A stretch of 64,000 nt of DNA from Vibrio tubiashii ATCC 19109. GTDB taxonomy: Bacteria; Pseudomonadota; Gammaproteobacteria; Enterobacterales; Vibrionaceae. The position numbers and the translations under genes were made by a program. The DNA is taken from contig NZ_CP009354.1 of the NCBI RefSeq assembly GCF_000772105.1, positions 992,001 through 1,056,000 on the forward strand, in the 5' to 3' direction. Position 1 is the first letter of the stretch. Each line of letters starts with the position of its first letter. Positions 1-64,000 of the stretch are shown piece by piece. Under the pieces are notes generated by a model. That model made no database searches. It saw only the letters and a list, made by a program, of their open reading frames with translations, and was not told the DNA's origin.

Positions 1-707
1 GTAACGTCAACAAGCTTTTTCCACATTTCAGCGCAGTATTCATCACCGCTCTGAAGTTTTACAACGTAGTTACGTGCTCTTACTGCGAACTCTTCGTCTT
101 CGTCGTATAGTTTCTTAGACTCACGGTAGAAGGCTTCAAGGTCTGAAAGCTCCATTGAAACTTCACCAGACTCTTTTTGTACACGCTCTAGGTTTGCGAT
201 AAGCATACCGAACTGAGTACCCCAGTCGCCGATGTGGTTAGCACGTACAACTTTGTGGCCAAGGAATTCTAGTGTACGAACAACGGCATCACCGATGATA
301 GTTGAACGTAGATGGCCTACGTGCATCTCTTTAGCAACGTTTGGTGCAGAGTAGTCAGCAACAATCGTTTTTTGTTCTTCTGCTGCAACGCCTAAACGAG
401 CGTCTGCTAGGGCTACATCAGCCTGTTTCGCTAGGAACTCTTCGCTTAGGAAAATGTTGATAAAACCAGGGCCTGCGATTTCTGTTTTACTCGCGATACC
501 TTCAAGGTCTAGAACATCCAATACTTTTTGCGCGAATTCGCGTGGGTTAGTCCCTAGTTTTTTTGCAACGCCCATCACACCATTTGCTTGGTAGTCACCA
601 AACTGAGGTTTTGCAGATTGGCGAACGGCTGCAGGGCTGCCTGCAGGTGCGCCAGCGGCTTCTAAAGCCTGAGAAACTTTGTCATTAATAAGTGCTTGGA
701 TATTCAC
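1..707 (-). CDS. argS: Arginyl-tRNA synthetase, N-terminal part (cut by window edge)
   Basis: Class I aminoacyl-tRNA synthetase that charges tRNA-Arg in the cytoplasm. About 235 N-terminal residues are visible; the C-terminal part lies left of the window. The N-terminal tRNA-binding domain is followed by the nucleotide-binding signature HVGH at residues 129-132, within the conserved stretch [17 protein letters not shown]. The start is GTG at 705-707, preceded by a GAAGGAAG Shine-Dalgarno; it gives the family N-terminus MNIQAL. Near-colinear with E. coli ArgS over its whole visible length. In enterobacteria argS also lies next to yecM, which agrees with the gene at 2032. Identity is very secure. 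Confidence 0.97.
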
Positions 708-1094
708 ACGCGCTTCCTTCAATTCTTGGGAATTGGTTAGCTATGCATTCGTTACTATTCGGGTGATTCTTCAAGTGGAACCATGAATAATATCCACCAA
801 GTGGAGTGAATGCATATCTCGATCTAGTTCATAAATTTGGCGCACATAATAGCAACTTTATTGCTTCTCTTATAGGGAGTGAACTGGGAAATTTACTACT
901 TTTCCTGATGATCTTGTTACTATTAGGAAAAAAATAACGTTTTGACTAAATCAATCAAGAGGAATGGCTGTTGAAAGCATAAAGAACTGGGTTACGAGTC
1001 AAACGTGAATGGTTTGATTTTATGCATAAAATTCATGGTTTAAGCGAGTTTCTGCATATTAATTGCGCATGTTTTAACTCGTTGGAGCACATGA
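708..1094 (-). other. argS upstream region with small inverted repeats
   Basis: Gene-free stretch upstream of argS. Read on the minus strand, the probable leader holds TCCAC-TTG-GTGGA (793-805), AATTC-CCAA-GAATT (721-734), and a 9 bp inverted repeat TATGCATTC (742-750) with GAATGCATA (808-816) that encloses the first hairpin. No leader peptide, T-box or terminator was recognised and no promoter stands out. The repeats may give a folded 5' leader or may be chance in AT-rich DNA. Confidence 0.3.
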
Positions 1095-1096
1095 AC

Positions 1097-1125
1097 GAAA
1101 AAGACGGCTACAAAAGAACCGTCTT
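1097..1125 (-). terminator. Rho-independent terminator of the outer membrane protein gene
   Basis: Inverted repeat AAGACGG (1101-1107) and CCGTCTT (1119-1125). On the minus strand the hairpin is followed by a short U-run (TTTTT at 1098-1102), 28 bp after the stop of the gene at 1153-1791. Confidence 0.7.
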
Positions 1126-1152
1126 GAGATTATCTTAAGCCGAGCTAAGCGA

Positions 1153-1791
1153 TTAGAACTTGAGTTCTGCACCCATGAAGTAACCATCCATACGGATGTT
1201 GGTTTCCTTAGTTGTCTTATGCTTAAACTCGTTATCCATAACGCGGTAACCCGCCTTTAAGCCAAGATCAAGTGGACCCATTTCGATGGTCCATTTTGCG
1301 CCAGCTTCACCATCAAAAGTTTTGGTGCCGTCAAAACGACCCGCAGAAACCGTTGAGTACAAGGTAACTGGTGTTGCTGGGATGGTAAATTCTACATCAC
1401 CGTACGCAGCCGGTTGCCACTCATTATCTTTTACGCCAGAAAAATGTTGCATGTTTAGACCGAAGTCAACGCCGATCATATTAGTGTCGATCAAACGGTA
1501 GTAAGCAATGTAGTCAACTTGGCGATACGACATATCAAACTTGTCAGATTTTACGTTTGTTGAGCGGATTTTTGCGTTAGGGATTAATGGAACAAAGTGT
1601 TCAAAACCGACGTAGTATGAATACTGAGATTGGCGTTCACCCGCTTTAATGTCATCTACTTTTGCTTCCGCTGACCAGTAATCGAAGCCACCTTTAATTT
1701 CAAAGGTATCTCCAGGTGCCGATAGGGCTGCAAATGGAGTAAGAGCAGAAAGGGTAAGGCCTGCGCCCAAAAGAGTTTTCTTAAAAGACAT
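1153..1791 (-). CDS. Small outer membrane beta-barrel protein (TIGR04219-like)
   Basis: 212-residue predicted outer membrane protein. An N-terminal signal peptide (MSFKKTLLGAG, hydrophobic core, cleavage likely after FAALSA) is followed by alternating beta strands and a C-terminal GAELKF ending in Phe, the usual BAM recognition signature. It resembles the TIGR04219 family of uncharacterised barrels common in Vibrio. A longer reading frame begins upstream at 1896, but the ATG at 1791 starts a proper signal peptide and has GAG upstream, so I prefer it. Monocistronic, with its own terminator at 1097-1125. Cargo or function is unknown. Confidence 0.8.
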   Translation of the reverse strand: MSFKKTLLGAGLTLSALTPFAALSAPGDTFEIKGGFDYWSAEAKVDDIKAGERQSQYSYYVGFEHFVPLIPNAKIRSTNVKSDKFDMSYRQVDYIAYYRLIDTNMIGVDFGLNMQHFSGVKDNEWQPAAYGDVEFTIPATPVTLYSTVSAGRFDGTKTFDGEAGAKWTIEMGPLDLGLKAGYRVMDNEFKHKTTKETNIRMDGYFMGAELKF

Positions 1792-2031
1792 GATTGCAAT
1801 CTCGTAGCAAAAGTTGATGAATAAAAACGGTCCGCAATATAGCAGCATTAGAGATTGGTAAAGTCCGGATAATGTCATTGTTTTACGTTGAACCATATGG
1901 TTCGGCTATTAACCATTATCTTCGAAATATGAGTGGTTTAGTGGTGACACACTTTTATGGATGCGGTCACTACTGGTACTGCGCAACATTGAACGGTAAC
2001 ATTCACGCATTAGCACTGAAAGGAAAGTTCG

Positions 2032-2631
2032 ATGACTAGTCAATTACAGCAAGCTGCACTTTTACCATCGCAAATGCAGCAAGCCCTGCCTGAGTTCATT
2101 TCTCAAATCATGACGCTTGCTGACAAGCTTGGTTTAGAGTTATCTCAGTATCAAGCTGATCACATCGCCATGCGCATTAATGAGCCAGATTTGGCTATGC
2201 AAGCACATCAGGAGTGGAGCTCGTATGGGCAAGTTATCTCACAAGCACAGATCAATGGTCGACCTATTGTCGTTATCGCGTTTGATACACCGCTTGAAAG
2301 TCACGGTTGGAGTTTTGAGTGTTTGGAGTTGCCTTACCCAGCACAAGGGAAGATTTATCCAAAACAGGGTTGGGAACACGTTGAGTTTGTTGTGCCTTCA
2401 ACGGCGCAAACCGCGGAGGAGTACCTAGCGGATCTCAAGCAACAATTCCCTGATTTTGCGGCTCGGTGGGAGAGGCTGTCAGAACTTGGCATCAAAACTA
2501 AGCTATCGAGTCCGAAAGGGGAAGGTGAGCGTTTGAACAATCCGACGGTGGCATTCAAATGGCAAGGGGTGTGCATTAAGCTTCACCCCCATTCATTGAA
2601 AAAGATTGTTGAGTCTGAGCAGGCTGCTTAA
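2032..2631 (+). CDS. yecM: YecM-family VOC-fold protein
   Basis: 199-residue protein of the YecM family, which has the vicinal oxygen chelate (glyoxalase-like) fold. Conserved features visible are ADHIAMR (residues about 44-50), INGRPIVV, the ELPYP segment, GWEHVEFVVP and the late SSPKGEGERLNNPT block. Shine-Dalgarno AAGGAAAG precedes the ATG. The family's substrate is not established; a metal-dependent function is only inferred from the fold. In E. coli the gene is also next to argS, as here. It is convergent with the protease gene, with only 21 bp between the stops. Confidence 0.92.
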   Translation: MTSQLQQAALLPSQMQQALPEFISQIMTLADKLGLELSQYQADHIAMRINEPDLAMQAHQEWSSYGQVISQAQINGRPIVVIAFDTPLESHGWSFECLELPYPAQGKIYPKQGWEHVEFVVPSTAQTAEEYLADLKQQFPDFAARWERLSELGIKTKLSSPKGEGERLNNPTVAFKWQGVCIKLHPHSLKKIVESEQAA

Positions 2632-2652
2632 ACCTGCAACATCACATAGCGA

Positions 2653-5427
2653 TTAGCCAAGTTCAACATCTTTAGGTCTCAATTGAAATTCTTCAATTGA
2701 GCCTATCTCCAAACCAAGGTTTAGCTTCTCGGACTCATGATGCGCGTTACCTTGAGTATGCATAATGAGACGATTAGCTGTTCTTGGCTTAAGCTCGTTA
2801 ACCACAAAACGAATCATGTCGGTGCGGGTTAATGCCTTTAACTCTTCTAACACCACTTCCCGTTGATTGAACTCGGTATCCTTATTACCGATGGCGACCC
2901 ATAGGCGTTGGGCGCGCCCACGTAAAGTGGTATCTGGGGTCGAAATTTGATTCCACAGACCTCGTTTACTGCTGTGCCATTGGTATTCATTAAGCTCTAG
3001 CAACACCATGTAAAAGGCGTTGAGGAACTCGTCGATGGAACTGATAAGATCAATCGGCGCTGCATTTGGTGACTGAACATAAAGCGCAATCCCCGGATGC
3101 CTGTTTAATGGCAGATTTCCCGTACCAACCATATAGCCAAGTTGCTGTTTGGTTCGGATCTCATGGAAGAAGGTCGCAGACATTAAGTGGTTGGCTAAGG
3201 AATACAAAGCGATGCTTTTGGGGCTGGTATCATCACATTGGTAGTACAGCACAGTGGCTGAATCTTCCTGATCACAGAAGACTTCTCGTTGGAATGAACC
3301 GTTTTTGCCGAGCATAACAAGTGGGCGCAGGGCTTCTTCATATTGCTGGTCTTGTACTCTTAATGCATCTTTGAGTGTGTTGCCGAGTGACAGTGCATCT
3401 GCTCTTGTCCAATCGCCGTAGACAAACATTTCGACGTGTAATTCCGCCAAGATCGCGTCAACAAAGCTCGCTAATTCATCTACCTCTATTGACTCTAAGG
3501 CTTCAACTAAGACGGAGTAGGGAGGGTTGTTGGGTTGTAAAATACCTGTCAATGCGTTGAAAAGCTGTGAAATTGGACGATCCTGCGCTGAATTGCGCCA
3601 ATTTCTTAGAAGTTGCTGCTTGATGGTGTTAAATCGCTGGCTACTAAACTCACGTTTAGCGAACCTCTCTAAGATCTGTTTCATTAACTCAGGCTGCTTT
3701 TGGCTAAAACCCGATATTGTGAGAGTGACACCACCTTGATGGGCATACATGTTGTAACCCATCCCGGCAATCTCTGCTTGGTAGGTATCAGCAGCGAGGC
3801 TGTCTAAAAACATCTCTACACAAAGGCGCGTTTTGACGATGTTTCGAGGGGTTTCTACCGCATGTGGGCTATCTATTGCGATATAAACGACACCTTTTGG
3901 TACGCGAAACTCATCATCTTGCAGATGCCAAAGCTTAAACCCGGGCAGCTCTTCTAAAACTTGAGGGGTTGCATGGGAAATCTCTAGCTCTTTAGGGTCA
4001 AGGTCGTAGCAAATGAACGGGTTTTTTTCAGGTAGTTCGAACGCTAATGGACTTGGCTTAAGGTAGTGCTCCCTTTGTTGTTGAGTAAACTCTGTCACTG
4101 AGTAAGGGGTGAAGTACCATTTGGCCGTTTTATCATATTCATAGCCATGTGCAATAAGCGTTGTACGCAGATTGGCTGGAGAAAAGTAGTCAAGCAGCGA
4201 CATAAGCAGTGTTTCATCGTAGCGCTTCATCATGAAATCGCCGTAGACGATGTCTTGCTCTTGATAGTGCTGCATATTGACCACTAAGTGGCTCACCAGA
4301 TCGAGAGGGCGAGTTGGTTCTTGAAAGCGAAATGCGGATTCTAGAACCGCTTGTTTTTCTAAGTAACGCCACTCATCTAATCCGTTTTCTGCGATCAAAG
4401 AGATATAACTGAATACCGCTTGAGTAATATCGTCTATGTAATCAAGACCAAGTGGTGTGAGTGCGCAGCTGACGGTAAACTCACGATAATTGCTGCCGCT
4501 TGTACCTCCCCCGGCAGATAAAGAGGTAATCCAGCCTTTATCTTTGAGCACCAACATTAAGCTTCCAGCACCTTCGTAACCGAGCAGGTGAGCAAAATAA
4601 GACAAGGGCTTAGATTGGTAGTACTCATCCATGCTCGGCATTGGAAAAGTCAGGATGAGTTTACGAATCTCTTTGACCGGTTCGACATTAACTAAGATTG
4701 AGGTTGATTGCTTGTCGGTATAAGGCGCAGTAATACACTTCCCTGATAGCTCATGATTGGGAATTGCCGAGAATTTTTCATGGCACCACGCTTCTAACTC
4801 ATCCAGCTCTTGAGGGCCAATCACTGTGAGCGTCATTAAGTCGGCGGAGTATTGCTCATAGTGGAAGCTGACAATCTCATCTCGAATCGATTGCCCATCT
4901 CTATCAGCCAACGTCTCTAAATTACCAACTGAAAATTTGCTGAAAGGGTGGGCAGGATTAACCAGCTCTTTGTGGACTTGATACAACCTTCTCGAGTCAT
5001 CGTTGAGTTTTAGTTTGTATTCAGATTCTACCGCTTGGCGCTCTTTATCTAGTGCTTCTGAGTTAAAAAGAGGCGCAGTAAAAAACTGACTAAAACGATC
5101 GAGGCTTGGTTCAAAAGCGCTTGGCGAGACATCAAAAAAGAAACAGGTATGCTCAGTGCCCGTCCATGCGTTATTGCTGCCACCATGTTGATTAATATAG
5201 CTTTGAAACTCTCCCACTTTAGGGTATTTTTCTGTGCCCAAAAATAGCATGTGTTCTAAATAGTGGGCGAGGCCTTCTCTATCGATGGGGTCGTCGAAGT
5301 GACCAACATTCACTGCCAATGCAGCTGCGGACTTTTGCGCACTGTGATCGTGAATTAGTAAAACCCGCACACCGTTAGCTAAGGTGAGGTAACGGTACTG
5401 GTTCGTATCATTTGGACTAATGTGCAC
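2653..5427 (-). CDS. M16 zinc protease, pitrilysin/insulinase family
   Basis: 924-residue M16A metallopeptidase. The inverted zinc motif HYLEH is at residues 55-59 and the third ligand is E134, exactly the HxxEH-x74-E spacing of pitrilysin and insulin-degrading enzyme. The length fits the four-domain, single-chain clamshell enzymes. No signal peptide is visible, so it is probably cytoplasmic, unlike E. coli Ptr. The start is GTG at 5425-5427 with GGAGAG upstream, giving MHISPNDTNQYRY, which fits Vibrio homologues; the upstream TTG at 5466 has no ribosome binding site. It probably degrades short peptides. It ends tail-to-tail with yecM. Confidence 0.9.
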   Translation of the reverse strand: MHISPNDTNQYRYLTLANGVRVLLIHDHSAQKSAAALAVNVGHFDDPIDREGLAHYLEHMLFLGTEKYPKVGEFQSYINQHGGSNNAWTGTEHTCFFFDVSPSAFEPSLDRFSQFFTAPLFNSEALDKERQAVESEYKLKLNDDSRRLYQVHKELVNPAHPFSKFSVGNLETLADRDGQSIRDEIVSFHYEQYSADLMTLTVIGPQELDELEAWCHEKFSAIPNHELSGKCITAPYTDKQSTSILVNVEPVKEIRKLILTFPMPSMDEYYQSKPLSYFAHLLGYEGAGSLMLVLKDKGWITSLSAGGGTSGSNYREFTVSCALTPLGLDYIDDITQAVFSYISLIAENGLDEWRYLEKQAVLESAFRFQEPTRPLDLVSHLVVNMQHYQEQDIVYGDFMMKRYDETLLMSLLDYFSPANLRTTLIAHGYEYDKTAKWYFTPYSVTEFTQQQREHYLKPSPLAFELPEKNPFICYDLDPKELEISHATPQVLEELPGFKLWHLQDDEFRVPKGVVYIAIDSPHAVETPRNIVKTRLCVEMFLDSLAADTYQAEIAGMGYNMYAHQGGVTLTISGFSQKQPELMKQILERFAKREFSSQRFNTIKQQLLRNWRNSAQDRPISQLFNALTGILQPNNPPYSVLVEALESIEVDELASFVDAILAELHVEMFVYGDWTRADALSLGNTLKDALRVQDQQYEEALRPLVMLGKNGSFQREVFCDQEDSATVLYYQCDDTSPKSIALYSLANHLMSATFFHEIRTKQQLGYMVGTGNLPLNRHPGIALYVQSPNAAPIDLISSIDEFLNAFYMVLLELNEYQWHSSKRGLWNQISTPDTTLRGRAQRLWVAIGNKDTEFNQREVVLEELKALTRTDMIRFVVNELKPRTANRLIMHTQGNAHHESEKLNLGLEIGSIEEFQLRPKDVELG

Positions 5428-5734
5428 AATACACTCTCCGAACTTATGAAGTGGTCTTATAGACAATAGAGTAATTATGACTCGGATATGGGCGACTGCA
5501 AACTATCTGTTTGAGAAATATGAGCAAAATGGGTTAACGATAGTTAACAATTTGACTTTAAATAGTGTTAAGAAAGTCAGGGTCTTTGCTCAAAGAATTG
5601 ATATAATTATTTACAGTTCAACGAAAATTTAGCGGTTTTATAGTTTTCCGCTCAATAATAATTACGCTGTAGATAAACAGTGAGACAACAATATTCCGCA
5701 TTAAAACGACAGCGGATAGTATTAGGAATATGCC
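5428..5734. other. Divergent spacer between M16 protease and sixA
   Basis: AT-rich 307 bp spacer that must hold promoters for both divergent genes. Visible are two GTTAAC palindromes (5533-5548), a TATAAT at 5602-5607 on the plus strand without a convincing -35, and an inverted repeat AGCGG (5631-5635) with CCGCT (5648-5652). No ORF of note and no recognised operator. Confidence 0.4.
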
Positions 5735-6199
5735 ATGAAAATTTTCATCATGCGTCATGGAGAAGCCGAGCATTTTGCCCAATCAGATGCCGAAAGAGAG
5801 CTCACTCAAAATGGCAGAAGTGCCTCTGTTGCGGTAGCTCGCGCTTGTGCGGAGAGAGGTTTTTCACAGTTCGATAAAGTGTTAGTCAGCCCCTATGTCC
5901 GCGCTCAGCAGACCTGGCAAGAAATATCGAACTGTTTTGAATCCGAGCAAGTAGAAAGATGTGAAGACATTACGCCTTACGGTGAATCAGAGCAGGTTGC
6001 GGATTACGTATCGGCGCTTATTGATGTCCACCAATACCAATCGATTTTATTGGTGTCGCATCTTCCGTTAGTCGGCTATCTTACCGCCGAGTTTGTCGCT
6101 GACATTCATCCGCCTATGTTTCCCACTTCAGGTTTAACCTGCATTGAATATTCGCCAGAAAAACGCTCTGGTGAGATTTTGTTCAATATTCAACCCTAA
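5735..6199 (+). CDS. sixA: Phosphohistidine phosphatase SixA
   Basis: 154-residue histidine phosphatase. The catalytic RHG is at residues 7-9 (MKIFIMRHGEAE), followed by the ELTQNGR segment and the second catalytic histidine in LLVSHLPLVGYL. SixA dephosphorylates phosphohistidine; in E. coli it acts on the nitrogen phosphotransferase protein NPr and was first described with ArcB. Length and motif order match the family. The ATG at 5735 has a weak upstream AGGA. It stands alone in front of the flagellar operon, and the 155 bp gap with a hairpin and a sigma-54 promoter suggests it is not cotranscribed with flhA. Confidence 0.93.
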   Translation: MKIFIMRHGEAEHFAQSDAERELTQNGRSASVAVARACAERGFSQFDKVLVSPYVRAQQTWQEISNCFESEQVERCEDITPYGESEQVADYVSALIDVHQYQSILLVSHLPLVGYLTAEFVADIHPPMFPTSGLTCIEYSPEKRSGEILFNIQP

Positions 6200-6210
6200 T
6201 TGTTGCGTTT

Positions 6211-6235
6211 GGCAGGGAAAGCTTACCTCCCTGCT
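6211..6235 (+). other. Stem-loop after sixA
   Basis: GCAGGGA (6212-6218) pairs with TCCCTGC (6228-6234), 12 bp after the sixA stop. There is no poly-T tract, so it is either a weak terminator or a 3' end stabiliser. Confidence 0.4.
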
Positions 6236-6290
6236 AAGCCACTCTTCATTACGCTGAATCCTCAGTCAGCCATTAATTTGACAGAGTAGA

Positions 6291-6306
6291 TGGACTGGAT
6301 ATTGCA
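6291..6306 (+). promoter_or_regulatory. Sigma-54 promoter of the flhA operon
   Basis: TGG at 6291-6293 and TTGCA at 6302-6306 give the invariant GG-N10-GC spacing of an RpoN promoter (GG 6292-6293, GC 6304-6305). The predicted start is near 6317, leaving a leader of about 38 nt before flhA. In V. cholerae flhA is a class II flagellar gene driven by sigma-54 and FlrA, which agrees. The C-A-C after TGG is not conserved, so the match is good but not perfect. Confidence 0.7.
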
Positions 6307-6354
6307 TAGCTAGTCCAAGTTCTTCTTTTTTCCGACTATTGTAGCTACTCAACT

Positions 6355-8448
6355 ATGAAGTTTTCTTTGCCGTTTGCGGACAAGTTACCACCAATTCCTC
6401 AAAGAGCGATGCCTGCGATTGGCGCGCCGATCATGGTATTGGCTACATTGGCAATGGTTATCTTGCCAATTCCAGCATTCTTGCTCGACTTATTCTTTAC
6501 CTTCAATATCGCTTTAGCCATGGTTGTCTTGTTGGTGACGGTATACACCCGCAGACCCCTCGACTTCGCAGCATTTCCTACCGTACTGCTGATATCGACA
6601 CTTTTACGTCTGGCGTTAAACGTAGCGTCAACGCGTGTGGTACTGCTTTATGGTCATGAAGGTTCAGGCGCCGCTGGTAAAGTAATTGAAGCCTTTGGTA
6701 GCGTAGTTATTGGTGGTAACTATGCAGTGGGTCTTGTGGTCTTCCTGATCTTGATGATCATTAACTTCATGGTTGTGACCAAAGGTGCAGGACGTATCTC
6801 TGAAGTTAGCGCACGTTTTACCTTGGACGCCTTACCGGGTAAGCAGATGGCGATTGATGCCGACTTAAATGCCGGACTGATTGACCAAGACCAAGCCAGA
6901 ACGCGTCGTCAAGAAGTGACCAAAGAGGCGGATTTCTACGGCTCGATGGATGGTGCTTCAAAATTTGTAAAAGGTGATGCCATCGCTGGTATCTTGATCC
7001 TATTTATCAACATCATCGGTGGTTTATCCATCGGTATGGCTCAGTATGACCTTGGCTTTCAAGATGCTCTCCAAATCTACACCCTATTGACGATTGGTGA
7101 TGGCTTGGTTGCTCAGATCCCATCGTTACTACTTTCAATCGGTGCGGCGATTATGGTAACTCGCCAAAACACTGATGAAGATATGGGACAGCAGGTTGTC
7201 TTCCAAATGTTCGACAACCCGAAAGCCTTGATGATTACCGCTGCTATTCTTGGCGTGATGGGCTTAGTCCCGGGAATGCCACATTTTGCGTTCTTGTTGT
7301 TAGCCATTATTGCTGGTGGTGGTGCTTACTGGATTTACCGCAAGCAGAAGAAAGCAGCAGAGCAACCTGCGACTCCTGCAACGACCGAACAAGAAACAAC
7401 GACACCCAAAGAGCTCTCTTGGGATGACGTTCAACCTGTCGATATCATCGGTTTAGAAGTTGGCTATCGACTTATCCCTCTGGTTGATAAAGACCAAGGT
7501 GGTGAGTTATTGGAGCGTGTTAAAGGGGTACGTAAAAAACTATCGCAAGATTTCGGATTCTTAATTCCAGCAGTCCATATTCGCGATAACCTAGAGCTTA
7601 CCCCCAATAGCTATCGTATTACCCTGATGGGGGTAGCTGTCGGTGAAGCAGAAATTCGACCAGATATGGAACTCGCCATTAACCCGGGACAGGTCTACGG
7701 GATGATTGAAGGTGAACCGACAATCGACCCTGCATTTGGCCTTGAAGCGGTTTGGATACGCGAAGAGCAACGCGAACATGCGCAGGCGCTCGGTTATACC
7801 GTGGTCGACTCATCGACGGTACTGGCAACCCATTTAAGTCAATTGCTGACCAACAATGCGTCACAACTAATTGGTCATGAAGAAGTGCAAAATCTACTTG
7901 AGATGTTGGGTCGAAGCACACCTAAGTTGGTGGAGAGCTTTGTACCAGATCAGCTTCAATTGGGCGTGGTGGTGAAAGTGTTGCAAAATCTGCTTAATGA
8001 AGCGGTACCAATCCGAGATATCCGCACTATTGTTCAAACCTTGTCCGAGTACTCAAGTAAGAGTCAAGAACCCGACATTCTAACTGCTGCGGTTCGCATC
8101 TCACTTAAACGCTTAATTGTTCAGGAAATCAATGGGATAGAGCCTGAGTTGCCAGTAATTACTCTTATTCCTGAATTGGAACAAATATTGCATCAGACAA
8201 TGCAGGCTTCTGGCGGGGAATCAGCGGGAATTGAGCCAGGCTTAGCGGAGCGACTACAATCATCATTAAGCCAAGCGACTCAAGAGCAAGAGCTAAAAGG
8301 TGAACCTGCGGTGCTTCTGACATCTGGTGTGTTACGTTCTACGCTTGCCAAGTTTGTTAAGAACACGATTCCTTCACTAAGAGTTCTCTCTTATCAAGAA
8401 GTCCCTGACGAGAAACAAATTCGCATTGTTCAGGCTGTCGGAAACTAA
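6355..8448 (+). CDS. flhA: Flagellar export gate protein FlhA
   Basis: 697-residue FHIPEP-family protein forming the nonameric export gate of the flagellar type III apparatus. The N-terminal half (to about residue 325) has eight membrane segments, and the conserved cytoplasmic loop carries VTKGAGRISEVSARFTLDALPGK and the GSMDGASKFVKGDA block. The linker and soluble C-domain (about 350-697) bind chaperone-substrate complexes. Full length for a Vibrio FlhA. The start ATG at 6355 has no clear Shine-Dalgarno. It is the first gene of the flhA-flhF-flhG-fliA-che operon; flhB is not adjacent, as in V. cholerae. Confidence 0.97.
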   Translation: MKFSLPFADKLPPIPQRAMPAIGAPIMVLATLAMVILPIPAFLLDLFFTFNIALAMVVLLVTVYTRRPLDFAAFPTVLLISTLLRLALNVASTRVVLLYGHEGSGAAGKVIEAFGSVVIGGNYAVGLVVFLILMIINFMVVTKGAGRISEVSARFTLDALPGKQMAIDADLNAGLIDQDQARTRRQEVTKEADFYGSMDGASKFVKGDAIAGILILFINIIGGLSIGMAQYDLGFQDALQIYTLLTIGDGLVAQIPSLLLSIGAAIMVTRQNTDEDMGQQVVFQMFDNPKALMITAAILGVMGLVPGMPHFAFLLLAIIAGGGAYWIYRKQKKAAEQPATPATTEQETTTPKELSWDDVQPVDIIGLEVGYRLIPLVDKDQGGELLERVKGVRKKLSQDFGFLIPAVHIRDNLELTPNSYRITLMGVAVGEAEIRPDMELAINPGQVYGMIEGEPTIDPAFGLEAVWIREEQREHAQALGYTVVDSSTVLATHLSQLLTNNASQLIGHEEVQNLLEMLGRSTPKLVESFVPDQLQLGVVVKVLQNLLNEAVPIRDIRTIVQTLSEYSSKSQEPDILTAAVRISLKRLIVQEINGIEPELPVITLIPELEQILHQTMQASGGESAGIEPGLAERLQSSLSQATQEQELKGEPAVLLTSGVLRSTLAKFVKNTIPSLRVLSYQEVPDEKQIRIVQAVGN

Positions 8449-8477
8449 GTCTAATGCGTTGATATACGGTACTTAAT

Positions 8478-9956
8478 TTGAAGATTAAACGATTTTTTGC
8501 CAAGGATATGCGCACCGCCTTACTCCAAGTGAAAGGGGAGTTAGGCGATGATGCGGTGATCATGTCAAACAAAAAAGTCGCGGGTGGTGTAGAAATTGTC
8601 GCTGCGGTTGATGGGGCTGAAGGAGCAAAACGTCAAAGCAACGGTTATAACTCAAGCCCTCGCCACAATAATACTCGCCAGGCACCTGCCAGTATTCCTA
8701 CAACAAATCAACGCGCACTGGATGACGACCGTGTGAGCTTGCAATCCCAAGCGGATTCGGGTCGCTCAATGACCAAACGCTTTGCGAGTATGCTTAAACA
8801 GTACAGCAATGGTGCAGACGGTTCGCAGCAGGAACGCGATGAAAACCCTGATTCATTGTCTGCCTTACTTCAAAGGCAGTCGGCGACACGTGACCAATCG
8901 CGTGAAAACGTCCAAATTAAAGAAGATTCCCCATTAGCGCGTTTAATTGCTGAAGATCGCCGAGTTGAAAGGCCAGCAGCTAAACTTGATCCAACGCGTT
9001 ATGAGCGTCAACGTCGTGAAGATCCTTCAGTCTCGAATGAAGACCTAGAAGAGATGAAAGAAGAGATGACGTCGATTCGTCAGCTTCTAGAACATCAGGT
9101 TTCAGGCTTAATGTGGCAAGAGGTGGAGCGTCGTGAGCCATTGCGCGCGATGCTCATCAAACGCCTAGAGCGTATGGGTGTCTCTTCTGACCTAGCCGAT
9201 CAGCTCGCCTGTTATATTCCTGAAGATACGCCACCGACTAAGGCATGGAAAGCGCTGCTTGGCTTGGTTTCAGACCAGATCCCTATTTCTCGCCAAGACA
9301 TCTTAAAACGTGGTGGCGTGGTTGCACTGTTAGGCCCAACAGGAGTGGGTAAAACCACAACGGTTGCGAAACTGGCGGCACGTGCTGCGATGGAGTACGG
9401 ATCAGACAACGTAGCACTGGTTTCGACAGATACTTATCGTATCGGTGCACACGAGCAATTGGCGATTTACGGAAGAATTATGGGATGTCCTGTAAAAGTC
9501 GCTAAAGATTCCAATGAGTTAGCCGATGTAATATATCAATTAAGAAATCGTCGCCTAATTCTGGTTGATACCGCAGGTATGGGACAGCGTGATGTAAGGC
9601 TGTCTGAACAATTAGATACGCTTATGCATGAAAGTGGAGAAATGATTCACAGCTACTTGGTTTTGCCCGCAACGGCTCAACGAAAAGTACTGCAAGAGAC
9701 CATTGATCACTTTAAACGCATACCGCTATCAGGGTGCATTATGACTAAACTGGATGAATCGCTGAGTCTCGGTGAATTTGTCAGTGTCGTTGTACAGAAT
9801 TCTCTGCCCGTTGCTTACATAGCGAATGGACAACGAGTTCCGGAAGATATTGTAATAGCGCAACCGAAGTACATGGTCGCTAAAGCAAACGAATTATTAG
9901 AGAAGTCGACAGATGATGAACCTCACTACTGGAATAGTGAAGCGGAGAGGTTCTAG
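8478..9956 (+). CDS. flhF: Polar flagellar placement GTPase FlhF
   Basis: 492-residue SRP-type GTPase that marks the cell pole for flagellar assembly. The N-terminal B domain (MKIKRFFAKDMRTAL) is followed by a charged linker, the N domain (about 190-280), and the G domain with P-loop GPTGVGKTT at 286-294, the STDTYRIGA motif, DTAGMGQRD (G3) and TKLDE (G4). The start is TTG at 8478-8480, which places the conserved MKIKRF at the N-terminus. TTG with no strong ribosome binding site implies low translation, which suits a protein whose level sets flagellar number. It works with FlhG. Confidence 0.97.
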   Translation: MKIKRFFAKDMRTALLQVKGELGDDAVIMSNKKVAGGVEIVAAVDGAEGAKRQSNGYNSSPRHNNTRQAPASIPTTNQRALDDDRVSLQSQADSGRSMTKRFASMLKQYSNGADGSQQERDENPDSLSALLQRQSATRDQSRENVQIKEDSPLARLIAEDRRVERPAAKLDPTRYERQRREDPSVSNEDLEEMKEEMTSIRQLLEHQVSGLMWQEVERREPLRAMLIKRLERMGVSSDLADQLACYIPEDTPPTKAWKALLGLVSDQIPISRQDILKRGGVVALLGPTGVGKTTTVAKLAARAAMEYGSDNVALVSTDTYRIGAHEQLAIYGRIMGCPVKVAKDSNELADVIYQLRNRRLILVDTAGMGQRDVRLSEQLDTLMHESGEMIHSYLVLPATAQRKVLQETIDHFKRIPLSGCIMTKLDESLSLGEFVSVVVQNSLPVAYIANGQRVPEDIVIAQPKYMVAKANELLEKSTDDEPHYWNSEAERF

Positions 9957-9969
9957 GCGGCGGACGATT

Positions 9970-10857
9970 ATGACTAAAGATATGATACAAGACCAAGCAA
10001 GCGGATTACGCCGCTTAACACAGCCATCATTGACCAAGGTTATTTCTGTAACAGGTGGTAAAGGCGGTGTTGGTAAATCAAACGTAACGTTGGGTATGGC
10101 TATCTCAATGGCTCGCCAAGGCAAAAAAGTCATGGTGCTAGATGCTGATTTGGGGTTGGCAAATGTCGATGTAATGCTCGGTATTCGGCCAAAGCGTAAC
10201 CTAGGCCATGTGCTCGCAGGCGAATGTGAACTTAAAGATGCGATTGTAGAAGGTCCGCATGGTATTAGGATCATTCCAGCGACATCCGGAACCCAGTCGA
10301 TGACCGAGCTCTCACATGCTCAGCATATCGGTTTGATCCGAGCGTTTGGCAGCTTAGAAGATGAAATGGACGTTTTGCTGATTGATACAGCGGCGGGTAT
10401 TTCAGACATGGTTGTGAGTTTTTCTAGAGCTGCGCAAGATGTTGTTGTGGTAGTTTGTGACGAACCTACGTCAATCACTGATGCATATGCTTTAATTAAA
10501 TTGTTGAGCAAAGAACATCAGGTGCAACGTTTTAAAATCGTTGCAAATATGGTCAGAAGCTATCGAGAAGGCAGAGAATTGTTCGCAAAGTTGACCTTGG
10601 TCACAGAGCGATTCTTGAATGTGAGCCTAGAGCTCGTAGCATGTATTCCGTTGGATGATAAAGTTAGACAATCTGTTAAGAAACAAAAGATTGTTGTAGA
10701 CGCGTTCCCAAGATCTCCGGCGGCTCTCGCAATTGGCTCCTTAGCGAATAAAGCGCTGACATGGCCAATTCCGAAAACACCGAGTGGACATCTTGAGTTT
10801 TTTGTAGAACGCTTACTAAATAGACCTGAGATGCTAGAGGAACCATTTGGTGAATAA
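9970..10857 (+). CDS. flhG: Flagellar number regulator FlhG (MinD-like ATPase)
   Basis: 295-residue ParA/MinD ATPase (also called FleN or YlxH) that antagonises FlhF and limits Vibrio to one polar flagellum. The N-terminal DQAxGLRRL motif at residues 8-16, which stimulates FlhF GTPase activity, is present as DQASGLRRL. The deviant Walker A KGGVGKS is at 31-37, followed by DADLGLANVD and a switch II region LLIDTAAGIS. A longer frame opens inside flhF at 9913, but the ATG at 9970, 13 bp after the flhF stop, gives the family N-terminus. The 3' end overlaps fliA by 8 bp. Confidence 0.96.
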   Translation: MTKDMIQDQASGLRRLTQPSLTKVISVTGGKGGVGKSNVTLGMAISMARQGKKVMVLDADLGLANVDVMLGIRPKRNLGHVLAGECELKDAIVEGPHGIRIIPATSGTQSMTELSHAQHIGLIRAFGSLEDEMDVLLIDTAAGISDMVVSFSRAAQDVVVVVCDEPTSITDAYALIKLLSKEHQVQRFKIVANMVRSYREGRELFAKLTLVTERFLNVSLELVACIPLDDKVRQSVKKQKIVVDAFPRSPAALAIGSLANKALTWPIPKTPSGHLEFFVERLLNRPEMLEEPFGE

Positions 10858-11584
10858 GGCTTTGACCTATGAACAGTATGCAAATCAAGATAGCCAACGA
10901 GCATTTTTAGAGAAATACTCGGTGTTGGTGAAGCGTATTGCTCACCATTTGCTAGGACGTCTGCCGCCAAGTGTCCAAGTAGAAGATCTTATTCAAGCGG
11001 GCATGATTGGATTGCTCGAAGCGCAAAAAAACTACGATGGTAGCAAAGGCGCAAGTTTCGAAACGTATGCTGGCATTCGCATCCGAGGTGCTATGCTTGA
11101 CGATATACGTCGAGGTGATTGGGTACCTCGTTCTGTACATAAACATAATCGTGAGGTTAGTCAGGCAATATCTACTCTAGAAGGTTTACTGAATAGAGAT
11201 CCAACTGATGCAGAGGTTGCACAGCATTTGGGGATTAGCCTAGACCAATACCATACAATTTTAACGGATATTAACTGCTCTCGTTTGGTCGGAATCGAAG
11301 ATCTGGGTGTTTCAGAAGATGCAATTTCACCCGAAGATACCGACAAAGAGAACCTTCCATTCCAAGGTGTAGCAGATGAGTTTTTCCGAAAAGCGCTAGT
11401 AGATTCAATTAAATCGCTTCCAGAACGTGAAGCTCTAGTACTTTCGCTTTATTATGATGAAGAGTTAAACTTAAAAGAAATCGGTGAGGTGATTGGTGTT
11501 AGCGAGTCACGCGTTAGCCAAATACTAAGCCAGTCAATGCAGCGTCTACGCACAAAGTTAAGTGCTTGGACAAATAATGAGTAA
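10850..11584 (+). CDS. fliA: Sigma-28 factor for flagellar genes FliA
   Basis: 244-residue RpoF/FliA-type sigma factor that transcribes late flagellar and chemotaxis genes. Regions visible: 2.1-2.4 (VEDLIQAGMIGLLEA, then FETYAGIRIRGAMLDDIR and DWVPRSV), region 3, and the region 4 helix-turn-helix LKEIGEVIGVSESRVSQI. The start is GTG at 10850-10852, inside the flhG 3' end, with GAGG 8-11 bases upstream, so translation is probably coupled to flhG. An in-frame TTG lies just before it. Activity is normally held by anti-sigma FlgM, encoded elsewhere. Confidence 0.96.
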   Translation: MNKALTYEQYANQDSQRAFLEKYSVLVKRIAHHLLGRLPPSVQVEDLIQAGMIGLLEAQKNYDGSKGASFETYAGIRIRGAMLDDIRRGDWVPRSVHKHNREVSQAISTLEGLLNRDPTDAEVAQHLGISLDQYHTILTDINCSRLVGIEDLGVSEDAISPEDTDKENLPFQGVADEFFRKALVDSIKSLPEREALVLSLYYDEELNLKEIGEVIGVSESRVSQILSQSMQRLRTKLSAWTNNE

Positions 11585-11617
11585 ACATCACTGATCTCGA
11601 ACTCAGTGGAGGCAATT

Positions 11618-11998
11618 TTGAATAAAAACATGAAAATCCTTATTGTTGACGACTTTTCAACAATGCGTCGTATTGTTAAGAACCTACTTCGCGATCTTGG
11701 GTTCAACAATACTCAAGAAGCGGATGATGGCTTAACGGCGTTACCTATGCTCAAGAAAGGGGAGTTCGACTTTGTCGTGACAGACTGGAATATGCCAGGC
11801 ATGCAAGGTATTGACCTTCTCAAGCATATTCGAGCAGACGATGAACTAAAGCATCTTCCAGTTCTAATGATTACTGCAGAAGCGAAACGCGAGCAGATCA
11901 TTGAAGCTGCGCAAGCAGGTGTAAATGGTTACATCGTTAAACCGTTTACTGCTGCAACACTAAAAGAAAAACTAGATAAAATATTTGAACGTTTATAA
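11618..11998 (+). CDS. cheY: Chemotaxis response regulator CheY
   Basis: Single-domain receiver that carries the chemotaxis signal from CheA to the flagellar switch. Acidic pocket DD in [12 protein letters not shown], phosphoacceptor D in VVTDWNMPG, conserved T in LMITAEA and K in IVKPFTAAT are all present. I chose TTG at 11618 (126 residues) because a perfect GGAGG (11608-11612) sits 5 nt upstream. A GTG at 11606 would give the 130-residue form beginning [10 protein letters not shown], but its first codons would be the Shine-Dalgarno itself. It corresponds to the motility-active CheY-3 of V. cholerae by position. Confidence 0.95.
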
Positions 11999-12037
11999 GT
12001 CAAGGTATTGACTTAAGGCGCTAAAGGCCAATTCAGA

Positions 12038-12757
12038 ATGATTTCATTAGAACAGGCAAAACAACTCGTAGAGATGTTGGAAGCTGGTCAGCAACAGGAA
12101 GCGGATCTTCTTGTGAAAGACATCTACCAAAACGACTCGAATCCAATGTTTCAAGAAATTGGAGAATTGACTCGTGACTTACATGAGTCAATTAAACATT
12201 TCAGCATGGATGACCGCATGAGTGAAATTGCCAATGACGAAATCCCAGATGCAAGGGATCGCCTCCAATACGTCATTGACAAAACTGAGGTTGCTGCCAA
12301 TAAAACCATGGATGCAGTTGATCGCTGTATGCCTATTGCGGATAACCTCCATGAAGGGCTGCTGCAAGTTCGCCCTCAATGGAATGAGCTTATGCATGGT
12401 CGAATTGAACTCGCTGAGTTTAAAGCACTCTGCCACCGCATCGATGATCTACTCGGTGAGGTTGAAGGAGACAGCTCAGAACTTCGCGGGCAATTGACTG
12501 AGATTCTAATGGCTCAAGACTTTCAAGATCTGACCGGTCAAATCATCCGCCGCGTGATTACCTTAGTCGACGAAGTCGAAGGTAGGTTAGTCGAAATACT
12601 AACAGCGTTTGGTTCGAGTCAGCTGGAAGAAAGCACGAATAACAAGAACAAAGCATCGACGGACCCTGAAGGTCCAATCCTTAACCCTCAAGAAAGGGAT
12701 GATGCCGTTTCATCACAAGACGAAGTCGACGACTTACTCTCAAGTCTTGGGTTTTAG
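12038..12757 (+). CDS. cheZ: CheY phosphatase CheZ
   Basis: 239-residue CheZ, the dimeric phosphatase that removes phosphate from CheY. The long helical core includes the catalytic-region signature MAQDFQDLTGQIIRRV (about 163-178), with the conserved Asp and Gln. A low-complexity linker leads to the C-terminal CheY-binding peptide DDLLSSLGF. ATG at 12038. It lies between cheY and cheA in the operon, 9 bp before cheA, so it is cotranscribed with its target. Confidence 0.96.
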   Translation: MISLEQAKQLVEMLEAGQQQEADLLVKDIYQNDSNPMFQEIGELTRDLHESIKHFSMDDRMSEIANDEIPDARDRLQYVIDKTEVAANKTMDAVDRCMPIADNLHEGLLQVRPQWNELMHGRIELAEFKALCHRIDDLLGEVEGDSSELRGQLTEILMAQDFQDLTGQIIRRVITLVDEVEGRLVEILTAFGSSQLEESTNNKNKASTDPEGPILNPQERDDAVSSQDEVDDLLSSLGF

Positions 12758-12766
12758 AGGTAACAT

Positions 12767-15016
12767 ATGAGCTACGATTTAGACGAAGACATCCTACAGG
12801 ACTTTTTAGTCGAAGCAGGAGAGATATTGGAACTTCTCTCTGAGCAGTTGGTCGAGCTGGAAAACAATCCTGAAGACAAAGATCTCCTCAACGCCATTTT
12901 CCGTGGTTTCCACACGGTAAAAGGTGGTGCGGGATTCCTTGCACTCACCGAACTCGTTGACACCTGTCATGGTGCAGAAAACGTGTTCGATATTTTGCGA
13001 AATGGACAACGCTCAGTTACTGCAAGTCTAATGGATACCATGCTCCAAGCCTTAGATACGGTTAATGAGCAGTTTAAGGCCGTCCAAGATCGTGAGCCGC
13101 TTCCTCAAGCAGAACAATCTCTTTTAGATGAGTTGCATCGACTGTGCAAACCTGAGTCTGAAGACGAAGTCGTGGCAGATGCTCCAGCAGCGGTAGAGGC
13201 TCCTGTGGCTGAAGAACCTGTTATCGAAGAGCCAGCACCTGTTGAAGCGCCTCAAGCGGAAGTTTCTGCAGGCTCAATCGATGAAATTACTCAAGACGAG
13301 TTTGAAAAATTGCTTGATGAACTACATGGTTCAGGCACTGCGCCTGGAGCTGCATCAAGCGAAGCCGCTCCTGCCGCCGCGACACCACCGCCACCTGCGC
13401 CCGCTGCAGGTGGAGATATGAGCGGTGATATTACCGATGATGAGTTTGAAAAACTTCTAGACGAACTTCATGGCACAGGGCAAGGTCCGGGCAAAGGCGA
13501 TGTAGCGCCAACAGCTCCATCGGCGCCTGCGGCACCATCTACACCAGCGCCAGCAGCTCCAGCAGCCGGTGCCGGTGACAGTGATTTAATGACTGATGAA
13601 GAGTTCGAAAAACTGCTCGATGATCTTCATGGCTCAGGTAAGGGCCCTTCTATTGAAGAGCTAGACGCGGCAACTAAGCCAGCGGCGACTAACCCAGCAC
13701 CTCCTCCGGCTCCTGAGCCTAAGGCTGCGCCTGCACCAAAACCAGCTCCAGTGGCTAAAGCCGCACCAAAAGAAGCGCCTAAGCCGCCAGCGAAGAAAGA
13801 AGCGGCTGTCCCGGCAGCGCAAGCTAAGAAACCGCAAGCAGAAGCGACGGTACGTGTTGATACTTCAACACTTGATACCATTATGAACATGGTTGGTGAG
13901 CTTGTACTGGTTCGAAATCGACTGCTTAGCCTAGGGTTAAACAGCAACGATGAAGAAATGTCGAAAGCGGTTGCTAACCTAGATGTTGTTACTGCGGATC
14001 TTCAGGGCGCGGTAATGAAAACGCGTATGCAGCCAATTAAAAAGGTATTTGGCCGTTTCCCTCGCGTTGTTCGAGACCTAGCACGTAGCTTGAAGAAAGA
14101 CATTAATCTTGAAATGCGTGGTGAAGACACCGACCTAGACAAAAACTTAGTTGAAGCGCTTGCCGATCCATTGATTCACTTAGTTCGTAACTCGGTTGAC
14201 CATGGTATTGAAATGCCTGACGCTCGTGTCGCAGCAGGTAAATCCAAAACGGGTAAAGTGATTCTTTCCGCTTCGCAAGAAGGTGACCACATTGAACTTG
14301 CCATCGTCGATGATGGTGGCGGTATGGACCCGGACAAGCTTCGTGGTATTGCGGTTAAACGCGGTATCATGGATGAAGATGCGGCTTCCCGATTAACAGA
14401 TAAAGAGTGTTTCAACCTGATCTTTATGCCTGGTTTCTCTAGTAAAGAGCAAATTTCAGACATCTCCGGTCGTGGTGTTGGTATGGACGTTGTTAAAACA
14501 GCGATCAACACTCTAAACGGTTCAATCGATATTGACTCTGAAATGGGTAAAGGCACCAAGATAACCATCAAGGTACCGCTAACGCTCGCGATTTTGCCAA
14601 CACTTATGGTTGGTGTAGCGGGGCACCCATTTGCGCTTCCATTGGCAAGCGTGAACGAGATTTTCCACTTAGACTTGAGCCGTACTAACGTAGTTGATGG
14701 TCAGTTGACCATTATCGTACGTGAGAAATCGATTCCACTGTTCTATCTACAAAACTGGCTAGCGCCTCAAGCAGGTCAAGTCGAGTTACGTAAAGGACAT
14801 GGTCACGTCGTGATTGTGCAAATCGGCAGCCAACGTGTTGGTTTTGTCGTCGATACACTCATTGGGCAAGAAGAGGTGGTGATCAAACCACTAGATAACT
14901 TGCTACAAGGTACACCAGGTATGGCTGGTGCAACCATTACCAGTGATGGCCACATCGCACTGATACTAGATGTGCCAGATTTGCTTAAGCAGTATGCCGC
15001 TGCTTCTCGAATCTAA
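12767..15016 (+). CDS. cheA: Chemotaxis histidine kinase CheA with triplicated linker motif
   Basis: 749-residue CheA. The Hpt domain carries phosphorylated H49 (FRGFHTVKGGAGF). Residues about 135-365 are a Pro/Ala-rich linker holding three copies of a DEFEKLLDELHG-type motif at 174-190, 222-238 and 275-291. Dimerisation (TLDTIMNMVGEL), ATPase (N-box RNSVDHGIE, DDGGGMD, MPGFSS, GRGVGMD) and the CheW-like regulatory domain follow. In Vibrio the linker (LID) region is known to contact ParP, encoded downstream, so the repeats may be docking sites; that step is inference. The start ATG has AGAGGTAAC upstream. Confidence 0.97.
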   Translation: MSYDLDEDILQDFLVEAGEILELLSEQLVELENNPEDKDLLNAIFRGFHTVKGGAGFLALTELVDTCHGAENVFDILRNGQRSVTASLMDTMLQALDTVNEQFKAVQDREPLPQAEQSLLDELHRLCKPESEDEVVADAPAAVEAPVAEEPVIEEPAPVEAPQAEVSAGSIDEITQDEFEKLLDELHGSGTAPGAASSEAAPAAATPPPPAPAAGGDMSGDITDDEFEKLLDELHGTGQGPGKGDVAPTAPSAPAAPSTPAPAAPAAGAGDSDLMTDEEFEKLLDDLHGSGKGPSIEELDAATKPAATNPAPPPAPEPKAAPAPKPAPVAKAAPKEAPKPPAKKEAAVPAAQAKKPQAEATVRVDTSTLDTIMNMVGELVLVRNRLLSLGLNSNDEEMSKAVANLDVVTADLQGAVMKTRMQPIKKVFGRFPRVVRDLARSLKKDINLEMRGEDTDLDKNLVEALADPLIHLVRNSVDHGIEMPDARVAAGKSKTGKVILSASQEGDHIELAIVDDGGGMDPDKLRGIAVKRGIMDEDAASRLTDKECFNLIFMPGFSSKEQISDISGRGVGMDVVKTAINTLNGSIDIDSEMGKGTKITIKVPLTLAILPTLMVGVAGHPFALPLASVNEIFHLDLSRTNVVDGQLTIIVREKSIPLFYLQNWLAPQAGQVELRKGHGHVVIVQIGSQRVGFVVDTLIGQEEVVIKPLDNLLQGTPGMAGATITSDGHIALILDVPDLLKQYAAASRI

Positions 15017-15040
15017 ATCGCGAAATATAGAAGGACAAAT

Positions 15041-16162
15041 ATGGCGATCAAAGTATTAGTTGTCGATGATTCGAGTTTTTTCCGCCGCCGAGTGAGTGAA
15101 ATCATTAACTCTGAAGCGCGATTAGAAGTTATTGATGTTGCGACTAACGGTAAGGAAGCGGTAGATAAAGCCTTGCGAATCAAGCCTGATGTCATCACCA
15201 TGGATATTGAAATGCCGGTTATGGACGGCATTACTGCAGTTCGCGAAATCATGGCAAAAAGCCCTGTGCCTATCTTGATGTTTTCTTCGCTTACCCATGA
15301 TGGGGCGAAGGCAACATTAGATGCACTCGATGCAGGTGCTTTGGACTTTTTGCCAAAGAAATTTGAAGATATCGCGCGTAATCGCGATGAGGCAGTGACC
15401 TTACTTCAGCAGCGCGTGATTCAAATTGCGTCAAAGCGTGCAATGATGCGCCGCAGTATGCCAAAACCTGCGGCACCAAGTCGTCCAGCATCACAACCTG
15501 CGACAACTCGCTCTTCTCTTCGTCCGGCGCCAGCGGCTCCTACCGCGAAGCCTGCGGTAGCTACACGTTTTAAATCGAGTGGTAAAAAGTATCAACTGAC
15601 CGCTATTGGTACCTCTACGGGGGGGCCAGTAGCGCTACAGAAAATTCTCACTAAGTTACCTGCAAACTACCCTCATCCGATTGTGCTTATTCAGCATATG
15701 CCAGCTACATTTACGGCGGCATTCGCGAGTCGATTAAATTCCTTGTGTAAGATTCAGGTTAAGGAAGCGGCTGACGGTGATCCATTGAAACCCGGCGTGG
15801 CTTATTTAGCACCCGGTGGCAAGCAGATGATGATTGAAGGTCGTCCCGGTTCGGCAAAACTGCGCATTATTGATGGCGGCGAACGCATGAACTACAAGCC
15901 GTGTGTTGATGTCACTTTTGGTAGTGCAGCGAAAATCTATTCTGATCAAGTCTTGTCAATGGTACTGACAGGAATGGGAGCAGATGGTCGCGAAGGGGCA
16001 CGTATGCTGAAAGGTGCCGGCTCAACGATATGGGCTCAAGACGAAGAAAGCTGTGTTGTTTATGGCATGCCACAGGCAGTTGCAAAAGCGGGGATCTCAA
16101 CAGAGGATCTTCCGTTAGACCGAATTGCTGAACGTATGTTAGTCGAAGTCGGTCTAGCATAG
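15041..16162 (+). CDS. cheB: Chemotaxis methylesterase/deamidase CheB
   Basis: 373-residue CheB, which demethylates receptors for adaptation. The N-terminal receiver has phosphoacceptor D55 ([11 protein letters not shown]). A Pro/Ala-rich linker (about 143-180) leads to the esterase domain with GTSTGGP (catalytic Ser), the active-site histidine in IQHMPATF, and the catalytic Asp in [11 protein letters not shown]. Full length. Shine-Dalgarno AGAAGGA precedes the ATG. It lies 24 bp after cheA and 9 bp before parC. Confidence 0.96.
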
Positions 16163-16171
16163 AGGTAAACC

Positions 16172-16948
16172 ATGATTGTTTGGAGCATCGCAAACCAAAA
16201 AGGTGGGGTTGGAAAAACCACTACGACGATTACTTTAGCTGGATTGCTAAGTAAGCAAGGTAAGCGAGTTTTATTGGTGGATACCGACCCTCATGCTTCG
16301 TTGACGACTTATCTAGGCTATGACTCTGACAACGTACCAGCGAGTTTGTTTGATCTTTTCCAGCTTAAGGAATATACCGAGCAAACCGTGATGCCACTTG
16401 TGATGCAATCTGATATCGAAGGGATCGATTTGATCCCTGCGCATATGTCACTAGCGACACTAGACAGAGTGATGGGCAACCGAAGTGGTATGGGATTAAT
16501 TCTCAAACGTGCGTTGATGGCAATTAAACAGCGCTACGATTATGTTTTGATCGATTGTCCACCGATTCTCGGCGTAATGATGGTCAACGCGTTGGCCGCA
16601 AGTGATCGAATATTGATACCAGTTCAGACAGAATTCTTGGCGATGAAAGGTCTTGAGCGAATGATCCGCACCTTGGCTATCATGCAGAAGTCACGCAATA
16701 AATCGTTCAATGTCACGATTGTTCCGACGATGTACGATAAGCGAACAAGAGCGTCGTTGCAGACCTTGCAACAGCTTAAGAAAGATTACCCTAGTCAGGT
16801 GTGGTCATCTGCGGTACCGATCGATACTAAATTTAGAGATGCGAGTTTAAAACATTTACCTGTATCTCATTTTGCATCGGGTAGTCGCGGCGTCTTTGCA
16901 TATAAGCAGTTGTTGATTTATCTAGAGAGGTTAGCGATAGATGACTAA
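16172..16948 (+). CDS. parC: Chemotaxis-array polar localiser ParC (ParA-like ATPase)
   Basis: 258-residue ParA/Soj-type ATPase, not topoisomerase IV. Deviant Walker A KGGVGKTT is at residues 10-17, with Walker A' LLVDTDPHASLT and Walker B YVLIDCPPILG. In V. cholerae and V. parahaemolyticus the ParC encoded in this operon recruits chemotaxis arrays to the old pole through HubP and partitions them at division. The gene order cheB-parC-parP-cheW is diagnostic. The 3' end overlaps parP by 8 bp, which couples translation of the two partners. Confidence 0.93.
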   Translation: MIVWSIANQKGGVGKTTTTITLAGLLSKQGKRVLLVDTDPHASLTTYLGYDSDNVPASLFDLFQLKEYTEQTVMPLVMQSDIEGIDLIPAHMSLATLDRVMGNRSGMGLILKRALMAIKQRYDYVLIDCPPILGVMMVNALAASDRILIPVQTEFLAMKGLERMIRTLAIMQKSRNKSFNVTIVPTMYDKRTRASLQTLQQLKKDYPSQVWSSAVPIDTKFRDASLKHLPVSHFASGSRGVFAYKQLLIYLERLAIDD

Positions 16949-17963
16949 CCAATCTTTGCTTTCAAGTGAACAAGCGTTAGATGATTACTTCTCTGCTTTG
17001 TTAGAGGAGTCACTTGAAGCAGAAGTCAACGAGCTCGACCAAGAGCAAGCTCCTGAACTGGAGTTGGTTGCTGAAGCTCACGATGAACATGGCGAACATC
17101 AGCTTGAACCTATGGTTCAGTCAGTGGCTGAGAAGAGCTACTACCAAGCGCCAACAACAGAAGTCGAAGTACCCAATTTAGAAGATGTCGAGCGTCTTCT
17201 AGAGCAGTTAGAAAGCACCAACCCAGTTGCAGAGCTTGAACTGGAAGAGGTGATGGAGCAAAACACGGTTGATATCGCTCAAGTTCAGACTCAAACTGCC
17301 GTTGAAGAGATACAAGACTGGGTGGTTGATGAACCTGAAGTATTGGTCGAAGAGCCTGAACTTAAGGTCGAAGTTCCCGATCTTGATGAAGTCATCACTG
17401 AACCAGCGATTGCTGAGCCTGAAGTAGAAATCGATACCAGCATCGAAACCGAGCCAAGTCTAGAGACACAAACCGGTGGCAGCGATATTGGCGTTTGGCA
17501 CTCAACGCAAAGGGATGTCGACTTTCAAGTGCTCTATTTTGATGTCAATAGCGTGACGTTTGCAGTTCCGCTTGATGAGCTTGGTGGTATCCATAGAATC
17601 GCTGAACTTAACCATTTAATCGGTCGCCCAGATTGGTACTTAGGTTTACAAACCAGTCGTGAAGCTCAGCTTGATGTCGTTGACACAGCTAAGTGGGTGA
17701 TGGCAGAGAAGCTGCAAGATGACAGTTATAAAGAGCAGTACCAGTATATTGTCATGCTAGGTGCAAGCATGTGGGGCTTGGCTTCCACGCAGTTAATGGG
17801 TACTGAAGCATTAAATCCAGAAATGGTACGCTGGCGAGAAACGGCAGGGAAACGCCCTTGGCTTGCTGGTATGGTAAAAGAAAAAATGTGTGCTTTGATC
17901 CACGTTGAAGCATTGATAGCTATGCTTAATGCAGGACTTGATGTTAAAGCATTAGATAAATAG
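16941..17963 (+). CDS. parP: ParP, CheW-like array tether
   Basis: 340-residue protein. The first 175 or so residues are very acidic, rich in Glu, Pro and Val and probably disordered. The C-terminal part (about 185-335) is a CheW-related array integration domain (VLYFDVNSVTFAVPLDELGGI, then LNHLIGRPDWYLGL). In Vibrio, ParP prevents CheA from leaving arrays and links it to ParC. The ATG at 16941 lies within the parC 3' end. Annotation pipelines usually call it a CheW-domain protein; position between parC and cheW supports the ParP name. Confidence 0.9.
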   Translation: MTNQSLLSSEQALDDYFSALLEESLEAEVNELDQEQAPELELVAEAHDEHGEHQLEPMVQSVAEKSYYQAPTTEVEVPNLEDVERLLEQLESTNPVAELELEEVMEQNTVDIAQVQTQTAVEEIQDWVVDEPEVLVEEPELKVEVPDLDEVITEPAIAEPEVEIDTSIETEPSLETQTGGSDIGVWHSTQRDVDFQVLYFDVNSVTFAVPLDELGGIHRIAELNHLIGRPDWYLGLQTSREAQLDVVDTAKWVMAEKLQDDSYKEQYQYIVMLGASMWGLASTQLMGTEALNPEMVRWRETAGKRPWLAGMVKEKMCALIHVEALIAMLNAGLDVKALDK

Positions 17964-18000
17964 AACATTTGTGCCGATTTTGGCTTAGAGAGGATAAGGT

Positions 18001-18495
18001 ATGTCTCAAACAAATGAAGTAGAAGTAAGAAAAGAGCAGTCGAACGACGAAGTGCTTCAGTGGGTGACGTTCCAGCTAGAAGAAGAAACTTATGGCATCA
18101 ATGTAATGCAGGTTCGCGAAGTACTTCGTTACACTGAAATTGCGCCAGTTCCTGGAGCACCAGACTACGTACTTGGCATCATCAACCTGCGTGGTAATGT
18201 CGTGACGGTTATCGATACACGTTCGCGCTTTGGTTTGATGGAAGGTGAAATCACTGATAATACTCGTATCATCGTGATCGAGTCTGAACACCAAGTGATC
18301 GGTATTCTAGTTGATAGCGTTGCAGAAGTTGTTTACCTACGTTCATCAGAAATCGATACCACACCGAGTGTGGGTACCGATGAGAGTGCTAAGTTTATCC
18401 AAGGTGTTAGTAACCGTGATGGTAAGCTACTTATCTTGGTTGACCTTAACAAGCTACTGACTGATGAAGAGTGGGATGAGATGGCTCACCTATAA
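18001..18495 (+). CDS. cheW: Chemotaxis coupling protein CheW
   Basis: 164-residue CheW, the SH3-like adaptor that links CheA to receptors. Typical blocks are VTFQLEEETYGINVMQVREV, APDYVLGIINLRGNVVTVIDTR and IVIESEHQVIGILVDSVAEV. ATG at 18001 has AGAGAGGATAAG upstream. The stop overlaps the next ATG by one base (TAATG), so the downstream gene is coupled to it. Confidence 0.96.
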   Translation: MSQTNEVEVRKEQSNDEVLQWVTFQLEEETYGINVMQVREVLRYTEIAPVPGAPDYVLGIINLRGNVVTVIDTRSRFGLMEGEITDNTRIIVIESEHQVIGILVDSVAEVVYLRSSEIDTTPSVGTDESAKFIQGVSNRDGKLLILVDLNKLLTDEEWDEMAHL

Positions 18496-18989
18496 TGGAC
18501 AGTAGTTGGATGACCAGTGCTCCAGTTATGGCTGGAGCAGTCGCGTTAGTTTTTTTGTTTATCTGCTTAGCCTTGTTTCGTCTTAAACGAGGTCAGATTC
18601 GTTCAGCAGAACATTTACGCCAACAAAATCGTCATCTAGACAAAGAGCTACAAAAAGCGAATAAACAATTACTTGAAGTACGCTCAGTGGTTGTTGGGCT
18701 TGGTCAAAAGGTCAGTGAACAGCAAGATATCATTCAGCATTTAAATGAGCGCATTACAGAACTAGAACAAGCTGATAGTGATGGTCGCCTATACTCAAGG
18801 GCAAGCAAGATGGTTCAGCTAGGTGCTGACGTCAACGAGCTTATTCAAGAGTGTGAGTTACCAAAGGCCGAAGCTGAGCTGATGATGTCTTTGCAAAACA
18901 AAATCTCTGGTAAAGAGAAAGTCCCTCCTCTAGAAACTCGTCCTCCACAGCAAAAATTTGCTGCAAAAAAACGAAGTGCCAAAAGATAG
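18495..18989 (+). CDS. DUF2802 membrane-anchored coiled-coil protein
   Basis: 164-residue protein. One N-terminal membrane helix (about residues 10-27, VMAGAVALVFLFICLALF) is followed by a long charged coiled-coil (about 35-95) and a C-terminal helical segment LYSRASKMVQLGADVNELIQECELPKAEAEL, typical of DUF2802, which resembles a small helix-turn-helix. A basic tail ends KKRSAKR. It is the last gene of the flagellar-chemotaxis operon and is found at this place in many Vibrio and Pseudomonas genomes. Its role is unknown; a link to arrays or polar organisation is inferred from position. Confidence 0.88.
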   Translation: MDSSWMTSAPVMAGAVALVFLFICLALFRLKRGQIRSAEHLRQQNRHLDKELQKANKQLLEVRSVVVGLGQKVSEQQDIIQHLNERITELEQADSDGRLYSRASKMVQLGADVNELIQECELPKAEAELMMSLQNKISGKEKVPPLETRPPQQKFAAKKRSAKR

Positions 18990-18996
18990 GTTGCAT

Positions 18997-19026
18997 AAAA
19001 AGTGTCTTCGGGCACTTTTTTATTTT
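18997..19026 (+). terminator. Terminator of the flagellar-chemotaxis operon
   Basis: AAAAAGTGTC (18997-19006) and GGCACTTTTT (19011-19020) pair around a TTCG tetraloop, followed by more T. It lies 7 bp after the DUF2802 stop. Confidence 0.88.
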
Positions 19027-19121
19027 TGAATGTAACCATTTAGTGGTAGTTAATAAGATTTATGTTTGATTATTAACAGATTCTTACTTAGTTTCGTGAT
19101 TCGTATAGGTCTAATTCTATT

Positions 19122-19150
19122 TTGTGGTTAAAAGGCTGTGGTAAGATACT
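19122..19150 (+). promoter_or_regulatory. Candidate sigma-70 promoter of the ccm operon
   Basis: TTGTGG (19122-19127) and GATACT (19145-19150) are 17 bp apart, 27 bp before ccmA. Only the spacing is ideal (3/6 and 4/6 matches), so this is tentative. It lies just after the terminator of the preceding operon. Confidence 0.35.
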
Positions 19151-19177
19151 AGCTCGAAGTTTATCTAGTGATAGCAA

Positions 19178-19798
19178 ATGTTAGAAGTATCTCAACTGAC
19201 AGCAATAAGAGATGAAAGAATTCTCTTTGAATCCCTTTCTTTTACCATAGATTCTGGTGAATTAGTTCAAGTCGAAGGACGTAACGGAACAGGTAAAACA
19301 ACGCTACTGCGCATCATCACTGGGCTTGGTGATCGCGACAATGGTGAGATTTACTGGAACGGTGAGAACATAGAATCCAACCGAGATGCTTTCCACCAAG
19401 ACCTCCTGTTCCTTGGTCATCAAACCGGTGTGAAACGTGAGCTTACCGCTTATGAAAATTTGCGTTTCTATTTAAGTATCCATTCACGTAAGCCTGTCGA
19501 CAAGCAAACCATTTATAACGCATTAACTAAGGTAGGGCTTGCAGGTCGTGAAGATGTACCCGTGGCTCAGTTATCTGCAGGGCAGCAGCGTCGAGTCGCT
19601 TTAGCACGTTTGTGGCTAAGTGATCACAAATTGTGGATTCTTGACGAGCCTTTGACTGCAATTGATAAGCAAGGTGTGAAAGTGCTTGAGTCGCTGTTTC
19701 TTCAGCACGCAGAAAACGGTGGCATTGTCATGCTTACCACGCACCAAGATATGTTTGCGGATAACCCTAAACTCAGAAAAATTAAACTAGGTAACTAA
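19178..19798 (+). CDS. ccmA: Haem exporter ATPase CcmA
   Basis: 206-residue ABC ATPase of the CcmABCD complex, which releases holo-CcmE in cytochrome c maturation system I. Walker [10 protein letters not shown] is at 34-42, ABC signature LSAGQQRR, and Walker B LWILDEP with the following LTAID. Short for an ABC ATPase, as usual for CcmA. First gene of the ccm operon; only 2 bp separate it from ccmB. No strong Shine-Dalgarno before the ATG. Confidence 0.96.
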
Positions 19799-19800
19799 TC

Positions 19801-20469
19801 ATGCTCGGCACCATAAATAGTATTATCAGACGCGAGCTGCTGATTGCCTTTCGTCGCCAAGCCGATATTTTTAACCCTCTGTGGTTTTTTATTATTGTTA
19901 TTACGCTGTTTCCATTGAGTATTGGTCCAGAGCCCAACTTGCTGGCTAGGATCGCGGCGGGGATTGTTTGGGTTGCAGCGCTACTCTCTGCTTTATTGTC
20001 TCTTGAACGTCTGTTTCGTGATGACTTTCAAGATGGCGCATTGGAACAGATGATGTTGATGCCTGTCCCATTGCCGGTAGTGGTCATTTCAAAAGTGATT
20101 GCGCACTGGCTTTTGACAGGTTTGCCATTGATTCTGATAAGCCCACTGTTGTCCATATTGCTGTCTTTAGATTTCAATACTTGGTTAGCCGTGGTACTGA
20201 CGCTACTCGTCGGCACACCAACGCTCAGCTTTATTGGGGCTATTGGTGTTGCACTGACAGTAGGGTTACAAAAAGGGGGCGTGTTGCTTAGTTTGCTCGT
20301 TTTGCCGCTGTATATCCCAATTTTGATTTTTGCGACGTCGGCGATTGATGCTGCGTCACTTGGGATGGCGTACAACGGACAGTTAGCAATTCTTGGCGCT
20401 ATGTTTATGGGGGCGATGACCCTTACGCCGTTTGCAATTAGTGCTGCACTGCGAGTAAGTGTCAATTAG
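19801..20469 (+). CDS. ccmB: Haem exporter membrane protein CcmB
   Basis: 222-residue integral membrane protein with about six hydrophobic helices, the permease partner of CcmA. Conserved CcmB stretches are the early RRELLIAFRRQADIFNPLWFF and the SLERLFRDDFQDGALEQ loop. Length is normal. A gap of 103 bp, unusually long for this operon, separates it from ccmC and holds an inverted repeat. Confidence 0.95.
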   Translation: MLGTINSIIRRELLIAFRRQADIFNPLWFFIIVITLFPLSIGPEPNLLARIAAGIVWVAALLSALLSLERLFRDDFQDGALEQMMLMPVPLPVVVISKVIAHWLLTGLPLILISPLLSILLSLDFNTWLAVVLTLLVGTPTLSFIGAIGVALTVGLQKGGVLLSLLVLPLYIPILIFATSAIDAASLGMAYNGQLAILGAMFMGAMTLTPFAISAALRVSVN

Positions 20470-20525
20470 TTGTTTTTGATCAAGCACGAAAAATCCCCTT
20501 TCTATAAATTACAAAACTAATAATT

Positions 20526-20545
20526 GTTTAACGAAAAAGTTAAAC
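20526..20545. repeat. Inverted repeat in the ccmB-ccmC gap
   Basis: GTTTAAC (20526-20532) and GTTAAAC (20539-20545) around a GAAAAA loop. There is no U-run, so it is not a terminator. It could be a processing or regulatory hairpin in an otherwise tightly packed operon, or chance. Confidence 0.35.
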
Positions 20546-20572
20546 GAACTTGAAGTAAGAGTGAGAACGACG

Positions 20573-21325
20573 ATGTGGAAATGGCTCCATCCTTATGCCA
20601 AGCCCGAATCAGCCTACCAGCTTTGCGGTAAGCTTTTGCCCTGGTTCTCTGTACTGGCGCTGGTGTGTTTAACCGTCGGCACAGTATGGGGGTTAGCTTT
20701 CGCACCTTCTGATTATCAGCAAGGCGATAGCTTTCGAATCATCTATATTCATGTGCCTTCTGCTATTTGGTCTATGGGCGTTTATATGTCTATGGCTATC
20801 GCAGCTTTCATTGGTATCGTCTGGCAAGTTCGTTTGTCAGATATGGCAGCGTCTGCCATGGCACCTATTGGTGCGGTCTACACCTTTATTGCGCTACTAA
20901 CTGGCGCGATCTGGGGTAAACCAATGTGGGGTACATGGTGGGTATGGGATGCGCGTTTAACTTCTGAGCTTATCCTTCTTTTCCTCTACTTGGGTGTTAT
21001 TGCTCTTTACCATGCCTTTGATGACCAAAAAACAGCGGCAAAAGCGGCGGGTATTTTGGCAATCGTTGGTGTGGTGAACTTACCTATCATTCACTTCTCT
21101 GTAGAGTGGTGGAACACTCTTCACCAAGGCGCAACCATTACTAAGTTTGAGAAACCATCTATCTCAAGCAATATGTTGTGGCCTTTGCTACTGAACATTT
21201 TTGGCTTCGCTTTCTTCTTTGCCTCCGTCACCATGATTCGTTTCCGTAACGAAATTATTAGTAAAGAGAGCCATCGCCCTTGGGTGATCAAGTTAGCAGC
21301 AGATAAGTCTCAGAGAGGGAGTTAA
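20573..21325 (+). CDS. ccmC: Haem-handling membrane protein CcmC
   Basis: 250-residue membrane protein with six helices and the tryptophan-rich WWD motif (WGTWWVWDARLTSEL) that binds haem and loads it onto CcmE. Conserved histidines flank the motif (IYIHVPSAIW and IHFSVEWW). A GTG at 20561 would add four residues, but ATG at 20573 gives the usual MWKWLHPYAKPE N-terminus, with GAGAACG upstream. CcmD follows after 2 bp. Confidence 0.95.
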   Translation: MWKWLHPYAKPESAYQLCGKLLPWFSVLALVCLTVGTVWGLAFAPSDYQQGDSFRIIYIHVPSAIWSMGVYMSMAIAAFIGIVWQVRLSDMAASAMAPIGAVYTFIALLTGAIWGKPMWGTWWVWDARLTSELILLFLYLGVIALYHAFDDQKTAAKAAGILAIVGVVNLPIIHFSVEWWNTLHQGATITKFEKPSISSNMLWPLLLNIFGFAFFFASVTMIRFRNEIISKESHRPWVIKLAADKSQRGS

Positions 21326-21327
21326 AC

Positions 21328-21534
21328 ATGCATTTTGAATCTTTGAGTGATTTCTTTGCCATGGGCGGCTATGCCGGTTATGTCTGGACAGCATTTGGTG
21401 TCACGTTCGGTGTGATGATTGTCTTGTTAGTATTGAGTGTGAGAAGAGGTCAATCTCTCCTCGGCGAGGTACAAGCGAAAATAGACAGACAAGCTCGAAT
21501 TGATGCGGCGAAAAATTTGGAGAACACATTATGA
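21328..21534 (+). CDS. ccmD: Haem exporter small subunit CcmD
   Basis: 68-residue protein with one membrane helix (about 16-38) and a charged C-terminal tail. The [20 protein letters not shown] start with its conserved Tyr is typical of CcmD, which holds CcmABC and CcmE together. GGGAG precedes the ATG. The stop overlaps the ccmE start by 4 bp (ATGA). Confidence 0.93.
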
Positions 21535-22016
21535 ACCCAAGACGTAAAAAGAGGCTCGGCATTGTTCTTGCGATCTTTATCGGTATCAGTGCCACGATTG
21601 GTTTGATGCTATATGCATTGAACCAGAATATGGACCTTTTCTATACTCCGACAGAGCTTGTGAATGGTAAACCTGATGGGACTAAACCTGAGGTCGGTCA
21701 GCGCCTTCGCATTGGTGGTATGGTTGTGGTTGGCTCTGTTAAGCGTGACTCTGAGTCTCTACGTGTGTCGTTCGACTTGCATGATGTCGGTCCAACAGTA
21801 ACGATTGTTTACGACGGCATTCTTCCAGATTTGTTCCGTGAAGGGCAGGGTATTGTTGCTCAGGGCGTGTTAAAAGATGCGACTACAGTTGAAGCTTTTG
21901 AAGTATTGGCTAAGCACGATGAAGAGTACATGCCGCCAGAAATCGCAGAAGCAATGAAGAAAACCCATGAACCATTGCAATACTCAGAACAACAAAAACA
22001 AGGAAGCGGTCAATGA
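21531..22016 (+). CDS. ccmE: Periplasmic haem chaperone CcmE
   Basis: 161-residue OB-fold haem chaperone anchored by an N-terminal helix (about 8-29). The covalent haem ligand histidine is H129 in [11 protein letters not shown], with Y133 completing the HxxxY motif. The GGMVVVGSV strand and [14 protein letters not shown] are conserved. Overlaps ccmD and ccmF by 4 bp each, so expression is translationally coupled. Confidence 0.96.
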
Positions 22017-23971
22017 TTGCTGAAATTGGTCACTTTGCACTGATCATCTCACTGGCATTAGCAGTATTGCTAAGTATTCTGCCTTTGGTTGGTGCTTCTA
22101 AAAACAACACTTTACTTATGAACAGCGCCAGACCTTTGTCTTGGGGCATGTTCTTGCTACTTGCCGTTTCATTTGCAATCTTGCTATGGGCTTTCTATAC
22201 CAACGACTTTACGCTTAACTATGTTGCGAGCAACTCTAATAGCCAGTTGCCGTGGTATTACCGTCTAACCGCGGTTTGGGGCGCGCATGAAGGCTCATTG
22301 TTACTTTGGGTATTGATCCAAGCTGCATGGACGGTCGCGGTTGCGACGTTCAGTCGTGGTATGCCACAAGAATCGGTTGCACGTGTACTTGCCGTTATGG
22401 GCATGATCACAGTAGGTTTCCTACTGTTTATCATCCTTACGTCGAACCCATTCCTGCGTACTTTACCGTTCTTCCCGGTTGATGGTCGCGATCTAAACCC
22501 ATTGCTCCAAGACCCGGGCTTAATCATTCACCCGCCAATGCTCTATATGGGTTATGTTGGCTTCTCGGTCGCTTTCTCATTTGCAATTGCTTCTCTGATG
22601 ACAGGTCGTTTGGATACTGCATGGGCACGCTGGTCTCGTCCTTGGACAACGGCCGCTTGGCTATTCCTAACTTTAGGTATCGCGCTTGGCTCTTGGTGGG
22701 CGTATTACGAGCTTGGCTGGGGTGGCTGGTGGTTCTGGGATCCAGTAGAAAACGCCTCATTTATGCCTTGGCTTGCGGGTACCGCCTTGATGCACTCTTT
22801 AGCGGTTACCGAAAAACGCGGTACATTTAAAGCGTGGACAGTACTATTGGCTATCTCCGCGTTCTCGCTGAGTTTGTTAGGCACCTTCTTGGTACGTTCA
22901 GGTATTTTAGTATCGGTACACGCGTTTGCTTCCGATCCATCGCGAGGCATGTTTATCCTTGGCTTCCTAGTCTTTGTTATTGGCGGCTCATTACTTCTAT
23001 TCGCACTAAAAGGTGCATCGGTAAGAGTACGTGGTAATTTTGACCTAGTGTCACGTGAAAACGCGTTGTTGGCTAACAACGTTCTATTGATTGCTGCGCT
23101 TGTGGTAGTGCTAGTTGGTACACTTCTACCTCTTGTACACAAGCAGATTGGTTTAGGCTCCGTATCCATCGGTGCGCCATTCTTTGACATGCTATTTGCG
23201 TGGTTGATGATCCCATTTGCATTCCTATTGGGTATCGGTCCGCTTATCCGTTGGAAGCGTGACAACCTATCAGCGCTTAAGAAGCCAATGCTAATTTCAG
23301 GTGTTATCTCACTGGTATTGGCGGGTGTGTTTGTGACTATCTTCTCTGAACACTTCCTATTTATGGCTTACCTAGGTTGGGTAATGTCTCTGTGGATTAT
23401 CTGCTTACACGCTTTTGAATTGTACGAGCGCGCGACCCACCGCCATCCATTTATGGAAGGTGTTAAAAAGCTACAACGCAGTCACTGGGCAATGATGTTA
23501 GGCCATCTAGGTTTAGCGGTGAGTGTTATTGGCATTGCGATGGTGCAAAACTACAGTATTGAGCGTGATGTTCGTTTAGCGCCAGGTGAACATATCCAGA
23601 TTCAAGGCTACGATTTCCATTTTGAAGGTCTTCGTGACAAAGATGGTCCAAACTATGATGGTTACATCGCGGACTTTAAGATCACGCGAGATGGTAAATA
23701 CGTCAACACCCTGCATGCAGAGAAACGTTTTTACACCACAGCGCGTTCTATGATGACGGAAGCGGCCATTGATCGTGGTGTCACTCGTGACTTGTACATT
23801 GCAATGGGTGAGCGCCTTGATGACAACAAATCATGGGCGGTGCGTATTTACCACAAACCGTTTGTTCGCTGGATTTGGGCTGGGTCATTGTTGATGGCAC
23901 TCGGTGGTGCAATCGCAATCAGTGACAAGCGCTACCGCTTTAGAAAAAGTGCTAAAAAGCAGGAGGCATAA
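22013..23971 (+). CDS. ccmF: Cytochrome c haem lyase subunit CcmF
   Basis: 652-residue polytopic membrane protein with about 15 hydrophobic segments. The WWD haem motif is [19 protein letters not shown], preceded by [11 protein letters not shown] large periplasmic domain lies near the C-terminus (about 520-620), then a final membrane helix. CcmF with CcmH/I attaches haem to apocytochrome c. Full length, with no break. It overlaps ccmE by 4 bp and ccmG by one base. Confidence 0.96.
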
Positions 23972-24525
23972 TGAATAAGAAGTTTTTATTTATCCCCTTA
24001 GTGGCATTTTTGGGCTTGGTCGCAGTCTTTGCGACCCAGCTAGTGAAAAACCAACATGGTGACGATCCAACGAAACTTGAGTCAGTTTTAGTGGGTAAAG
24101 AGGTGCCTGAGTTTCGTTTAGAAGATTTAGCCGAACCGGGTAAGCTTTACGACCAAGCGATCTTTAAAGGTGAGCCGCTATTGCTTAATGTGTGGGCGAC
24201 TTGGTGTCCGACCTGTTATGCCGAGCACCAATACCTAAATGAACTGGCAGACCAAGGCGTCAAAATCATCGGCCTGAACTACAAAGATCAGCGCGATAAA
24301 GCCGTTGGTTGGTTGACTGATCTCGGTAACCCTTACCTGATTAGTTTGTTCGATGGCAATGGTATGCTAGGCCTAGACTTGGGTGTTTATGGCGCGCCAG
24401 AGACCTTCCTTATCGATGCCAACGGAATTATTCGTTACCGTCACGTCGGTGATGTTAATGATCGCAACTGGAATGAAACGCTTAAGCCGATGTACGAAGC
24501 GATGCTAGCGGAGGCGAAATCATGA
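23971..24525 (+). CDS. dsbE: Thiol:disulfide interchange protein CcmG/DsbE
   Basis: 184-residue membrane-anchored thioredoxin-fold protein that reduces apocytochrome c or CcmH cysteines in the periplasm. N-terminal anchor about 4-23; active site WCPTC with C79 and C82 in NVWATWCPTCYAEH; the cis-Pro loop is GAPETFLID. Family hallmark GVYGAPET is present. Starts on the last base of ccmF and overlaps ccmH by 4 bp. Confidence 0.95.
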   Translation: MNKKFLFIPLVAFLGLVAVFATQLVKNQHGDDPTKLESVLVGKEVPEFRLEDLAEPGKLYDQAIFKGEPLLLNVWATWCPTCYAEHQYLNELADQGVKIIGLNYKDQRDKAVGWLTDLGNPYLISLFDGNGMLGLDLGVYGAPETFLIDANGIIRYRHVGDVNDRNWNETLKPMYEAMLAEAKS

Positions 24526-25007
24526 AGAAATGGATGATTGCGCTAGTGGCTAGCTTAAGCTTTGCAATGTCAGCGCAAGCAGCGATTGAAATTCACGAGT
24601 TCGATTCTTTAGAGCAAGAGCTTCAGTTTAAAGAGCTCGGCGATACACTGCGCTGCCCTAAGTGTCAGAACAACACCATTGCTGATTCCAACGCTGAACT
24701 TGCGGTCGATTTGCGTGAAAAAGTCTATGAAATGACCAAAGAGGGTAAATCAAAGCAAGAGATCATTGATTATATGATTGCTCGCTACGGCAACTTCGTT
24801 ACCTACAATCCGCCATTCACGATTGCGACGTCTATCTTATGGCTTGGTCCGATTGCTGTCGTGCTGTTTGGGTTTGGATTTATCCTAGTTCGTAGTCGAA
24901 AACGCAAAGTAGACGTTACAGAAGACGACGAACAGCAGTGGGATTCAGAAAAAGAAGCACGCCTAAAAGCGTTGCTTGATGAAAAGAATGATGGAGATAA
25001 GCAGTAA
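24522..25007 (+). CDS. ccmH: Cytochrome c maturation protein CcmH
   Basis: 161-residue CcmH. Signal peptide to about residue 20 (AMSAQA), then the redox motif LRCPKCQNN with C45 and C48 in a three-helix domain, and one membrane helix (about 100-122) near the C-terminus. It keeps apocytochrome haem-binding thiols reduced. This is the short CcmH; the TPR half is encoded separately as ccmI, as in other Vibrio. Overlaps ccmI by one base (TAATG). Confidence 0.94.
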   Translation: MKKWMIALVASLSFAMSAQAAIEIHEFDSLEQELQFKELGDTLRCPKCQNNTIADSNAELAVDLREKVYEMTKEGKSKQEIIDYMIARYGNFVTYNPPFTIATSILWLGPIAVVLFGFGFILVRSRKRKVDVTEDDEQQWDSEKEARLKALLDEKNDGDKQ

Positions 25008-26224
25008 TGACACTATTTTGGATAGCTTCTGTCATTCTAGTTGCGGTGAGCGTTTTGCTGATTGCACTACCTTTTATCAAGAAGAAATCAAACAACGATG
25101 AGCAGCTTCGTGACGAACTCAATAAAGCGTTTTACAAAGACCGCTTAGAAGAGCTAGAAGAAGAGACAGATGAAGGCTTAGTTGAAGACCAACAAGAGTT
25201 AATCGAAGATCTTAAACAGTCGTTGCTTGACGATATTCCAAGCCAAGAGAAGCAAAAGCAAGAGAGCAGCATCTCTGCAATGGCTGTGCTTGTTCCTTCA
25301 ACACTACTGGTCATTGGTCTATCTTATGGCTTGTACTTCAAGTTTGGCGCGTCTGAAGATGTGCAGCAGTGGCAAGAAGTTAGTGCTAACTTACCTGCGT
25401 TATCTAAAAAGCTAATGTCACCAGATGGGACGGCTCTTAGTGATGATGAAATGCAGGATCTTACTCTAGCGCTACGTACACGTCTTCACTATCAACCAGA
25501 TGATTCAACTGGCTGGCTATTACTAGGTCGTATTGCATTGGCTAACCGCGATGTCGCCACAGCAGTGGGTGCGATGAAGAAGGCATACAACCTTGAGTCG
25601 GACAATCCTGATGTGATGTTGGGCTATGCTCAAGCGCTAATGCTATCGCAAGACGATACCGATCAAGATAAGGCTCGCCGTTTACTAGGTCAGCTAGTAC
25701 AGCAAGATTATGTTGATTTGCGAGTATTCTCACTTTTGGCATTTGATGCGTATGAGCGAAAAGATTATCCTGCAGCGGTCCGTTACTGGAGTGTTATGCA
25801 GCAAATGATTGGCCCGAAAGATAGCCGTTACGAAATGCTATCTAGAAGTATCGAGAACGCGCAGAAACAAATGGGTCAGCAAGTCGGTACAGGTAAATCT
25901 GTATCTGTAAGCATCACACTAGGTGATGCGGTTAAGGCCGATCCTAACGCTTCTCTGATTGTTTCGGTACATACTGCAGATGGTTCACCAATGCCAGTAG
26001 CAGCAGCGAGATACCCGCTTGGAACTTTCCCACGTACCGTTGTCTTAGATGATGGCAATAGCATGATAGAAGATAGAAAGCTCTCTTCTCTTGAATCTTT
26101 GATGGTACGCGTACGTATAGACAGTGATGGTAACGTTGCAACCAAACAAGGGGACTGGTTTGGTGAGAGCGAAGCCGTTAGAATGGGCGAACCAGTTGAA
26201 GTTATGATTGATAGTCAATATTAA
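25007..26224 (+). CDS. ccmI: Cytochrome c biogenesis TPR protein CcmI
   Basis: 405-residue protein. Two membrane helices (about 3-23 and 90-110) flank an acidic cytoplasmic loop with leucine-zipper character; tetratricopeptide repeats (about 165-275) and a C-terminal periplasmic beta-rich domain follow. CcmI chaperones apocytochrome c to CcmF/H. It is the last gene of the operon; a strong terminator begins 23 bp after its stop. Confidence 0.92.
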   Translation: MTLFWIASVILVAVSVLLIALPFIKKKSNNDEQLRDELNKAFYKDRLEELEEETDEGLVEDQQELIEDLKQSLLDDIPSQEKQKQESSISAMAVLVPSTLLVIGLSYGLYFKFGASEDVQQWQEVSANLPALSKKLMSPDGTALSDDEMQDLTLALRTRLHYQPDDSTGWLLLGRIALANRDVATAVGAMKKAYNLESDNPDVMLGYAQALMLSQDDTDQDKARRLLGQLVQQDYVDLRVFSLLAFDAYERKDYPAAVRYWSVMQQMIGPKDSRYEMLSRSIENAQKQMGQQVGTGKSVSVSITLGDAVKADPNASLIVSVHTADGSPMPVAAARYPLGTFPRTVVLDDGNSMIEDRKLSSLESLMVRVRIDSDGNVATKQGDWFGESEAVRMGEPVEVMIDSQY

Positions 26225-26247
26225 TAGTTATTGATTATGAGTTGACG

Positions 26248-26275
26248 AAGGCCGGTAACATTACCGGCCTTTTTT
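26248..26275 (+). terminator. Terminator of the ccm operon
   Basis: AAGGCCGGTAA (26248-26258) pairs with TTACCGGCCTT (26261-26271), followed by TTTTT. It lies 15 bp before the mlaA start. Confidence 0.9.
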
Positions 26276-26289
26276 ATGGATTGATAATA

Positions 26290-27045
26290 ATGAGAAAAAT
26301 AAAGCCGCAGATATGGATATTGTTGCTATCCCTTGGGTTGGCCGGGTGTGCGTCAGCGCCCGAAGACGAATCTGCATTCAGCGAAACCGATGTTTATGAC
26401 CCTATGGAGAGTTTTAACCGCTCTATGTGGACATTCAACTATGACTATCTGGATCCATACTTAGTTAGGCCAGTTTCTCTGGCTTACGTAAATTATGTGC
26501 CTTCGCCAATTCGAACCGGTATCAGCAATTTTTTAGGTAACCTCGATGAGCCATCGAGCATGGTCAACAATCTGATTATGGGTAATGGCGAAAAGGCGCT
26601 CGATCACTTCAATCGCTTTTGGATCAACTCCACTATCGGTGTTGGGGGGTTAATCGATATTGCCTCTGAGGCAGGCATTACTGATCACAATGAGAAATCA
26701 TTTAGTGATGCAATCGGGCACTATGGCGTTGGCAATGGTCCTTACGTGATGGTACCAGGTTATGGACCTTGGACAGTACGAGAGGCGACTGATACCGTTG
26801 ATAAGATGTATGTACCACTCTCTTTCCTTAACTTCTGGGCAGGTTTAGGTAAGTGGGCATTGGAGGGGATGGAAACTCGCGCCGCTTTAGTCAATCAAGA
26901 AGCTCTACTCGACAATTCTCCTGACCCGTATGCAGTGGCTCGTGATGCTTATCTTCAGCGTCAAGACTACAATGCGGAGATAGAGAAAGATGATTACAAT
27001 CATGAAGAAGAAGAATACTTGGACGAGTATTTAGAAGAGTTTTAA
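26290..27045 (+). CDS. mlaA: Outer membrane lipoprotein MlaA (VacJ)
   Basis: 251-residue MlaA, the outer membrane component that pulls surface-exposed phospholipids inward for retrograde transport by the Mla pathway. Lipoprotein signal peptide with lipobox LAGC, acylated C20. Family blocks DPMESFNRSMWTFNYD, GNLDEPSSMVNN and GYGPWTVREATD are present. The C-terminus is very acidic. An upstream start at 26242 lies inside the ccm terminator, so ATG at 26290 is chosen. V. cholerae has the gene at the same place after ccmI. Confidence 0.94.
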   Translation: MRKIKPQIWILLLSLGLAGCASAPEDESAFSETDVYDPMESFNRSMWTFNYDYLDPYLVRPVSLAYVNYVPSPIRTGISNFLGNLDEPSSMVNNLIMGNGEKALDHFNRFWINSTIGVGGLIDIASEAGITDHNEKSFSDAIGHYGVGNGPYVMVPGYGPWTVREATDTVDKMYVPLSFLNFWAGLGKWALEGMETRAALVNQEALLDNSPDPYAVARDAYLQRQDYNAEIEKDDYNHEEEEYLDEYLEEF

Positions 27046-27066
27046 TCGTCGATAGATTGTTAGAAG

Positions 27067-27096
27067 AAAGGCTTGGGTTAAACCAAGCCTTTTTGC
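27067..27096 (+). terminator. Terminator after mlaA
   Basis: AAAGGCTTGG (27067-27076) and CCAAGCCTTT (27083-27092) with T-run. It sits between convergent mlaA and the FadL gene, so it may also act on the minus strand, where the U-run is poorer. Confidence 0.85.
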
Positions 27097-27116
27097 TTTC
27101 TATAGTATTCTTTTGA

Positions 27117-28391
27117 TTAGAAAGTGTAGTTCGCTTGTAGACCGATTAGCCATACATCACCTGAAACTTCGCCATTGAATGCGCCACCAATTGCAGCAGC
27201 TGTTTGGTCAGACGCATCGCGAGGTTCGTTAATCGGTGCATCTTTAGCGATGATGTATGTAAAGCCTGCATCAAACGTAAGAGCCTTAGTCGCTTGGTAA
27301 GTTGCACCTAAACTCAGCCATGTACGATCAGTTTCTGGAATGGTAGCAGTACGGTTTTTATCTGATACAGCTGACATATCGTAAGCAATGCCAGAACGTA
27401 GCGCTAGCTTCGAATCTAGCTGATAGGTGGTACCCAAAGCAAAGCGGTAGTTGTCTTCCCAGTTTTCAGATTTAATTAGGTCAGAGCTACCATCGTTAAA
27501 CTGAGCATTGAGTTCTTTAAAAGAGCTCCAGTCTGTCCAGTTAATACTTGCATGAATGGCAAGTTGCTCAGACAGTTGGTGAAAACTTGCAATCTCGGCA
27601 GTCGCAGGAAGAGCGATTGCTAGCTTACCCGGCTTGTGGTTTCCGAAAGTCAGACCCTTCGCGTAGCCTTCGAAGTCCATCATCACTTCTGATTTATAAG
27701 CAAAACCTAGGCGGTGAGCATCATTGATCTGCCAAGCCGTGCCGACTTGCCAACCCCAAGAGGTATCGTCACCTTCCATATATTTTAGTGTTGTACCTTT
27801 TGAAAGGTTTAGAGCATTCTTACTTGGAGCAGTTGCACCGAAGCTACCTTCACCCATAACATAGCGAACGCCACCACCCACACTCACGTCGTCATTCAGT
27901 TTGTAAGCTAGGTTTAGGTTCGCTTCCATTGTAGTAATGCTGGCTTCGTTACCAAAATGAGAGGCCGCGAAATCAGTGCCTAAATTGGTTTCCATACCGT
28001 AGTTAGTTCCTAAAGCGAAACCAACAGCCAGTTTGTCTGAGTAGCGATGAGAAATGTATAGGTTTGGAATGATTGCATCGTTAGCAAAATCGTTCGCCGA
28101 AGCTGAGGTACTTCCTAGTGCCTGATGAGATACTTGGCCATTAACATCGATGTTCGGGTTTACATAAATCGCACCAGTAGAGATTTGCGTACCTTCTAGG
28201 TAAGTCAGCATGGCAGGGTTGCGCCACTGTGCACTTGCGTTGTCTGCCATCGCAGCTTCACCAGCGTAAGCACGGCCTAGACCTGTTGCTGAGTATTCTG
28301 CTAGCTGAAAGCCTGCTGCGTTTACGCTTGAAGAGGTAGCCACTAGGCCACATGCAACAGCAAGTGATAGAAGAGTCTTATTCGTTTTCAT
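27117..28391 (-). CDS. fadL: FadL-family outer membrane fatty acid transporter (first copy)
   Basis: 424-residue beta-barrel. Signal peptide cleaved after SSVNA, then the FadL hatch signature AGFQLAEYSATGLGRAYAGEAAMADNAS and NPAM. The C-terminus ends in LQANYTF with terminal Phe. FadL moves long-chain fatty acids across the outer membrane by lateral diffusion. A second paralogue lies immediately upstream in the same orientation; V. cholerae also has such a pair. No good Shine-Dalgarno precedes the ATG; that region instead takes part in a 13 bp inverted repeat. Confidence 0.93.
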   Translation of the reverse strand: MKTNKTLLSLAVACGLVATSSSVNAAGFQLAEYSATGLGRAYAGEAAMADNASAQWRNPAMLTYLEGTQISTGAIYVNPNIDVNGQVSHQALGSTSASANDFANDAIIPNLYISHRYSDKLAVGFALGTNYGMETNLGTDFAASHFGNEASITTMEANLNLAYKLNDDVSVGGGVRYVMGEGSFGATAPSKNALNLSKGTTLKYMEGDDTSWGWQVGTAWQINDAHRLGFAYKSEVMMDFEGYAKGLTFGNHKPGKLAIALPATAEIASFHQLSEQLAIHASINWTDWSSFKELNAQFNDGSSDLIKSENWEDNYRFALGTTYQLDSKLALRSGIAYDMSAVSDKNRTATIPETDRTWLSLGATYQATKALTFDAGFTYIIAKDAPINEPRDASDQTAAAIGGAFNGEVSGDVWLIGLQANYTF

Positions 28392-28394
28392 TGT

Positions 28395-28567
28395 AATGTT
28401 CGCTGAACTGATTGTATTTGTGTCGAGCGATCATAGAGTTAGAGCTATTACTTTAAAAATTAAAAACACTGTACCGATGCTTTTTGGAGTTTTATATAGA
28501 TATTGTGGGTATTTATAGATATTAATACTGGATGTTAACTTAATGTTTTGATTTTTCAGCGAACATT
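28395..28567 (-). promoter_or_regulatory. Long-range inverted repeat in the fadL leader
   Basis: AATGTTCGCTGAA (28395-28407) and its exact complement TTCAGCGAACATT (28555-28567) flank 147 bp. On the mRNA the downstream arm lies 3-16 nt before the fadL AUG, where the ribosome binds, and the upstream arm starts about 10 nt after the predicted transcription start. Pairing would cover the initiation region. Alternatively each arm may be a protein site, because the downstream arm contains the palindrome GTTC-GCT-GAAC. Confidence 0.5.
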
Positions 28568-28583
28568 TGTAGCGCCAATACCG

Positions 28584-28589
28584 ATTATA
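28584..28589 (-). promoter_or_regulatory. Candidate -10 box for the first fadL
   Basis: A perfect TATAAT on the minus strand (plus-strand ATTATA at 28584-28589). The -35 region, 16-18 bp upstream, is T-rich but weak. The predicted start near 28577 gives a leader of about 185 nt, the only promoter-like element between the terminator at 28673 and the gene. Confidence 0.45.
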
Positions 28590-28672
28590 GAGTACGCGTG
28601 TAAGCTAAAACTTGGGGAATAGCAAAGCCAAACGAATTGAAGAAACGCAGATTTAAAGTGATGTACCAAAAG

Positions 28673-28698
28673 AAAAAGGCCAGCGAATGCTGACCTTT
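28673..28698 (-). terminator. Terminator after the second fadL
   Basis: On the minus strand AAAGGTCAGC and GCTGGCCTTT pair around ATTC with one G-U pair, followed by TTTTTC. It lies 23 bp after the stop of the gene at 28721-30037 and separates the two fadL genes transcriptionally. Confidence 0.85.
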
Positions 28699-28720
28699 GG
28701 GTTTGTATTGTAAGCTTAGC

Positions 28721-30037
28721 TTAGAATTTGTGCGTGTATTGAACACCAAATAGCATCGCTGTTGCTTTGGTTGTAGTATCGAGCTTAACAGTGCTAATCG
28801 TATCATTAACTTGCTTGTCTTTACCTACTAGGTAAGTGAAGCCTAAGTCAAGTGCTTGGTCTTTGTTGATGTGGTATGTTGCACCCGCAGAGAACCATTG
28901 ACGATCTGAATCAGGTACAGATACCGAAGTTAGCTCATCTTGTACGCCTTCATCAAACATGTAGCCTACGCGCGCTTCCCAGTTTTCATTGACGTAGTAA
29001 GTACCACCGATTGAGTAGTGGAAAGTGTCTTTCCATTTGTACTCTTTGATCTCAGTACCATTAGTTGTTGCTAGGCGGTCAAATGCACTCCAACCGATCC
29101 ACTGCACGCTGTAGTGTACTGCAAATTTAGTATCTTCAATGCGGTGGTAACCAGAGAACTCAAACATATCAGGCAGTGGGATCTTTAGATCACCAATATT
29201 TGACTGGGTATTGTAAGTCACAGTACCACTTACTTCTTTTTCTGGGCTGTAGTGGTAGCTTAAACCGAAACGGTTATTTTCATCCAATTCAAACACAGTG
29301 CCTAGGTTGAAGCCAACTGCCCAACCTGATGCATCAATATCCATTAGTTGTTGAGTACTTGTAGTTCCTGTCGGTGTTGTACCCGCGAGCACATTCATTT
29401 CTGACTGGCGCTTCAGCTCACCTTCACCATAGATGATATCAAGGCCGCCACCTACACTCCATTGCTCGTTGATACGATACGAACCAAGTAAGGCAATGTT
29501 TGTAGTGGTTACGTTAGTAACACCACCAAATCCGTCCGCACCAGGCACCACAACTGGTTCTGCGCCACCTGTGATAACAGTGCCAGTGCCTTTGCCCCAG
29601 TTACTATCAAACTCGTTGGTAGTACCAAAGTTAGAGTAAATACCTAGGCCAACAGCAAACTGCTCATTTACTGGATGAACAATGTATAGGTTTGGAACAA
29701 CAGATGTTGCGTCATTTGTTGTGTTGTCTAGTGAAGTTGGAGTACTACCTGGTAGTGGTGAAGTGTAAGTAGCGTCTTTGATCTCAACTTTTGAGTCAAT
29801 AACGTTAAAACCAACAGAAATTTCAGTACGGTCAAATAGCGACATTGCTGCAGCGTTACGTGACATAACTGAAGCGTTATCTGCGATAACAGCATCACCT
29901 GCAAATGCACGGCCTAGGCCTGTTGCAGATTGAGAGTTAAGTTGGAAACCGGCAGCGAGAGCTTGCTGCGAAGCTAAAGTAGTAGTTGCGATTGTCACTG
30001 CTAATAGTGATTTTTTAAACAGACGCGTCTTGTTCAT
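28721..30037 (-). CDS. FadL-family outer membrane fatty acid transporter (second copy)
   Basis: 438-residue FadL paralogue. Signal peptide ends QQALA, then AGFQLNSQSATGLGRAFAGDAVIADNAS and the NAAAMSLF segment. The barrel ends VQYTHKF. The two paralogues share the hatch domain but diverge in the loops (this one has a Thr/Gly-rich insertion near residue 145-175), suggesting different lipid or hydrophobic substrates. AAGGAAAAAG precedes the ATG. It has its own promoter region with a FadR-like half match and its own terminator. Confidence 0.92.
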   Translation of the reverse strand: MNKTRLFKKSLLAVTIATTTLASQQALAAGFQLNSQSATGLGRAFAGDAVIADNASVMSRNAAAMSLFDRTEISVGFNVIDSKVEIKDATYTSPLPGSTPTSLDNTTNDATSVVPNLYIVHPVNEQFAVGLGIYSNFGTTNEFDSNWGKGTGTVITGGAEPVVVPGADGFGGVTNVTTTNIALLGSYRINEQWSVGGGLDIIYGEGELKRQSEMNVLAGTTPTGTTSTQQLMDIDASGWAVGFNLGTVFELDENNRFGLSYHYSPEKEVSGTVTYNTQSNIGDLKIPLPDMFEFSGYHRIEDTKFAVHYSVQWIGWSAFDRLATTNGTEIKEYKWKDTFHYSIGGTYYVNENWEARVGYMFDEGVQDELTSVSVPDSDRQWFSAGATYHINKDQALDLGFTYLVGKDKQVNDTISTVKLDTTTKATAMLFGVQYTHKF

Positions 30038-30118
30038 TTTTGCTTTTTCCTTTTTGTTCGTCTCTAAGTGGACGATAAAATTTGAGCAAAAGCTCAGTGG
30101 TGGCTGATACTAGACTCA

Positions 30119-30145
30119 AGTATAAGATATAGAAATCCGACCATT
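30119..30145 (-). promoter_or_regulatory. Promoter of second fadL with FadR-like site
   Basis: On the minus strand TATACT (30119-30124) is a good -10. AATGGTCGGATTT (30133-30145) just upstream keeps the FadR core TGGTCnGA but loses the final CC. FadR binding here is plausible because E. coli fadL is FadR-repressed; the match is imperfect. Confidence 0.35.
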
Positions 30146-30241
30146 GCCGATCAGGGTGATAAAATTATGGAAATGATGGTTATCTGGCAGGAAAATGCTG
30201 CAAAAAACGTCTTTTTAGAGTCTTGACTCTAATTTTATGCT

Positions 30242-30274
30242 AAAAAAATGGCTCAAACAGATTGCTCAAGCCAT
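30242..30274 (-). terminator. Terminator of the sigma/anti-sigma operon
   Basis: On the minus strand ATGGCT and AGCCAT (30248-30253 and 30269-30274) pair, followed by a run of seven T. It lies 30 bp after the DUF3379 gene stop, so that operon is separate from fadL. Confidence 0.75.
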
Positions 30275-30303
30275 GACGTGGGTCACAAATTGTTGCGATT
30301 TTG

Positions 30304-31032
30304 TTAAATCATCGGTTTGATGATTTTAGATATGCTTTCAGCGATCTTAGCCACATCTTCACCTTCGTCACCGACGATGATCATGCTGGTATCTCCCATT
30401 GGTTCCACAACCCCAGCCATACCGTCTTCATTAAAGTCGACCGTTTGGTTAGATGGAATCCCGGTTAAGAACAATGTGACTTTGCCTTTTTCCCCTCTGA
30501 ATACCATATGTAGCGCATTGGATTTACCGAAGCCGCAGTGGTTTAAGTAATACACATGGTACGGAAAGGTTTCAGATAGTTGGTGGTCAAAAGGCATCAT
30601 CTTGGCGTTGATTTGTGATGATTTGACCTGCTCATCAAGATTTTGGATAAATGGCTTCTCATCAACGACATGCTGAAGCGCCGTCGTTGCTAAGCTCGCT
30701 TGCGCTGGAGAGACAACCAGATTACTCCAATTTAGCTGGCCAACCAGCAAACCTGCCACAAAGGCTACCGAAGCTGCCATTGCCATCGCCTTGCGAGCAA
30801 AGTTTGGTCGCACAACGTTATCTCTGGTGACAGACGTCTGATTAAACAAAATCTTATCAGCCAGATCTTCAGGTACGTCGACTGCCATAGCTTTTGCAAT
30901 CTGTTTGTCGAGATCGAGGACTTCATCAGCGAACTGTGCGTTTTGCTCACTTTCTTTTATTGCCGCACATATCTCACTATCTCTGTGTTTAGGATCGGAC
31001 ATGATGCGTCGGCGAAATTCTAATTCATCCAT
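30304..31032 (-). CDS. DUF3379 protein, probable anti-sigma factor
   Basis: 242-residue protein with a cytoplasmic N-terminal domain (about 1-78), one membrane helix (about 80-100, AMAMAASVAFVAGLLVGQLNW) and a periplasmic C-terminal domain. Matches the DUF3379 family, which accompanies ECF sigma factors in Vibrio and relatives. No zinc-binding HxxxCxxC motif is visible, so it is not a ZAS-type anti-sigma. Its start overlaps the sigma gene stop by 8 bp, a strong sign of a stoichiometric pair. The anti-sigma role is inferred from this arrangement and topology. Confidence 0.82.
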   Translation of the reverse strand: MDELEFRRRIMSDPKHRDSEICAAIKESEQNAQFADEVLDLDKQIAKAMAVDVPEDLADKILFNQTSVTRDNVVRPNFARKAMAMAASVAFVAGLLVGQLNWSNLVVSPAQASLATTALQHVVDEKPFIQNLDEQVKSSQINAKMMPFDHQLSETFPYHVYYLNHCGFGKSNALHMVFRGEKGKVTLFLTGIPSNQTVDFNEDGMAGVVEPMGDTSMIIVGDEGEDVAKIAESISKIIKPMI

Positions 31033-31588
31033 TTTGCTGCCCCCTATGTGTATTCTCTGAATCTAACATCTCTTTTAACTGGTTCCTCGCCCTAAACAGC
31101 CGAGTCATTACCGTATTCTTATTAAGACCGAGTATCTCGCCGATTTCTTCACCGCTGAATCCCCCCACAACTTGGAGGAACAGTGGCTCGCGATAATCCT
31201 CCTCAAGCTTCATTATCTGAGCTTGAACCCATTGAGTTTGATGGTGAGGATCGTCTGAAACCTTAGCATCGTTGCCATGGTCGTCGATATCTACCAGATC
31301 AAATTGTTTGCGCTCAAAACGGCGCGCATTTTCTCGTCTTAATATGGTGATAAGCCAAGATTTAGCCGCTTTTTCGTCTTGCAAGCTATCTAGAGATTTC
31401 CATGCACGCAGGCAAGTTTCTTGTACTAGGTCTTCTGCGATGGTTGGATCTTTACACAACCAATAGGCGTACCTGTATAAGTCTCTGTGATAGGCCCTGA
31501 CGAGCGCTTCGTATTTTCTTTGTCTGTCCATATCCGAGTTGACCGGATCATTGGACTTTTTCTTTCCAAAAAAGTTGATGATTGACAC
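31025..31588 (-). CDS. ECF-type RNA polymerase sigma factor
   Basis: 187-residue sigma-70 family factor. Region 2 (ALVRAYHRDLYRYAYWL, then IAEDLVQETCLRAWKSL) and region 4 (LEEDYREPLFLQVVGGFSGEEIGEILGLNKNTVMTRLFRARNQL) are complete; there is no region 3, as in ECF factors. The start is GTG at 31586-31588 with a perfect GGGAGG 5 nt upstream; the ATG at 31531 is less likely. It is cotranscribed with the membrane protein at 30304. The inducing signal is unknown; the neighbours suggest envelope or lipid state, but that is only context. Confidence 0.9.
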   Translation of the reverse strand: MSIINFFGKKKSNDPVNSDMDRQRKYEALVRAYHRDLYRYAYWLCKDPTIAEDLVQETCLRAWKSLDSLQDEKAAKSWLITILRRENARRFERKQFDLVDIDDHGNDAKVSDDPHHQTQWVQAQIMKLEEDYREPLFLQVVGGFSGEEIGEILGLNKNTVMTRLFRARNQLKEMLDSENTHRGQQNG

Positions 31589-31821
31589 AGGAGCCTCCCT
31601 CGTTGCTCTGTGATTTTATTGTTGTTGTCACTGCGACTAGCAGGGCAGTGGTACATATTCATTACTTAGCAAGCTAAAGTTATTGCTTGATTAGACGCCG
31701 CAATAAAAGCGCAGTAATTGATGTTGTGAATAGGTGAAGTGAAATATAACAGCATCTGTTAGCTAGTTTTCCACTTAAAATTGATCTATTTCAAAATCTG
31801 GCACACTCGAAAGGTTATAGT

Positions 31822-31987
31822 AACACCTGTCATCTAGTCGGTGTTTACACTGACAAGTTGAGCAAGATGACACTTCCTTTTGAAGGCTGACTTTACTTTC
31901 TCCTAATCAGGAAACTGATTATTTCAATTGGCGTAAGTTAATTGCTTTATATATTCCAACCACACAGTCTTGTGTGGTTTTTTTTTG
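31822..31987 (+). ncRNA. Candidate structured small RNA upstream of fadIJ
   Basis: About 165 nt with no ORF but four ordered structures. TGTCATCT (31828-31835) pairs with AGATGACA (31865-31872) and encloses GTCGGTGT/ACACTGAC (31837-31854). CTTC/GAAG (31873-31885) follows, then TAATCAG-GAAA-CTGATTA (31904-31921), and a strong terminator hairpin with nine or more T (31958-31987). TATAGT at 31816-31821 could be its -10, with no clear -35. No plus-strand gene lies upstream, so the terminator implies an independent transcript. I do not recognise it as a named Vibrio sRNA. Alternatively it is an attenuated long leader of fadI. Confidence 0.55.
31958..31987 (+). terminator. Strong orphan terminator
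   Basis: AACCACACA (31958-31966) and TGTGTGGTT (31971-31979) with a GTCT loop and a T-run to 31986. The plus-strand orientation has no gene before it, which supports an sRNA. Confidence 0.88.
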
Positions 31988-32113
31988 CCAGCAATCTCTA
32001 CGACAACCATTCTACCTATAAGTTACACCTATTTTATCAAGTTATCTCTTAGTCCAGTGTTATTTATCGCCATTGGCTGATAAGCAGCGTAATCTGTCGT
32101 AAGTCACGTTTAT

Positions 32114-32129
32114 TCAAACGACCGTTTGA
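32114..32129. promoter_or_regulatory. PsrA-type palindromic operator of fadIJ
   Basis: TCAAACG-AC-CGTTTGA is a perfect 16 bp palindrome containing CAAAC-N4-GTTTG, the published PsrA consensus shape for fatty-acid-responsive TetR regulators. It overlaps the -35 box at 32126-32131, so binding should repress. Which TetR protein binds is inference. Confidence 0.6.
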
Positions 32130-32153
32130 TTGAATTAACATTCTCGTTACAAT
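32126..32153 (+). promoter_or_regulatory. fadIJ promoter
   Basis: TTGATT (32126-32131) and TACAAT (32148-32153) with a 16 bp spacer. The start is expected near 32160, inside the FadR site, giving a leader of about 30 nt. Confidence 0.6.
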
Positions 32154-32154
32154 G

Positions 32155-32171
32155 ATTCTGGTCAGACCTCT
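32155..32171. promoter_or_regulatory. FadR operator of fadIJ
   Basis: ATTCTGGTCAGACCTCT contains the intact FadR core TGGTnnGACC. It covers the predicted transcription start, the classical position for FadR repression of fad genes, to be relieved by long-chain acyl-CoA. Confidence 0.75.
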
Positions 32172-32189
32172 ATTTATTAAGGAGCAACA

Positions 32190-33497
32190 ATGGGCAAGCA
32201 GGAAGTGAAAACTCGCTCAGGAGAACGTGTAGCGATTGTCGCAGGATTGCGAACACCGTTTGCACGTCAAAGTACAGAATTTAGTCAAGTCCCGGCGGTA
32301 GACCTCGGAAAAATGGTCGTGAGTGATATGCTTGCTCGCACTGAAATCGATCCAAAACTCATTGAGCAGGTTGTGTTTGGTCAGGTTGTACAAATGCCTG
32401 AAGCACCAAACATTGCACGTGAGATCGTGCTTGGAACGGGGATGGACATTAATACCGATGCCTACAGCGTGACTCGTGCTTGTGCGACGAGCTTCCAATC
32501 AGCCGTAAACGTTGCCGAAAGCATTATGGCGGGAACCATTGATGTGGGTATTGCTGGTGGCGCGGACTCCTCTTCTGTTCTGCCAATTGGTGTTTCGAAG
32601 AAACTAGCGGCAAACCTGCTAGCTCTGAGTAAAACCAAGACGCTCAGTCAAAAGCTTAATATTCTTAAAACTCTGTCATTGAAAGATTTGATGCCAGTAC
32701 CGCCTGCAGTCGCTGAGTATTCTACTGGCTTATCAATGGGTCAAACGGCGGAGCAAATGGCGAAATCGCATGGCATTACTCGTCAGGCACAAGATGAACT
32801 TGCTCACCGTTCTCATACGCTTGCAGCTCAAGCTTGGAATGATGGCAAGATAGAAGGGGAAGTGATGACGGCATTCCCTGAACCTTATAAGAAGTGGATC
32901 GCTAAAGATAACAATATTCGTGAAGATTCGACGATTGAGGGTTACGCAAAACTTCGTCCTGCATTTGACCGCCAGTACGGCAGTGTAACCGCGGCCAACA
33001 GTACGCCTCTTACCGATGGTGCTGCGGCAATCATGTTGATGCGCGAAGGCAAAGCGAAGGAGCTAGGATTAGATATCATGGGTTACATCCGCTCTTATGC
33101 TTTCTCTGCAATTGGTGTAGAGAAGGACATGCTTATGGGGCCTTCTTACGCAACGCCGATGGCGCTCGAACGCGCGGGTATCGAGCTCTCAGATCTGACG
33201 TTAATCGATATGCATGAAGCCTTTGCTGCGCAGGCGCTTTCAAACGTTAAGATGTTCGCAAGCGATAAATTTGCCCAAGAGAAGCTGGGTCGCTCCAAAG
33301 CGATTGGCGAAATTGATATGGATAAATTCAATGTGTTAGGTGGCTCGATTGCGTACGGTCACCCATTCGCTGCGACAGGCGCGCGCATGATCACTCAAAC
33401 GTTGCGTGAACTGCAACGAAGAGGTGGTGGTTTAGCATTGAATACAGCCTGTGCCGCAGGCGGTTTAGGCGCAGCTATGGTACTGGAGGTAGAGTAA
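32190..33497 (+). CDS. fadI: 3-ketoacyl-CoA thiolase FadI
   Basis: 435-residue thiolase that cleaves 3-ketoacyl-CoA to acetyl-CoA and a shortened acyl-CoA. Nucleophile C98 in [12 protein letters not shown]; catalytic His in the [10 protein letters not shown] block; C-terminal Cys in [13 protein letters not shown]. The length (435, not about 387) and order thiolase-then-hydratase mark it as FadI rather than FadA. AAGGAG precedes the ATG. Its last base overlaps the fadJ ATG (TAATG). Controlled by the PsrA-like and FadR sites upstream. Confidence 0.96.
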
Positions 33498-35620
33498 TGA
33501 GCGACAAAACTGCATTTAACTTATCCATTGATGATCAAGATATCGCTTGGCTCTCTATTGATGTTCCTGGCGAGAAGATGAATACCCTTCAAGCCGCTTT
33601 TGCTGAAGAAATGGAAGCGATCTTCGCTCAACTTGCGGAGAAAGGTGCGGCAATTAAAGGTTTGGTGGTTCATTCATTGAAACCAGATAACTTCATTGCG
33701 GGTGCCGACGTACGTATGCTTGATGCTTGTACTAGTGCTAAGGAAGCGCAAGCATTGGCAGAAAAAGGTCAGCAAATGTTCCAGCAGCTTTCAGATTTGC
33801 CTTATCCGGTGGTGGCTGCTATTCACGGTCCTTGTTTAGGAGGTGGACTAGAGCTCGCATTGGCTTGTGATTACCGTGTGTGTAGTGATTCAGAAAAAAC
33901 CCGTTTAGGTTTGCCAGAAGTACAGCTCGGCCTATTGCCTGGCTCGGGCGGTACTCAGCGACTGCCTCGTTTGATTGGTTTGTTGCCATCATTAGATATG
34001 ATTCTTACTGGCAAACAGCTTCGAGCAAAGAAAGCGAAAAAACTGGGTGTGGCAGATGCGGTCGTTCCTCACACGGTTCTGCTTGATGTTGCGAAAAGCT
34101 TTGTCGAAAAACATGCGGGTAAGAAAAAAGCGAAACGTAAGGTCTCAACCAAAGAGAAGCTAATCTCAAATACTGGCTTAGGCCGCAAAGTGATTTTTGA
34201 GCAAGCCGCTAAAAAGACAAATGATAAAACTCGTGGAAACTACCCAGCAGCTGACGCTATTTTGCAAGTGATTCGCTTTGGTCTCGAAAAGGGCTTTGAA
34301 AAAGGTCAGAAGAAAGAAGCTGAGCGTTTTGGTGAGCTAGTGATGACCTCTGAGTCAAAAGCGCTACGTTCGATCTTCTTTGCAACCACAGAGATGAAAA
34401 AAGAGCACGGCGGTGATGCTCAACCTAAACCTATTGCAAGAGCAGCGGTTCTAGGCGGTGGCCTTATGGGCGCAGGGATTAGTCATGTCAGTGTGGCTAA
34501 AGCAAAAGTGCCTGTTCGAATCAAAGATGTGTCTAATGACGGTGTACTTAACGCGCTCAAATACAATTACAAACTGTTTGAGAAGCAAAGAAAACGTCAC
34601 ATCCTCTCTAAAGCGCAACTGCAAAGTAAAATGTTGCAGCTTTCTGGTGGGACAGATTTTACTCGCTTTAACCACACCGATATTGTTATTGAAGCGGTAT
34701 TCGAAGATCTCAACCTTAAGCAACAAATGGTGGCAGATATCGAGAGTAACGCCAAAGATAGCACCATTTTCGCGACTAATACTTCGTCTTTGCCAATTCA
34801 TCAGATTGCTGAGAAAGCGGAGCGCCCGGAAAACGTCGTCGGTCTACACTATTTCAGTCCGGTAGAGAAAATGCCATTAGTAGAGGTCATTCCTCATCAA
34901 GGCACTTCGGATGAAACGATTTCAACGGTAGTGGAATTTGCGCGCAAGCAAGGCAAAACGCCGATTGTGGTTAAAGATTGTGCGGGTTTCTACGTAAACA
35001 GAATCTTAGCGCCCTACATGAATGAAGCGGCGCAAGTTCTGTTGACTGGAGAGCCAATCGAGCAGCTTGATACTGCGCTGCTTAACTTTGGTTTCCCTGT
35101 TGGGCCAATCACTCTACTGGATGAAGTAGGCGTTGATATTGGAGCCAAAATTATGCCTATTTTAGTCGCTGAGCTCGGTGAACGTTTCCAAGGGCCAGAT
35201 GTGTTTGACAAACTGCTCAATGATGACCGTAAAGGACGTAAGAGCGGTAAAGGTTTCTATACCTACAAAGGCAAAAAGAAAGAAGTCGACAAGTCAGTAT
35301 ATAAGTTACTGAGCTTGAGCCCAGAATCTAAGCTTGCTGAGAAAGACATCGCTATGCGTTGTGTACTACCAATGCTCAATGAAGCGGTTCGCTGTTTAGA
35401 CGAAGGCATCATTCGCAGCCCAAGAGACGGTGATATTGGTGCTATTTTCGGTATCGGTTTCCCTCCATTCCTAGGAGGTCCATTCCGTTATATGGATCAA
35501 ATTGGAATCGAAAAATTGGTGGAAATCATGAACGAGCATGCGCAGAAATATGGCGATCGATTCGCTCCATGTGATGGTTTACTCACGCGAGCAGGCATTG
35601 GCGCTAAGTTCTACGGCTAA
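33497..35620 (+). CDS. fadJ: Fatty acid oxidation complex alpha subunit FadJ
   Basis: 707-residue multifunctional enzyme. The N-terminal enoyl-CoA hydratase domain has the oxyanion region [18 protein letters not shown] and the acidic residues in [18 protein letters not shown]. The C-terminal L-3-hydroxyacyl-CoA dehydrogenase has the NAD fold [13 protein letters not shown] (about 317-329) and the [16 protein letters not shown] signature. It makes the FadIJ complex with the upstream gene. A Lys-rich stretch (residues about 205-225) links the domains. A strong terminator follows. Confidence 0.96.
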
Positions 35621-35635
35621 AACCAAAGCTCTACT

Positions 35636-35663
35636 AAGGCGAACCAATGGGTTCGCCTTTTTC
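35636..35663 (+). terminator. Terminator of fadIJ
   Basis: AAGGCGAACC (35636-35645) and GGTTCGCCTT (35650-35659) around AATG, followed by TTTT. Confidence 0.88.
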
Positions 35664-35713
35664 GTTTATGGGCGTTATTATCAAGAAAAACAAGAAACTA
35701 AAAAGGAAGTCTC

Positions 35714-36262
35714 ATGGATGCTCTAGATTTATTGTTGAACCGTCGCTCAATCGCAAAGTTGTCTGAGCCTGCTCCAGAAGGAAAAGCGCTGGAAAACATT
35801 ATTCGCGCAGGACTAAGAGCGCCAGATCATGCAGGTTTGACTCCTTGGCGCTTTGTTATTGCGCAAGGTGAGGGGCTCAACAAATTGTCTGACATTCTAG
35901 TCAAAGCTGCACAAGCTGAGGACAGTGAACAAGCCGTTGTGGACAAGGTGAAAAATGCGCCGTTTCGTGCCCCAATGGTGATTACTGTTATTGCTAAAGT
36001 GACCGAACATGAGAAAGTGCCGGCGCTAGAACAATACCTTTCAGCAGGTTGCGCCGTTCAAGCTATGCAGATGACAGCGGTTGCTCAAGGTTTTCAGGGA
36101 TTCTGGCGTTCGGGCAAGTGGATGTTCCACCAAGAAGTGCACCAAGCGTTTAATCTCGAAGGTGACGATGAAATTGTTGGTTTCCTTTATCTTGGTACGC
36201 CAGGTTGCACACCAATGAAAGTACCAGAGCGGGATTTGAGTAAGTTCGTCGAGTATCTGTAA
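35714..36262 (+). CDS. YdjA-like NAD(P)H nitroreductase
   Basis: 182-residue flavin-dependent nitroreductase of the compact YdjA type. FMN-binding features: N-terminal LLNRRSIAKLSEP with RRS, APDHAGLTPWRFV (residues about 35-47), and the late GFLYLGTPG block. Short length and the single-domain form match E. coli YdjA. Probably a homodimeric FMN oxidoreductase acting on quinone or nitro compounds; the natural substrate is unknown. AAAAGGAAG precedes the ATG. It is followed by its own terminator. Confidence 0.88.
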   Translation: MDALDLLLNRRSIAKLSEPAPEGKALENIIRAGLRAPDHAGLTPWRFVIAQGEGLNKLSDILVKAAQAEDSEQAVVDKVKNAPFRAPMVITVIAKVTEHEKVPALEQYLSAGCAVQAMQMTAVAQGFQGFWRSGKWMFHQEVHQAFNLEGDDEIVGFLYLGTPGCTPMKVPERDLSKFVEYL

Positions 36263-36269
36263 GAATTAA

Positions 36270-36298
36270 AAAAAGCTTGGTGATTACCAAGCTTTTTT
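36270..36298 (+). terminator. Terminator after the nitroreductase gene
   Basis: AAAAAGCTTGGT and ACCAAGCTTTTT pair around GATT, flanked by A- and T-runs, so it can act on both strands and may also serve the convergent LysR gene. Confidence 0.88.
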
Positions 36299-36328
36299 AC
36301 TTTTGGCGCTTGATTAGGTCAACAGACC

Positions 36329-37204
36329 CTAGTGAAGATTGTAAGCAATAACAAAATCAATAAACAAACGGACTTTTTCTGGTAGATGATCTTTATGGTT
36401 ATAGAGCATATAGATATCGCGTGGGTTAGCACTCCAGTCTTCAAGCACGCGTACTAAGCTACCATCCTCAATGTACTCCCTCAGCATGACATCAGGCATA
36501 AGAGTGATGCCTAAACCTGAAGAGCATGAACTTCTTACTACGTCTAAGGTGTTGGCTTGGAAGCGGCCTTTATCATTATTGATAACCGTTTCACCGCTAT
36601 TGTTCGACAGCTGCCATTTAAGTAGTGGCGATCCTTTAAGCAAAGAGTGGTGATGCAGATCTTCTGCGTGCTTAGGTTCTGGATTTAATTTCAGATATTC
36701 AGGGCTAGCGACCAGAATATCAGCCACTGAGCTGATTTTGCGCGCGATTAGACTAGAGTCACGCTGCGGACCAACTCGAAAAATGACATCCCACTCAGTT
36801 GGGTCCAACTGATCGGCGTGGTTGCTGGTCGTTAGCTCAATATTGATGTCAGGGTACTTAGCCATAAAGGCATTGTACATAGGCATCATCATGCGCTTAG
36901 TCAGGTTTGAAGGCGCGGTAATACGAATTTTACCCGCAGCCCCTCGGCACTCATCGGTTAACTCCTCTGCGGCTGACGCTAAGCGGCTAAGCAGAGGAGA
37001 ACATTCATTGTAAAAACGTTCACCTGCTTCTGTAAGGGAAAGTTTACGAGCATGGCGATTGAGAAGGCGTAGGTTCAAAGAATCTTCTAGAGCCTGAATA
37101 CGTCGCGTTATTGTCGCTACAGGAATCATCGTTTTACGAGAAGTTGCGGTATAACTCCCGTTTTCGACTACCAGTCTAAATAGGTTTAGATCATCTAATT
37201 TCAT
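36329..37204 (-). CDS. LysR-family transcriptional regulator
   Basis: 291 residues from the ATG at 37204 (MKLDDLNLFRLVVENGSY); a GTG at 37216 would add four. The N-terminal winged helix-turn-helix (about 5-60, with ATSRKTMIPVATITRRIQALE) is followed by a substrate-binding domain (about 85-285). The sequence resembles the LysR group often paired with oxidoreductase genes, but the ligand and targets cannot be read from it. No clear Shine-Dalgarno. It is divergent from the RssB-like gene and convergent with the nitroreductase. Confidence 0.88.
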   Translation of the reverse strand: MKLDDLNLFRLVVENGSYTATSRKTMIPVATITRRIQALEDSLNLRLLNRHARKLSLTEAGERFYNECSPLLSRLASAAEELTDECRGAAGKIRITAPSNLTKRMMMPMYNAFMAKYPDINIELTTSNHADQLDPTEWDVIFRVGPQRDSSLIARKISSVADILVASPEYLKLNPEPKHAEDLHHHSLLKGSPLLKWQLSNNSGETVINNDKGRFQANTLDVVRSSCSSGLGITLMPDVMLREYIEDGSLVRVLEDWSANPRDIYMLYNHKDHLPEKVRLFIDFVIAYNLH

Positions 37205-37445
37205 TGTATCAGACACACATTTTTACGAATTTAGTTAATTTATATGTATATCAAACGTCAAAGTTTGAGTCACATCAACAAGTTTATCGATATTTGTTAT
37301 TCCATACATATAGTATGCAACAAGGCTTCAAAGTGGAAGATTTGTATAAATCGCAGTTCGAGACTACTTTTTAAGGAGTGTGTAGAACTAAATACAACAA
37401 TAACAATAAAGAGCAGTAACATTAGTTTGTGTGAGGCAAAGATTT

Positions 37446-38546
37446 ATGCATAAAACAGTTGAAGTTGGAACCAGTGCGGCTGTGCCTGTCGCCGCTGGGC
37501 AAAAGGTGATCATGCTGGTGGATGACGATCCGATCTTCCGCCGCATCACACTCGGCTTTCTAGAATCCCAAGGCTACAAGGTTGTAGAGGCGGAGAATGG
37601 ACTCGATGGGTTGCAAAAACTGCGTTCAAATGAACCGGATTTGATTCTGTGTGATCTGTCGATGCCCATTTTGGATGGTATCGAGTTCGTTGAAGAGGTG
37701 AGCCTCGAGTACCCCTCATTACCGCTAATCGTTGTTTCTGCCACTGATGAAATTTCAGATGTGGCGAAAGCACTGAGGTTTGGGATTAAAGATTTTTTAC
37801 CTAAACCGATTAGCAATCATGAGCACCTAGCGTGCGCCATCGAAAACACCCTTGATGACTCGGATAACCATTTAAGCGATCAACGTGATTTTTCCAGTCA
37901 ATGGTTCAGAGTCGATAGCGGTGATATGCCAGAAGAGCAAGAATTGCATTGGCATTTAGAGTACCTTGACGAGAATCCAAGCGCGGCTAAAGATTTGCTA
38001 CATGCTCTGTTACCAGACAAAGATACTTCTCAAGGCGATTGGAAATGCAGCTATCGCTTGCTCCAGTCAACGGATGTGATGCCACTTGTCTTTGATTACG
38101 CATGGCTCATTAACGGGCAGTTTGCTTTTTATCTCGTTGATTCTGACAGTGAAGGGCAGCATGGAGCGGCCACCACCTTGTTGGTTCGCGCGCTTTTCCA
38201 TGATTACCTTCGTAACCTCAAGTGCTTTAATGCCGATCTTAAAGACATCGCAAGCTTGCTTGAGAAGGGGATTAAGTGCTCCGATTGCAGTACACCTGTT
38301 AAAGCCATATTTGGTATCGCTGATTTATCAGAGGGGACGTTATCACTTCTCCCTGCAGGATTAGATGCTCAGTGGGCTAACGGGTATTTTTCTCAGCATA
38401 TTCCGGCAGGGGTTATGCTAGGAGAAAATTGCGTTAAAAACTTTATTACCACTGACTTGCCCATTCAGTCAGCTTGCCAATTAACGCTAAGTCGTTTGGG
38501 CTCAAGCAGTTTTAGCTTAGATATTTATCGTGGCAGCAACGCCTAG
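37446..38546 (+). CDS. rssB: RssB-like response regulator
   Basis: 366-residue two-domain protein. The receiver (about 20-135) has acidic pocket DDD at 26-28, phosphoacceptor D70 (LILCDLSMP), conserved S/T in VVSATDE and K in FLPKP. The C-terminal part (about 170-360) is a degenerate PP2C-like domain, as in E. coli RssB/SprE, which delivers sigma-S to ClpXP. Blocks ALRFGIKDFLPKP and LLVRALFHDYL align with RssB. An adaptor role for RpoS is inferred from this. ATG at 37446 has GAGG upstream; a GTG at 37431 is in frame. Confidence 0.83.
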   Translation: MHKTVEVGTSAAVPVAAGQKVIMLVDDDPIFRRITLGFLESQGYKVVEAENGLDGLQKLRSNEPDLILCDLSMPILDGIEFVEEVSLEYPSLPLIVVSATDEISDVAKALRFGIKDFLPKPISNHEHLACAIENTLDDSDNHLSDQRDFSSQWFRVDSGDMPEEQELHWHLEYLDENPSAAKDLLHALLPDKDTSQGDWKCSYRLLQSTDVMPLVFDYAWLINGQFAFYLVDSDSEGQHGAATTLLVRALFHDYLRNLKCFNADLKDIASLLEKGIKCSDCSTPVKAIFGIADLSEGTLSLLPAGLDAQWANGYFSQHIPAGVMLGENCVKNFITTDLPIQSACQLTLSRLGSSSFSLDIYRGSNA

Positions 38547-38569
38547 CCACAATAGCTAGAATCAATAGC

Positions 38570-38668
38570 TGAGCATGACTCACCCCGATGGTGGGTATAA
38601 GGCTCAACAGACACATTTCAAATAACCCTTTTGTTAGTCGGTGTTTGTCGACTAACGATTAGGGTATA
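38570..38668 (+). other. Two stem-loops between rssB and the small membrane protein gene
   Basis: The first, after rssB, nests CACC/GGTG inside TGAGC (38570-38574) and GCTCA (38602-38606). The second is stronger: GTTAGTCG (38633-38640) and CGACTAAC (38649-38656), with an outer ACCCT/AGGGT clamp. Neither has a T-run. They may mark the rssB 3' end or the leader of the next gene. Confidence 0.4.
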
Positions 38669-38759
38669 GTCCGCCATAAAACAAAAACAACCCAAGTTAT
38701 TAACATTTGATTAATCTCATGGGAGTAAAGTCAACACCTATAATTAGAGAAGCAAGCTC

Positions 38760-38891
38760 ATGGCAGACAAAGATTTTAAAGAACCTTATAATATTTACTA
38801 CTTTCTTGGATTCATAGCAGTACTGCTTATCCCGACGCTACCAGCAACCTTGACTTGGATTCGCGTGCTTAATGGATATGCAGGCTTCTAA
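38760..38891 (+). CDS. 43-residue single-pass membrane protein
   Basis: Small ORF starting MADKDFKEPYNIYYFLG and ending VLNGYAGF. A charged N-terminus is followed by one membrane helix (about residues 14-34, rich in Phe, Leu, Ile) and a short tail. AGAGAAG lies upstream of the ATG. The codons read cleanly, and the amphipathic N-terminus plus hydrophobic core are typical of real small membrane proteins. It ends 20 bp before the ybaN start region, suggesting cotranscription. I do not recognise the family. Confidence 0.6.
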   Translation: MADKDFKEPYNIYYFLGFIAVLLIPTLPATLTWIRVLNGYAGF

Positions 38892-38910
38892 ATAGCGTTC
38901 GGAGCATACC

Positions 38911-39303
38911 ATCTTAATTCGCAGACTCTTTCTTAATTTTGTTGGTGTGCTCAGCCTAATTCTGGGCTTTATAGGTATTTTCTTACCTCTCCTACCGACC
39001 ACTCCGTTTATTCTTCTCGCTAGCGCTTGCTTTATGCGCAGCAGTCCCAAATTTCATCGCTGGTTGCATCAGCACAAAACATTTGGTCCTATTCTCACTA
39101 ATTGGCATCAAAATGGCGCGGTGACCGCTAAGGTCAAAAAGCGTGGTGTGATATGCATACTCATCAGTTTTGCCTTTTCAATTTGGGTCGTACCGCACTT
39201 CTGGTTAAAGATTGCTCTTGTATTGATGCTCATCATTTTACTCAGTTGGTTTATTCGTCTGCCTGTGACTGAGTACCTTGCCGATAGAGAAGAAAATCAC
39301 TAA
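38911..39303 (+). CDS. ybaN: YbaN-like inner membrane protein (DUF454), apparent ATC start
   Basis: About 130-residue membrane protein with three hydrophobic helices and the family signature LPLLPTTPFILLASACFMRSS. In E. coli ybaN also lies just before apt. The reading frame has no ATG, GTG or TTG before GTG at 38947, which would remove part of the first helix. A GGAG at 38901-38904 sits 6 nt before an ATC codon at 38911, and starting there gives a protein that aligns end to end with YbaN. I therefore propose ATC; the GTG at 38947 (118 residues) is the conservative alternative. Confidence 0.85.
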   Translation: MLIRRLFLNFVGVLSLILGFIGIFLPLLPTTPFILLASACFMRSSPKFHRWLHQHKTFGPILTNWHQNGAVTAKVKKRGVICILISFAFSIWVVPHFWLKIALVLMLIILLSWFIRLPVTEYLADREENH

Positions 39304-39319
39304 GATTGTGAAGAAGTGT

Positions 39320-39349
39320 GCCCGCTTTTGAAGTGGGCGTTTGTTTTTT
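39320..39349 (+). terminator. Terminator after ybaN
   Basis: GCCCGCTT (39320-39327) and AAGTGGGC (39331-39338), with one G-U pair and a TTG loop, then GTTTGTTTTTT. It separates ybaN from apt. Confidence 0.82.
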
Positions 39350-39471
39350 AGGCACAATGAACCGTGGCAGTTACTTTAGTCATTTCCAGAGGTTAGGTTG
39401 TGCTCAGAATTACGCTAGCAAATGGTAAGCGTTTAGAAAAATGCGCCAACTAGCCAATCTAAGAATGAATT

Positions 39472-40017
39472 ATGACTACTGAAACAATCTCACAGATCAA
39501 ATCAAGCATTAAAAGCATCCCAGATTACCCTAAGCCAGGCATTCTATTTCGTGACGTAACAAGCCTAATGGAAGACGCAGCGGCTTATCAGGCAACGATT
39601 CAGCTGTTAGTTGATAAGTACAAAGATATGGGCTTTACCAAAATTGTTGGTACTGAAGCTCGTGGCTTTCTGTTTGGCGCACCATTGGCTCTAGAGCTTG
39701 GTCTTGGTTTTGTGCCAGTACGTAAACCGGGTAAGTTACCGCGTGCAACCGTTGCTCAGTCTTATGAGCTAGAGTACGGCACAGACACGCTTGAAATCCA
39801 CGTTGACGCGATCAGTGAAGGTGACAAAGTTCTTGTTGTTGATGACTTACTTGCTACAGGCGGTACGATTGAAGCGACTACAAAGCTGATTCGCCAGCTT
39901 GGTGGTGAAGTTGAGCACGCTGCTTTCGTTATCAACCTTCCAGAGATTGGTGGTGATAAACGTCTTGAAGGTCTTGGCCTTAACGTTTACAGCATCTGTG
40001 AATTTGAAGGTCACTAA
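39472..40017 (+). CDS. apt: Adenine phosphoribosyltransferase
   Basis: 181-residue purine salvage enzyme that makes AMP from adenine and PRPP. The PRPP loop [13 protein letters not shown] (about 123-135) is intact, with upstream blocks [16 protein letters not shown] and [18 protein letters not shown]. Full length and typical. First gene of apt-dnaX-ybaB-recR, the same order as in E. coli. Weak Shine-Dalgarno (AAGAAT) before the ATG. Confidence 0.97.
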
Positions 40018-40044
40018 TCGGGTAGGTTATATAGGTATCGTTTC

Positions 40045-42174
40045 ATGAGTTATCTTGCCTTAGCGCGAAAGTGGCGACCAACCAAATTCAACGAAGTGGT
40101 TGGTCAAGCCCATGTTCTCACCGCGCTAGAAAATGCGTTAGCGCAAAATCGTCTTCATCATGCCTATTTGTTTAGCGGCACGCGTGGTGTGGGTAAAACC
40201 ACTATCGGTCGTTTGTTCGCCAAAGGTTTGAATTGTGAAACAGGCATTACCGCATCACCTTGTGGAGTATGTGATACCTGTAAAGAGATCGATGAAGGTC
40301 GTTTTGTTGACTTACTAGAGATCGATGCGGCATCTCGAACTAAGGTTGAAGACACTCGTGAACTTCTCGACAACGTACAGTACAAACCTGCACGTGGTCG
40401 ATTCAAGGTCTATCTGATCGATGAAGTTCACATGCTCTCGCGTCATAGTTTCAACGCCTTATTGAAGACGTTGGAAGAGCCACCTGAGTATGTGAAGTTC
40501 TTACTGGCAACCACAGACCCACAAAAACTTCCCGTGACTATTTTATCTCGCTGTCTTCAGTTCCATCTGAAACCAATCAGCGTCGATAATATTCATGAGC
40601 AGCTTGATCACATCCTTCAGCACGAGAGCGTTAATGCTGAAGCGAGAGCTTTAGGTATGATTGCACATGCGGCCGATGGCAGTATGCGTGATGCGCTAAG
40701 CTTGTCTGACCAAGCAATTGCCCTAGGGAATGGTCAAGTGCTGACGGACAGCGTCGCACATATGCTCGGAACCTTAGATACCGACCAAGCATTACACTTG
40801 CTTGAAGCTATCAGTTCTAAACAGCCACAAACGGCGATGGAGTGTATTGCAACTCTGGCACAAAATGGCGTTGAGTGGGATGGGTTGCTCCAACAGTTAG
40901 CGACACAACTGCATAGGCTTGCTATGTATCAGGCATTGCCTGCGACATTAGACCAAAACCAGCCAGATGCGGAAAAAGTTGAGCTGCTCGCGCGTGCATT
41001 AAGCCCACAAGATGTTCAGCTTTATTACCAAATTGCGTTAAAGGGACGACAAGATCTCCCTCTATCTCCTTCTGAAAGAGTGGGGCTAGAGATGGTTATC
41101 TTGCGTATGATGGCGTTTAGACCTGTCTCCCAGCCGCAAGCGAATGTCATTAGCACTCAAGTTGAAGCGTCTGCTCCTGTTGAACCTAAACCTGTGAACA
41201 CGGTTCCTGTGGTCAACCCAGCCCTACGTACTCAACCTAAGGCATCAACTCCTCAACCTCAGGCTTCTCAACCTGCTCCAAGCGCGAACGCAGTGCCTCC
41301 TGTTGCGGATTATAGCTATGAGCCACCGCAATATGATGAGCCACCGATTGAGCAATACATGCCACCAAGTGAGCAGTTTGTTCCCCCTCAGCCAGATATG
41401 GGGCAGCCAGCAGCTCAACCGCAAAGACAGCCATCATCGCCGCCGAGTGAACGAACTTCTTCGCCTTTGAGTGGTCTACGTCATCAGTTACGTTCGCAAA
41501 GAAAAGGGTTAAACCCTGGGCAAGGTAATACGCCAAAAAAGGCTAATGCGACATCTGCAAAACCAGAGTCTGTTCTTGACCGTGTAGCAAAAAAACACGG
41601 TGGATCAGCGCAGGTGTCGCCATTGTCACAACCCAACTTCAATGCAGCACCTGAGCCAGCTAAGGATGAACCATATCAATGGAAACCCACCTTACCTCAG
41701 ACTCAGAAAGAATCGATAGAGCTAACGCCAACGTTACTCAAAAAAGCGTTAGAACATGAGAAAACACCAGAGATGGTGCAAAAGCTCGTAGATGAGAGCT
41801 TAGAAAAAAATGAATGGGCGAAACTGATTAGCCAGCTAACAACTGCGAAGCTAACGGAGCAGCTTGCACTAAACTCATATTATGAGAAAAGTGGCGCGTC
41901 TATCTCATTGACGCTAAGAGCGACACAGGCGCATCTGAATACCGACAAAGCTCAAAGTGAACTGCTTGGTGAGCTCAATCGCGTTCTCGGAGAAGAGTGT
42001 CATCTTAGCGTCGAAGTAGGAGAGAGTGGTGAAACACCTTTAGAGCTGCGAGACAAGCTCTATCAAGGGCGTTTAAAGCAAGCTTTCACCAGCTTAGAGC
42101 AAGATCAGAATGTTCAGTTTATCGAGAAGCGCTTTGCTGCTCAGCTCGATAAAGAGAGCGTGAGACCAATATAA
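40045..42174 (+). CDS. dnaX: DNA polymerase III tau subunit (and gamma by frameshift)
   Basis: 709-residue clamp loader subunit. AAA+ domain with Walker A GTRGVGKT (45-52), zinc ligands C64, C73, C76 and C79, Walker B YLIDEVHML and the sensor 1 region. Domain III follows to about 370, then a Pro/Gln-rich linker (370-560) and the tau-specific C-terminal domain (about 570-709) that binds DnaB and alpha. A slippery A-AAA-AAG at 41535-41541 predicts a 500-residue gamma. Order apt-dnaX-ybaB-recR is conserved. Confidence 0.96.
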   Translation: MSYLALARKWRPTKFNEVVGQAHVLTALENALAQNRLHHAYLFSGTRGVGKTTIGRLFAKGLNCETGITASPCGVCDTCKEIDEGRFVDLLEIDAASRTKVEDTRELLDNVQYKPARGRFKVYLIDEVHMLSRHSFNALLKTLEEPPEYVKFLLATTDPQKLPVTILSRCLQFHLKPISVDNIHEQLDHILQHESVNAEARALGMIAHAADGSMRDALSLSDQAIALGNGQVLTDSVAHMLGTLDTDQALHLLEAISSKQPQTAMECIATLAQNGVEWDGLLQQLATQLHRLAMYQALPATLDQNQPDAEKVELLARALSPQDVQLYYQIALKGRQDLPLSPSERVGLEMVILRMMAFRPVSQPQANVISTQVEASAPVEPKPVNTVPVVNPALRTQPKASTPQPQASQPAPSANAVPPVADYSYEPPQYDEPPIEQYMPPSEQFVPPQPDMGQPAAQPQRQPSSPPSERTSSPLSGLRHQLRSQRKGLNPGQGNTPKKANATSAKPESVLDRVAKKHGGSAQVSPLSQPNFNAAPEPAKDEPYQWKPTLPQTQKESIELTPTLLKKALEHEKTPEMVQKLVDESLEKNEWAKLISQLTTAKLTEQLALNSYYEKSGASISLTLRATQAHLNTDKAQSELLGELNRVLGEECHLSVEVGESGETPLELRDKLYQGRLKQAFTSLEQDQNVQFIEKRFAAQLDKESVRPI
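41535..41546 (+). promoter_or_regulatory. dnaX: Programmed -1 frameshift site in dnaX
   Basis: A-AAA-AAG heptamer at 41535-41541 in the phase used by E. coli dnaX (Pro-Lys-Lys codons 497-499). After a -1 shift the next codons are GGC and TAA (41544-41546), so gamma would end K-K-G at 500 residues. An internal Shine-Dalgarno-like AAGG (41522-41525) lies 9 nt upstream, matching the stimulator position in E. coli. No clear downstream hairpin was found. Confidence 0.7.
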
Positions 42175-42246
42175 TTGTCGGGGTTGAGTTTTACTAATTG
42201 AGCCCCATCTAATAACGAAACAAGCTAACTAACCAGAGAGATAAAC

Positions 42247-42576
42247 ATGTTTGGTAAAGGCGGTATGGGCAATCTAATGAAGCAAGCCCAGCAAATGCAA
42301 GATCGCATGCAAAAGCTTCAAGAAGAAATCGCTAATATGGAAGTAACAGGTGAGTCTGGTGCTGGCCTAGTTAAAGTGACTATTACAGGCAGCCACAGTG
42401 TTCGTCGCGTTGACATTGACGAGAGTCTAATGGAAGACGACAAAGAAATGCTTGAAGATCTTATTGCAGCAGCTTTCAACGACGCAGCACGTCGTGTTGA
42501 AGAAACTCAAAAAGAGAAAATGGCTGGTGTAACTGGTGGTATGCAACTTCCACCAGGCATGAAGATGCCTTTCTAA
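42247..42576 (+). CDS. ybaB: Nucleoid-associated protein YbaB/EbfC
   Basis: 109-residue DNA-binding protein of the YbaB/EbfC family. It has the Met/Gln-rich N-terminal helix ([22 protein letters not shown]) and the central beta strands with [22 protein letters not shown]. Forms tweezer-like dimers that bind DNA. Lies between dnaX and recR, 14 bp from recR, the universal arrangement in gamma-proteobacteria. AGAGAGATAA precedes the ATG. Confidence 0.95.
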
Positions 42577-42590
42577 TAGAGTAAGAATTA

Positions 42591-43193
42591 ATGCGCACCA
42601 GTCATATGCTGGAGCAATTGATGGAGGCCTTACGTTGTCTACCTGGGGTTGGCCCCAAGTCGGCGCAGCGTATGGCCTTTCATTTGTTACAGCGTGATAG
42701 AAAAGGCGGCTTGCAGCTCGCAGATGCATTAAGCCATGCGATGACCGAAATTGGTCACTGTAGCGAGTGCCGTACTTTTACTGAAGAAGAAACTTGCCAT
42801 ATCTGTACTAATCCTAAAAGACAGGAAAATGGTCAGATTTGTGTGGTTGAAAGCCCTGCAGATATTGCAGCGGTAGAGGCAACTGGCCAATTCTCCGGTC
42901 GTTACTTCGTGCTGATGGGGCACCTTTCACCACTCGATGGGATTGGCCCGAGTGATATTGGTTTAGATACGCTAGACTTCCGCCTTCGTCGCGGAGATAT
43001 CAGTGAAGTGATTCTTGCCACTAACCCGACGGTTGAGGGTGAAGCAACGGCCCATTATATTGCTGAGCTTTGCCGAGAGCATCAAGTTCAAGCGAGCCGT
43101 ATTGCTCATGGTGTTCCTGTCGGAGGTGAACTAGAGCTTGTTGATGGTACAACGCTATCGCATTCTTTACTTGGTAGGCAGAAGCTTTCTTAA
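42591..43193 (+). CDS. recR: Recombination protein RecR
   Basis: 200-residue RecR. Helix-hairpin-helix [17 protein letters not shown] at about 17-33, zinc finger cysteines C57, C60, C69 and C72, a Toprim domain with [14 protein letters not shown], and Walker-B-like C-terminal [12 protein letters not shown]. RecFOR loads RecA at gaps. Last gene of its operon. In E. coli htpG follows; here the next gene is a minus-strand outer membrane protein. Confidence 0.96.
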
Positions 43194-43205
43194 TCAAATG
43201 ATAAG

Positions 43206-43228
43206 ACCGTGGGAAACTGCGGTTTTTT
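43206..43228 (+). terminator. Terminator after recR
   Basis: ACCGT (43206-43210) and GCGGT (43219-43223), with one G-U pair, then TTTTT. Short stem but well placed 12 bp after the stop. Confidence 0.65.
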
Positions 43229-43285
43229 ATTGGAATCGATGTTTGATAGCAATCCATCCCTAGATTGCGCGTGAGAAATAACCCG

Positions 43286-43927
43286 TTAGAAACGGTAGTC
43301 GAATGAGAGACTTATTTGATTGTTGTATGGGATTGAAACCTTGGTTGTTTCACCACTATCCCAGTTAATGGTGTTGTCGTATGATTCAAACATATGACGG
43401 TATTGTAAATCAGCAGACAAATTATCAAGAATTTGGTATTGCGCACCAACTTGTAAACCGTAAGTGAAGTCAGTATGACTGGCTTTGTGAGAAGCGCCAT
43501 CCCCTGTATCACGATTGTAAATCGACATTTCAACTCGGTTGTTAACCAAACCAACCGTAGCACCACCAAACAAAGATAAATCTGAAGTTAGTGCATGAAG
43601 ATAATCATAAGAAATCAGGTACTCTGTTTGAGCAAGATCGACACCTGAACTTACGTGCTCAGGTTCTTCATTTAGACGGTTACGATAGAGCGATGAGTCA
43701 ACCATGTGGTTAATCGTGGCAGTAAATCGGTGGTTATCCTCTAAATATAAGCCGGCTCTTATATGGAATGCGCCACCCTCAGCATTATCGCTGAACGTAC
43801 CGAACTCGCTGTCGCTGACTTCTCCCTTTACTCCTTGATAACCACCACCTGCACCGATGAAGAACTCAGTGGCATAAACTGAACTGGAAAGGCTAGCAAT
43901 CACGAGTAAACTAAGCTGTTTTTTCAT
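43286..43927 (-). CDS. Outer membrane beta-barrel protein, OmpA/OmpW-like size
   Basis: 213-residue predicted barrel. Signal peptide MKKQLSLLVIASLSSSVYA, then TEFFIGAGGGYQG and alternating strands, ending LSFDYRF with terminal Phe. GGAGG 6 nt before the ATG at 43927 settles the start. It resembles the eight-stranded porin-like beta-barrel group (OMP_b-brl), but I cannot assign a function. It is alone, between recR and a YkgJ-type gene. Confidence 0.82.
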   Translation of the reverse strand: MKKQLSLLVIASLSSSVYATEFFIGAGGGYQGVKGEVSDSEFGTFSDNAEGGAFHIRAGLYLEDNHRFTATINHMVDSSLYRNRLNEEPEHVSSGVDLAQTEYLISYDYLHALTSDLSLFGGATVGLVNNRVEMSIYNRDTGDGASHKASHTDFTYGLQVGAQYQILDNLSADLQYRHMFESYDNTINWDSGETTKVSIPYNNQISLSFDYRF

Positions 43928-44019
43928 TTTAACCTCCAAAGAAATGAGGCAAACATTATCTTAGGAGTGAAATTAGAGAACTAATTAACAGACCTTATAA
44001 CGCTGATAAGCATTACTTA

Positions 44020-44268
44020 TCAGGTCAGATTTTCAAGCTCTGTGATGTTGTCTAATGCTTGCTGATTTGATGAGCCACACACCACAGGGCATGGTTTAAA
44101 CTGGTGACAGACCTTTGGTCGCTCTGGTTTCCCAAACAGTTTGCAAAGATTATCTTCATTTAGCTGAAGACAGCGTTGTCCCGCGGGCTTTCCTTTAGGC
44201 ATGCCGGGTATAGATGAAGAAATACTTGGTGCTATGCAGCATGCACCGCAGCCTAATCGACATTCCAT
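44020..44268 (-). CDS. YkgJ-type cysteine cluster protein
   Basis: 82-residue protein with eight Cys, including CRLGCGACC near the N-terminus and KVCHQFKPCPVVCG in the second half. This is the zinc- or iron-binding cysteine cluster family (UPF0153/YkgJ). The role is unknown; such proteins are usually metal-binding and monofunctional. Start ATG at 44266-44268. Lies between an outer membrane protein and an M23 peptidase, with no evident operon link. Confidence 0.86.
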   Translation of the reverse strand: MECRLGCGACCIAPSISSSIPGMPKGKPAGQRCLQLNEDNLCKLFGKPERPKVCHQFKPCPVVCGSSNQQALDNITELENLT

Positions 44269-44351
44269 CTACTTACTTCTCTGATCAATAATCTCGATAT
44301 GGTAGCAAAAAATGTGAACTCTATCACCTGGTTGCACCCTTATTACTGAAG

Positions 44352-45332
44352 TTAAGATTTTGGGAGGCCAAGTCTTGCATGAGACAGAGCTTGAATCAAT
44401 TCAGTGCGTTCTTTCTGTGTTGCAATGAGTTTTTTAGGGTCGGTTATTGTATAAAGATTGGGGGCAGTATGTCGCTCAAAGTTGACATGTTTCCCATTGA
44501 GGATCAATTCAATGTGCAAGTGTGGGCCTGTTGTTCTACCGCTATTACCTGAACGTCCTATTTCTTGTCCCTGTGAAACTCGGTCACCTGTTTGGACTGA
44601 TCGTTTTGATAGATGAAGATATCTAGATACTGCGCCATCCGAGTGTTGGATGTTTATGTAATGACCTGCAAAGCGGTTGTATCGAGACTTAATTACACGT
44701 CCGTCAGCGATACTATGAATGGGAGTCCCTACAGGAACAGCATAATCCGTCCCTAAATGGGGCATAACTCGATTGGTAATTGGGTGAAGACGCTTAAGAC
44801 TAAATTCTGAGCTTACTTTATAGGTGTTACTTAGAGGGTATTTATAGGCATTTTTACTATCCACCTTCTCTCCAAATTGATTCAACGCCTCGTTGTTTTT
44901 ATTAGTGCTAATAAAAAAATCACTTTCACTGCCATTGTAGTAAAAAGAACGGATTGACCTTTCATTATGATTATTGTTATTTAGCTTAATAGCAAATCGG
45001 TCTCCTTTTTTTACAGATCCTATAATATCGAACTCATCTCCAATTAAATTTAGTAACGTGGTGATTTCTTTGTTTGATAGTCCGGAGTTTAATATTGAGT
45101 TAACAAATGAGTAATCGATGGAACCAGTTATGATGCTCTCACTTTTGGGCAGGGCGCGAGGGAGAGAGTCTGTGTACTCATCAGAAACCGTCAGGTGTCT
45201 AGGAGCCTCGAGATCATAATCTGGACTAAGCGTGTATCGTGTAATGGAAACACCTATAACCAATGCTACTGAGGTGACAAAAAGAGCCAAGGCAATATTA
45301 TTACTGTTTTGTCGAAGTATTAAGCTAGTCAT
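44352..45332 (-). CDS. M23 zinc endopeptidase, MepM/Shy-like
   Basis: 326-residue peptidoglycan hydrolase. An N-terminal membrane anchor (about 13-31) is followed by a Csd3/OapA-like domain (about 70-118, SNKEITTLLNLIGDEFDIIG) and the LytM/M23 domain with zinc ligands H192 and D196 (PHLGTD) and H273 in GPHLHIEL, plus catalytic H240 (YLHLS). Probably cuts D,D cross-links, like MepM or Vibrio Shy enzymes, for sidewall growth. All catalytic residues are present, so it should be active. It is shorter than ShyA and has no LysM domain visible. Weak Shine-Dalgarno. Divergent from the giant lipoprotein gene. Confidence 0.88.
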   Translation of the reverse strand: MTSLILRQNSNNIALALFVTSVALVIGVSITRYTLSPDYDLEAPRHLTVSDEYTDSLPRALPKSESIITGSIDYSFVNSILNSGLSNKEITTLLNLIGDEFDIIGSVKKGDRFAIKLNNNNHNERSIRSFYYNGSESDFFISTNKNNEALNQFGEKVDSKNAYKYPLSNTYKVSSEFSLKRLHPITNRVMPHLGTDYAVPVGTPIHSIADGRVIKSRYNRFAGHYINIQHSDGAVSRYLHLSKRSVQTGDRVSQGQEIGRSGNSGRTTGPHLHIELILNGKHVNFERHTAPNLYTITDPKKLIATQKERTELIQALSHARLGLPKS

Positions 45333-45526
45333 TGATTCTGAGGCTGAGGATTAAGAAAGAGTTGATAGGGATTATAATATTTTGAAAAAAATTTACACTC
45401 GTCTTGCCATAATTAGTGTGTTTTAACTAATTAAACAATTATACGTACCGGATTATTCAGTGCGGCGATGTGGAATTTGACTGTTCAAGTAGTTTTTTTG
45501 TCAGATAAAGTGGTTTTTTTGCCACG

Positions 45527-45554
45527 TTGAGATATTTTTTGACGATAATATAAT
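45527..45554 (+). promoter_or_regulatory. Promoter of the giant lipoprotein gene
   Basis: TTGAGA (45527-45532) and a perfect TATAAT (45549-45554) with a 16 bp spacer. The start near 45561 gives a leader of about 23 nt with no Shine-Dalgarno before the ATG at 45584. Confidence 0.6.
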
Positions 45555-45583
45555 CGCGGAAAAATACACTTCGCCAAACTATT

Positions 45584-48500
45584 ATGTTCACTAAAAATAT
45601 ACTGAAACTCTACCTTAGCCTTCTGGCCGCGTCATTAATATTAACCGCTTGTGGTGGCGGTGGTGATGGAGGTAGCGACAATACCCCTCGCGCTCGTGAA
45701 ACAGGAATCATTTACGGAAATGTTTTCGATGCTCCAGTTTATGGTGCAACAGTTAACGTTTGGGAATATGACGACGGGAAGCTAGGCAGAAAATTGGCGA
45801 GTGCAACCACAGATTCTGTGGGGAACTACAAACTAGAATTTGAAGCATCGTCTCGTCCATTATTGGTTCGCTCTGAAGGGGGAGGATACACCGACCCATT
45901 GACCAAAGAGACAGTTTCAGTAAGTAATGGCAATGTTCTTAAGCTCGATGCAGTAATCAATTATAGCGAAGGCAAGACTCATAGCTTGATGCTCACTCCA
46001 TTGACGAACATAGCAGCGGGTCTAGCAAAGTACAAAATCTCAAAAGGTGAAGCAGGTTCCAGTGCAATTTCTTCCGCGATAGGAAGTGTGAACACAATGT
46101 ATGGTTTTAATGTCAATGAAACCTTACCGATTGACATCACCAAAGGTGGTCAAAGCGGGTACGCAACTCCAGGACACCAGTACGGGGCTTTACTTACAGC
46201 CTACTCGTCACTGTCTTACGACATGATTAAAAAGCATGGTAACTCTGACAATGTCTATACTTCCATGCACCTTGCCGATATTCAATATAGAGATGTAGTT
46301 GCTGACGGCTTGCTCAATGGTGAAGAGATCAGCCCAATAACAGGCGGGCTAACGAAATCAACGTTTGGTCAAAAAAAGATCACTAGTGATGTGTATACAA
46401 ACGAGCTTTCCCAACATGTTTTAATTGTAGTGAATAACCCAGACCTGAATGTATCTGGCACATCTGGCGATGATTATGTTGAATTTAGTAAACAGTTGAA
46501 TGGACAGGGTACGAATGGAAACAGCGGTGGCCTAATCCCTCCTAGAGATGAAACTCAGATAGATACCACTGCGCCAAGTGCTACCCGAGTTGGAAGTGAG
46601 GTGTTAGCAGGCAAAGATAAAGTTGCTATCGCTTTAACTGACGAAGTCGGTGTGAAGGATGTGTCAGTTTATATTCAGTATGAACTGAATGGATCATGGT
46701 CAAGTGAATATCAATGTGATGACTTGCAATCTTCAGGAAGTCAGTTTTGCTCGATCGTCTTTGATGAGTTTAAAGCAGGCCTACGTGAAACCAAAATCAA
46801 CGTAAATATTGATACCGCAGCTATTGATAGTGTTGATGTTGATAGCAGTACAGGTTTATCAAATGTAACGGGTGCTCGTTTGGTTGCCTATACATCAGAT
46901 GTTTTAGGCAACGCACTGGTAGCCGGAAGTGATAATGGGCATTTAATTCCGTTCAAATGGGATAACAATGATCCTGTTATTGAAATTACCTCAAGTACTA
47001 CCATCAAGAAGGAAGATACCGACTACGTACTTAAAGGTATTGTGAAAGAGCCACCTGAAGAGCTAGCTTCTGTGACGGTGTCGTTTAAAGGAGGTTTACC
47101 AACAGCATTGGATTGTGTTTCAGCCAACTCCGGTAAAGCTTGTGAGTTCAGCAATAACTATAAAACCTCAGATTTTCTATCAACCACACCGTTTGAGGTT
47201 CGCGCGACAGACCAAAGAGGTAATGTAGGAATCGAGCCTTTTGAGGTACGTCAGGATGATCAAGAGCCGACTCAAGACCTCTCCTTCCCAGAAGGTGCAC
47301 CTATGAACTTTGTTCATGTCGATGTATCTGGAGAAAGAACCACCATTGAAGGCCCTTATAATCAAGATACTTATACACAAGATAATGTTCAGACTAGCCA
47401 AGACTACTTAAAGATCGATTATATCTATGCGAGCGAAGGCATAAAGAAGGCGATTCCTAATACTGACTTTAAGAACTTTAACCCTAGTGTGCTGAAAGAA
47501 AACAAAATCCCTTATCTACGTGTCAGAGTGTTCGACATTAATAGCAGTACAGTACTAGGTTCGAGTGCAGACGATTTAACATTAACGGTTAAATATTACG
47601 TAAGCGCCAAAAATGATGGTAACTATACGTATAAAGACCAAATCAAGAATAAAGCGGCGGATGGCACTGCCAATATCCCACATGAGACAATTGTAAAAGA
47701 GAATGGTCGAGTAGAAGAAATGATCTACTATGTACCATTCGTGAGAGAAATACTTGGCTCCAGTTTTAAGAGCGCGTCAGAAAACAGCAGCCATATGATT
47801 ACCATTCAAACGCAAGATGGTGCTGGCAACGACAGCCAGCCGCTGAATATCTATTTTCGCAGTAGTTTTGACTTGCCAACGATGAAGGTCGTGACGCCAT
47901 TCATTGGAGCGCGAGTACAGTTGGAGGGCCTAGCTCCATCTGGAGAGTTTACATCATTGGCAAGTTGTACGACTCAAACTAGTCAAACGAAAACAGAACT
48001 TGATGTCGCCTCTTGTGAAGCTACAACTGACCTAGTCAATTACGACTTTATGCGAGTAAGGCTCATCGGTGTTGAGGGCGCTGCGCCACATTACTATCAG
48101 TGGAAAAACGATCCAGGCGCAAAGCAGGAAGTTAAACTCAATAACGCTAACATTGGCGCATATTTTAAACTCAACGGTTCGCAGACATTTTATCTAACAG
48201 AATTATCAACTTATCAAACGGGATTGTTCGACTACCAGTGGAATAAGCTCGCAGCAGGTGGAAAAACTTCTGCACGCGCCATTGAAATTTTGGATGATGT
48301 AAAAGAAGCATTGGCGGGTCGCTATAACAACTCGTTTTTTGGGTTTGATCCAACGGTTACCCCCTATGCAACTAATGAGATGTTAGCTAATGCGATTCCT
48401 AAGAACCCTTCCAATGACTACTTACATCGTTTCCTCGTTGAAGGGTTTGAGAAATTGGCACAACAAACACCGTTATACAATTCTGTGGACTTCTCGTCAG

Positions 48501-51500
48501 CGGTCTATGATGACTTTAGCTATGACGGTAAAGCCAATGGCATGGGTGCTGGTAATCGCCAGATTGTACTTGATCTCTATAAGTTCGGCCCTGATACATA
48601 CCGAAAGCATTTGGCTCAACATTACTACGATATTATGACGAGCAATGGAATAGAATCTAACGTCGCGCAAGCCTACGCTGATGTCATTTCCAAAGCTAAC
48701 CCAAATTTGGATGGAACTCCTATTTTTGATAAAGAAGGAGAAAGTATTGATAAGCTTCCTCCTCAGCCGACTATCGTGATCCAAAGTGGCAGAGAAACCA
48801 CTGTTGGAAGTAAGCGTTATGTTGCTGGCCAATTGGAATCAAAAATTATACTGGAGGACCCTTCTGGCATCGATACAAAAGATGGGAGTCAACCTAAGTT
48901 TGTCACTAGATGGTACAAGCAAGGTGACCCAAATACCCCGATCGATTTAGATCTTGAAATAACTGAAGGCGGAGCGAGTACGAGCTATCGCAAAGAGTAT
49001 GGGTTCACTCTAAATACACAGTCTACTAATTTACCAGGTATTGTTGAATTTGCGTTGGAAACTAGTGCAAAAGACTTGCAAGGTAACGCCTATGGTTATG
49101 ATGGTAAAGTCCCTCACTTACAGTCACTCTACGTCGATAATGACTACCCTAAAGCGAGTTATGTATTACCGAATGGCATTGAGTCTGATGAAGTCTATCT
49201 GAATGCAAGCTACGTACAGGAGTTGACGTTTAAGGTCGAAGATACAGTCGGTGATAAGTTGGATCAAAGGGGACTAACTTTTTCAAAGTTAAGTGGGGAG
49301 AAAGTCTCTTTCACACACGATCTGTTTTCTAGCAACACGAATGAATTCTTTAAAGCCAAACTCTGTACCGGTACTCGTTGTGCAGAGCAAGGCAAAATCA
49401 TCTACCCAGGTGAAGGTGAATGGTTAGTATCCGTATCGGCTGAAGACCACCTTGGTAATAAAGTTACTGACGGGACCTCTTCAGCACCGAAGTTTAAGGT
49501 ATTAATTGATTCGAAGGCACCGGTTGTCAATGGAAAAGTGATTTCCAATCGTCTAGGTGGAAATGCAGCTTGGACGCCTGATATTAGCTGGGGATTAAGT
49601 CCGGGTAAGCAAGTTGACGTTTTACTGAAAACGGGAGCTGGCAAGCTCGTGAACCTGAAGCACTATGAGGTTGAGCCTCCAACCAGTGATGAACCTTATT
49701 TGTTCGGAACACAGCCAGACGTTAGAGTTCGGTTGATTCCTACGGCTTTCGACTATAAGGAAACAAATACGTTCAAGGTGGTCGCAGCGAACAGCGCTTT
49801 CCCTGCGAGTACAAGTGAAGGAGAGTTTGAGTTTAAAGTCGACAATAAAGGCCCAGATATTGTTTTAGATAGCCCATGGATTTCCGACGCAGTCTCAAAA
49901 GAAAGCTATGTAATGGGTCGTAAATTTAATATTAGATTCAGTTCTGTGACCGACGATTCAGAAGTGAAAACGGTTTCTCTATGGCAGGATGGAAAAGATA
50001 CTGCCTTATATACCCTCGAGCCTAAGAACCCTAGTCAGCCATTTGAAATGTCTATTGGGACTGATCAGAGTGATCAAATTCAGTTAGACCCAGACGATAA
50101 ATCAGTCAAACTGATTGTAAAAGCGACAGATGAATATGGTTTTGTCTCTGAGTCTCAGCCAAGCAAAATATTGCTAGATAGAGAAGGCCCTACGTTATCT
50201 TTACATGGCTATAAGCCAGAGCGTGAGGATATTTACTACCTTGGTAAATATGTATTTGACGTGATTGCTGAAGACCTTGATAAAGAAGGTGTACCTTCAT
50301 TGGCTGGTGTGAACAAAGAGAGCTTGGAATACTGGACGTATACAGATATCCCACCTCAGACTGAAACCGGAACAAAAATCGGCGAGACGCTGAAGTTACC
50401 TTTGGGTGACTTGAAAGATGGTGATAACTGGGTACGTCTAAAAGGTAACGATGTTCGAGGAAATACTTCTACGTCTGACTTTAAAGTTAAAGTTCACAAC
50501 AGCATGCCTAGTATTAAGTCTTATGCGTTAGCGTACAAAGATGATCAGACGAATATTGACGGTGCAATTACTCGTGACGTTCCAGTCGTCGTGACGATGG
50601 AAGTAGAGGACGTAAGTGGTATTGATAAAATTGAGGCGACTTATAAACACTCTGCTCAACCGCAGTCTTCCGATCTTGCTTTCATAGAGATTTCGAAAGG
50701 TAAGTATCAGGCTGAATTGTCACCTGCAGACCTTCCAGAAGATGGAAGGTACGACCTTAGAATTAAGGTTTTCAATAACGTGAAATATAACGCGGAGTCT
50801 GATCGTAAAGTTAATGACTTTACAAAAACGATGAGCGTGCAAAGACAAGGCGTTGACCTTACTATAGCGACGCCACATCCGTTCCAAAGTCATATCTCTG
50901 GCCCTGAGTTATCGGTAACGTTTAATTCTGTTGGAGAAGTGAAAGCTAAGACTTTAGAGTGTTGGGTGAGAGAAAACTACACTTCGGATAACGCACCATC
51001 TGATAGTTACGCGTACTCGGGTGTTATTGATAACCCTCAAGAACCTTATTCTTGTACTGTTAGAAGTGACCGCAGTATGTCGACCGACCCAGTAGTTCTG
51101 ATAACTAGAACTATTGGTACCAATGATAAATCTACAGTAAAAAAATTCCGCTTTAATATGGTCGATACAGATGCGCCGGTTGTTAAGCATGGTGATACGT
51201 ACCAATTTGTTGGTACTGAAGTTTCTGATGACTCTCCGGATGGGACAAACAAAATGCTTCAATTCTCGTTAGACTTTGAAGATAAGTTATCTGGAGTAAA
51301 CACCTCTAATAAAGATGCTTACCCTAAACTAGTTAGAAACCGCGGAAATATGGCCTTTACTCCTCAAACCTGTACTACGCAAACAGAAGGTAAGACGTCA
51401 TGTACTTACATTGAAAAGTACAGTGATGTTATTGATGGTTTAAGTTCTAGTCACGACTACAAAATTAAGAACTTGACCGACATTGCGGGGAATGTAGCTG

Positions 51501-54500
51501 CTGACCATAGCTTGACGTTGTTACTCCCTACTGTTAATCCGACTGTTGAAATTCTAAGTCCTCAGACGGATTCGGTAATTGACGGGCAGCAAGAACTTAG
51601 AGTGTCATTTAAAATCAAACGCAACGACAATTCTAGGTTAGATAATATAACAGCTAACGTAGGTGGTACGTCATATAACAAGAGAGATAACGATGACATG
51701 TTCTCCGACCTTAAGGTATGCGGAACTGGAGATTTGGCTGGTTATGATTGCTCGACGTTCTCTACCCAGTTGTCTAAAGATACTGATGGTAAAACATTGA
51801 AGGTTAGCATTTCTGCCATTGATGTATGGTCGAATAAAAGTAGTGATAGTATCAATGTCAAAGTTGATCAATCACCACCTACTATTGGCGAAGAGGTATT
51901 TATTACTCAGTCAGGGTCCGACAAAATTCGTTTCAGATTTAACATTAAAGATGAGGTAAGTGGCCTAGCCAAAGTTAAGTACGAAGTTCTTAACCCTTCA
52001 TTTGAAGAAGAAAAACTGACGGATATGGACTACTTTGAGTTAGATAAATCACAGCTTGAAGGTATTGATAGCATTCAAGTGCGCATATATGCGACTGATA
52101 AAGTGAACTTGACCACTTCAGCTTCTAAGACTGTCGATATTAAGACGCCGGAAGTTACGGTGAGTTTTGAAGGCATTACCTCATTAGATGGTGGCAAGCT
52201 ATTACTTAAAAACAACAGCCAGAGTTTTACTATTACGACAGTTGATAAGGAAGGTATAAGGGCTTCTCAATATAGCTTAGAACTAGTCCCAAGCACTGGA
52301 GACAGCTTGAAATATACTGGTAACATTAACTCATCAAGTGCTAATGGCACGATGAACTTTACGGTTAATGATCAAGCTGCTTATACCTTTAAGGTAGCCG
52401 TAACGGATTCTATTGGTAGACAAGTGAAGAGCTTCAAGCTTTTCAATGGTAATTACGATGATACAGGCATTCCTACCATTGTTGACCATGAGCTACCAAC
52501 GGTTTCGATAGCAAGCGCGACGCAGCTATCCCAGGTTCCTGATAACGGTAGATATCAGCTAGATGTCACAGCACATGTCACTGACAAGAATTTGAATGTG
52601 GTCAGCTCATTTGCAGATAATGGTAGCGGACGCTTTAACCCTCAATCAGTCACAAAGCCTACTAACGAGTCGGATCCTTATGTATTCCACTACCTTCTTG
52701 CGCCGGGGAGTTATACGTTCAATGTGAGCGCCACTGATCTAGCAAATCAGAGCGCTGAACGTACGATTGGCGCGAAAGTTGAGGCAGCGACAATCCCGAC
52801 CCTAGCAATCTCGACATCAGCTACTCCCCCTCTCGCGGGAGGGGAAGAGGCGACTCTAACGTTTAAATTTTCTGAAGAAGTCAAAGATTTTGACTTCTCA
52901 GATGTAAAGCTTACTGCGAGTGATAGTGGGGGTATTGGTCAGCTGAAACAAGAAACTTGGGCGACAGCTGACAATATTACTTGGACGGTTAAGTACTTAA
53001 GTCCAGTCGGCGAAAACAAAAATATAACGATACGGGTTGATGATAATAGTTACCAGAGCTTAAACACTATCCCCGGAAAAGGGGATAGTTTGCTTTTGGG
53101 GGTTGAAGGCGTTTTACCAACCCTTACCAATGCGAGCTTTACTCCGGGTTACCAAGCCATTGGTCAAAGCGTTGATGTGAGACTGGAGTTTGATAAAGAG
53201 CTGCAGTCTGCGACCGCGACCTTAGGCGGCACGACCATCAGTTCACTGGCGGCGACGGCAGACAAAAAAGTGTGGACAGGTAACGTCATGGTACCGAACA
53301 GCGTTGACCGCAGTGTGGGACTCGTGGTGAGCAACTACACCGATACACTAGGTAACGTAGGCGATGATAACACCTCACACGCGTTACCGATTACCCCGAC
53401 TATTGCGATTGGCAGCATTAATGGTGGTAATACGGTAAACGCTTCGGATGCAGCAGCGGTGGCTATTATTGGTAGCAGTACGCGTTTTGCATCGGGTGAA
53501 TCGTTAACGGTTCAAGCGAGTGACACGAACGGTGGTAAAACCCCAGAAACGACCGTCAATGTATCAGCTGACGGTAGCTGGAATGTGAACCTAGACATGA
53601 GTGCGCTGCAAGACGGCCAAATTACCGTGACGGTAAAAGGGGAGAACAACCTGAATGCGGTGGCGACGCCAGCAACAGGCACGGTGCAAATGACCCGAGC
53701 GAAGCCAAGCTTAACGGCGGCGACCTTTACACCGGGTTACCAAGCCATTGGTCAAAGCGTTGATGTGAGACTGGAGTTTGATAAAGAGCTGCAGTCTGCG
53801 ACCGCGACTTTAGGCGGCACGACCATCAGTTCACTGGCGGCGACGGCAGACAAAAAAGTGTGGACAGGTAACGTGACAGTACCGAGCAGCAGTGACCGCA
53901 GTGTGGGACTCGTGGTGAGCAACTACACCGATACACTGGGTAATGTAGGCGATGACAACACCTCACATGCTTTACCGATCACCCCGACTATTTCGATTGG
54001 TAGCATTAATGGTGGTAATACGGTAAACGCTTCGGATGCAGCGGCGGTGACTATTATTGGTAGCAGTACGCGTTTTGCATCGGGAGAGTCGTTAACGGTT
54101 CAAGCGAGTGACACGAACGGTGGTAAAACCCCAGAAACGACCGTCAATGTATCCGGTGATGGTAGCTGGAATGTGAACCTAGACATGAGTGCGCTGCAAG
54201 ACGGCCAAATTACCGTGACGGTAAAAGGGGAGAACAACCTGAATGCGGTGGCGACGCCAGCGACAGGCACGGTGCAAATGACCCGAGCGAAGCCAAGCTT
54301 AACGGCGGCGAGCTTTACTCCGGGTTACCAAGCCATTGGTCAAACCGTTGATGTGAGACTGGAGTTTGATAAAGAGCTGCAGTCTGCGACTGCGACTTTA
54401 GGCGGCACGACCATCAGTTCACTGGCGGCGACGGCAGACAAAAAAGTGTGGACAGGTAACGTCATGGTACCGAGCAGCAGTGACCGCAGTGTGGGACTCG

Positions 54501-56719
54501 TGGTGAGCAACTACACCGATACACTGGGTAATGTAGGCGATGACAACAGCACATATGCTTTACCGATTACCCCGACTATCGCGATTGGTAGCATTAATGG
54601 TGGTAATACCGTAAACGCTTCGGATGCAGCGGCGGTGGCTATTATTGGTAGCAGTACGCGTTTTGCATCGGGTGAATCGTTAATGGTTCAAGCGAGCGAC
54701 ACGAACGGTGGCAAAATCCCAGAAACGACCGTCAATGTGTCAGGTGACGGTAGCTGGAGTGTGAACCTAGACATGAGTGCGCTGCAAGACGGGCAAATTA
54801 CCGTGACGGTGACAGGGGAGAACAACTTGAATGCAGTGGCGACGCCAGCGACAGGCACGGTGCAAATGACCCGAGCGAAGCCAAGCTTAACGGCGGCGAC
54901 CTTTACTCCGGGTTACCAAGCCATTGGTCAAAGCGTTGATGTGAGACTGGAGTTTGATAAAGAGCTGCAGTCTGCGACCGCGACCTTAGGCGGTACAACC
55001 ATCAGTTCACTGGCGGCGACGGCAGACAAAAAAGTATGGACAGGTAACGTGACGGTGCCGAGCAGCGTTGATCGCAGTGTGGGACTCGTGGTGAGCAACT
55101 ACACCGATACACTAGGTAATGTAGGCGATGACAACAGCACATATGCTTTACCGATTACCCCGACTATCGCGATTGGTAGCATTAATGGTGGTAATACCGT
55201 AAACGCTTCGGATGCAGCGGCGGTGGCTATTATTGGTAGCAGTACGCGTTTTGCATCGGGTGAGTCGTTAACGGTTCAAGCGAGTGATACGAACGGTGGC
55301 AAAACCCCAGAAACGACCGTCAATGTATCCGGTGACGGTAGCTGGAGTGTGAACCTAGATATGAGTGCGCTGCAAGACGGGCAAATTACCGTGACGGTGA
55401 CAGGGGAGAACAACTTGAATGCGGTGGCGACGCCAGCGACAGGCTCGGTGCAAATGACCCGAGCGAAGCCAAGCTTAACGGCGGCGAGCTTTACTCCGGG
55501 TTACCAAGCCATTGGTCAAAGCGTTGATGTGAGACTGGAGTTTGATAAAGAGCTGCAGTCTGCGACCGCGACCTTGGGCGGCACGACCATCAGTTCACTG
55601 GCGGCGACGGCAGACAAAAAAGTATGGACAGGTAACGTGACGGTGCCGAGCAGTGGTGACCGCAGTGTGGGACTCGTGGTGAGCAACTACACCGATACAC
55701 TGGGTAATGTGGGCGATGACAACACCTCACACGCTTTACCAATTACCCCGACTACCGAGATTGGTAGCATTAATGGTGGCAATACCGTAAATGCTTCGGA
55801 TGCAGCGGCGGTGGCTATTATTGGTAGCAGTACGCGTTTTGCATCGGGTGAATCGTTAACGGTTCAAGCGAGCGACACGAATGGTGGTAAAACCCCAGAA
55901 ACGACCGTCAATGTATCCGGTGACGGTAGCTGGAATGTGAACCTAGACATGAGCGCGCTGCAAGACGGGCAAATTACCGTGACAGTGATAGGGGAGAACA
56001 ACCTGAATGCGGTGGCGACGCCCGCGACAGGCACGGTGCAAATGACCCGAGCGAAGCCAAGCTTAACGGCGGCGAGCTTTACTCCGGGTTACCAAGCCAT
56101 TGGTCAAAGCGTTGATGTGAGACTGGAGTTTGATAAAGAGCTGCAGTCTGCGACCGCGACCTTAGGCGGCACGACCATCAGTTCACTGGCGGCGACGGCA
56201 GACAAAAAAGTATGGACAGGTAACGTGATGGTGCCGAGCAGCAGTGACCGCAGTGTGGGACTCGTGGTGAGCAACTACACCGATACACTGGGTAATGTAG
56301 GCGATGAGAACACCTCACATGCCTTACCGATCACCCCGACTATTGCGATTGGCAGTATTAATGGTGGTAATACGGTAAACGCTTCGGATGCAGCAGCGGT
56401 GGCTATTATTGGTAGCAGTACGCGTTTTGCATCGGGTGAGTCGTTAACGGTTCAAGCGATTGATACGAACGGTGGCAAAACCCCAGAAACGACCGTCAAT
56501 GTATCCGGTGACGGTAGCTGGAATGTGAACCTAGACATGAGTGCGCTGCAAGACGGGCAAATTACCGTGACGGTAAAAGGGGAGAACAATCTAGGGGCAA
56601 TAGCTGAACAAGCACAAGATACTACAACCTTAGATAAGACACTTTCGGCATTTATTAGGGGCGTTAAGCCACATGAATCTTATGTCGAACTTTCCAACTA
56701 TTTGCCTATGGCAGCGTAA
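45584..56719 (+). CDS. Giant repeat-bearing lipoprotein, probable surface adhesin
   Basis: 3711 residues. The signal peptide ends in lipobox LTAC (acylated C23), then a Gly-rich spacer GGGGDGGSDN. Residues about 37-150 resemble a carboxypeptidase-regulatory-like beta domain (GNVFDAPVYGATVNVWEYD); residues about 130-330 carry a conserved-looking helical block. The middle (about 330-2500) is a long series of degenerate Ig-like or cadherin-like domains with many Cys pairs. Residues 2511 to about 3670 are six near-identical 196-residue repeats. The short C-terminus lacks a visible type I secretion signal or barrel, so it is a surface or periplasmic lipoprotein. Function (adhesion, biofilm, envelope span) is inferred from architecture. 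Confidence 0.85.
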   Translation: MFTKNILKLYLSLLAASLILTACGGGGDGGSDNTPRARETGIIYGNVFDAPVYGATVNVWEYDDGKLGRKLASATTDSVGNYKLEFEASSRPLLVRSEGGGYTDPLTKETVSVSNGNVLKLDAVINYSEGKTHSLMLTPLTNIAAGLAKYKISKGEAGSSAISSAIGSVNTMYGFNVNETLPIDITKGGQSGYATPGHQYGALLTAYSSLSYDMIKKHGNSDNVYTSMHLADIQYRDVVADGLLNGEEISPITGGLTKSTFGQKKITSDVYTNELSQHVLIVVNNPDLNVSGTSGDDYVEFSKQLNGQGTNGNSGGLIPPRDETQIDTTAPSATRVGSEVLAGKDKVAIALTDEVGVKDVSVYIQYELNGSWSSEYQCDDLQSSGSQFCSIVFDEFKAGLRETKINVNIDTAAIDSVDVDSSTGLSNVTGARLVAYTSDVLGNALVAGSDNGHLIPFKWDNNDPVIEITSSTTIKKEDTDYVLKGIVKEPPEELASVTVSFKGGLPTALDCVSANSGKACEFSNNYKTSDFLSTTPFEVRATDQRGNVGIEPFEVRQDDQEPTQDLSFPEGAPMNFVHVDVSGERTTIEGPYNQDTYTQDNVQTSQDYLKIDYIYASEGIKKAIPNTDFKNFNPSVLKENKIPYLRVRVFDINSSTVLGSSADDLTLTVKYYVSAKNDGNYTYKDQIKNKAADGTANIPHETIVKENGRVEEMIYYVPFVREILGSSFKSASENSSHMITIQTQDGAGNDSQPLNIYFRSSFDLPTMKVVTPFIGARVQLEGLAPSGEFTSLASCTTQTSQTKTELDVASCEATTDLVNYDFMRVRLIGVEGAAPHYYQWKNDPGAKQEVKLNNANIGAYFKLNGSQTFYLTELSTYQTGLFDYQWNKLAAGGKTSARAIEILDDVKEALAGRYNNSFFGFDPTVTPYATNEMLANAIPKNPSNDYLHRFLVEGFEKLAQQTPLYNSVDFSSAVYDDFSYDGKANGMGAGNRQIVLDLYKFGPDTYRKHLAQHYYDIMTSNGIESNVAQAYADVISKANPNLDGTPIFDKEGESIDKLPPQPTIVIQSGRETTVGSKRYVAGQLESKIILEDPSGIDTKDGSQPKFVTRWYKQGDPNTPIDLDLEITEGGASTSYRKEYGFTLNTQSTNLPGIVEFALETSAKDLQGNAYGYDGKVPHLQSLYVDNDYPKASYVLPNGIESDEVYLNASYVQELTFKVEDTVGDKLDQRGLTFSKLSGEKVSFTHDLFSSNTNEFFKAKLCTGTRCAEQGKIIYPGEGEWLVSVSAEDHLGNKVTDGTSSAPKFKVLIDSKAPVVNGKVISNRLGGNAAWTPDISWGLSPGKQVDVLLKTGAGKLVNLKHYEVEPPTSDEPYLFGTQPDVRVRLIPTAFDYKETNTFKVVAANSAFPASTSEGEFEFKVDNKGPDIVLDSPWISDAVSKESYVMGRKFNIRFSSVTDDSEVKTVSLWQDGKDTALYTLEPKNPSQPFEMSIGTDQSDQIQLDPDDKSVKLIVKATDEYGFVSESQPSKILLDREGPTLSLHGYKPEREDIYYLGKYVFDVIAEDLDKEGVPSLAGVNKESLEYWTYTDIPPQTETGTKIGETLKLPLGDLKDGDNWVRLKGNDVRGNTSTSDFKVKVHNSMPSIKSYALAYKDDQTNIDGAITRDVPVVVTMEVEDVSGIDKIEATYKHSAQPQSSDLAFIEISKGKYQAELSPADLPEDGRYDLRIKVFNNVKYNAESDRKVNDFTKTMSVQRQGVDLTIATPHPFQSHISGPELSVTFNSVGEVKAKTLECWVRENYTSDNAPSDSYAYSGVIDNPQEPYSCTVRSDRSMSTDPVVLITRTIGTNDKSTVKKFRFNMVDTDAPVVKHGDTYQFVGTEVSDDSPDGTNKMLQFSLDFEDKLSGVNTSNKDAYPKLVRNRGNMAFTPQTCTTQTEGKTSCTYIEKYSDVIDGLSSSHDYKIKNLTDIAGNVAADHSLTLLLPTVNPTVEILSPQTDSVIDGQQELRVSFKIKRNDNSRLDNITANVGGTSYNKRDNDDMFSDLKVCGTGDLAGYDCSTFSTQLSKDTDGKTLKVSISAIDVWSNKSSDSINVKVDQSPPTIGEEVFITQSGSDKIRFRFNIKDEVSGLAKVKYEVLNPSFEEEKLTDMDYFELDKSQLEGIDSIQVRIYATDKVNLTTSASKTVDIKTPEVTVSFEGITSLDGGKLLLKNNSQSFTITTVDKEGIRASQYSLELVPSTGDSLKYTGNINSSSANGTMNFTVNDQAAYTFKVAVTDSIGRQVKSFKLFNGNYDDTGIPTIVDHELPTVSIASATQLSQVPDNGRYQLDVTAHVTDKNLNVVSSFADNGSGRFNPQSVTKPTNESDPYVFHYLLAPGSYTFNVSATDLANQSAERTIGAKVEAATIPTLAISTSATPPLAGGEEATLTFKFSEEVKDFDFSDVKLTASDSGGIGQLKQETWATADNITWTVKYLSPVGENKNITIRVDDNSYQSLNTIPGKGDSLLLGVEGVLPTLTNASFTPGYQAIGQSVDVRLEFDKELQSATATLGGTTISSLAATADKKVWTGNVMVPNSVDRSVGLVVSNYTDTLGNVGDDNTSHALPITPTIAIGSINGGNTVNASDAAAVAIIGSSTRFASGESLTVQASDTNGGKTPETTVNVSADGSWNVNLDMSALQDGQITVTVKGENNLNAVATPATGTVQMTRAKPSLTAATFTPGYQAIGQSVDVRLEFDKELQSATATLGGTTISSLAATADKKVWTGNVTVPSSSDRSVGLVVSNYTDTLGNVGDDNTSHALPITPTISIGSINGGNTVNASDAAAVTIIGSSTRFASGESLTVQASDTNGGKTPETTVNVSGDGSWNVNLDMSALQDGQITVTVKGENNLNAVATPATGTVQMTRAKPSLTAASFTPGYQAIGQTVDVRLEFDKELQSATATLGGTTISSLAATADKKVWTGNVMVPSSSDRSVGLVVSNYTDTLGNVGDDNSTYALPITPTIAIGSINGGNTVNASDAAAVAIIGSSTRFASGESLMVQASDTNGGKIPETTVNVSGDGSWSVNLDMSALQDGQITVTVTGENNLNAVATPATGTVQMTRAKPSLTAATFTPGYQAIGQSVDVRLEFDKELQSATATLGGTTISSLAATADKKVWTGNVTVPSSVDRSVGLVVSNYTDTLGNVGDDNSTYALPITPTIAIGSINGGNTVNASDAAAVAIIGSSTRFASGESLTVQASDTNGGKTPETTVNVSGDGSWSVNLDMSALQDGQITVTVTGENNLNAVATPATGSVQMTRAKPSLTAASFTPGYQAIGQSVDVRLEFDKELQSATATLGGTTISSLAATADKKVWTGNVTVPSSGDRSVGLVVSNYTDTLGNVGDDNTSHALPITPTTEIGSINGGNTVNASDAAAVAIIGSSTRFASGESLTVQASDTNGGKTPETTVNVSGDGSWNVNLDMSALQDGQITVTVIGENNLNAVATPATGTVQMTRAKPSLTAASFTPGYQAIGQSVDVRLEFDKELQSATATLGGTTISSLAATADKKVWTGNVMVPSSSDRSVGLVVSNYTDTLGNVGDENTSHALPITPTIAIGSINGGNTVNASDAAAVAIIGSSTRFASGESLTVQAIDTNGGKTPETTVNVSGDGSWNVNLDMSALQDGQITVTVKGENNLGAIAEQAQDTTTLDKTLSAFIRGVKPHESYVELSNYLPMAA
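53114..56592. repeat. Six tandem 588 bp repeats in the giant lipoprotein gene
   Basis: Copies start at 53114, 53702, 54290, 54878, 55466 and 56054, all exactly 588 bp apart with no indel. Each encodes 196 residues built from two beta-sandwich modules: one around SFTPGYQAIGQSVDVRLEFD and one around INGGNTVNASDAAAVAIIG. Copies differ by scattered substitutions (for example NTSHALP or NSTYALP; VKGEN, VTGEN or VIGEN). Copy 6 loses homology after GENNLG. The modules resemble SWM/Bap-type adhesin repeats. Confidence 0.95.
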
Positions 56720-56723
56720 TTGA

Positions 56724-56748
56724 AGCGAGCGTTTAGCTCGCTTTTTTG
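56724..56748 (+). terminator. Terminator of the giant lipoprotein gene
   Basis: AGCGAGC (56724-56730) and GCTCGCT (56736-56742), with a GTTTA loop, then TTTTT; 5 bp after the stop. Confidence 0.88.
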
Positions 56749-57340
56749 TGATCTGGATCTAGTGAAAGAACTTATTCTATAAATCCATTCTGCACCTTGT
56801 AGCTTATATACAAGGCAAAATTTGTAGAACAACTGTCACTAATGTTGTTTTGGTAGCGGATAAAGTCATTGTGAGGGTTAAAGGTTACTCAGTGTGGTGA
56901 ATGTGTCGCGTTGAAAAAATGTTTAACTATTATATATTTACGCTCGTTTCTATACATGGGTATAGAGTTCTGCTTTAGGTGGTTATTCCCACCTTACATT
57001 TTGTAACCGCATATAGGGCATATAAACCTAGCTTGCTTCTGGAAGGTTACCTTTGTGAGTGTTTGACGCACTCACCTTTTTATTCTGCCTCTGTAGCAGC
57101 CGTTGATTTATTTGAACGGCCTGCTGTGGAGGGCCATAACGACTCCCTCGATTTCCTATCTTAAACATGAACTGTTACCTTCTGCTCATAATTAAAGAAT
57201 TGTCACCAAAACGATTTAGATGAAGAAGATGTTTAGTTGAAGGTGGAAAGCGAGGTTTTTCTGGTTGTTAAGTTGGATTTTGTGGTTATTTTAACTTTTT
57301 GACTAGTTATTTTGTCGGTAATTCTTATTGGTGTATCTAA
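56749..57340. other. Gene-free AT-rich gap with tandem hairpins
   Basis: No credible gene. Structures seen: CCTTGTA/TACAAGG (56795-56815), AGGTGG/CCACCT (56977-56994), GTGAGTG/CACTCAC (57055-57075) followed by CTTTTT, which looks like an intrinsic terminator, and a long imperfect hairpin with CAGCCGTT/AACGGCCTG arms (57087-57134) that is not followed by T. A small RNA or the end of a degraded element is possible; I recognise neither. Confidence 0.4.
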
Positions 57341-57369
57341 TTGAATTTAATCAGATAACTTAGTATTAT
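57341..57369 (+). promoter_or_regulatory. Candidate promoter of the right-end three-gene module
   Basis: TTGAAT (57341-57346) and TATTAT (57364-57369), 17 bp apart. The start near 57376 leaves a leader of about 78 nt before the ATG at 57454. Confidence 0.5.
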
Positions 57370-57453
57370 TTTTCCACCAAATCGTACCTGTAAGCCTTAT
57401 CAGCTTAAATGTCACCGCAACCCTATTTATGATGTCGGTTGTGGAGAATTCAC

Positions 57454-59109
57454 ATGCAATTAGTTTGCAAATTTATACCAAGCTCGAAGCTATCGTCCAA
57501 CGAGCTATCTTATGTTCTTACACCGGATGAGTGTATAGGGCAGCTTTCGCGTTTGCGGCATTCAGATGACATCCTGAGAAACCTCCCCAAAGAGTTTGCG
57601 CAAAAAATCGCACTCTCTGCTAAAAAGTCACCAAGCGGATTGTTGGCTGCGATCAGAGCTGAGTTAGGGAAGGGATACTGGGTAGGGTTATCAACTTTCT
57701 CTCGGAAAGCGCCACTAACCGATTCTCAATTGCAAAGTTTCCCAAGGCTTAAAGCTGTTATTGACTCTGTGTCTTCTTCGACTGAAAACAAAGTCTACAA
57801 AGCTGCTTACAAGCAGGTAACAGACGACGTCGCGCTAGTTCGCAATTACACACACGTACCTTCTGAGCCAAGCCCAGACCACAAAATCGTAGTAGAGTTT
57901 GCAGGGCAGTGGTCTAGCAATGCTGCCTGTTTGATGTTGGGTAAAACAGAAGCGCAAAAAGAAAAGGTCACGGTAGGCAAAGCGGATGCCGAGAACAAAC
58001 ACCGTAGCCTTGCAACCTTTAAAGATCTAGAAACAGAAGGCAAAACACTTTACATCAAAATCCCTTGTGTCGACCAACCACAACCGATCTTGCTTAAACT
58101 CGCAGAAGACCTACAACCCGTTGATAAAGAAACTCAGATGGATGAGTGGGGTAACGTGTTGGTGCCTGTGAGACCATTGGCTTACTTAGATGGCAGAAAA
58201 GACAAAGCCAAAGCCTCCGATCTAAGTGGTGGTTTCCTGTATGTTTTTTGGAAAGGGAAGCTTTGGCGAGAGATGGCCATAACCGAGAAAGGTTACTACC
58301 AAGATGTTGACGTCGAGTATTACCGTACCTTAGAGCAAGAAGAAAAGAAAAAAGACACACCTCAGGTAATACAAAGAAGCGCAAACGGTTTTGCCATGGC
58401 GCATTTCTGGGCACCTTACAAAATATCGGGTGAAGCCCAACAGGGGGAAAATGGACTCAAGATCATTTTCTCACCAAAGCAAAAGCGCTTTGCCCAAATT
58501 GAAGCTTTAGAATCGGATGCTGCTCTGCTCGAGAAATCAAGCACACCGTTAGATGAATTAAGCAGTTACAGCGACGAACAATCTTTCAGTGCACAAGAAT
58601 TCACCTCCGATGTAGACAATGCTTCAATCCACAAAGTCACCGAAGACGACATGCCATGGCTGAGCGACCAACAAGCCATAGTTCGCAGCTATGACCAAAG
58701 CAATACCGTAATTGCTTATGTGGATGGAAAAAACAGTGGTCTATTATTCCGGGTGGATGTTGGAACGTCAGGCATCACCGCTTTGAATTCACTCTATGTG
58801 ATCGATCACAATAGCGATTATAAAGATGTGTTTGATTTAGAGTTTTATGAAGGGGAAGACCATGATTGGCAGCAAGCGTTATTAAGTGGGCTACCATCGG
58901 ACGGGGTCTTTACTATGTCCCTTGTACATGACCAAGACCCAGACAGTCGTCACATACTTTTTGATCGGGTCGCTTACAACGATTTATTTGCTGAACCTGA
59001 GAACGCTACTGAACCTCCGCCAAAGGCTCAGTTAAACGATAAGCCTAAAGGTATGACAACAGAAGAAAAACAACGTTTTGAGTCATTAATGCTAGATTGG
59101 TCGTTGTAA
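57454..59109 (+). CDS. Uncharacterised protein with VasX/MIX-like segment
   Basis: 551-residue soluble protein, no signal peptide or membrane helix visible. A central segment reads RPLAYLDGRKD, then LSGGFLYVF at 257-265 and KLWREM. This resembles the hRxGhhYhh motif of MIX and VasX-type N-terminal domains of type VI secretion effectors, but the Arg is missing, so the match is partial. A Pro-rich tail ends in DWSL. TGGAG 8 nt before the ATG fixes the start; an in-frame TTG at 57439 precedes it. First of three coupled genes. Function is unknown; an adaptor or cargo role is inference. Confidence 0.75.
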   Translation: MQLVCKFIPSSKLSSNELSYVLTPDECIGQLSRLRHSDDILRNLPKEFAQKIALSAKKSPSGLLAAIRAELGKGYWVGLSTFSRKAPLTDSQLQSFPRLKAVIDSVSSSTENKVYKAAYKQVTDDVALVRNYTHVPSEPSPDHKIVVEFAGQWSSNAACLMLGKTEAQKEKVTVGKADAENKHRSLATFKDLETEGKTLYIKIPCVDQPQPILLKLAEDLQPVDKETQMDEWGNVLVPVRPLAYLDGRKDKAKASDLSGGFLYVFWKGKLWREMAITEKGYYQDVDVEYYRTLEQEEKKKDTPQVIQRSANGFAMAHFWAPYKISGEAQQGENGLKIIFSPKQKRFAQIEALESDAALLEKSSTPLDELSSYSDEQSFSAQEFTSDVDNASIHKVTEDDMPWLSDQQAIVRSYDQSNTVIAYVDGKNSGLLFRVDVGTSGITALNSLYVIDHNSDYKDVFDLEFYEGEDHDWQQALLSGLPSDGVFTMSLVHDQDPDSRHILFDRVAYNDLFAEPENATEPPPKAQLNDKPKGMTTEEKQRFESLMLDWSL

Positions 59110-59132
59110 CCTCACAAGAAAATGGATTAAGA

Positions 59133-60374
59133 ATGAAAAAGAAAATATTACTCGGCTTGGGTTTGACGACCATTGTTGTCGTCGGCTTTGGTTACATTGC
59201 CACTAAACCCTATTTTGATGAGAAAGCTCGAATAGAATTATTGGCGGACCAATTAGAGTCACGTGTCAATACACGATTTAGTGATGGAAGTAAGTGGCGA
59301 TACCGCTATTCTTTTGAAGTCCCTAATAACCCGAAGGTAGCGGACTGGAATACTGAGAGTGTGAAGCTCCCTCAGATATTGTTTACTATTGAAAACCGAG
59401 AAGATAAATCCAAGGTCAGTTACTGGGCATTAAACATTGATGGTACTAACCCTCAATTGCTGATCCCTGAGGGGGTATTGCCGCCCGCGCCTAATACTGG
59501 GATTGATTATGCTAAATATATGTCACGCTCGCCAAACGGCCGCTACCTTGTTATCCCTCAGAAAGATAGCACCGTGTTGTATGATCTAAGTAATGGTGAA
59601 ATAACTGACATTAGTGAGGAATATGGTGCAACTCGTCACGATATTATGTGGGATACAGACAGCACACAAGTTGTTGTGAAAAAAAACGATGAACTCCTGC
59701 TAGTTAAGTTAAGCACAAAAGAGGTAGTGAAGTTTACCGATGTAAATGGTCCAGGCGCACGTTACATGACCTCTTTTGCCAAGCCTTATATGAGCCAGTC
59801 AGAGCAGGCGATATATTTTAGTTTCGAACCCGGTCTGGCGGGGTTTGGCTGTAAAGGAGAGGAAGAGGAGTATCTCGAAACTTTTGGGGAGAGTGATGTA
59901 CCAAAATGCGGGAACACATTTGTGTTCGATGCCAAAACCTTAAAACTGGTCGATCGCGGTGATTTTACTCCGGATAGCTACGATTGTAATGTTTGGGGCG
60001 GTACGTATGGAGATGGCTTCTACTGCCTCGGAGGTGCGGCATACCGTTCGGGAAGGCCATCTGAAAAAATAGGCAACTTCCCTGCTACGGTCGATCTGCT
60101 GGCTTTTAACGGTAGTGACATGTGGTTCGTACCTGTTAATGGTCGAAATATAAGACGCGTGTTACATCAGCCAAATGAGAATAGCCCTACTACAGAAATG
60201 TTATACCTTTACGGCGCTAAAGGTGTAAAAAAATCTGCGTTTGGTTTTGGCTTTAGCCGTTATGTGATTGAACATAAAGAGACGGATAATTGGAGTGAGT
60301 CACTCTACCCATTGCCAACCTACGCTGACCTAGAAAAAGCTAAAGCGGTACTTAAGGAGCGTAATCATGGCTAG
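59133..60374 (+). CDS. Uncharacterised membrane-anchored protein with beta-propeller-like repeats
   Basis: 413 residues. A single N-terminal helix (about 5-24, after a Lys-rich start MKKKILLGLG) would anchor it with the rest in the periplasm. Residues about 60-230 have TolB/WD-like sheets (YWALNIDGTNPQLL, SPNGRYLVIPQ, TKEVVKFTD). Four Cys between about 245 and 300 could form two disulfides, which fits a periplasmic place. The preferred ATG at 59133 lies 23 bp after the previous stop. It overlaps the next gene by 8 bp. A role as immunity or partner protein for the flanking genes is only a context-based guess. Confidence 0.75.
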   Translation: MKKKILLGLGLTTIVVVGFGYIATKPYFDEKARIELLADQLESRVNTRFSDGSKWRYRYSFEVPNNPKVADWNTESVKLPQILFTIENREDKSKVSYWALNIDGTNPQLLIPEGVLPPAPNTGIDYAKYMSRSPNGRYLVIPQKDSTVLYDLSNGEITDISEEYGATRHDIMWDTDSTQVVVKKNDELLLVKLSTKEVVKFTDVNGPGARYMTSFAKPYMSQSEQAIYFSFEPGLAGFGCKGEEEEYLETFGESDVPKCGNTFVFDAKTLKLVDRGDFTPDSYDCNVWGGTYGDGFYCLGGAAYRSGRPSEKIGNFPATVDLLAFNGSDMWFVPVNGRNIRRVLHQPNENSPTTEMLYLYGAKGVKKSAFGFGFSRYVIEHKETDNWSESLYPLPTYADLEKAKAVLKERNHG

Positions 60375-63300
60375 GGCTAAGATTGAACAGCACTCTCTTT
60401 ATTTAATGGGGCAATTAGTCGGACCAACTGGAGATGCAATTGACGGCAATGGGCTCTATCCATTACCCGGCTTTGCATTAGCCCTTCCAGAGTTAACAGT
60501 TGGTCAAACTGTGGATGGTAGCAGTAGTAAGAATGAGTCACCACTATACTTCAGTGATTCATCGGGTAGGCTACAAGGTTGGAACACCAAGGTTCAATCA
60601 GTAGAAGAGCTTGATGGGAACAAGCTTGCTTCAACGCCACTATTAATTTCTGCTAGGGCTGCGGAAAAGAAGCTAAAACCTGTCTACATTCCACCTTACT
60701 TAATTCCGGCAGCGGTTATGTCTGGAGATACTGCTTGGACGAAACGCCTAGCTCAATTAGCCACAGAGACCGTTATTACGAGCGCTGAAGTTGAAGTTTC
60801 ACGCTTGCGTGGCTGGCAAATCAGAGAAGATTTGAAAAAGGATGTATCCAAGAGACAATTTTTAGCGCCCGAATTAGCCGAGTTTTTTATCCATAAAGCC
60901 GAAGAAGCGGAAAAGGAACTAGGTCAGCAAGAAGAGGGCGCGTATAAGCGCCTGTATGAACAGATTTATAGCGGAAACTATAAACATAATTTTTATTATC
61001 TGCGCATTCCTCAAGTTTGGACCATCAATTTATTCTTCTCAGCCGACTATTTTGAGGGCGCGGAAGTTACTTTGTCTGGACAGCCTGAAAACTTAATCAT
61101 CAAAGGGGATGCTAAGGATATAGGCAATAAAATCACCAGCCGAGTGAGGCCGATAACATACTTTGATATTGCTAATCAGGCCAGTGGCTCTGACGTTGCA
61201 AAGGAAGTAACCCAATATGTAGCCACATTTTGGATCACAGGTGGTCATCTAGATGATGATGAACAAATTAAGCAATTAGTTCGCTTTGATATAGATTTAA
61301 ATACGATTAATGCTTACTTGGAAGGTAACCTAGATCTCGAAGATGAAAATCAAAAACGCCAATTGGAAGAGAGGTTAGCCCAAGTTGATGAGTTAAGCCT
61401 CCCAAACAATTGCTACTCCTTGTCTGAGCAAGTTTTACACCTACCTATCTATTCAATAGCAGGGCGCAGCATCATTGTGTCTGGTGATCCTATTTCTGTT
61501 GAAGAGTCGCTTTTCCAACATGCGCCAGATACGTTTAAAGGCTGGCTCGATTGGAGTAAAAATCTACCTTACACTAGCGAAAACAAAGCCGCGAGAGGTG
61601 TTCAACCGTCGATTAATATTCTTAACTCCATTGGGAACTATAAAGGGGTTATCGAAGCTTCAGCATCTGGCGTGATGGACCCATTCAGTATGACGACGGT
61701 CCATAAAGCGTTCAGCGCGGGTTTGAATAAGGAGCAAGCTGGAGATGAGCTCTTAAATGCGTTAAAACTCGCGGTCGGTATTGATGCCAAAGCAAAGGGG
61801 TTCTTAGATTTTGCGCAAAAGCTTAAGCCACCAGCGCAAGGTACACTTGCACCGATTACTGACTTAGCGAATGCCCTCAACTGGTCTAATCACCTTGGGA
61901 ATGCCTTACCGAGCGTTTATACAATTCCACCAGCGTTACGGCATTTTTGGCATAAAGTTGACGATAAGATCTTAACCCCTTTAAAGCCGGCCGTTCGTGC
62001 TATTGAATATGTGCTTGATAAGCCTTTTGGTTTTGCGCAGCTTGTTTCTAGCGGTCTTGAAATCCCAAAAGGTGTTGAGAATTCTGAGACGGCGTTTAAT
62101 GCCTATATCGATAAGTCAAAAGAATATGGACAGAAAACACAATCGGTTATCTCTACGCTTTCACTGAGTGATGAAAAAGATCGTCAGGTTTTGCTTGAGT
62201 CTGAAGCGGAACATAAAAAAGCGCTCCTTGAAGCATTCTCTGATGAAAGTGTACGCCACAGAGTATTACTAAATGGTCAACCGTTGTCACAAAAAAAACA
62301 GGCTAAAGAAGGCGAGGCAAGCTATCTCACGCTGTTTTTCGAATTTGATAGTGCGAATGATAAACTTGCCGATTCTGATAAGGACCTAGTAAAAAAAGTG
62401 GCAAAGTATCTGAGTGCCACAGAATCGGAAATGTTGTTGAACGTTGAAGGTTATACGTGTGATATCGGCTTGGTGGAATACAACACTAAACTGTCAGAAA
62501 AACGTGCTGCAGCGCTTAAATCTTCTATTTTAGAAGAGCTTGGTGCAGATGCTATTAAGTGGGAGCATCGCATTTCTGCGCTTGGTAAAGGCGTTTTTGC
62601 TGATAATGATACGCGTAATAGGCATTTAAGCCGTCGAGCGGAAATGAAGTTTTATCTTAACTCCGCTTTCGAATACCCAGCTTGTAGAAGTTGGCTGTTA
62701 GCACTTGAGAAAAATCGCCAAAAAGCAGTTTTGGCAGAGGTGAAAGTCCATGAGGAGATTTGGAAGTTTTCTGGTCAAGCCTTTGACATTGCACTAGGTT
62801 TTGCTGCGCCAATGCTGGGTCCTGGAGCGGCTTTAGCATATGGGTTGTATTGGTCAGGTGAAACCTTAGTTTCGACATTGAACGGCGCAGCAAAAATCCT
62901 CAATAAAGAGCTAGAAGAATATAAAGAAAAACAGAAACGTTTCTCTGAATTTGATGTTGTTGGACAAGCGCTACTTTATCGTGATTTGCCTGCGTTCAAT
63001 GAGTTAAGTGTACTTGGCAAGGCATATATCAAACGTGCTATCGCACTCAATGGGTTGTTACGGTTGCTACTCCTTGAAGCTCAAATGAATAAAGAAACGG
63101 CCGCGCCCAATTATGTGTCGCAGTATCACGCGGTTAGTCACTTAACATCAGGGCAAAGAGATCTTGATATTGAAGGTTACATAAAGACTTATCTTCTAAG
63201 TGATGATTGGGATCTGGGAGGTACTTGGCTTCCTTCTTTTCACCTTGATGAAGCTTGGCTAGAGACAAAGAACATTTATCGCAGTGCTTCAGAAAGTGTG

Positions 63301-64000
63301 TTGAGCTTTTCTGCTATGACGAGCTATGTTACCTATCGAGCAAAGCAGTCTAAAACGGGGGAGGAAGCGCTTGAACAATCGCAGGTTTATCAGAAATTTT
63401 GTCCAATACATACCATCGCTGACTCTAGCTTGACTAAGCTAAAGTCTCTATTAAAAGCCCCGGATTTATCTAAGCTTGATAAGTCGATGTTTTCAGAGCA
63501 TATAGTTTCAGTTAAGGTCGGCGACAATTGGCATCCGCTTGAAAAACTAGTCAATCAGGGTAAGACAATTTCACCGACTATGCCAATTAGAGTACTTGTT
63601 ATTCTTGATATGAAGGATGAAACGCTGACCAAGTTCAAAGAAGAAGGTTTGCTTACTCTTGTGCCTGTCGGTGTTAGACCAGTGAGACAAAATAGGTTTT
63701 TTGACGATTTTGGATCTTATACTACTGAATATGTTCGTGAAATTGCACTGGAATCATTAGTTGAAACTGAGAGAGCGTATTTAACAGAAAAGCAAATGAT
63801 AGAGACGGATACGCCACTCTACGGTGTTGTTGTAAGCCCTACGTATTACTTTGGATGCAACATCATCAGTGGTATCAAGCCTATTGCTGATGACTACGGT
63901 AGCAAAGAATGGAAGTCAGTGTTTGGTCAGGTGGATGAGCAGCAATCAGCGGCTTACGTAATGCGTTACTTGTTAGAGGTTGGTGTACCAAATGTCAGTA
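60367..64000 (+). CDS. Very large protein with internal OmpA-like domain (cut by window edge)
   Basis: More than 1211 residues with no stop before the window ends. Starts MARAKIEQHSLYLMGQLVG, with AAGGAG 7 nt upstream, overlapping the previous gene by 8 bp. No signal peptide is visible. Residues about 653-765 are an OmpA-like peptidoglycan-binding domain: FEFDSANDKL, LNVEGYTCDIGLVEYNTKLSEKRAAAL and a late NRHLSRRAEMKF. A hydrophobic segment (about 805-835, rich in Ala and Gly) follows. A large cytosolic-type N-terminal half plus an internal OmpA module is unusual; the family is not recognised. A secreted or T6SS-type effector is possible but unproven. Confidence 0.85.
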   Translation, partial: MARAKIEQHSLYLMGQLVGPTGDAIDGNGLYPLPGFALALPELTVGQTVDGSSSKNESPLYFSDSSGRLQGWNTKVQSVEELDGNKLASTPLLISARAAEKKLKPVYIPPYLIPAAVMSGDTAWTKRLAQLATETVITSAEVEVSRLRGWQIREDLKKDVSKRQFLAPELAEFFIHKAEEAEKELGQQEEGAYKRLYEQIYSGNYKHNFYYLRIPQVWTINLFFSADYFEGAEVTLSGQPENLIIKGDAKDIGNKITSRVRPITYFDIANQASGSDVAKEVTQYVATFWITGGHLDDDEQIKQLVRFDIDLNTINAYLEGNLDLEDENQKRQLEERLAQVDELSLPNNCYSLSEQVLHLPIYSIAGRSIIVSGDPISVEESLFQHAPDTFKGWLDWSKNLPYTSENKAARGVQPSINILNSIGNYKGVIEASASGVMDPFSMTTVHKAFSAGLNKEQAGDELLNALKLAVGIDAKAKGFLDFAQKLKPPAQGTLAPITDLANALNWSNHLGNALPSVYTIPPALRHFWHKVDDKILTPLKPAVRAIEYVLDKPFGFAQLVSSGLEIPKGVENSETAFNAYIDKSKEYGQKTQSVISTLSLSDEKDRQVLLESEAEHKKALLEAFSDESVRHRVLLNGQPLSQKKQAKEGEASYLTLFFEFDSANDKLADSDKDLVKKVAKYLSATESEMLLNVEGYTCDIGLVEYNTKLSEKRAAALKSSILEELGADAIKWEHRISALGKGVFADNDTRNRHLSRRAEMKFYLNSAFEYPACRSWLLALEKNRQKAVLAEVKVHEEIWKFSGQAFDIALGFAAPMLGPGAALAYGLYWSGETLVSTLNGAAKILNKELEEYKEKQKRFSEFDVVGQALLYRDLPAFNELSVLGKAYIKRAIALNGLLRLLLLEAQMNKETAAPNYVSQYHAVSHLTSGQRDLDIEGYIKTYLLSDDWDLGGTWLPSFHLDEAWLETKNIYRSASESVLSFSAMTSYVTYRAKQSKTGEEALEQSQVYQKFCPIHTIADSSLTKLKSLLKAPDLSKLDKSMFSEHIVSVKVGDNWHPLEKLVNQGKTISPTMPIRVLVILDMKDETLTKFKEEGLLTLVPVGVRPVRQNRFFDDFGSYTTEYVREIALESLVETERAYLTEKQMIETDTPLYGVVVSPTYYFGCNIISGIKPIADDYGSKEWKSVFGQVDEQQSAAYVMRYLLEVGVPNVS

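Follow-up and report, generated by a model that had tools for sequence, protein, structure and literature searches.

The element described here lies in a 64,000-nt stretch of the Vibrio tubiashii ATCC 19109 genome (the window), where a structured RNA is encoded on the plus strand between a divergent ECF sigma factor gene (minus strand) and the fadI thiolase gene (plus strand; Table 1). On the minus strand (30304-31588) the ECF sigma gene is followed by a DUF3379 gene and then by two fadL-type genes; the DUF3379 protein may be an anti-sigma factor of the ECF sigma. The sequence TCTGGTCAGACCT (32157-32169), 5′ of fadI, resembles a FadR site. A similar sequence, GGTCAGACC, is visible in the fadI upstream regions of several genomes that lack the RNA.

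Table 1. The ECF sigma-fadI intergenic region, its flanking genes and the box pattern; positions are those of the window.
Feature	Position	Strand	Basis or remark
ECF sigma factor gene (VC1045 counterpart)	31025..31588	-	Pfam Sigma70_r2, Sigma70_r4_2
Conserved promoter block	31777..31796	+	FNR-type box TTGATCTATTTCAA at 31781-31794
-10 element TATAGT	31816..31821	+	21-nt gap to box; no -35 at 16-18 nt
Vcr043-type sRNA, ~159 nt	31828..31986	+	start inferred from -10, end from terminator
5′ domain, P1 (8 bp) around P2 (7 bp)	31828..31872	+	double-sided changes
Word ACTTCCTTTTGAA, partly common with FnrS ACTTCCTTTTTTGAA	31872..31884	+	sequence comparison
Near-invariant core, likely pairing region	31881..31906	+	31896-31904 complementary to grxA ribosome-binding site
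GAAA-capped hairpin, 7 bp	31904..31921	+	fold
8-bp helix absent from the sequence-only reading	31925..31944	+	fold; hardly varies
Intrinsic terminator, 9 bp and nine T	31958..31986	+	fold, terminator listing
fadI thiolase gene (VC1046 counterpart)	32190..33497	+	Pfam Thiolase_N, Thiolase_C
TTGATNNNNNTCAA occurrences	17269-17282, 31781-31794, 37265-37278, 51027-51040, 52065-52078		window pattern search

The folding energy of 31828-31987 was lower than that of any of 200 shuffled sequences (z = -3.51), as was that of 31816-31990 (z = -3.69, 0/200). The minimum-energy fold consists, in order, of P1 and P2, a C/U-rich stretch with a weak 5-bp helix, the GAAA hairpin, an 8-bp helix, a linker that stays open, and the terminator. 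Most of this had been described in an earlier reading of the letters made without database searches (the sequence-only reading): P1 indeed has 8 bp (31828-31835 with 31865-31872), the GAAA-capped stem 7 bp (31904-31910 with 31915-31921), and the terminator 9 bp (31958-31966 with 31971-31979) with nine T at 31978-31986. The P2 hairpin has its one G-U pair and 7 bp (31837-31843 with 31848-31854) instead of the 8 bp claimed, and the proposed CTTC/GAAG hairpin can form 4 bp and is absent from the minimum-energy fold. The helix formed by 31925-31932 and 31937-31944 had not been described.

Covariation was examined in Vibrio. When 196 Vibrio genomes were searched by blastn with 31700-32000 as query, 170 gave a match; 118 of the matching loci were fetched, and the 60 that were less than 95.5% identical to each other formed the structure alignment. 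Changes on both sides were observed in 11 of 42 pairs (shuffled mean 6.5), with 66 doubly changed cells (15.3 in shuffles) and a covariation score of 0.149 (0.093 shuffled). Each of five covariation measures was above all 500 shuffles, and 99.5% of pair cells held standard pairs, compared with at most 49.7% for slid versions. Double changes were distributed over P1 (2/7 pairs), P2 (7/7) and the terminator helix (2/10), and the three inner helices had none within these 60 Vibrio sequences. Thus, of the helices in which the sequence-only reading had looked to compensatory change, P1 covaries; the GAAA stem hardly varies in Vibrio and shows no double change there, and in other genera a shifted hairpin occupies the position. 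These results confirmed that the structured RNA is real. As had been stated, no plus-strand gene lies upstream (the nearest upstream gene is on the minus strand) and no ORF of at least 80 aa overlaps the element. A TTG-led short frame, LSKxTLPFEG (31856-31889, plus strand), overlies the invariant GTTGAGCAAGA; it is open in 111 of the 118 loci and shifted in seven, a coded peptide is therefore unlikely, and this candidate was rejected.

A covariance model made from the 60 Vibrio sequences found the RNA in 122 of 150 Vibrionaceae genomes, representing 9 of 13 genera. A second model, made from 45 family-wide sequences (chosen from 64 candidates, without the diverged L187 and without L181, which the pattern failed to pick up), was run under strict filters on 247 genomes of the order; 14 matched, every one of them Vibrionaceae. 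Vibrio, Aliivibrio, Photobacterium, Enterovibrio and Grimontia were among the listed matches of a 20-mer from inside the RNA; a match of this 20-mer in a Saprospiraceae bin (L233), which had no box, was taken as chance. A search of the plasmid collection gave no match. A 21-nt core hardly changes: all 45 sequences of the family-wide alignment agree throughout 31881-31902, with L187, a weak match outside that alignment, departing from it.

The most conserved DNA at the locus includes an upstream block that the sequence-only reading had overlooked. Over the 118 loci, the majority-base frequency was 0.95 in 31777-31796 and 0.99 at the -10 (31816-31821), with 0.45 in 31710-31776, 0.53 in the spacer (31798-31813) and 0.43 past the terminator (31990-32015). 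The FNR consensus is TTGATNNNNATCAA, and TTGATCTATTTCAA agrees with it in 9 of 10 defined bases; its right half-site, TTCAA versus the consensus ATCAA, counts against an FNR reading. The strict pattern, TTGATNNNNNTCAA with a TATANT -10, was present in 115 of the 118 Vibrio loci, the remaining three differing in the right half of the box, and the gap between box and -10 was 21 nt in all 118. These loci had been found with DNA that included the box, hence the recount on loci found without it. Forty further loci were hand-picked (39 from other genera, one Vibrio) from the 122 genomes positive with the first covariance model, which did not contain the box: 37 had the strict box, three had TTGATCTGGTGCAA, and all 40 had the 21-nt gap, so that the gap is the same in all 158 loci. 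Among the listed matches of the 20-mer with enough upstream DNA, 104 of 112 were strict, seven had one or two right-half changes at the same gap, and one was a chance match.

The -10 at 31816-31821 predicts a start at ~31828, in agreement with the 5′ end near 31825 expected in the sequence-only reading. No -35 was present at 16-18 nt from TATAGT and no sigma-70 promoter was listed there; a sigma-54 promoter or a normal -35, looked for by eye at the RNA start, was rejected. Class II activators bind at about -41.5, and the centre of the box is at -40.5 from the predicted start, a class II position whose offset from -41.5 counts against the FNR reading. With a TTGATNNNNATCAA-like box, a fixed gap and no -35, the DNA thus appears to have the anatomy of a class II FNR promoter, and FNR is the putative activator of the RNA. 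The box-gap-(-10) pattern was not enriched in the genome of V. tubiashii (14 occurrences versus 8 for the reversed pattern), an uninformative count that does not favour the FNR reading.

The sequence-only reading had treated the RNA as an orphan that matched no named Vibrio sRNA. Its locus (the VC1045/VC1046 gap), its direction and its size match those of V. cholerae Vcr043. In the accessible part of PMC8545128, Vcr043 is placed between VC1045 (sigma-70 family) and VC1046, opposite to VC1045, and runs at ~160 nt on Northern blots. The window RNA lies in the same ECF sigma-fadI gap, has the same direction and a predicted length of ~160 nt, and ends at its own terminator; we file it by synteny as the Vcr043 orthologue. 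The identity is one of locus; the likeness in sequence was read in two species closely related to V. cholerae, namely V. mimicus and V. metoecus, both of which carry the same RNA. Rfam gave no gathering-score match in the window and holds no family for Vcr043-type RNA; at E up to 10, 31750-32020 had four chance matches only (E 4 to 9.2). The view of the element as an independent small RNA held up on its conserved -10, its terminator, its covariation and the ~160-nt Northern signal of the V. cholerae counterpart (PMC8545128, accessible part).

The expression of Vcr043, its dependence on Hfq and RNase E, and effects on rpoS, grxA and sdhC have been demonstrated in V. cholerae, as described in the accessible parts of the papers concerned. 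The stability of the RNA depends on Hfq (PMC5089854) and RNase E processes it into several stable forms (PMC7398697); its overexpression raised an rpoS-lacZ fusion ~3-fold (PMC8545128). It has many RIL-seq contacts, yet is called uncharacterised, with a link to electron transport merely suggested. Three of its four validated RIL-seq targets (grxA, vc0036, sdhC) have functions in electron transport, and grxA and sdhC are reported as regulated, the direction not being stated in the part seen (PMC9732341). Given these targets and the FNR-type box, the role in lipid or envelope control that the sequence-only reading had suggested from the neighbouring genes found no support. Vcr043 was detected at similar levels at all stages of growth in LB (PMC8545128), a pattern that gives no hint of an oxygen switch; anaerobic cultures are unmentioned in the accessible part of that paper.

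Complementarity between the core and candidate targets was scored as the longest run of perfect complementarity to 31866-31914 in the region from -45 to +40 relative to the start codon, in 30 target genomes picked by hand (14 for sod, 9 for fnr) and with 200 shuffled cores per target. Conserved complementarity was obtained for grxA starts (mean 8.23 nt in 30 genomes, 0/200 shuffled cores as good), sdhC starts (7.10 nt in 29 genomes, 3/200) and fadI starts (6.84 nt in 64 loci, 4/200). The starts of sodB (6.17 nt in 12 located, 32/200), rpoS (6.19 nt, 21 of 30 located, 45/200; scored at the start region only) and fnr (5.25 nt, 8 of 9 located, 193/200) did not stand out. The grxA match falls on the ribosome-binding site (AGGAGAAAG versus 31896-31904 in the window's genome); it is at least 9 nt long in 16 of 30 genomes and at least 8 nt in 20, and just 5-7 nt in some. 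In most of the genomes listed, the sdhC match falls within codons 1 to 6; it is at least 9 nt long in 7 of 29. By duplex energy with the core, sdhC ranked 52nd and grxA 70th of 375 start regions of the same genome, and with the upstream word 130th and 268th; when the whole 81-nt stretch was used, the predicted helices were too long and the result was discarded. These ranks are modest, and the claim that grxA and sdhC are targets therefore rests on conservation. The fadI starts beat 196 of 200 shuffled cores over the 64 loci, with only a short match, and no strong one, seen by eye in the window's own copy; fadI is possibly a side target, or the signal a plain likeness of ribosome-binding sites.

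We consider it probable that the element is an Hfq-dependent, trans-acting sRNA of the Vcr043 group, with its own class II FNR-dependent promoter and its own terminator and with a role in the response to oxygen like that of FnrS. At low oxygen, FNR would bind the box and recruit RNA polymerase. The resulting RNA of ~159 nt would be bound by Hfq and processed by RNase E, and the near-invariant CUGACUUUACUUUCUCCU within it would pair with the ribosome-binding sites and first codons of aerobic and redox genes (grxA, sdhC), which would be turned down, and other pairings of the RNA would raise rpoS. Anaerobic induction in V. tubiashii, and all activity there, we infer from the DNA. The RNA itself is already known, as Vcr043. 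Within the literature searched, the following are new: an FNR-type promoter that hardly varies, the absence of this promoter together with the RNA, the occurrence across the family and the oxygen-limitation reading; no published link of Vcr043 to FNR or oxygen was found in the literature on Vcr043 and on Vibrio FNR or anaerobic sRNAs, as seen in part, with subscription journals and supplements largely outside it.

The closest known counterpart is FnrS (RF01796). In two enterobacterial FnrS loci, 22 nt separate TTGAGCGAA[AG]TCAA from CAATAT; a 5′ hairpin follows, and ACTTCCTTTTTTGAA stands at nt 50. In the window RNA, numbered from 31828, ACTTCCTTTTGAA stands at nt 45. The apparent likeness covers the FNR-type box at the class II position, the gap before the -10, the 5′ hairpin, the ACUUCCUUUU word near nt 45-50 and the terminator. 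The fnrS-I mutation U57-U59 falls in the region of the FnrS word near nt 50 (PMC8595263, accessible part), and FnrS targets aerobic and redox metabolism, including the glutaredoxin gene grxD (PMC10993149, accessible part), which resembles the targets of Vcr043. In contrast to FnrS, the Vibrionaceae RNA has the invariant CUGACUUUACUUUCUCCU core as an extra feature, and sodB, an FnrS target, has no conserved match to it (at most 5-8 nt in each of 12 genomes, about what shuffled cores give). The family ranges also differ: among 247 genomes of the order, FnrS matched 16, which belong to two families (f19 and f11), and none in Vibrionaceae.

It is unlikely, although it would be compatible with our preferred explanation, that the RNA is a true, far-diverged homologue of FnrS and not an analogue. 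The order of parts (FNR box, 22- or 21-nt gap, -10, 5′ hairpin, ACUUCCUUUU(UU)GAA near nt 45-50, terminator) would suit common descent, and one sequence (L179), the best of nine scored, shares the 15-nt FnrS word exactly (1 of 500 shuffles as good). However, the window RNA shares 10 nt of the FnrS pairing word ACUUCCUUUUUUGAA, a weak match equalled by 29 of 500 shuffles, and in the other seven sequences 10 to 306 of 500 shuffles were as good. The FnrS model had no match in the window at E up to 10, the Vibrio covariance model does not find FnrS, and the family ranges and sodB result given above also argue against homology. Judged by anatomy, our best reading is that the RNA would work like FnrS; identity with FnrS is not established. 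Two further sRNAs are of a comparable kind. AniS of Neisseria is reportedly an FNR-linked, anaerobically induced sRNA. PaiI of Pseudomonas is anaerobically induced, as proposed here for the Vibrionaceae RNA, and depends on NarXL according to the part of the source available. Both belong to other lineages than Vibrionaceae and are likened to it by description only.

The activator could also be CRP or another protein of the CRP/FNR family, so that the same sRNA would carry a carbon-source signal suiting the fadI neighbourhood; we regard this as quite unlikely. CRP and FNR sites are related, and the window's genome has a second CRP/FNR-family member, which scored 54.7 bits with the FNR model. However, the CRP consensus halves are TGTGA and TCACA, and the box has TTGAT and TTCAA in nearly every locus. 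In favour of FNR, the FNR model gave one strong match (495-512 bits) in each of nine genomes picked by hand. All nine FNR orthologues have the cluster cysteines that serve in oxygen sensing, as well as the helix VETISRLLGRFQ.

We asked whether box and RNA are kept or lost together, and compared the fadI upstream regions of 26 hand-picked genomes with no or weak RNA match. Eight had the box, all with the 21-nt gap and with a T8 run at a distance of 209-252 nt; one of these (G016) has a recognisable RNA and in the other seven (G083, G102, G107, G144, G202, G204, G223) the RNA body is strongly changed, with GTTTCCTTTTAG[AG]CTGACTTCAAT still seen by eye in G083, G107 and G144. The other 18 lacked the box, and 15 of them keep the ECF gene. 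A T8 run occurred somewhere in 1.4 kb in four of these 18, with no G+C hairpin seen before it by eye. Box and RNA were thus lost jointly. By eye, remains of a decayed RNA could be recognised in two genomes (G088, locus L450; G067, L451), in which the ECF gene and fadI are intact and both the box and the terminator are degraded; no remnant was visible in the box-less G095. In the fadI upstream regions L453-L458 and L474, the box, gap, -10 and terminator are kept and the RNA between them is almost wholly different; there the promoter, to judge from its sequence, is conserved longer than the RNA body.

A cis-acting role, in which the RNA is mainly a terminated leader (attenuator) of fadI, is very unlikely. 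The gene is a constant neighbour (next in 40 of 40 loci), and according to a review the V. cholerae RNA was initially listed among possible 5′ UTRs (PMC5089854, accessible part). Against this, the strong conserved terminator is followed by the poorly conserved DNA noted above (0.43), no antiterminator fold was seen in an unsystematic look, all 26 genomes in which the RNA match is weak or missing retain fadI, and Hfq dependence and trans targets of Vcr043 are published, as far as the sources were seen. That the box serves the divergent ECF sigma gene and not the RNA is scarcely credible: the promoters of these divergent genes are said to overlap in V. cholerae (PMC8545128, accessible part), but five of 40 loci with box and RNA have no ECF gene detected within ~1.2 kb (four of genus g11, and L185), 15 loci keep the ECF gene and lack both, and the gap to the -10 of the RNA never changes, so that the box belongs to the RNA.

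Returning to the FNR-driven sRNA, we lean towards a broader view, held with less assurance, in which the Vcr043 group would be the oxygen-limitation sRNA of Vibrionaceae: a counterpart of FnrS that is driven by FNR and whose origin is separate or no longer traceable. Its promoter and core would be nearly frozen, its hairpins (in a few lineages nearly the whole body) rebuilt behind this promoter, and rpoS would tie the loss of oxygen to the general stress response. If true, Vibrionaceae would gain an oxygen-limitation sRNA of the enterobacterial FnrS kind, and FNR control would explain the electron-transport targets of Vcr043. The near-invariant FNR-type promoter names a signal, with which the purpose of Vcr043 becomes directly testable, and the lineages without both box and RNA are a natural experiment.

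Boxes of this type are also present elsewhere in the window, where TTGATNNNNNTCAA occurs five times versus 0.89 expected (0 of 100 shuffles reach five; Table 1). One of them, TTGATGTGACTCAA (37265-37278, minus strand), lies ~49 nt before a LysR-type gene (36329-37216, minus strand), with a TANNNT at class II spacing.
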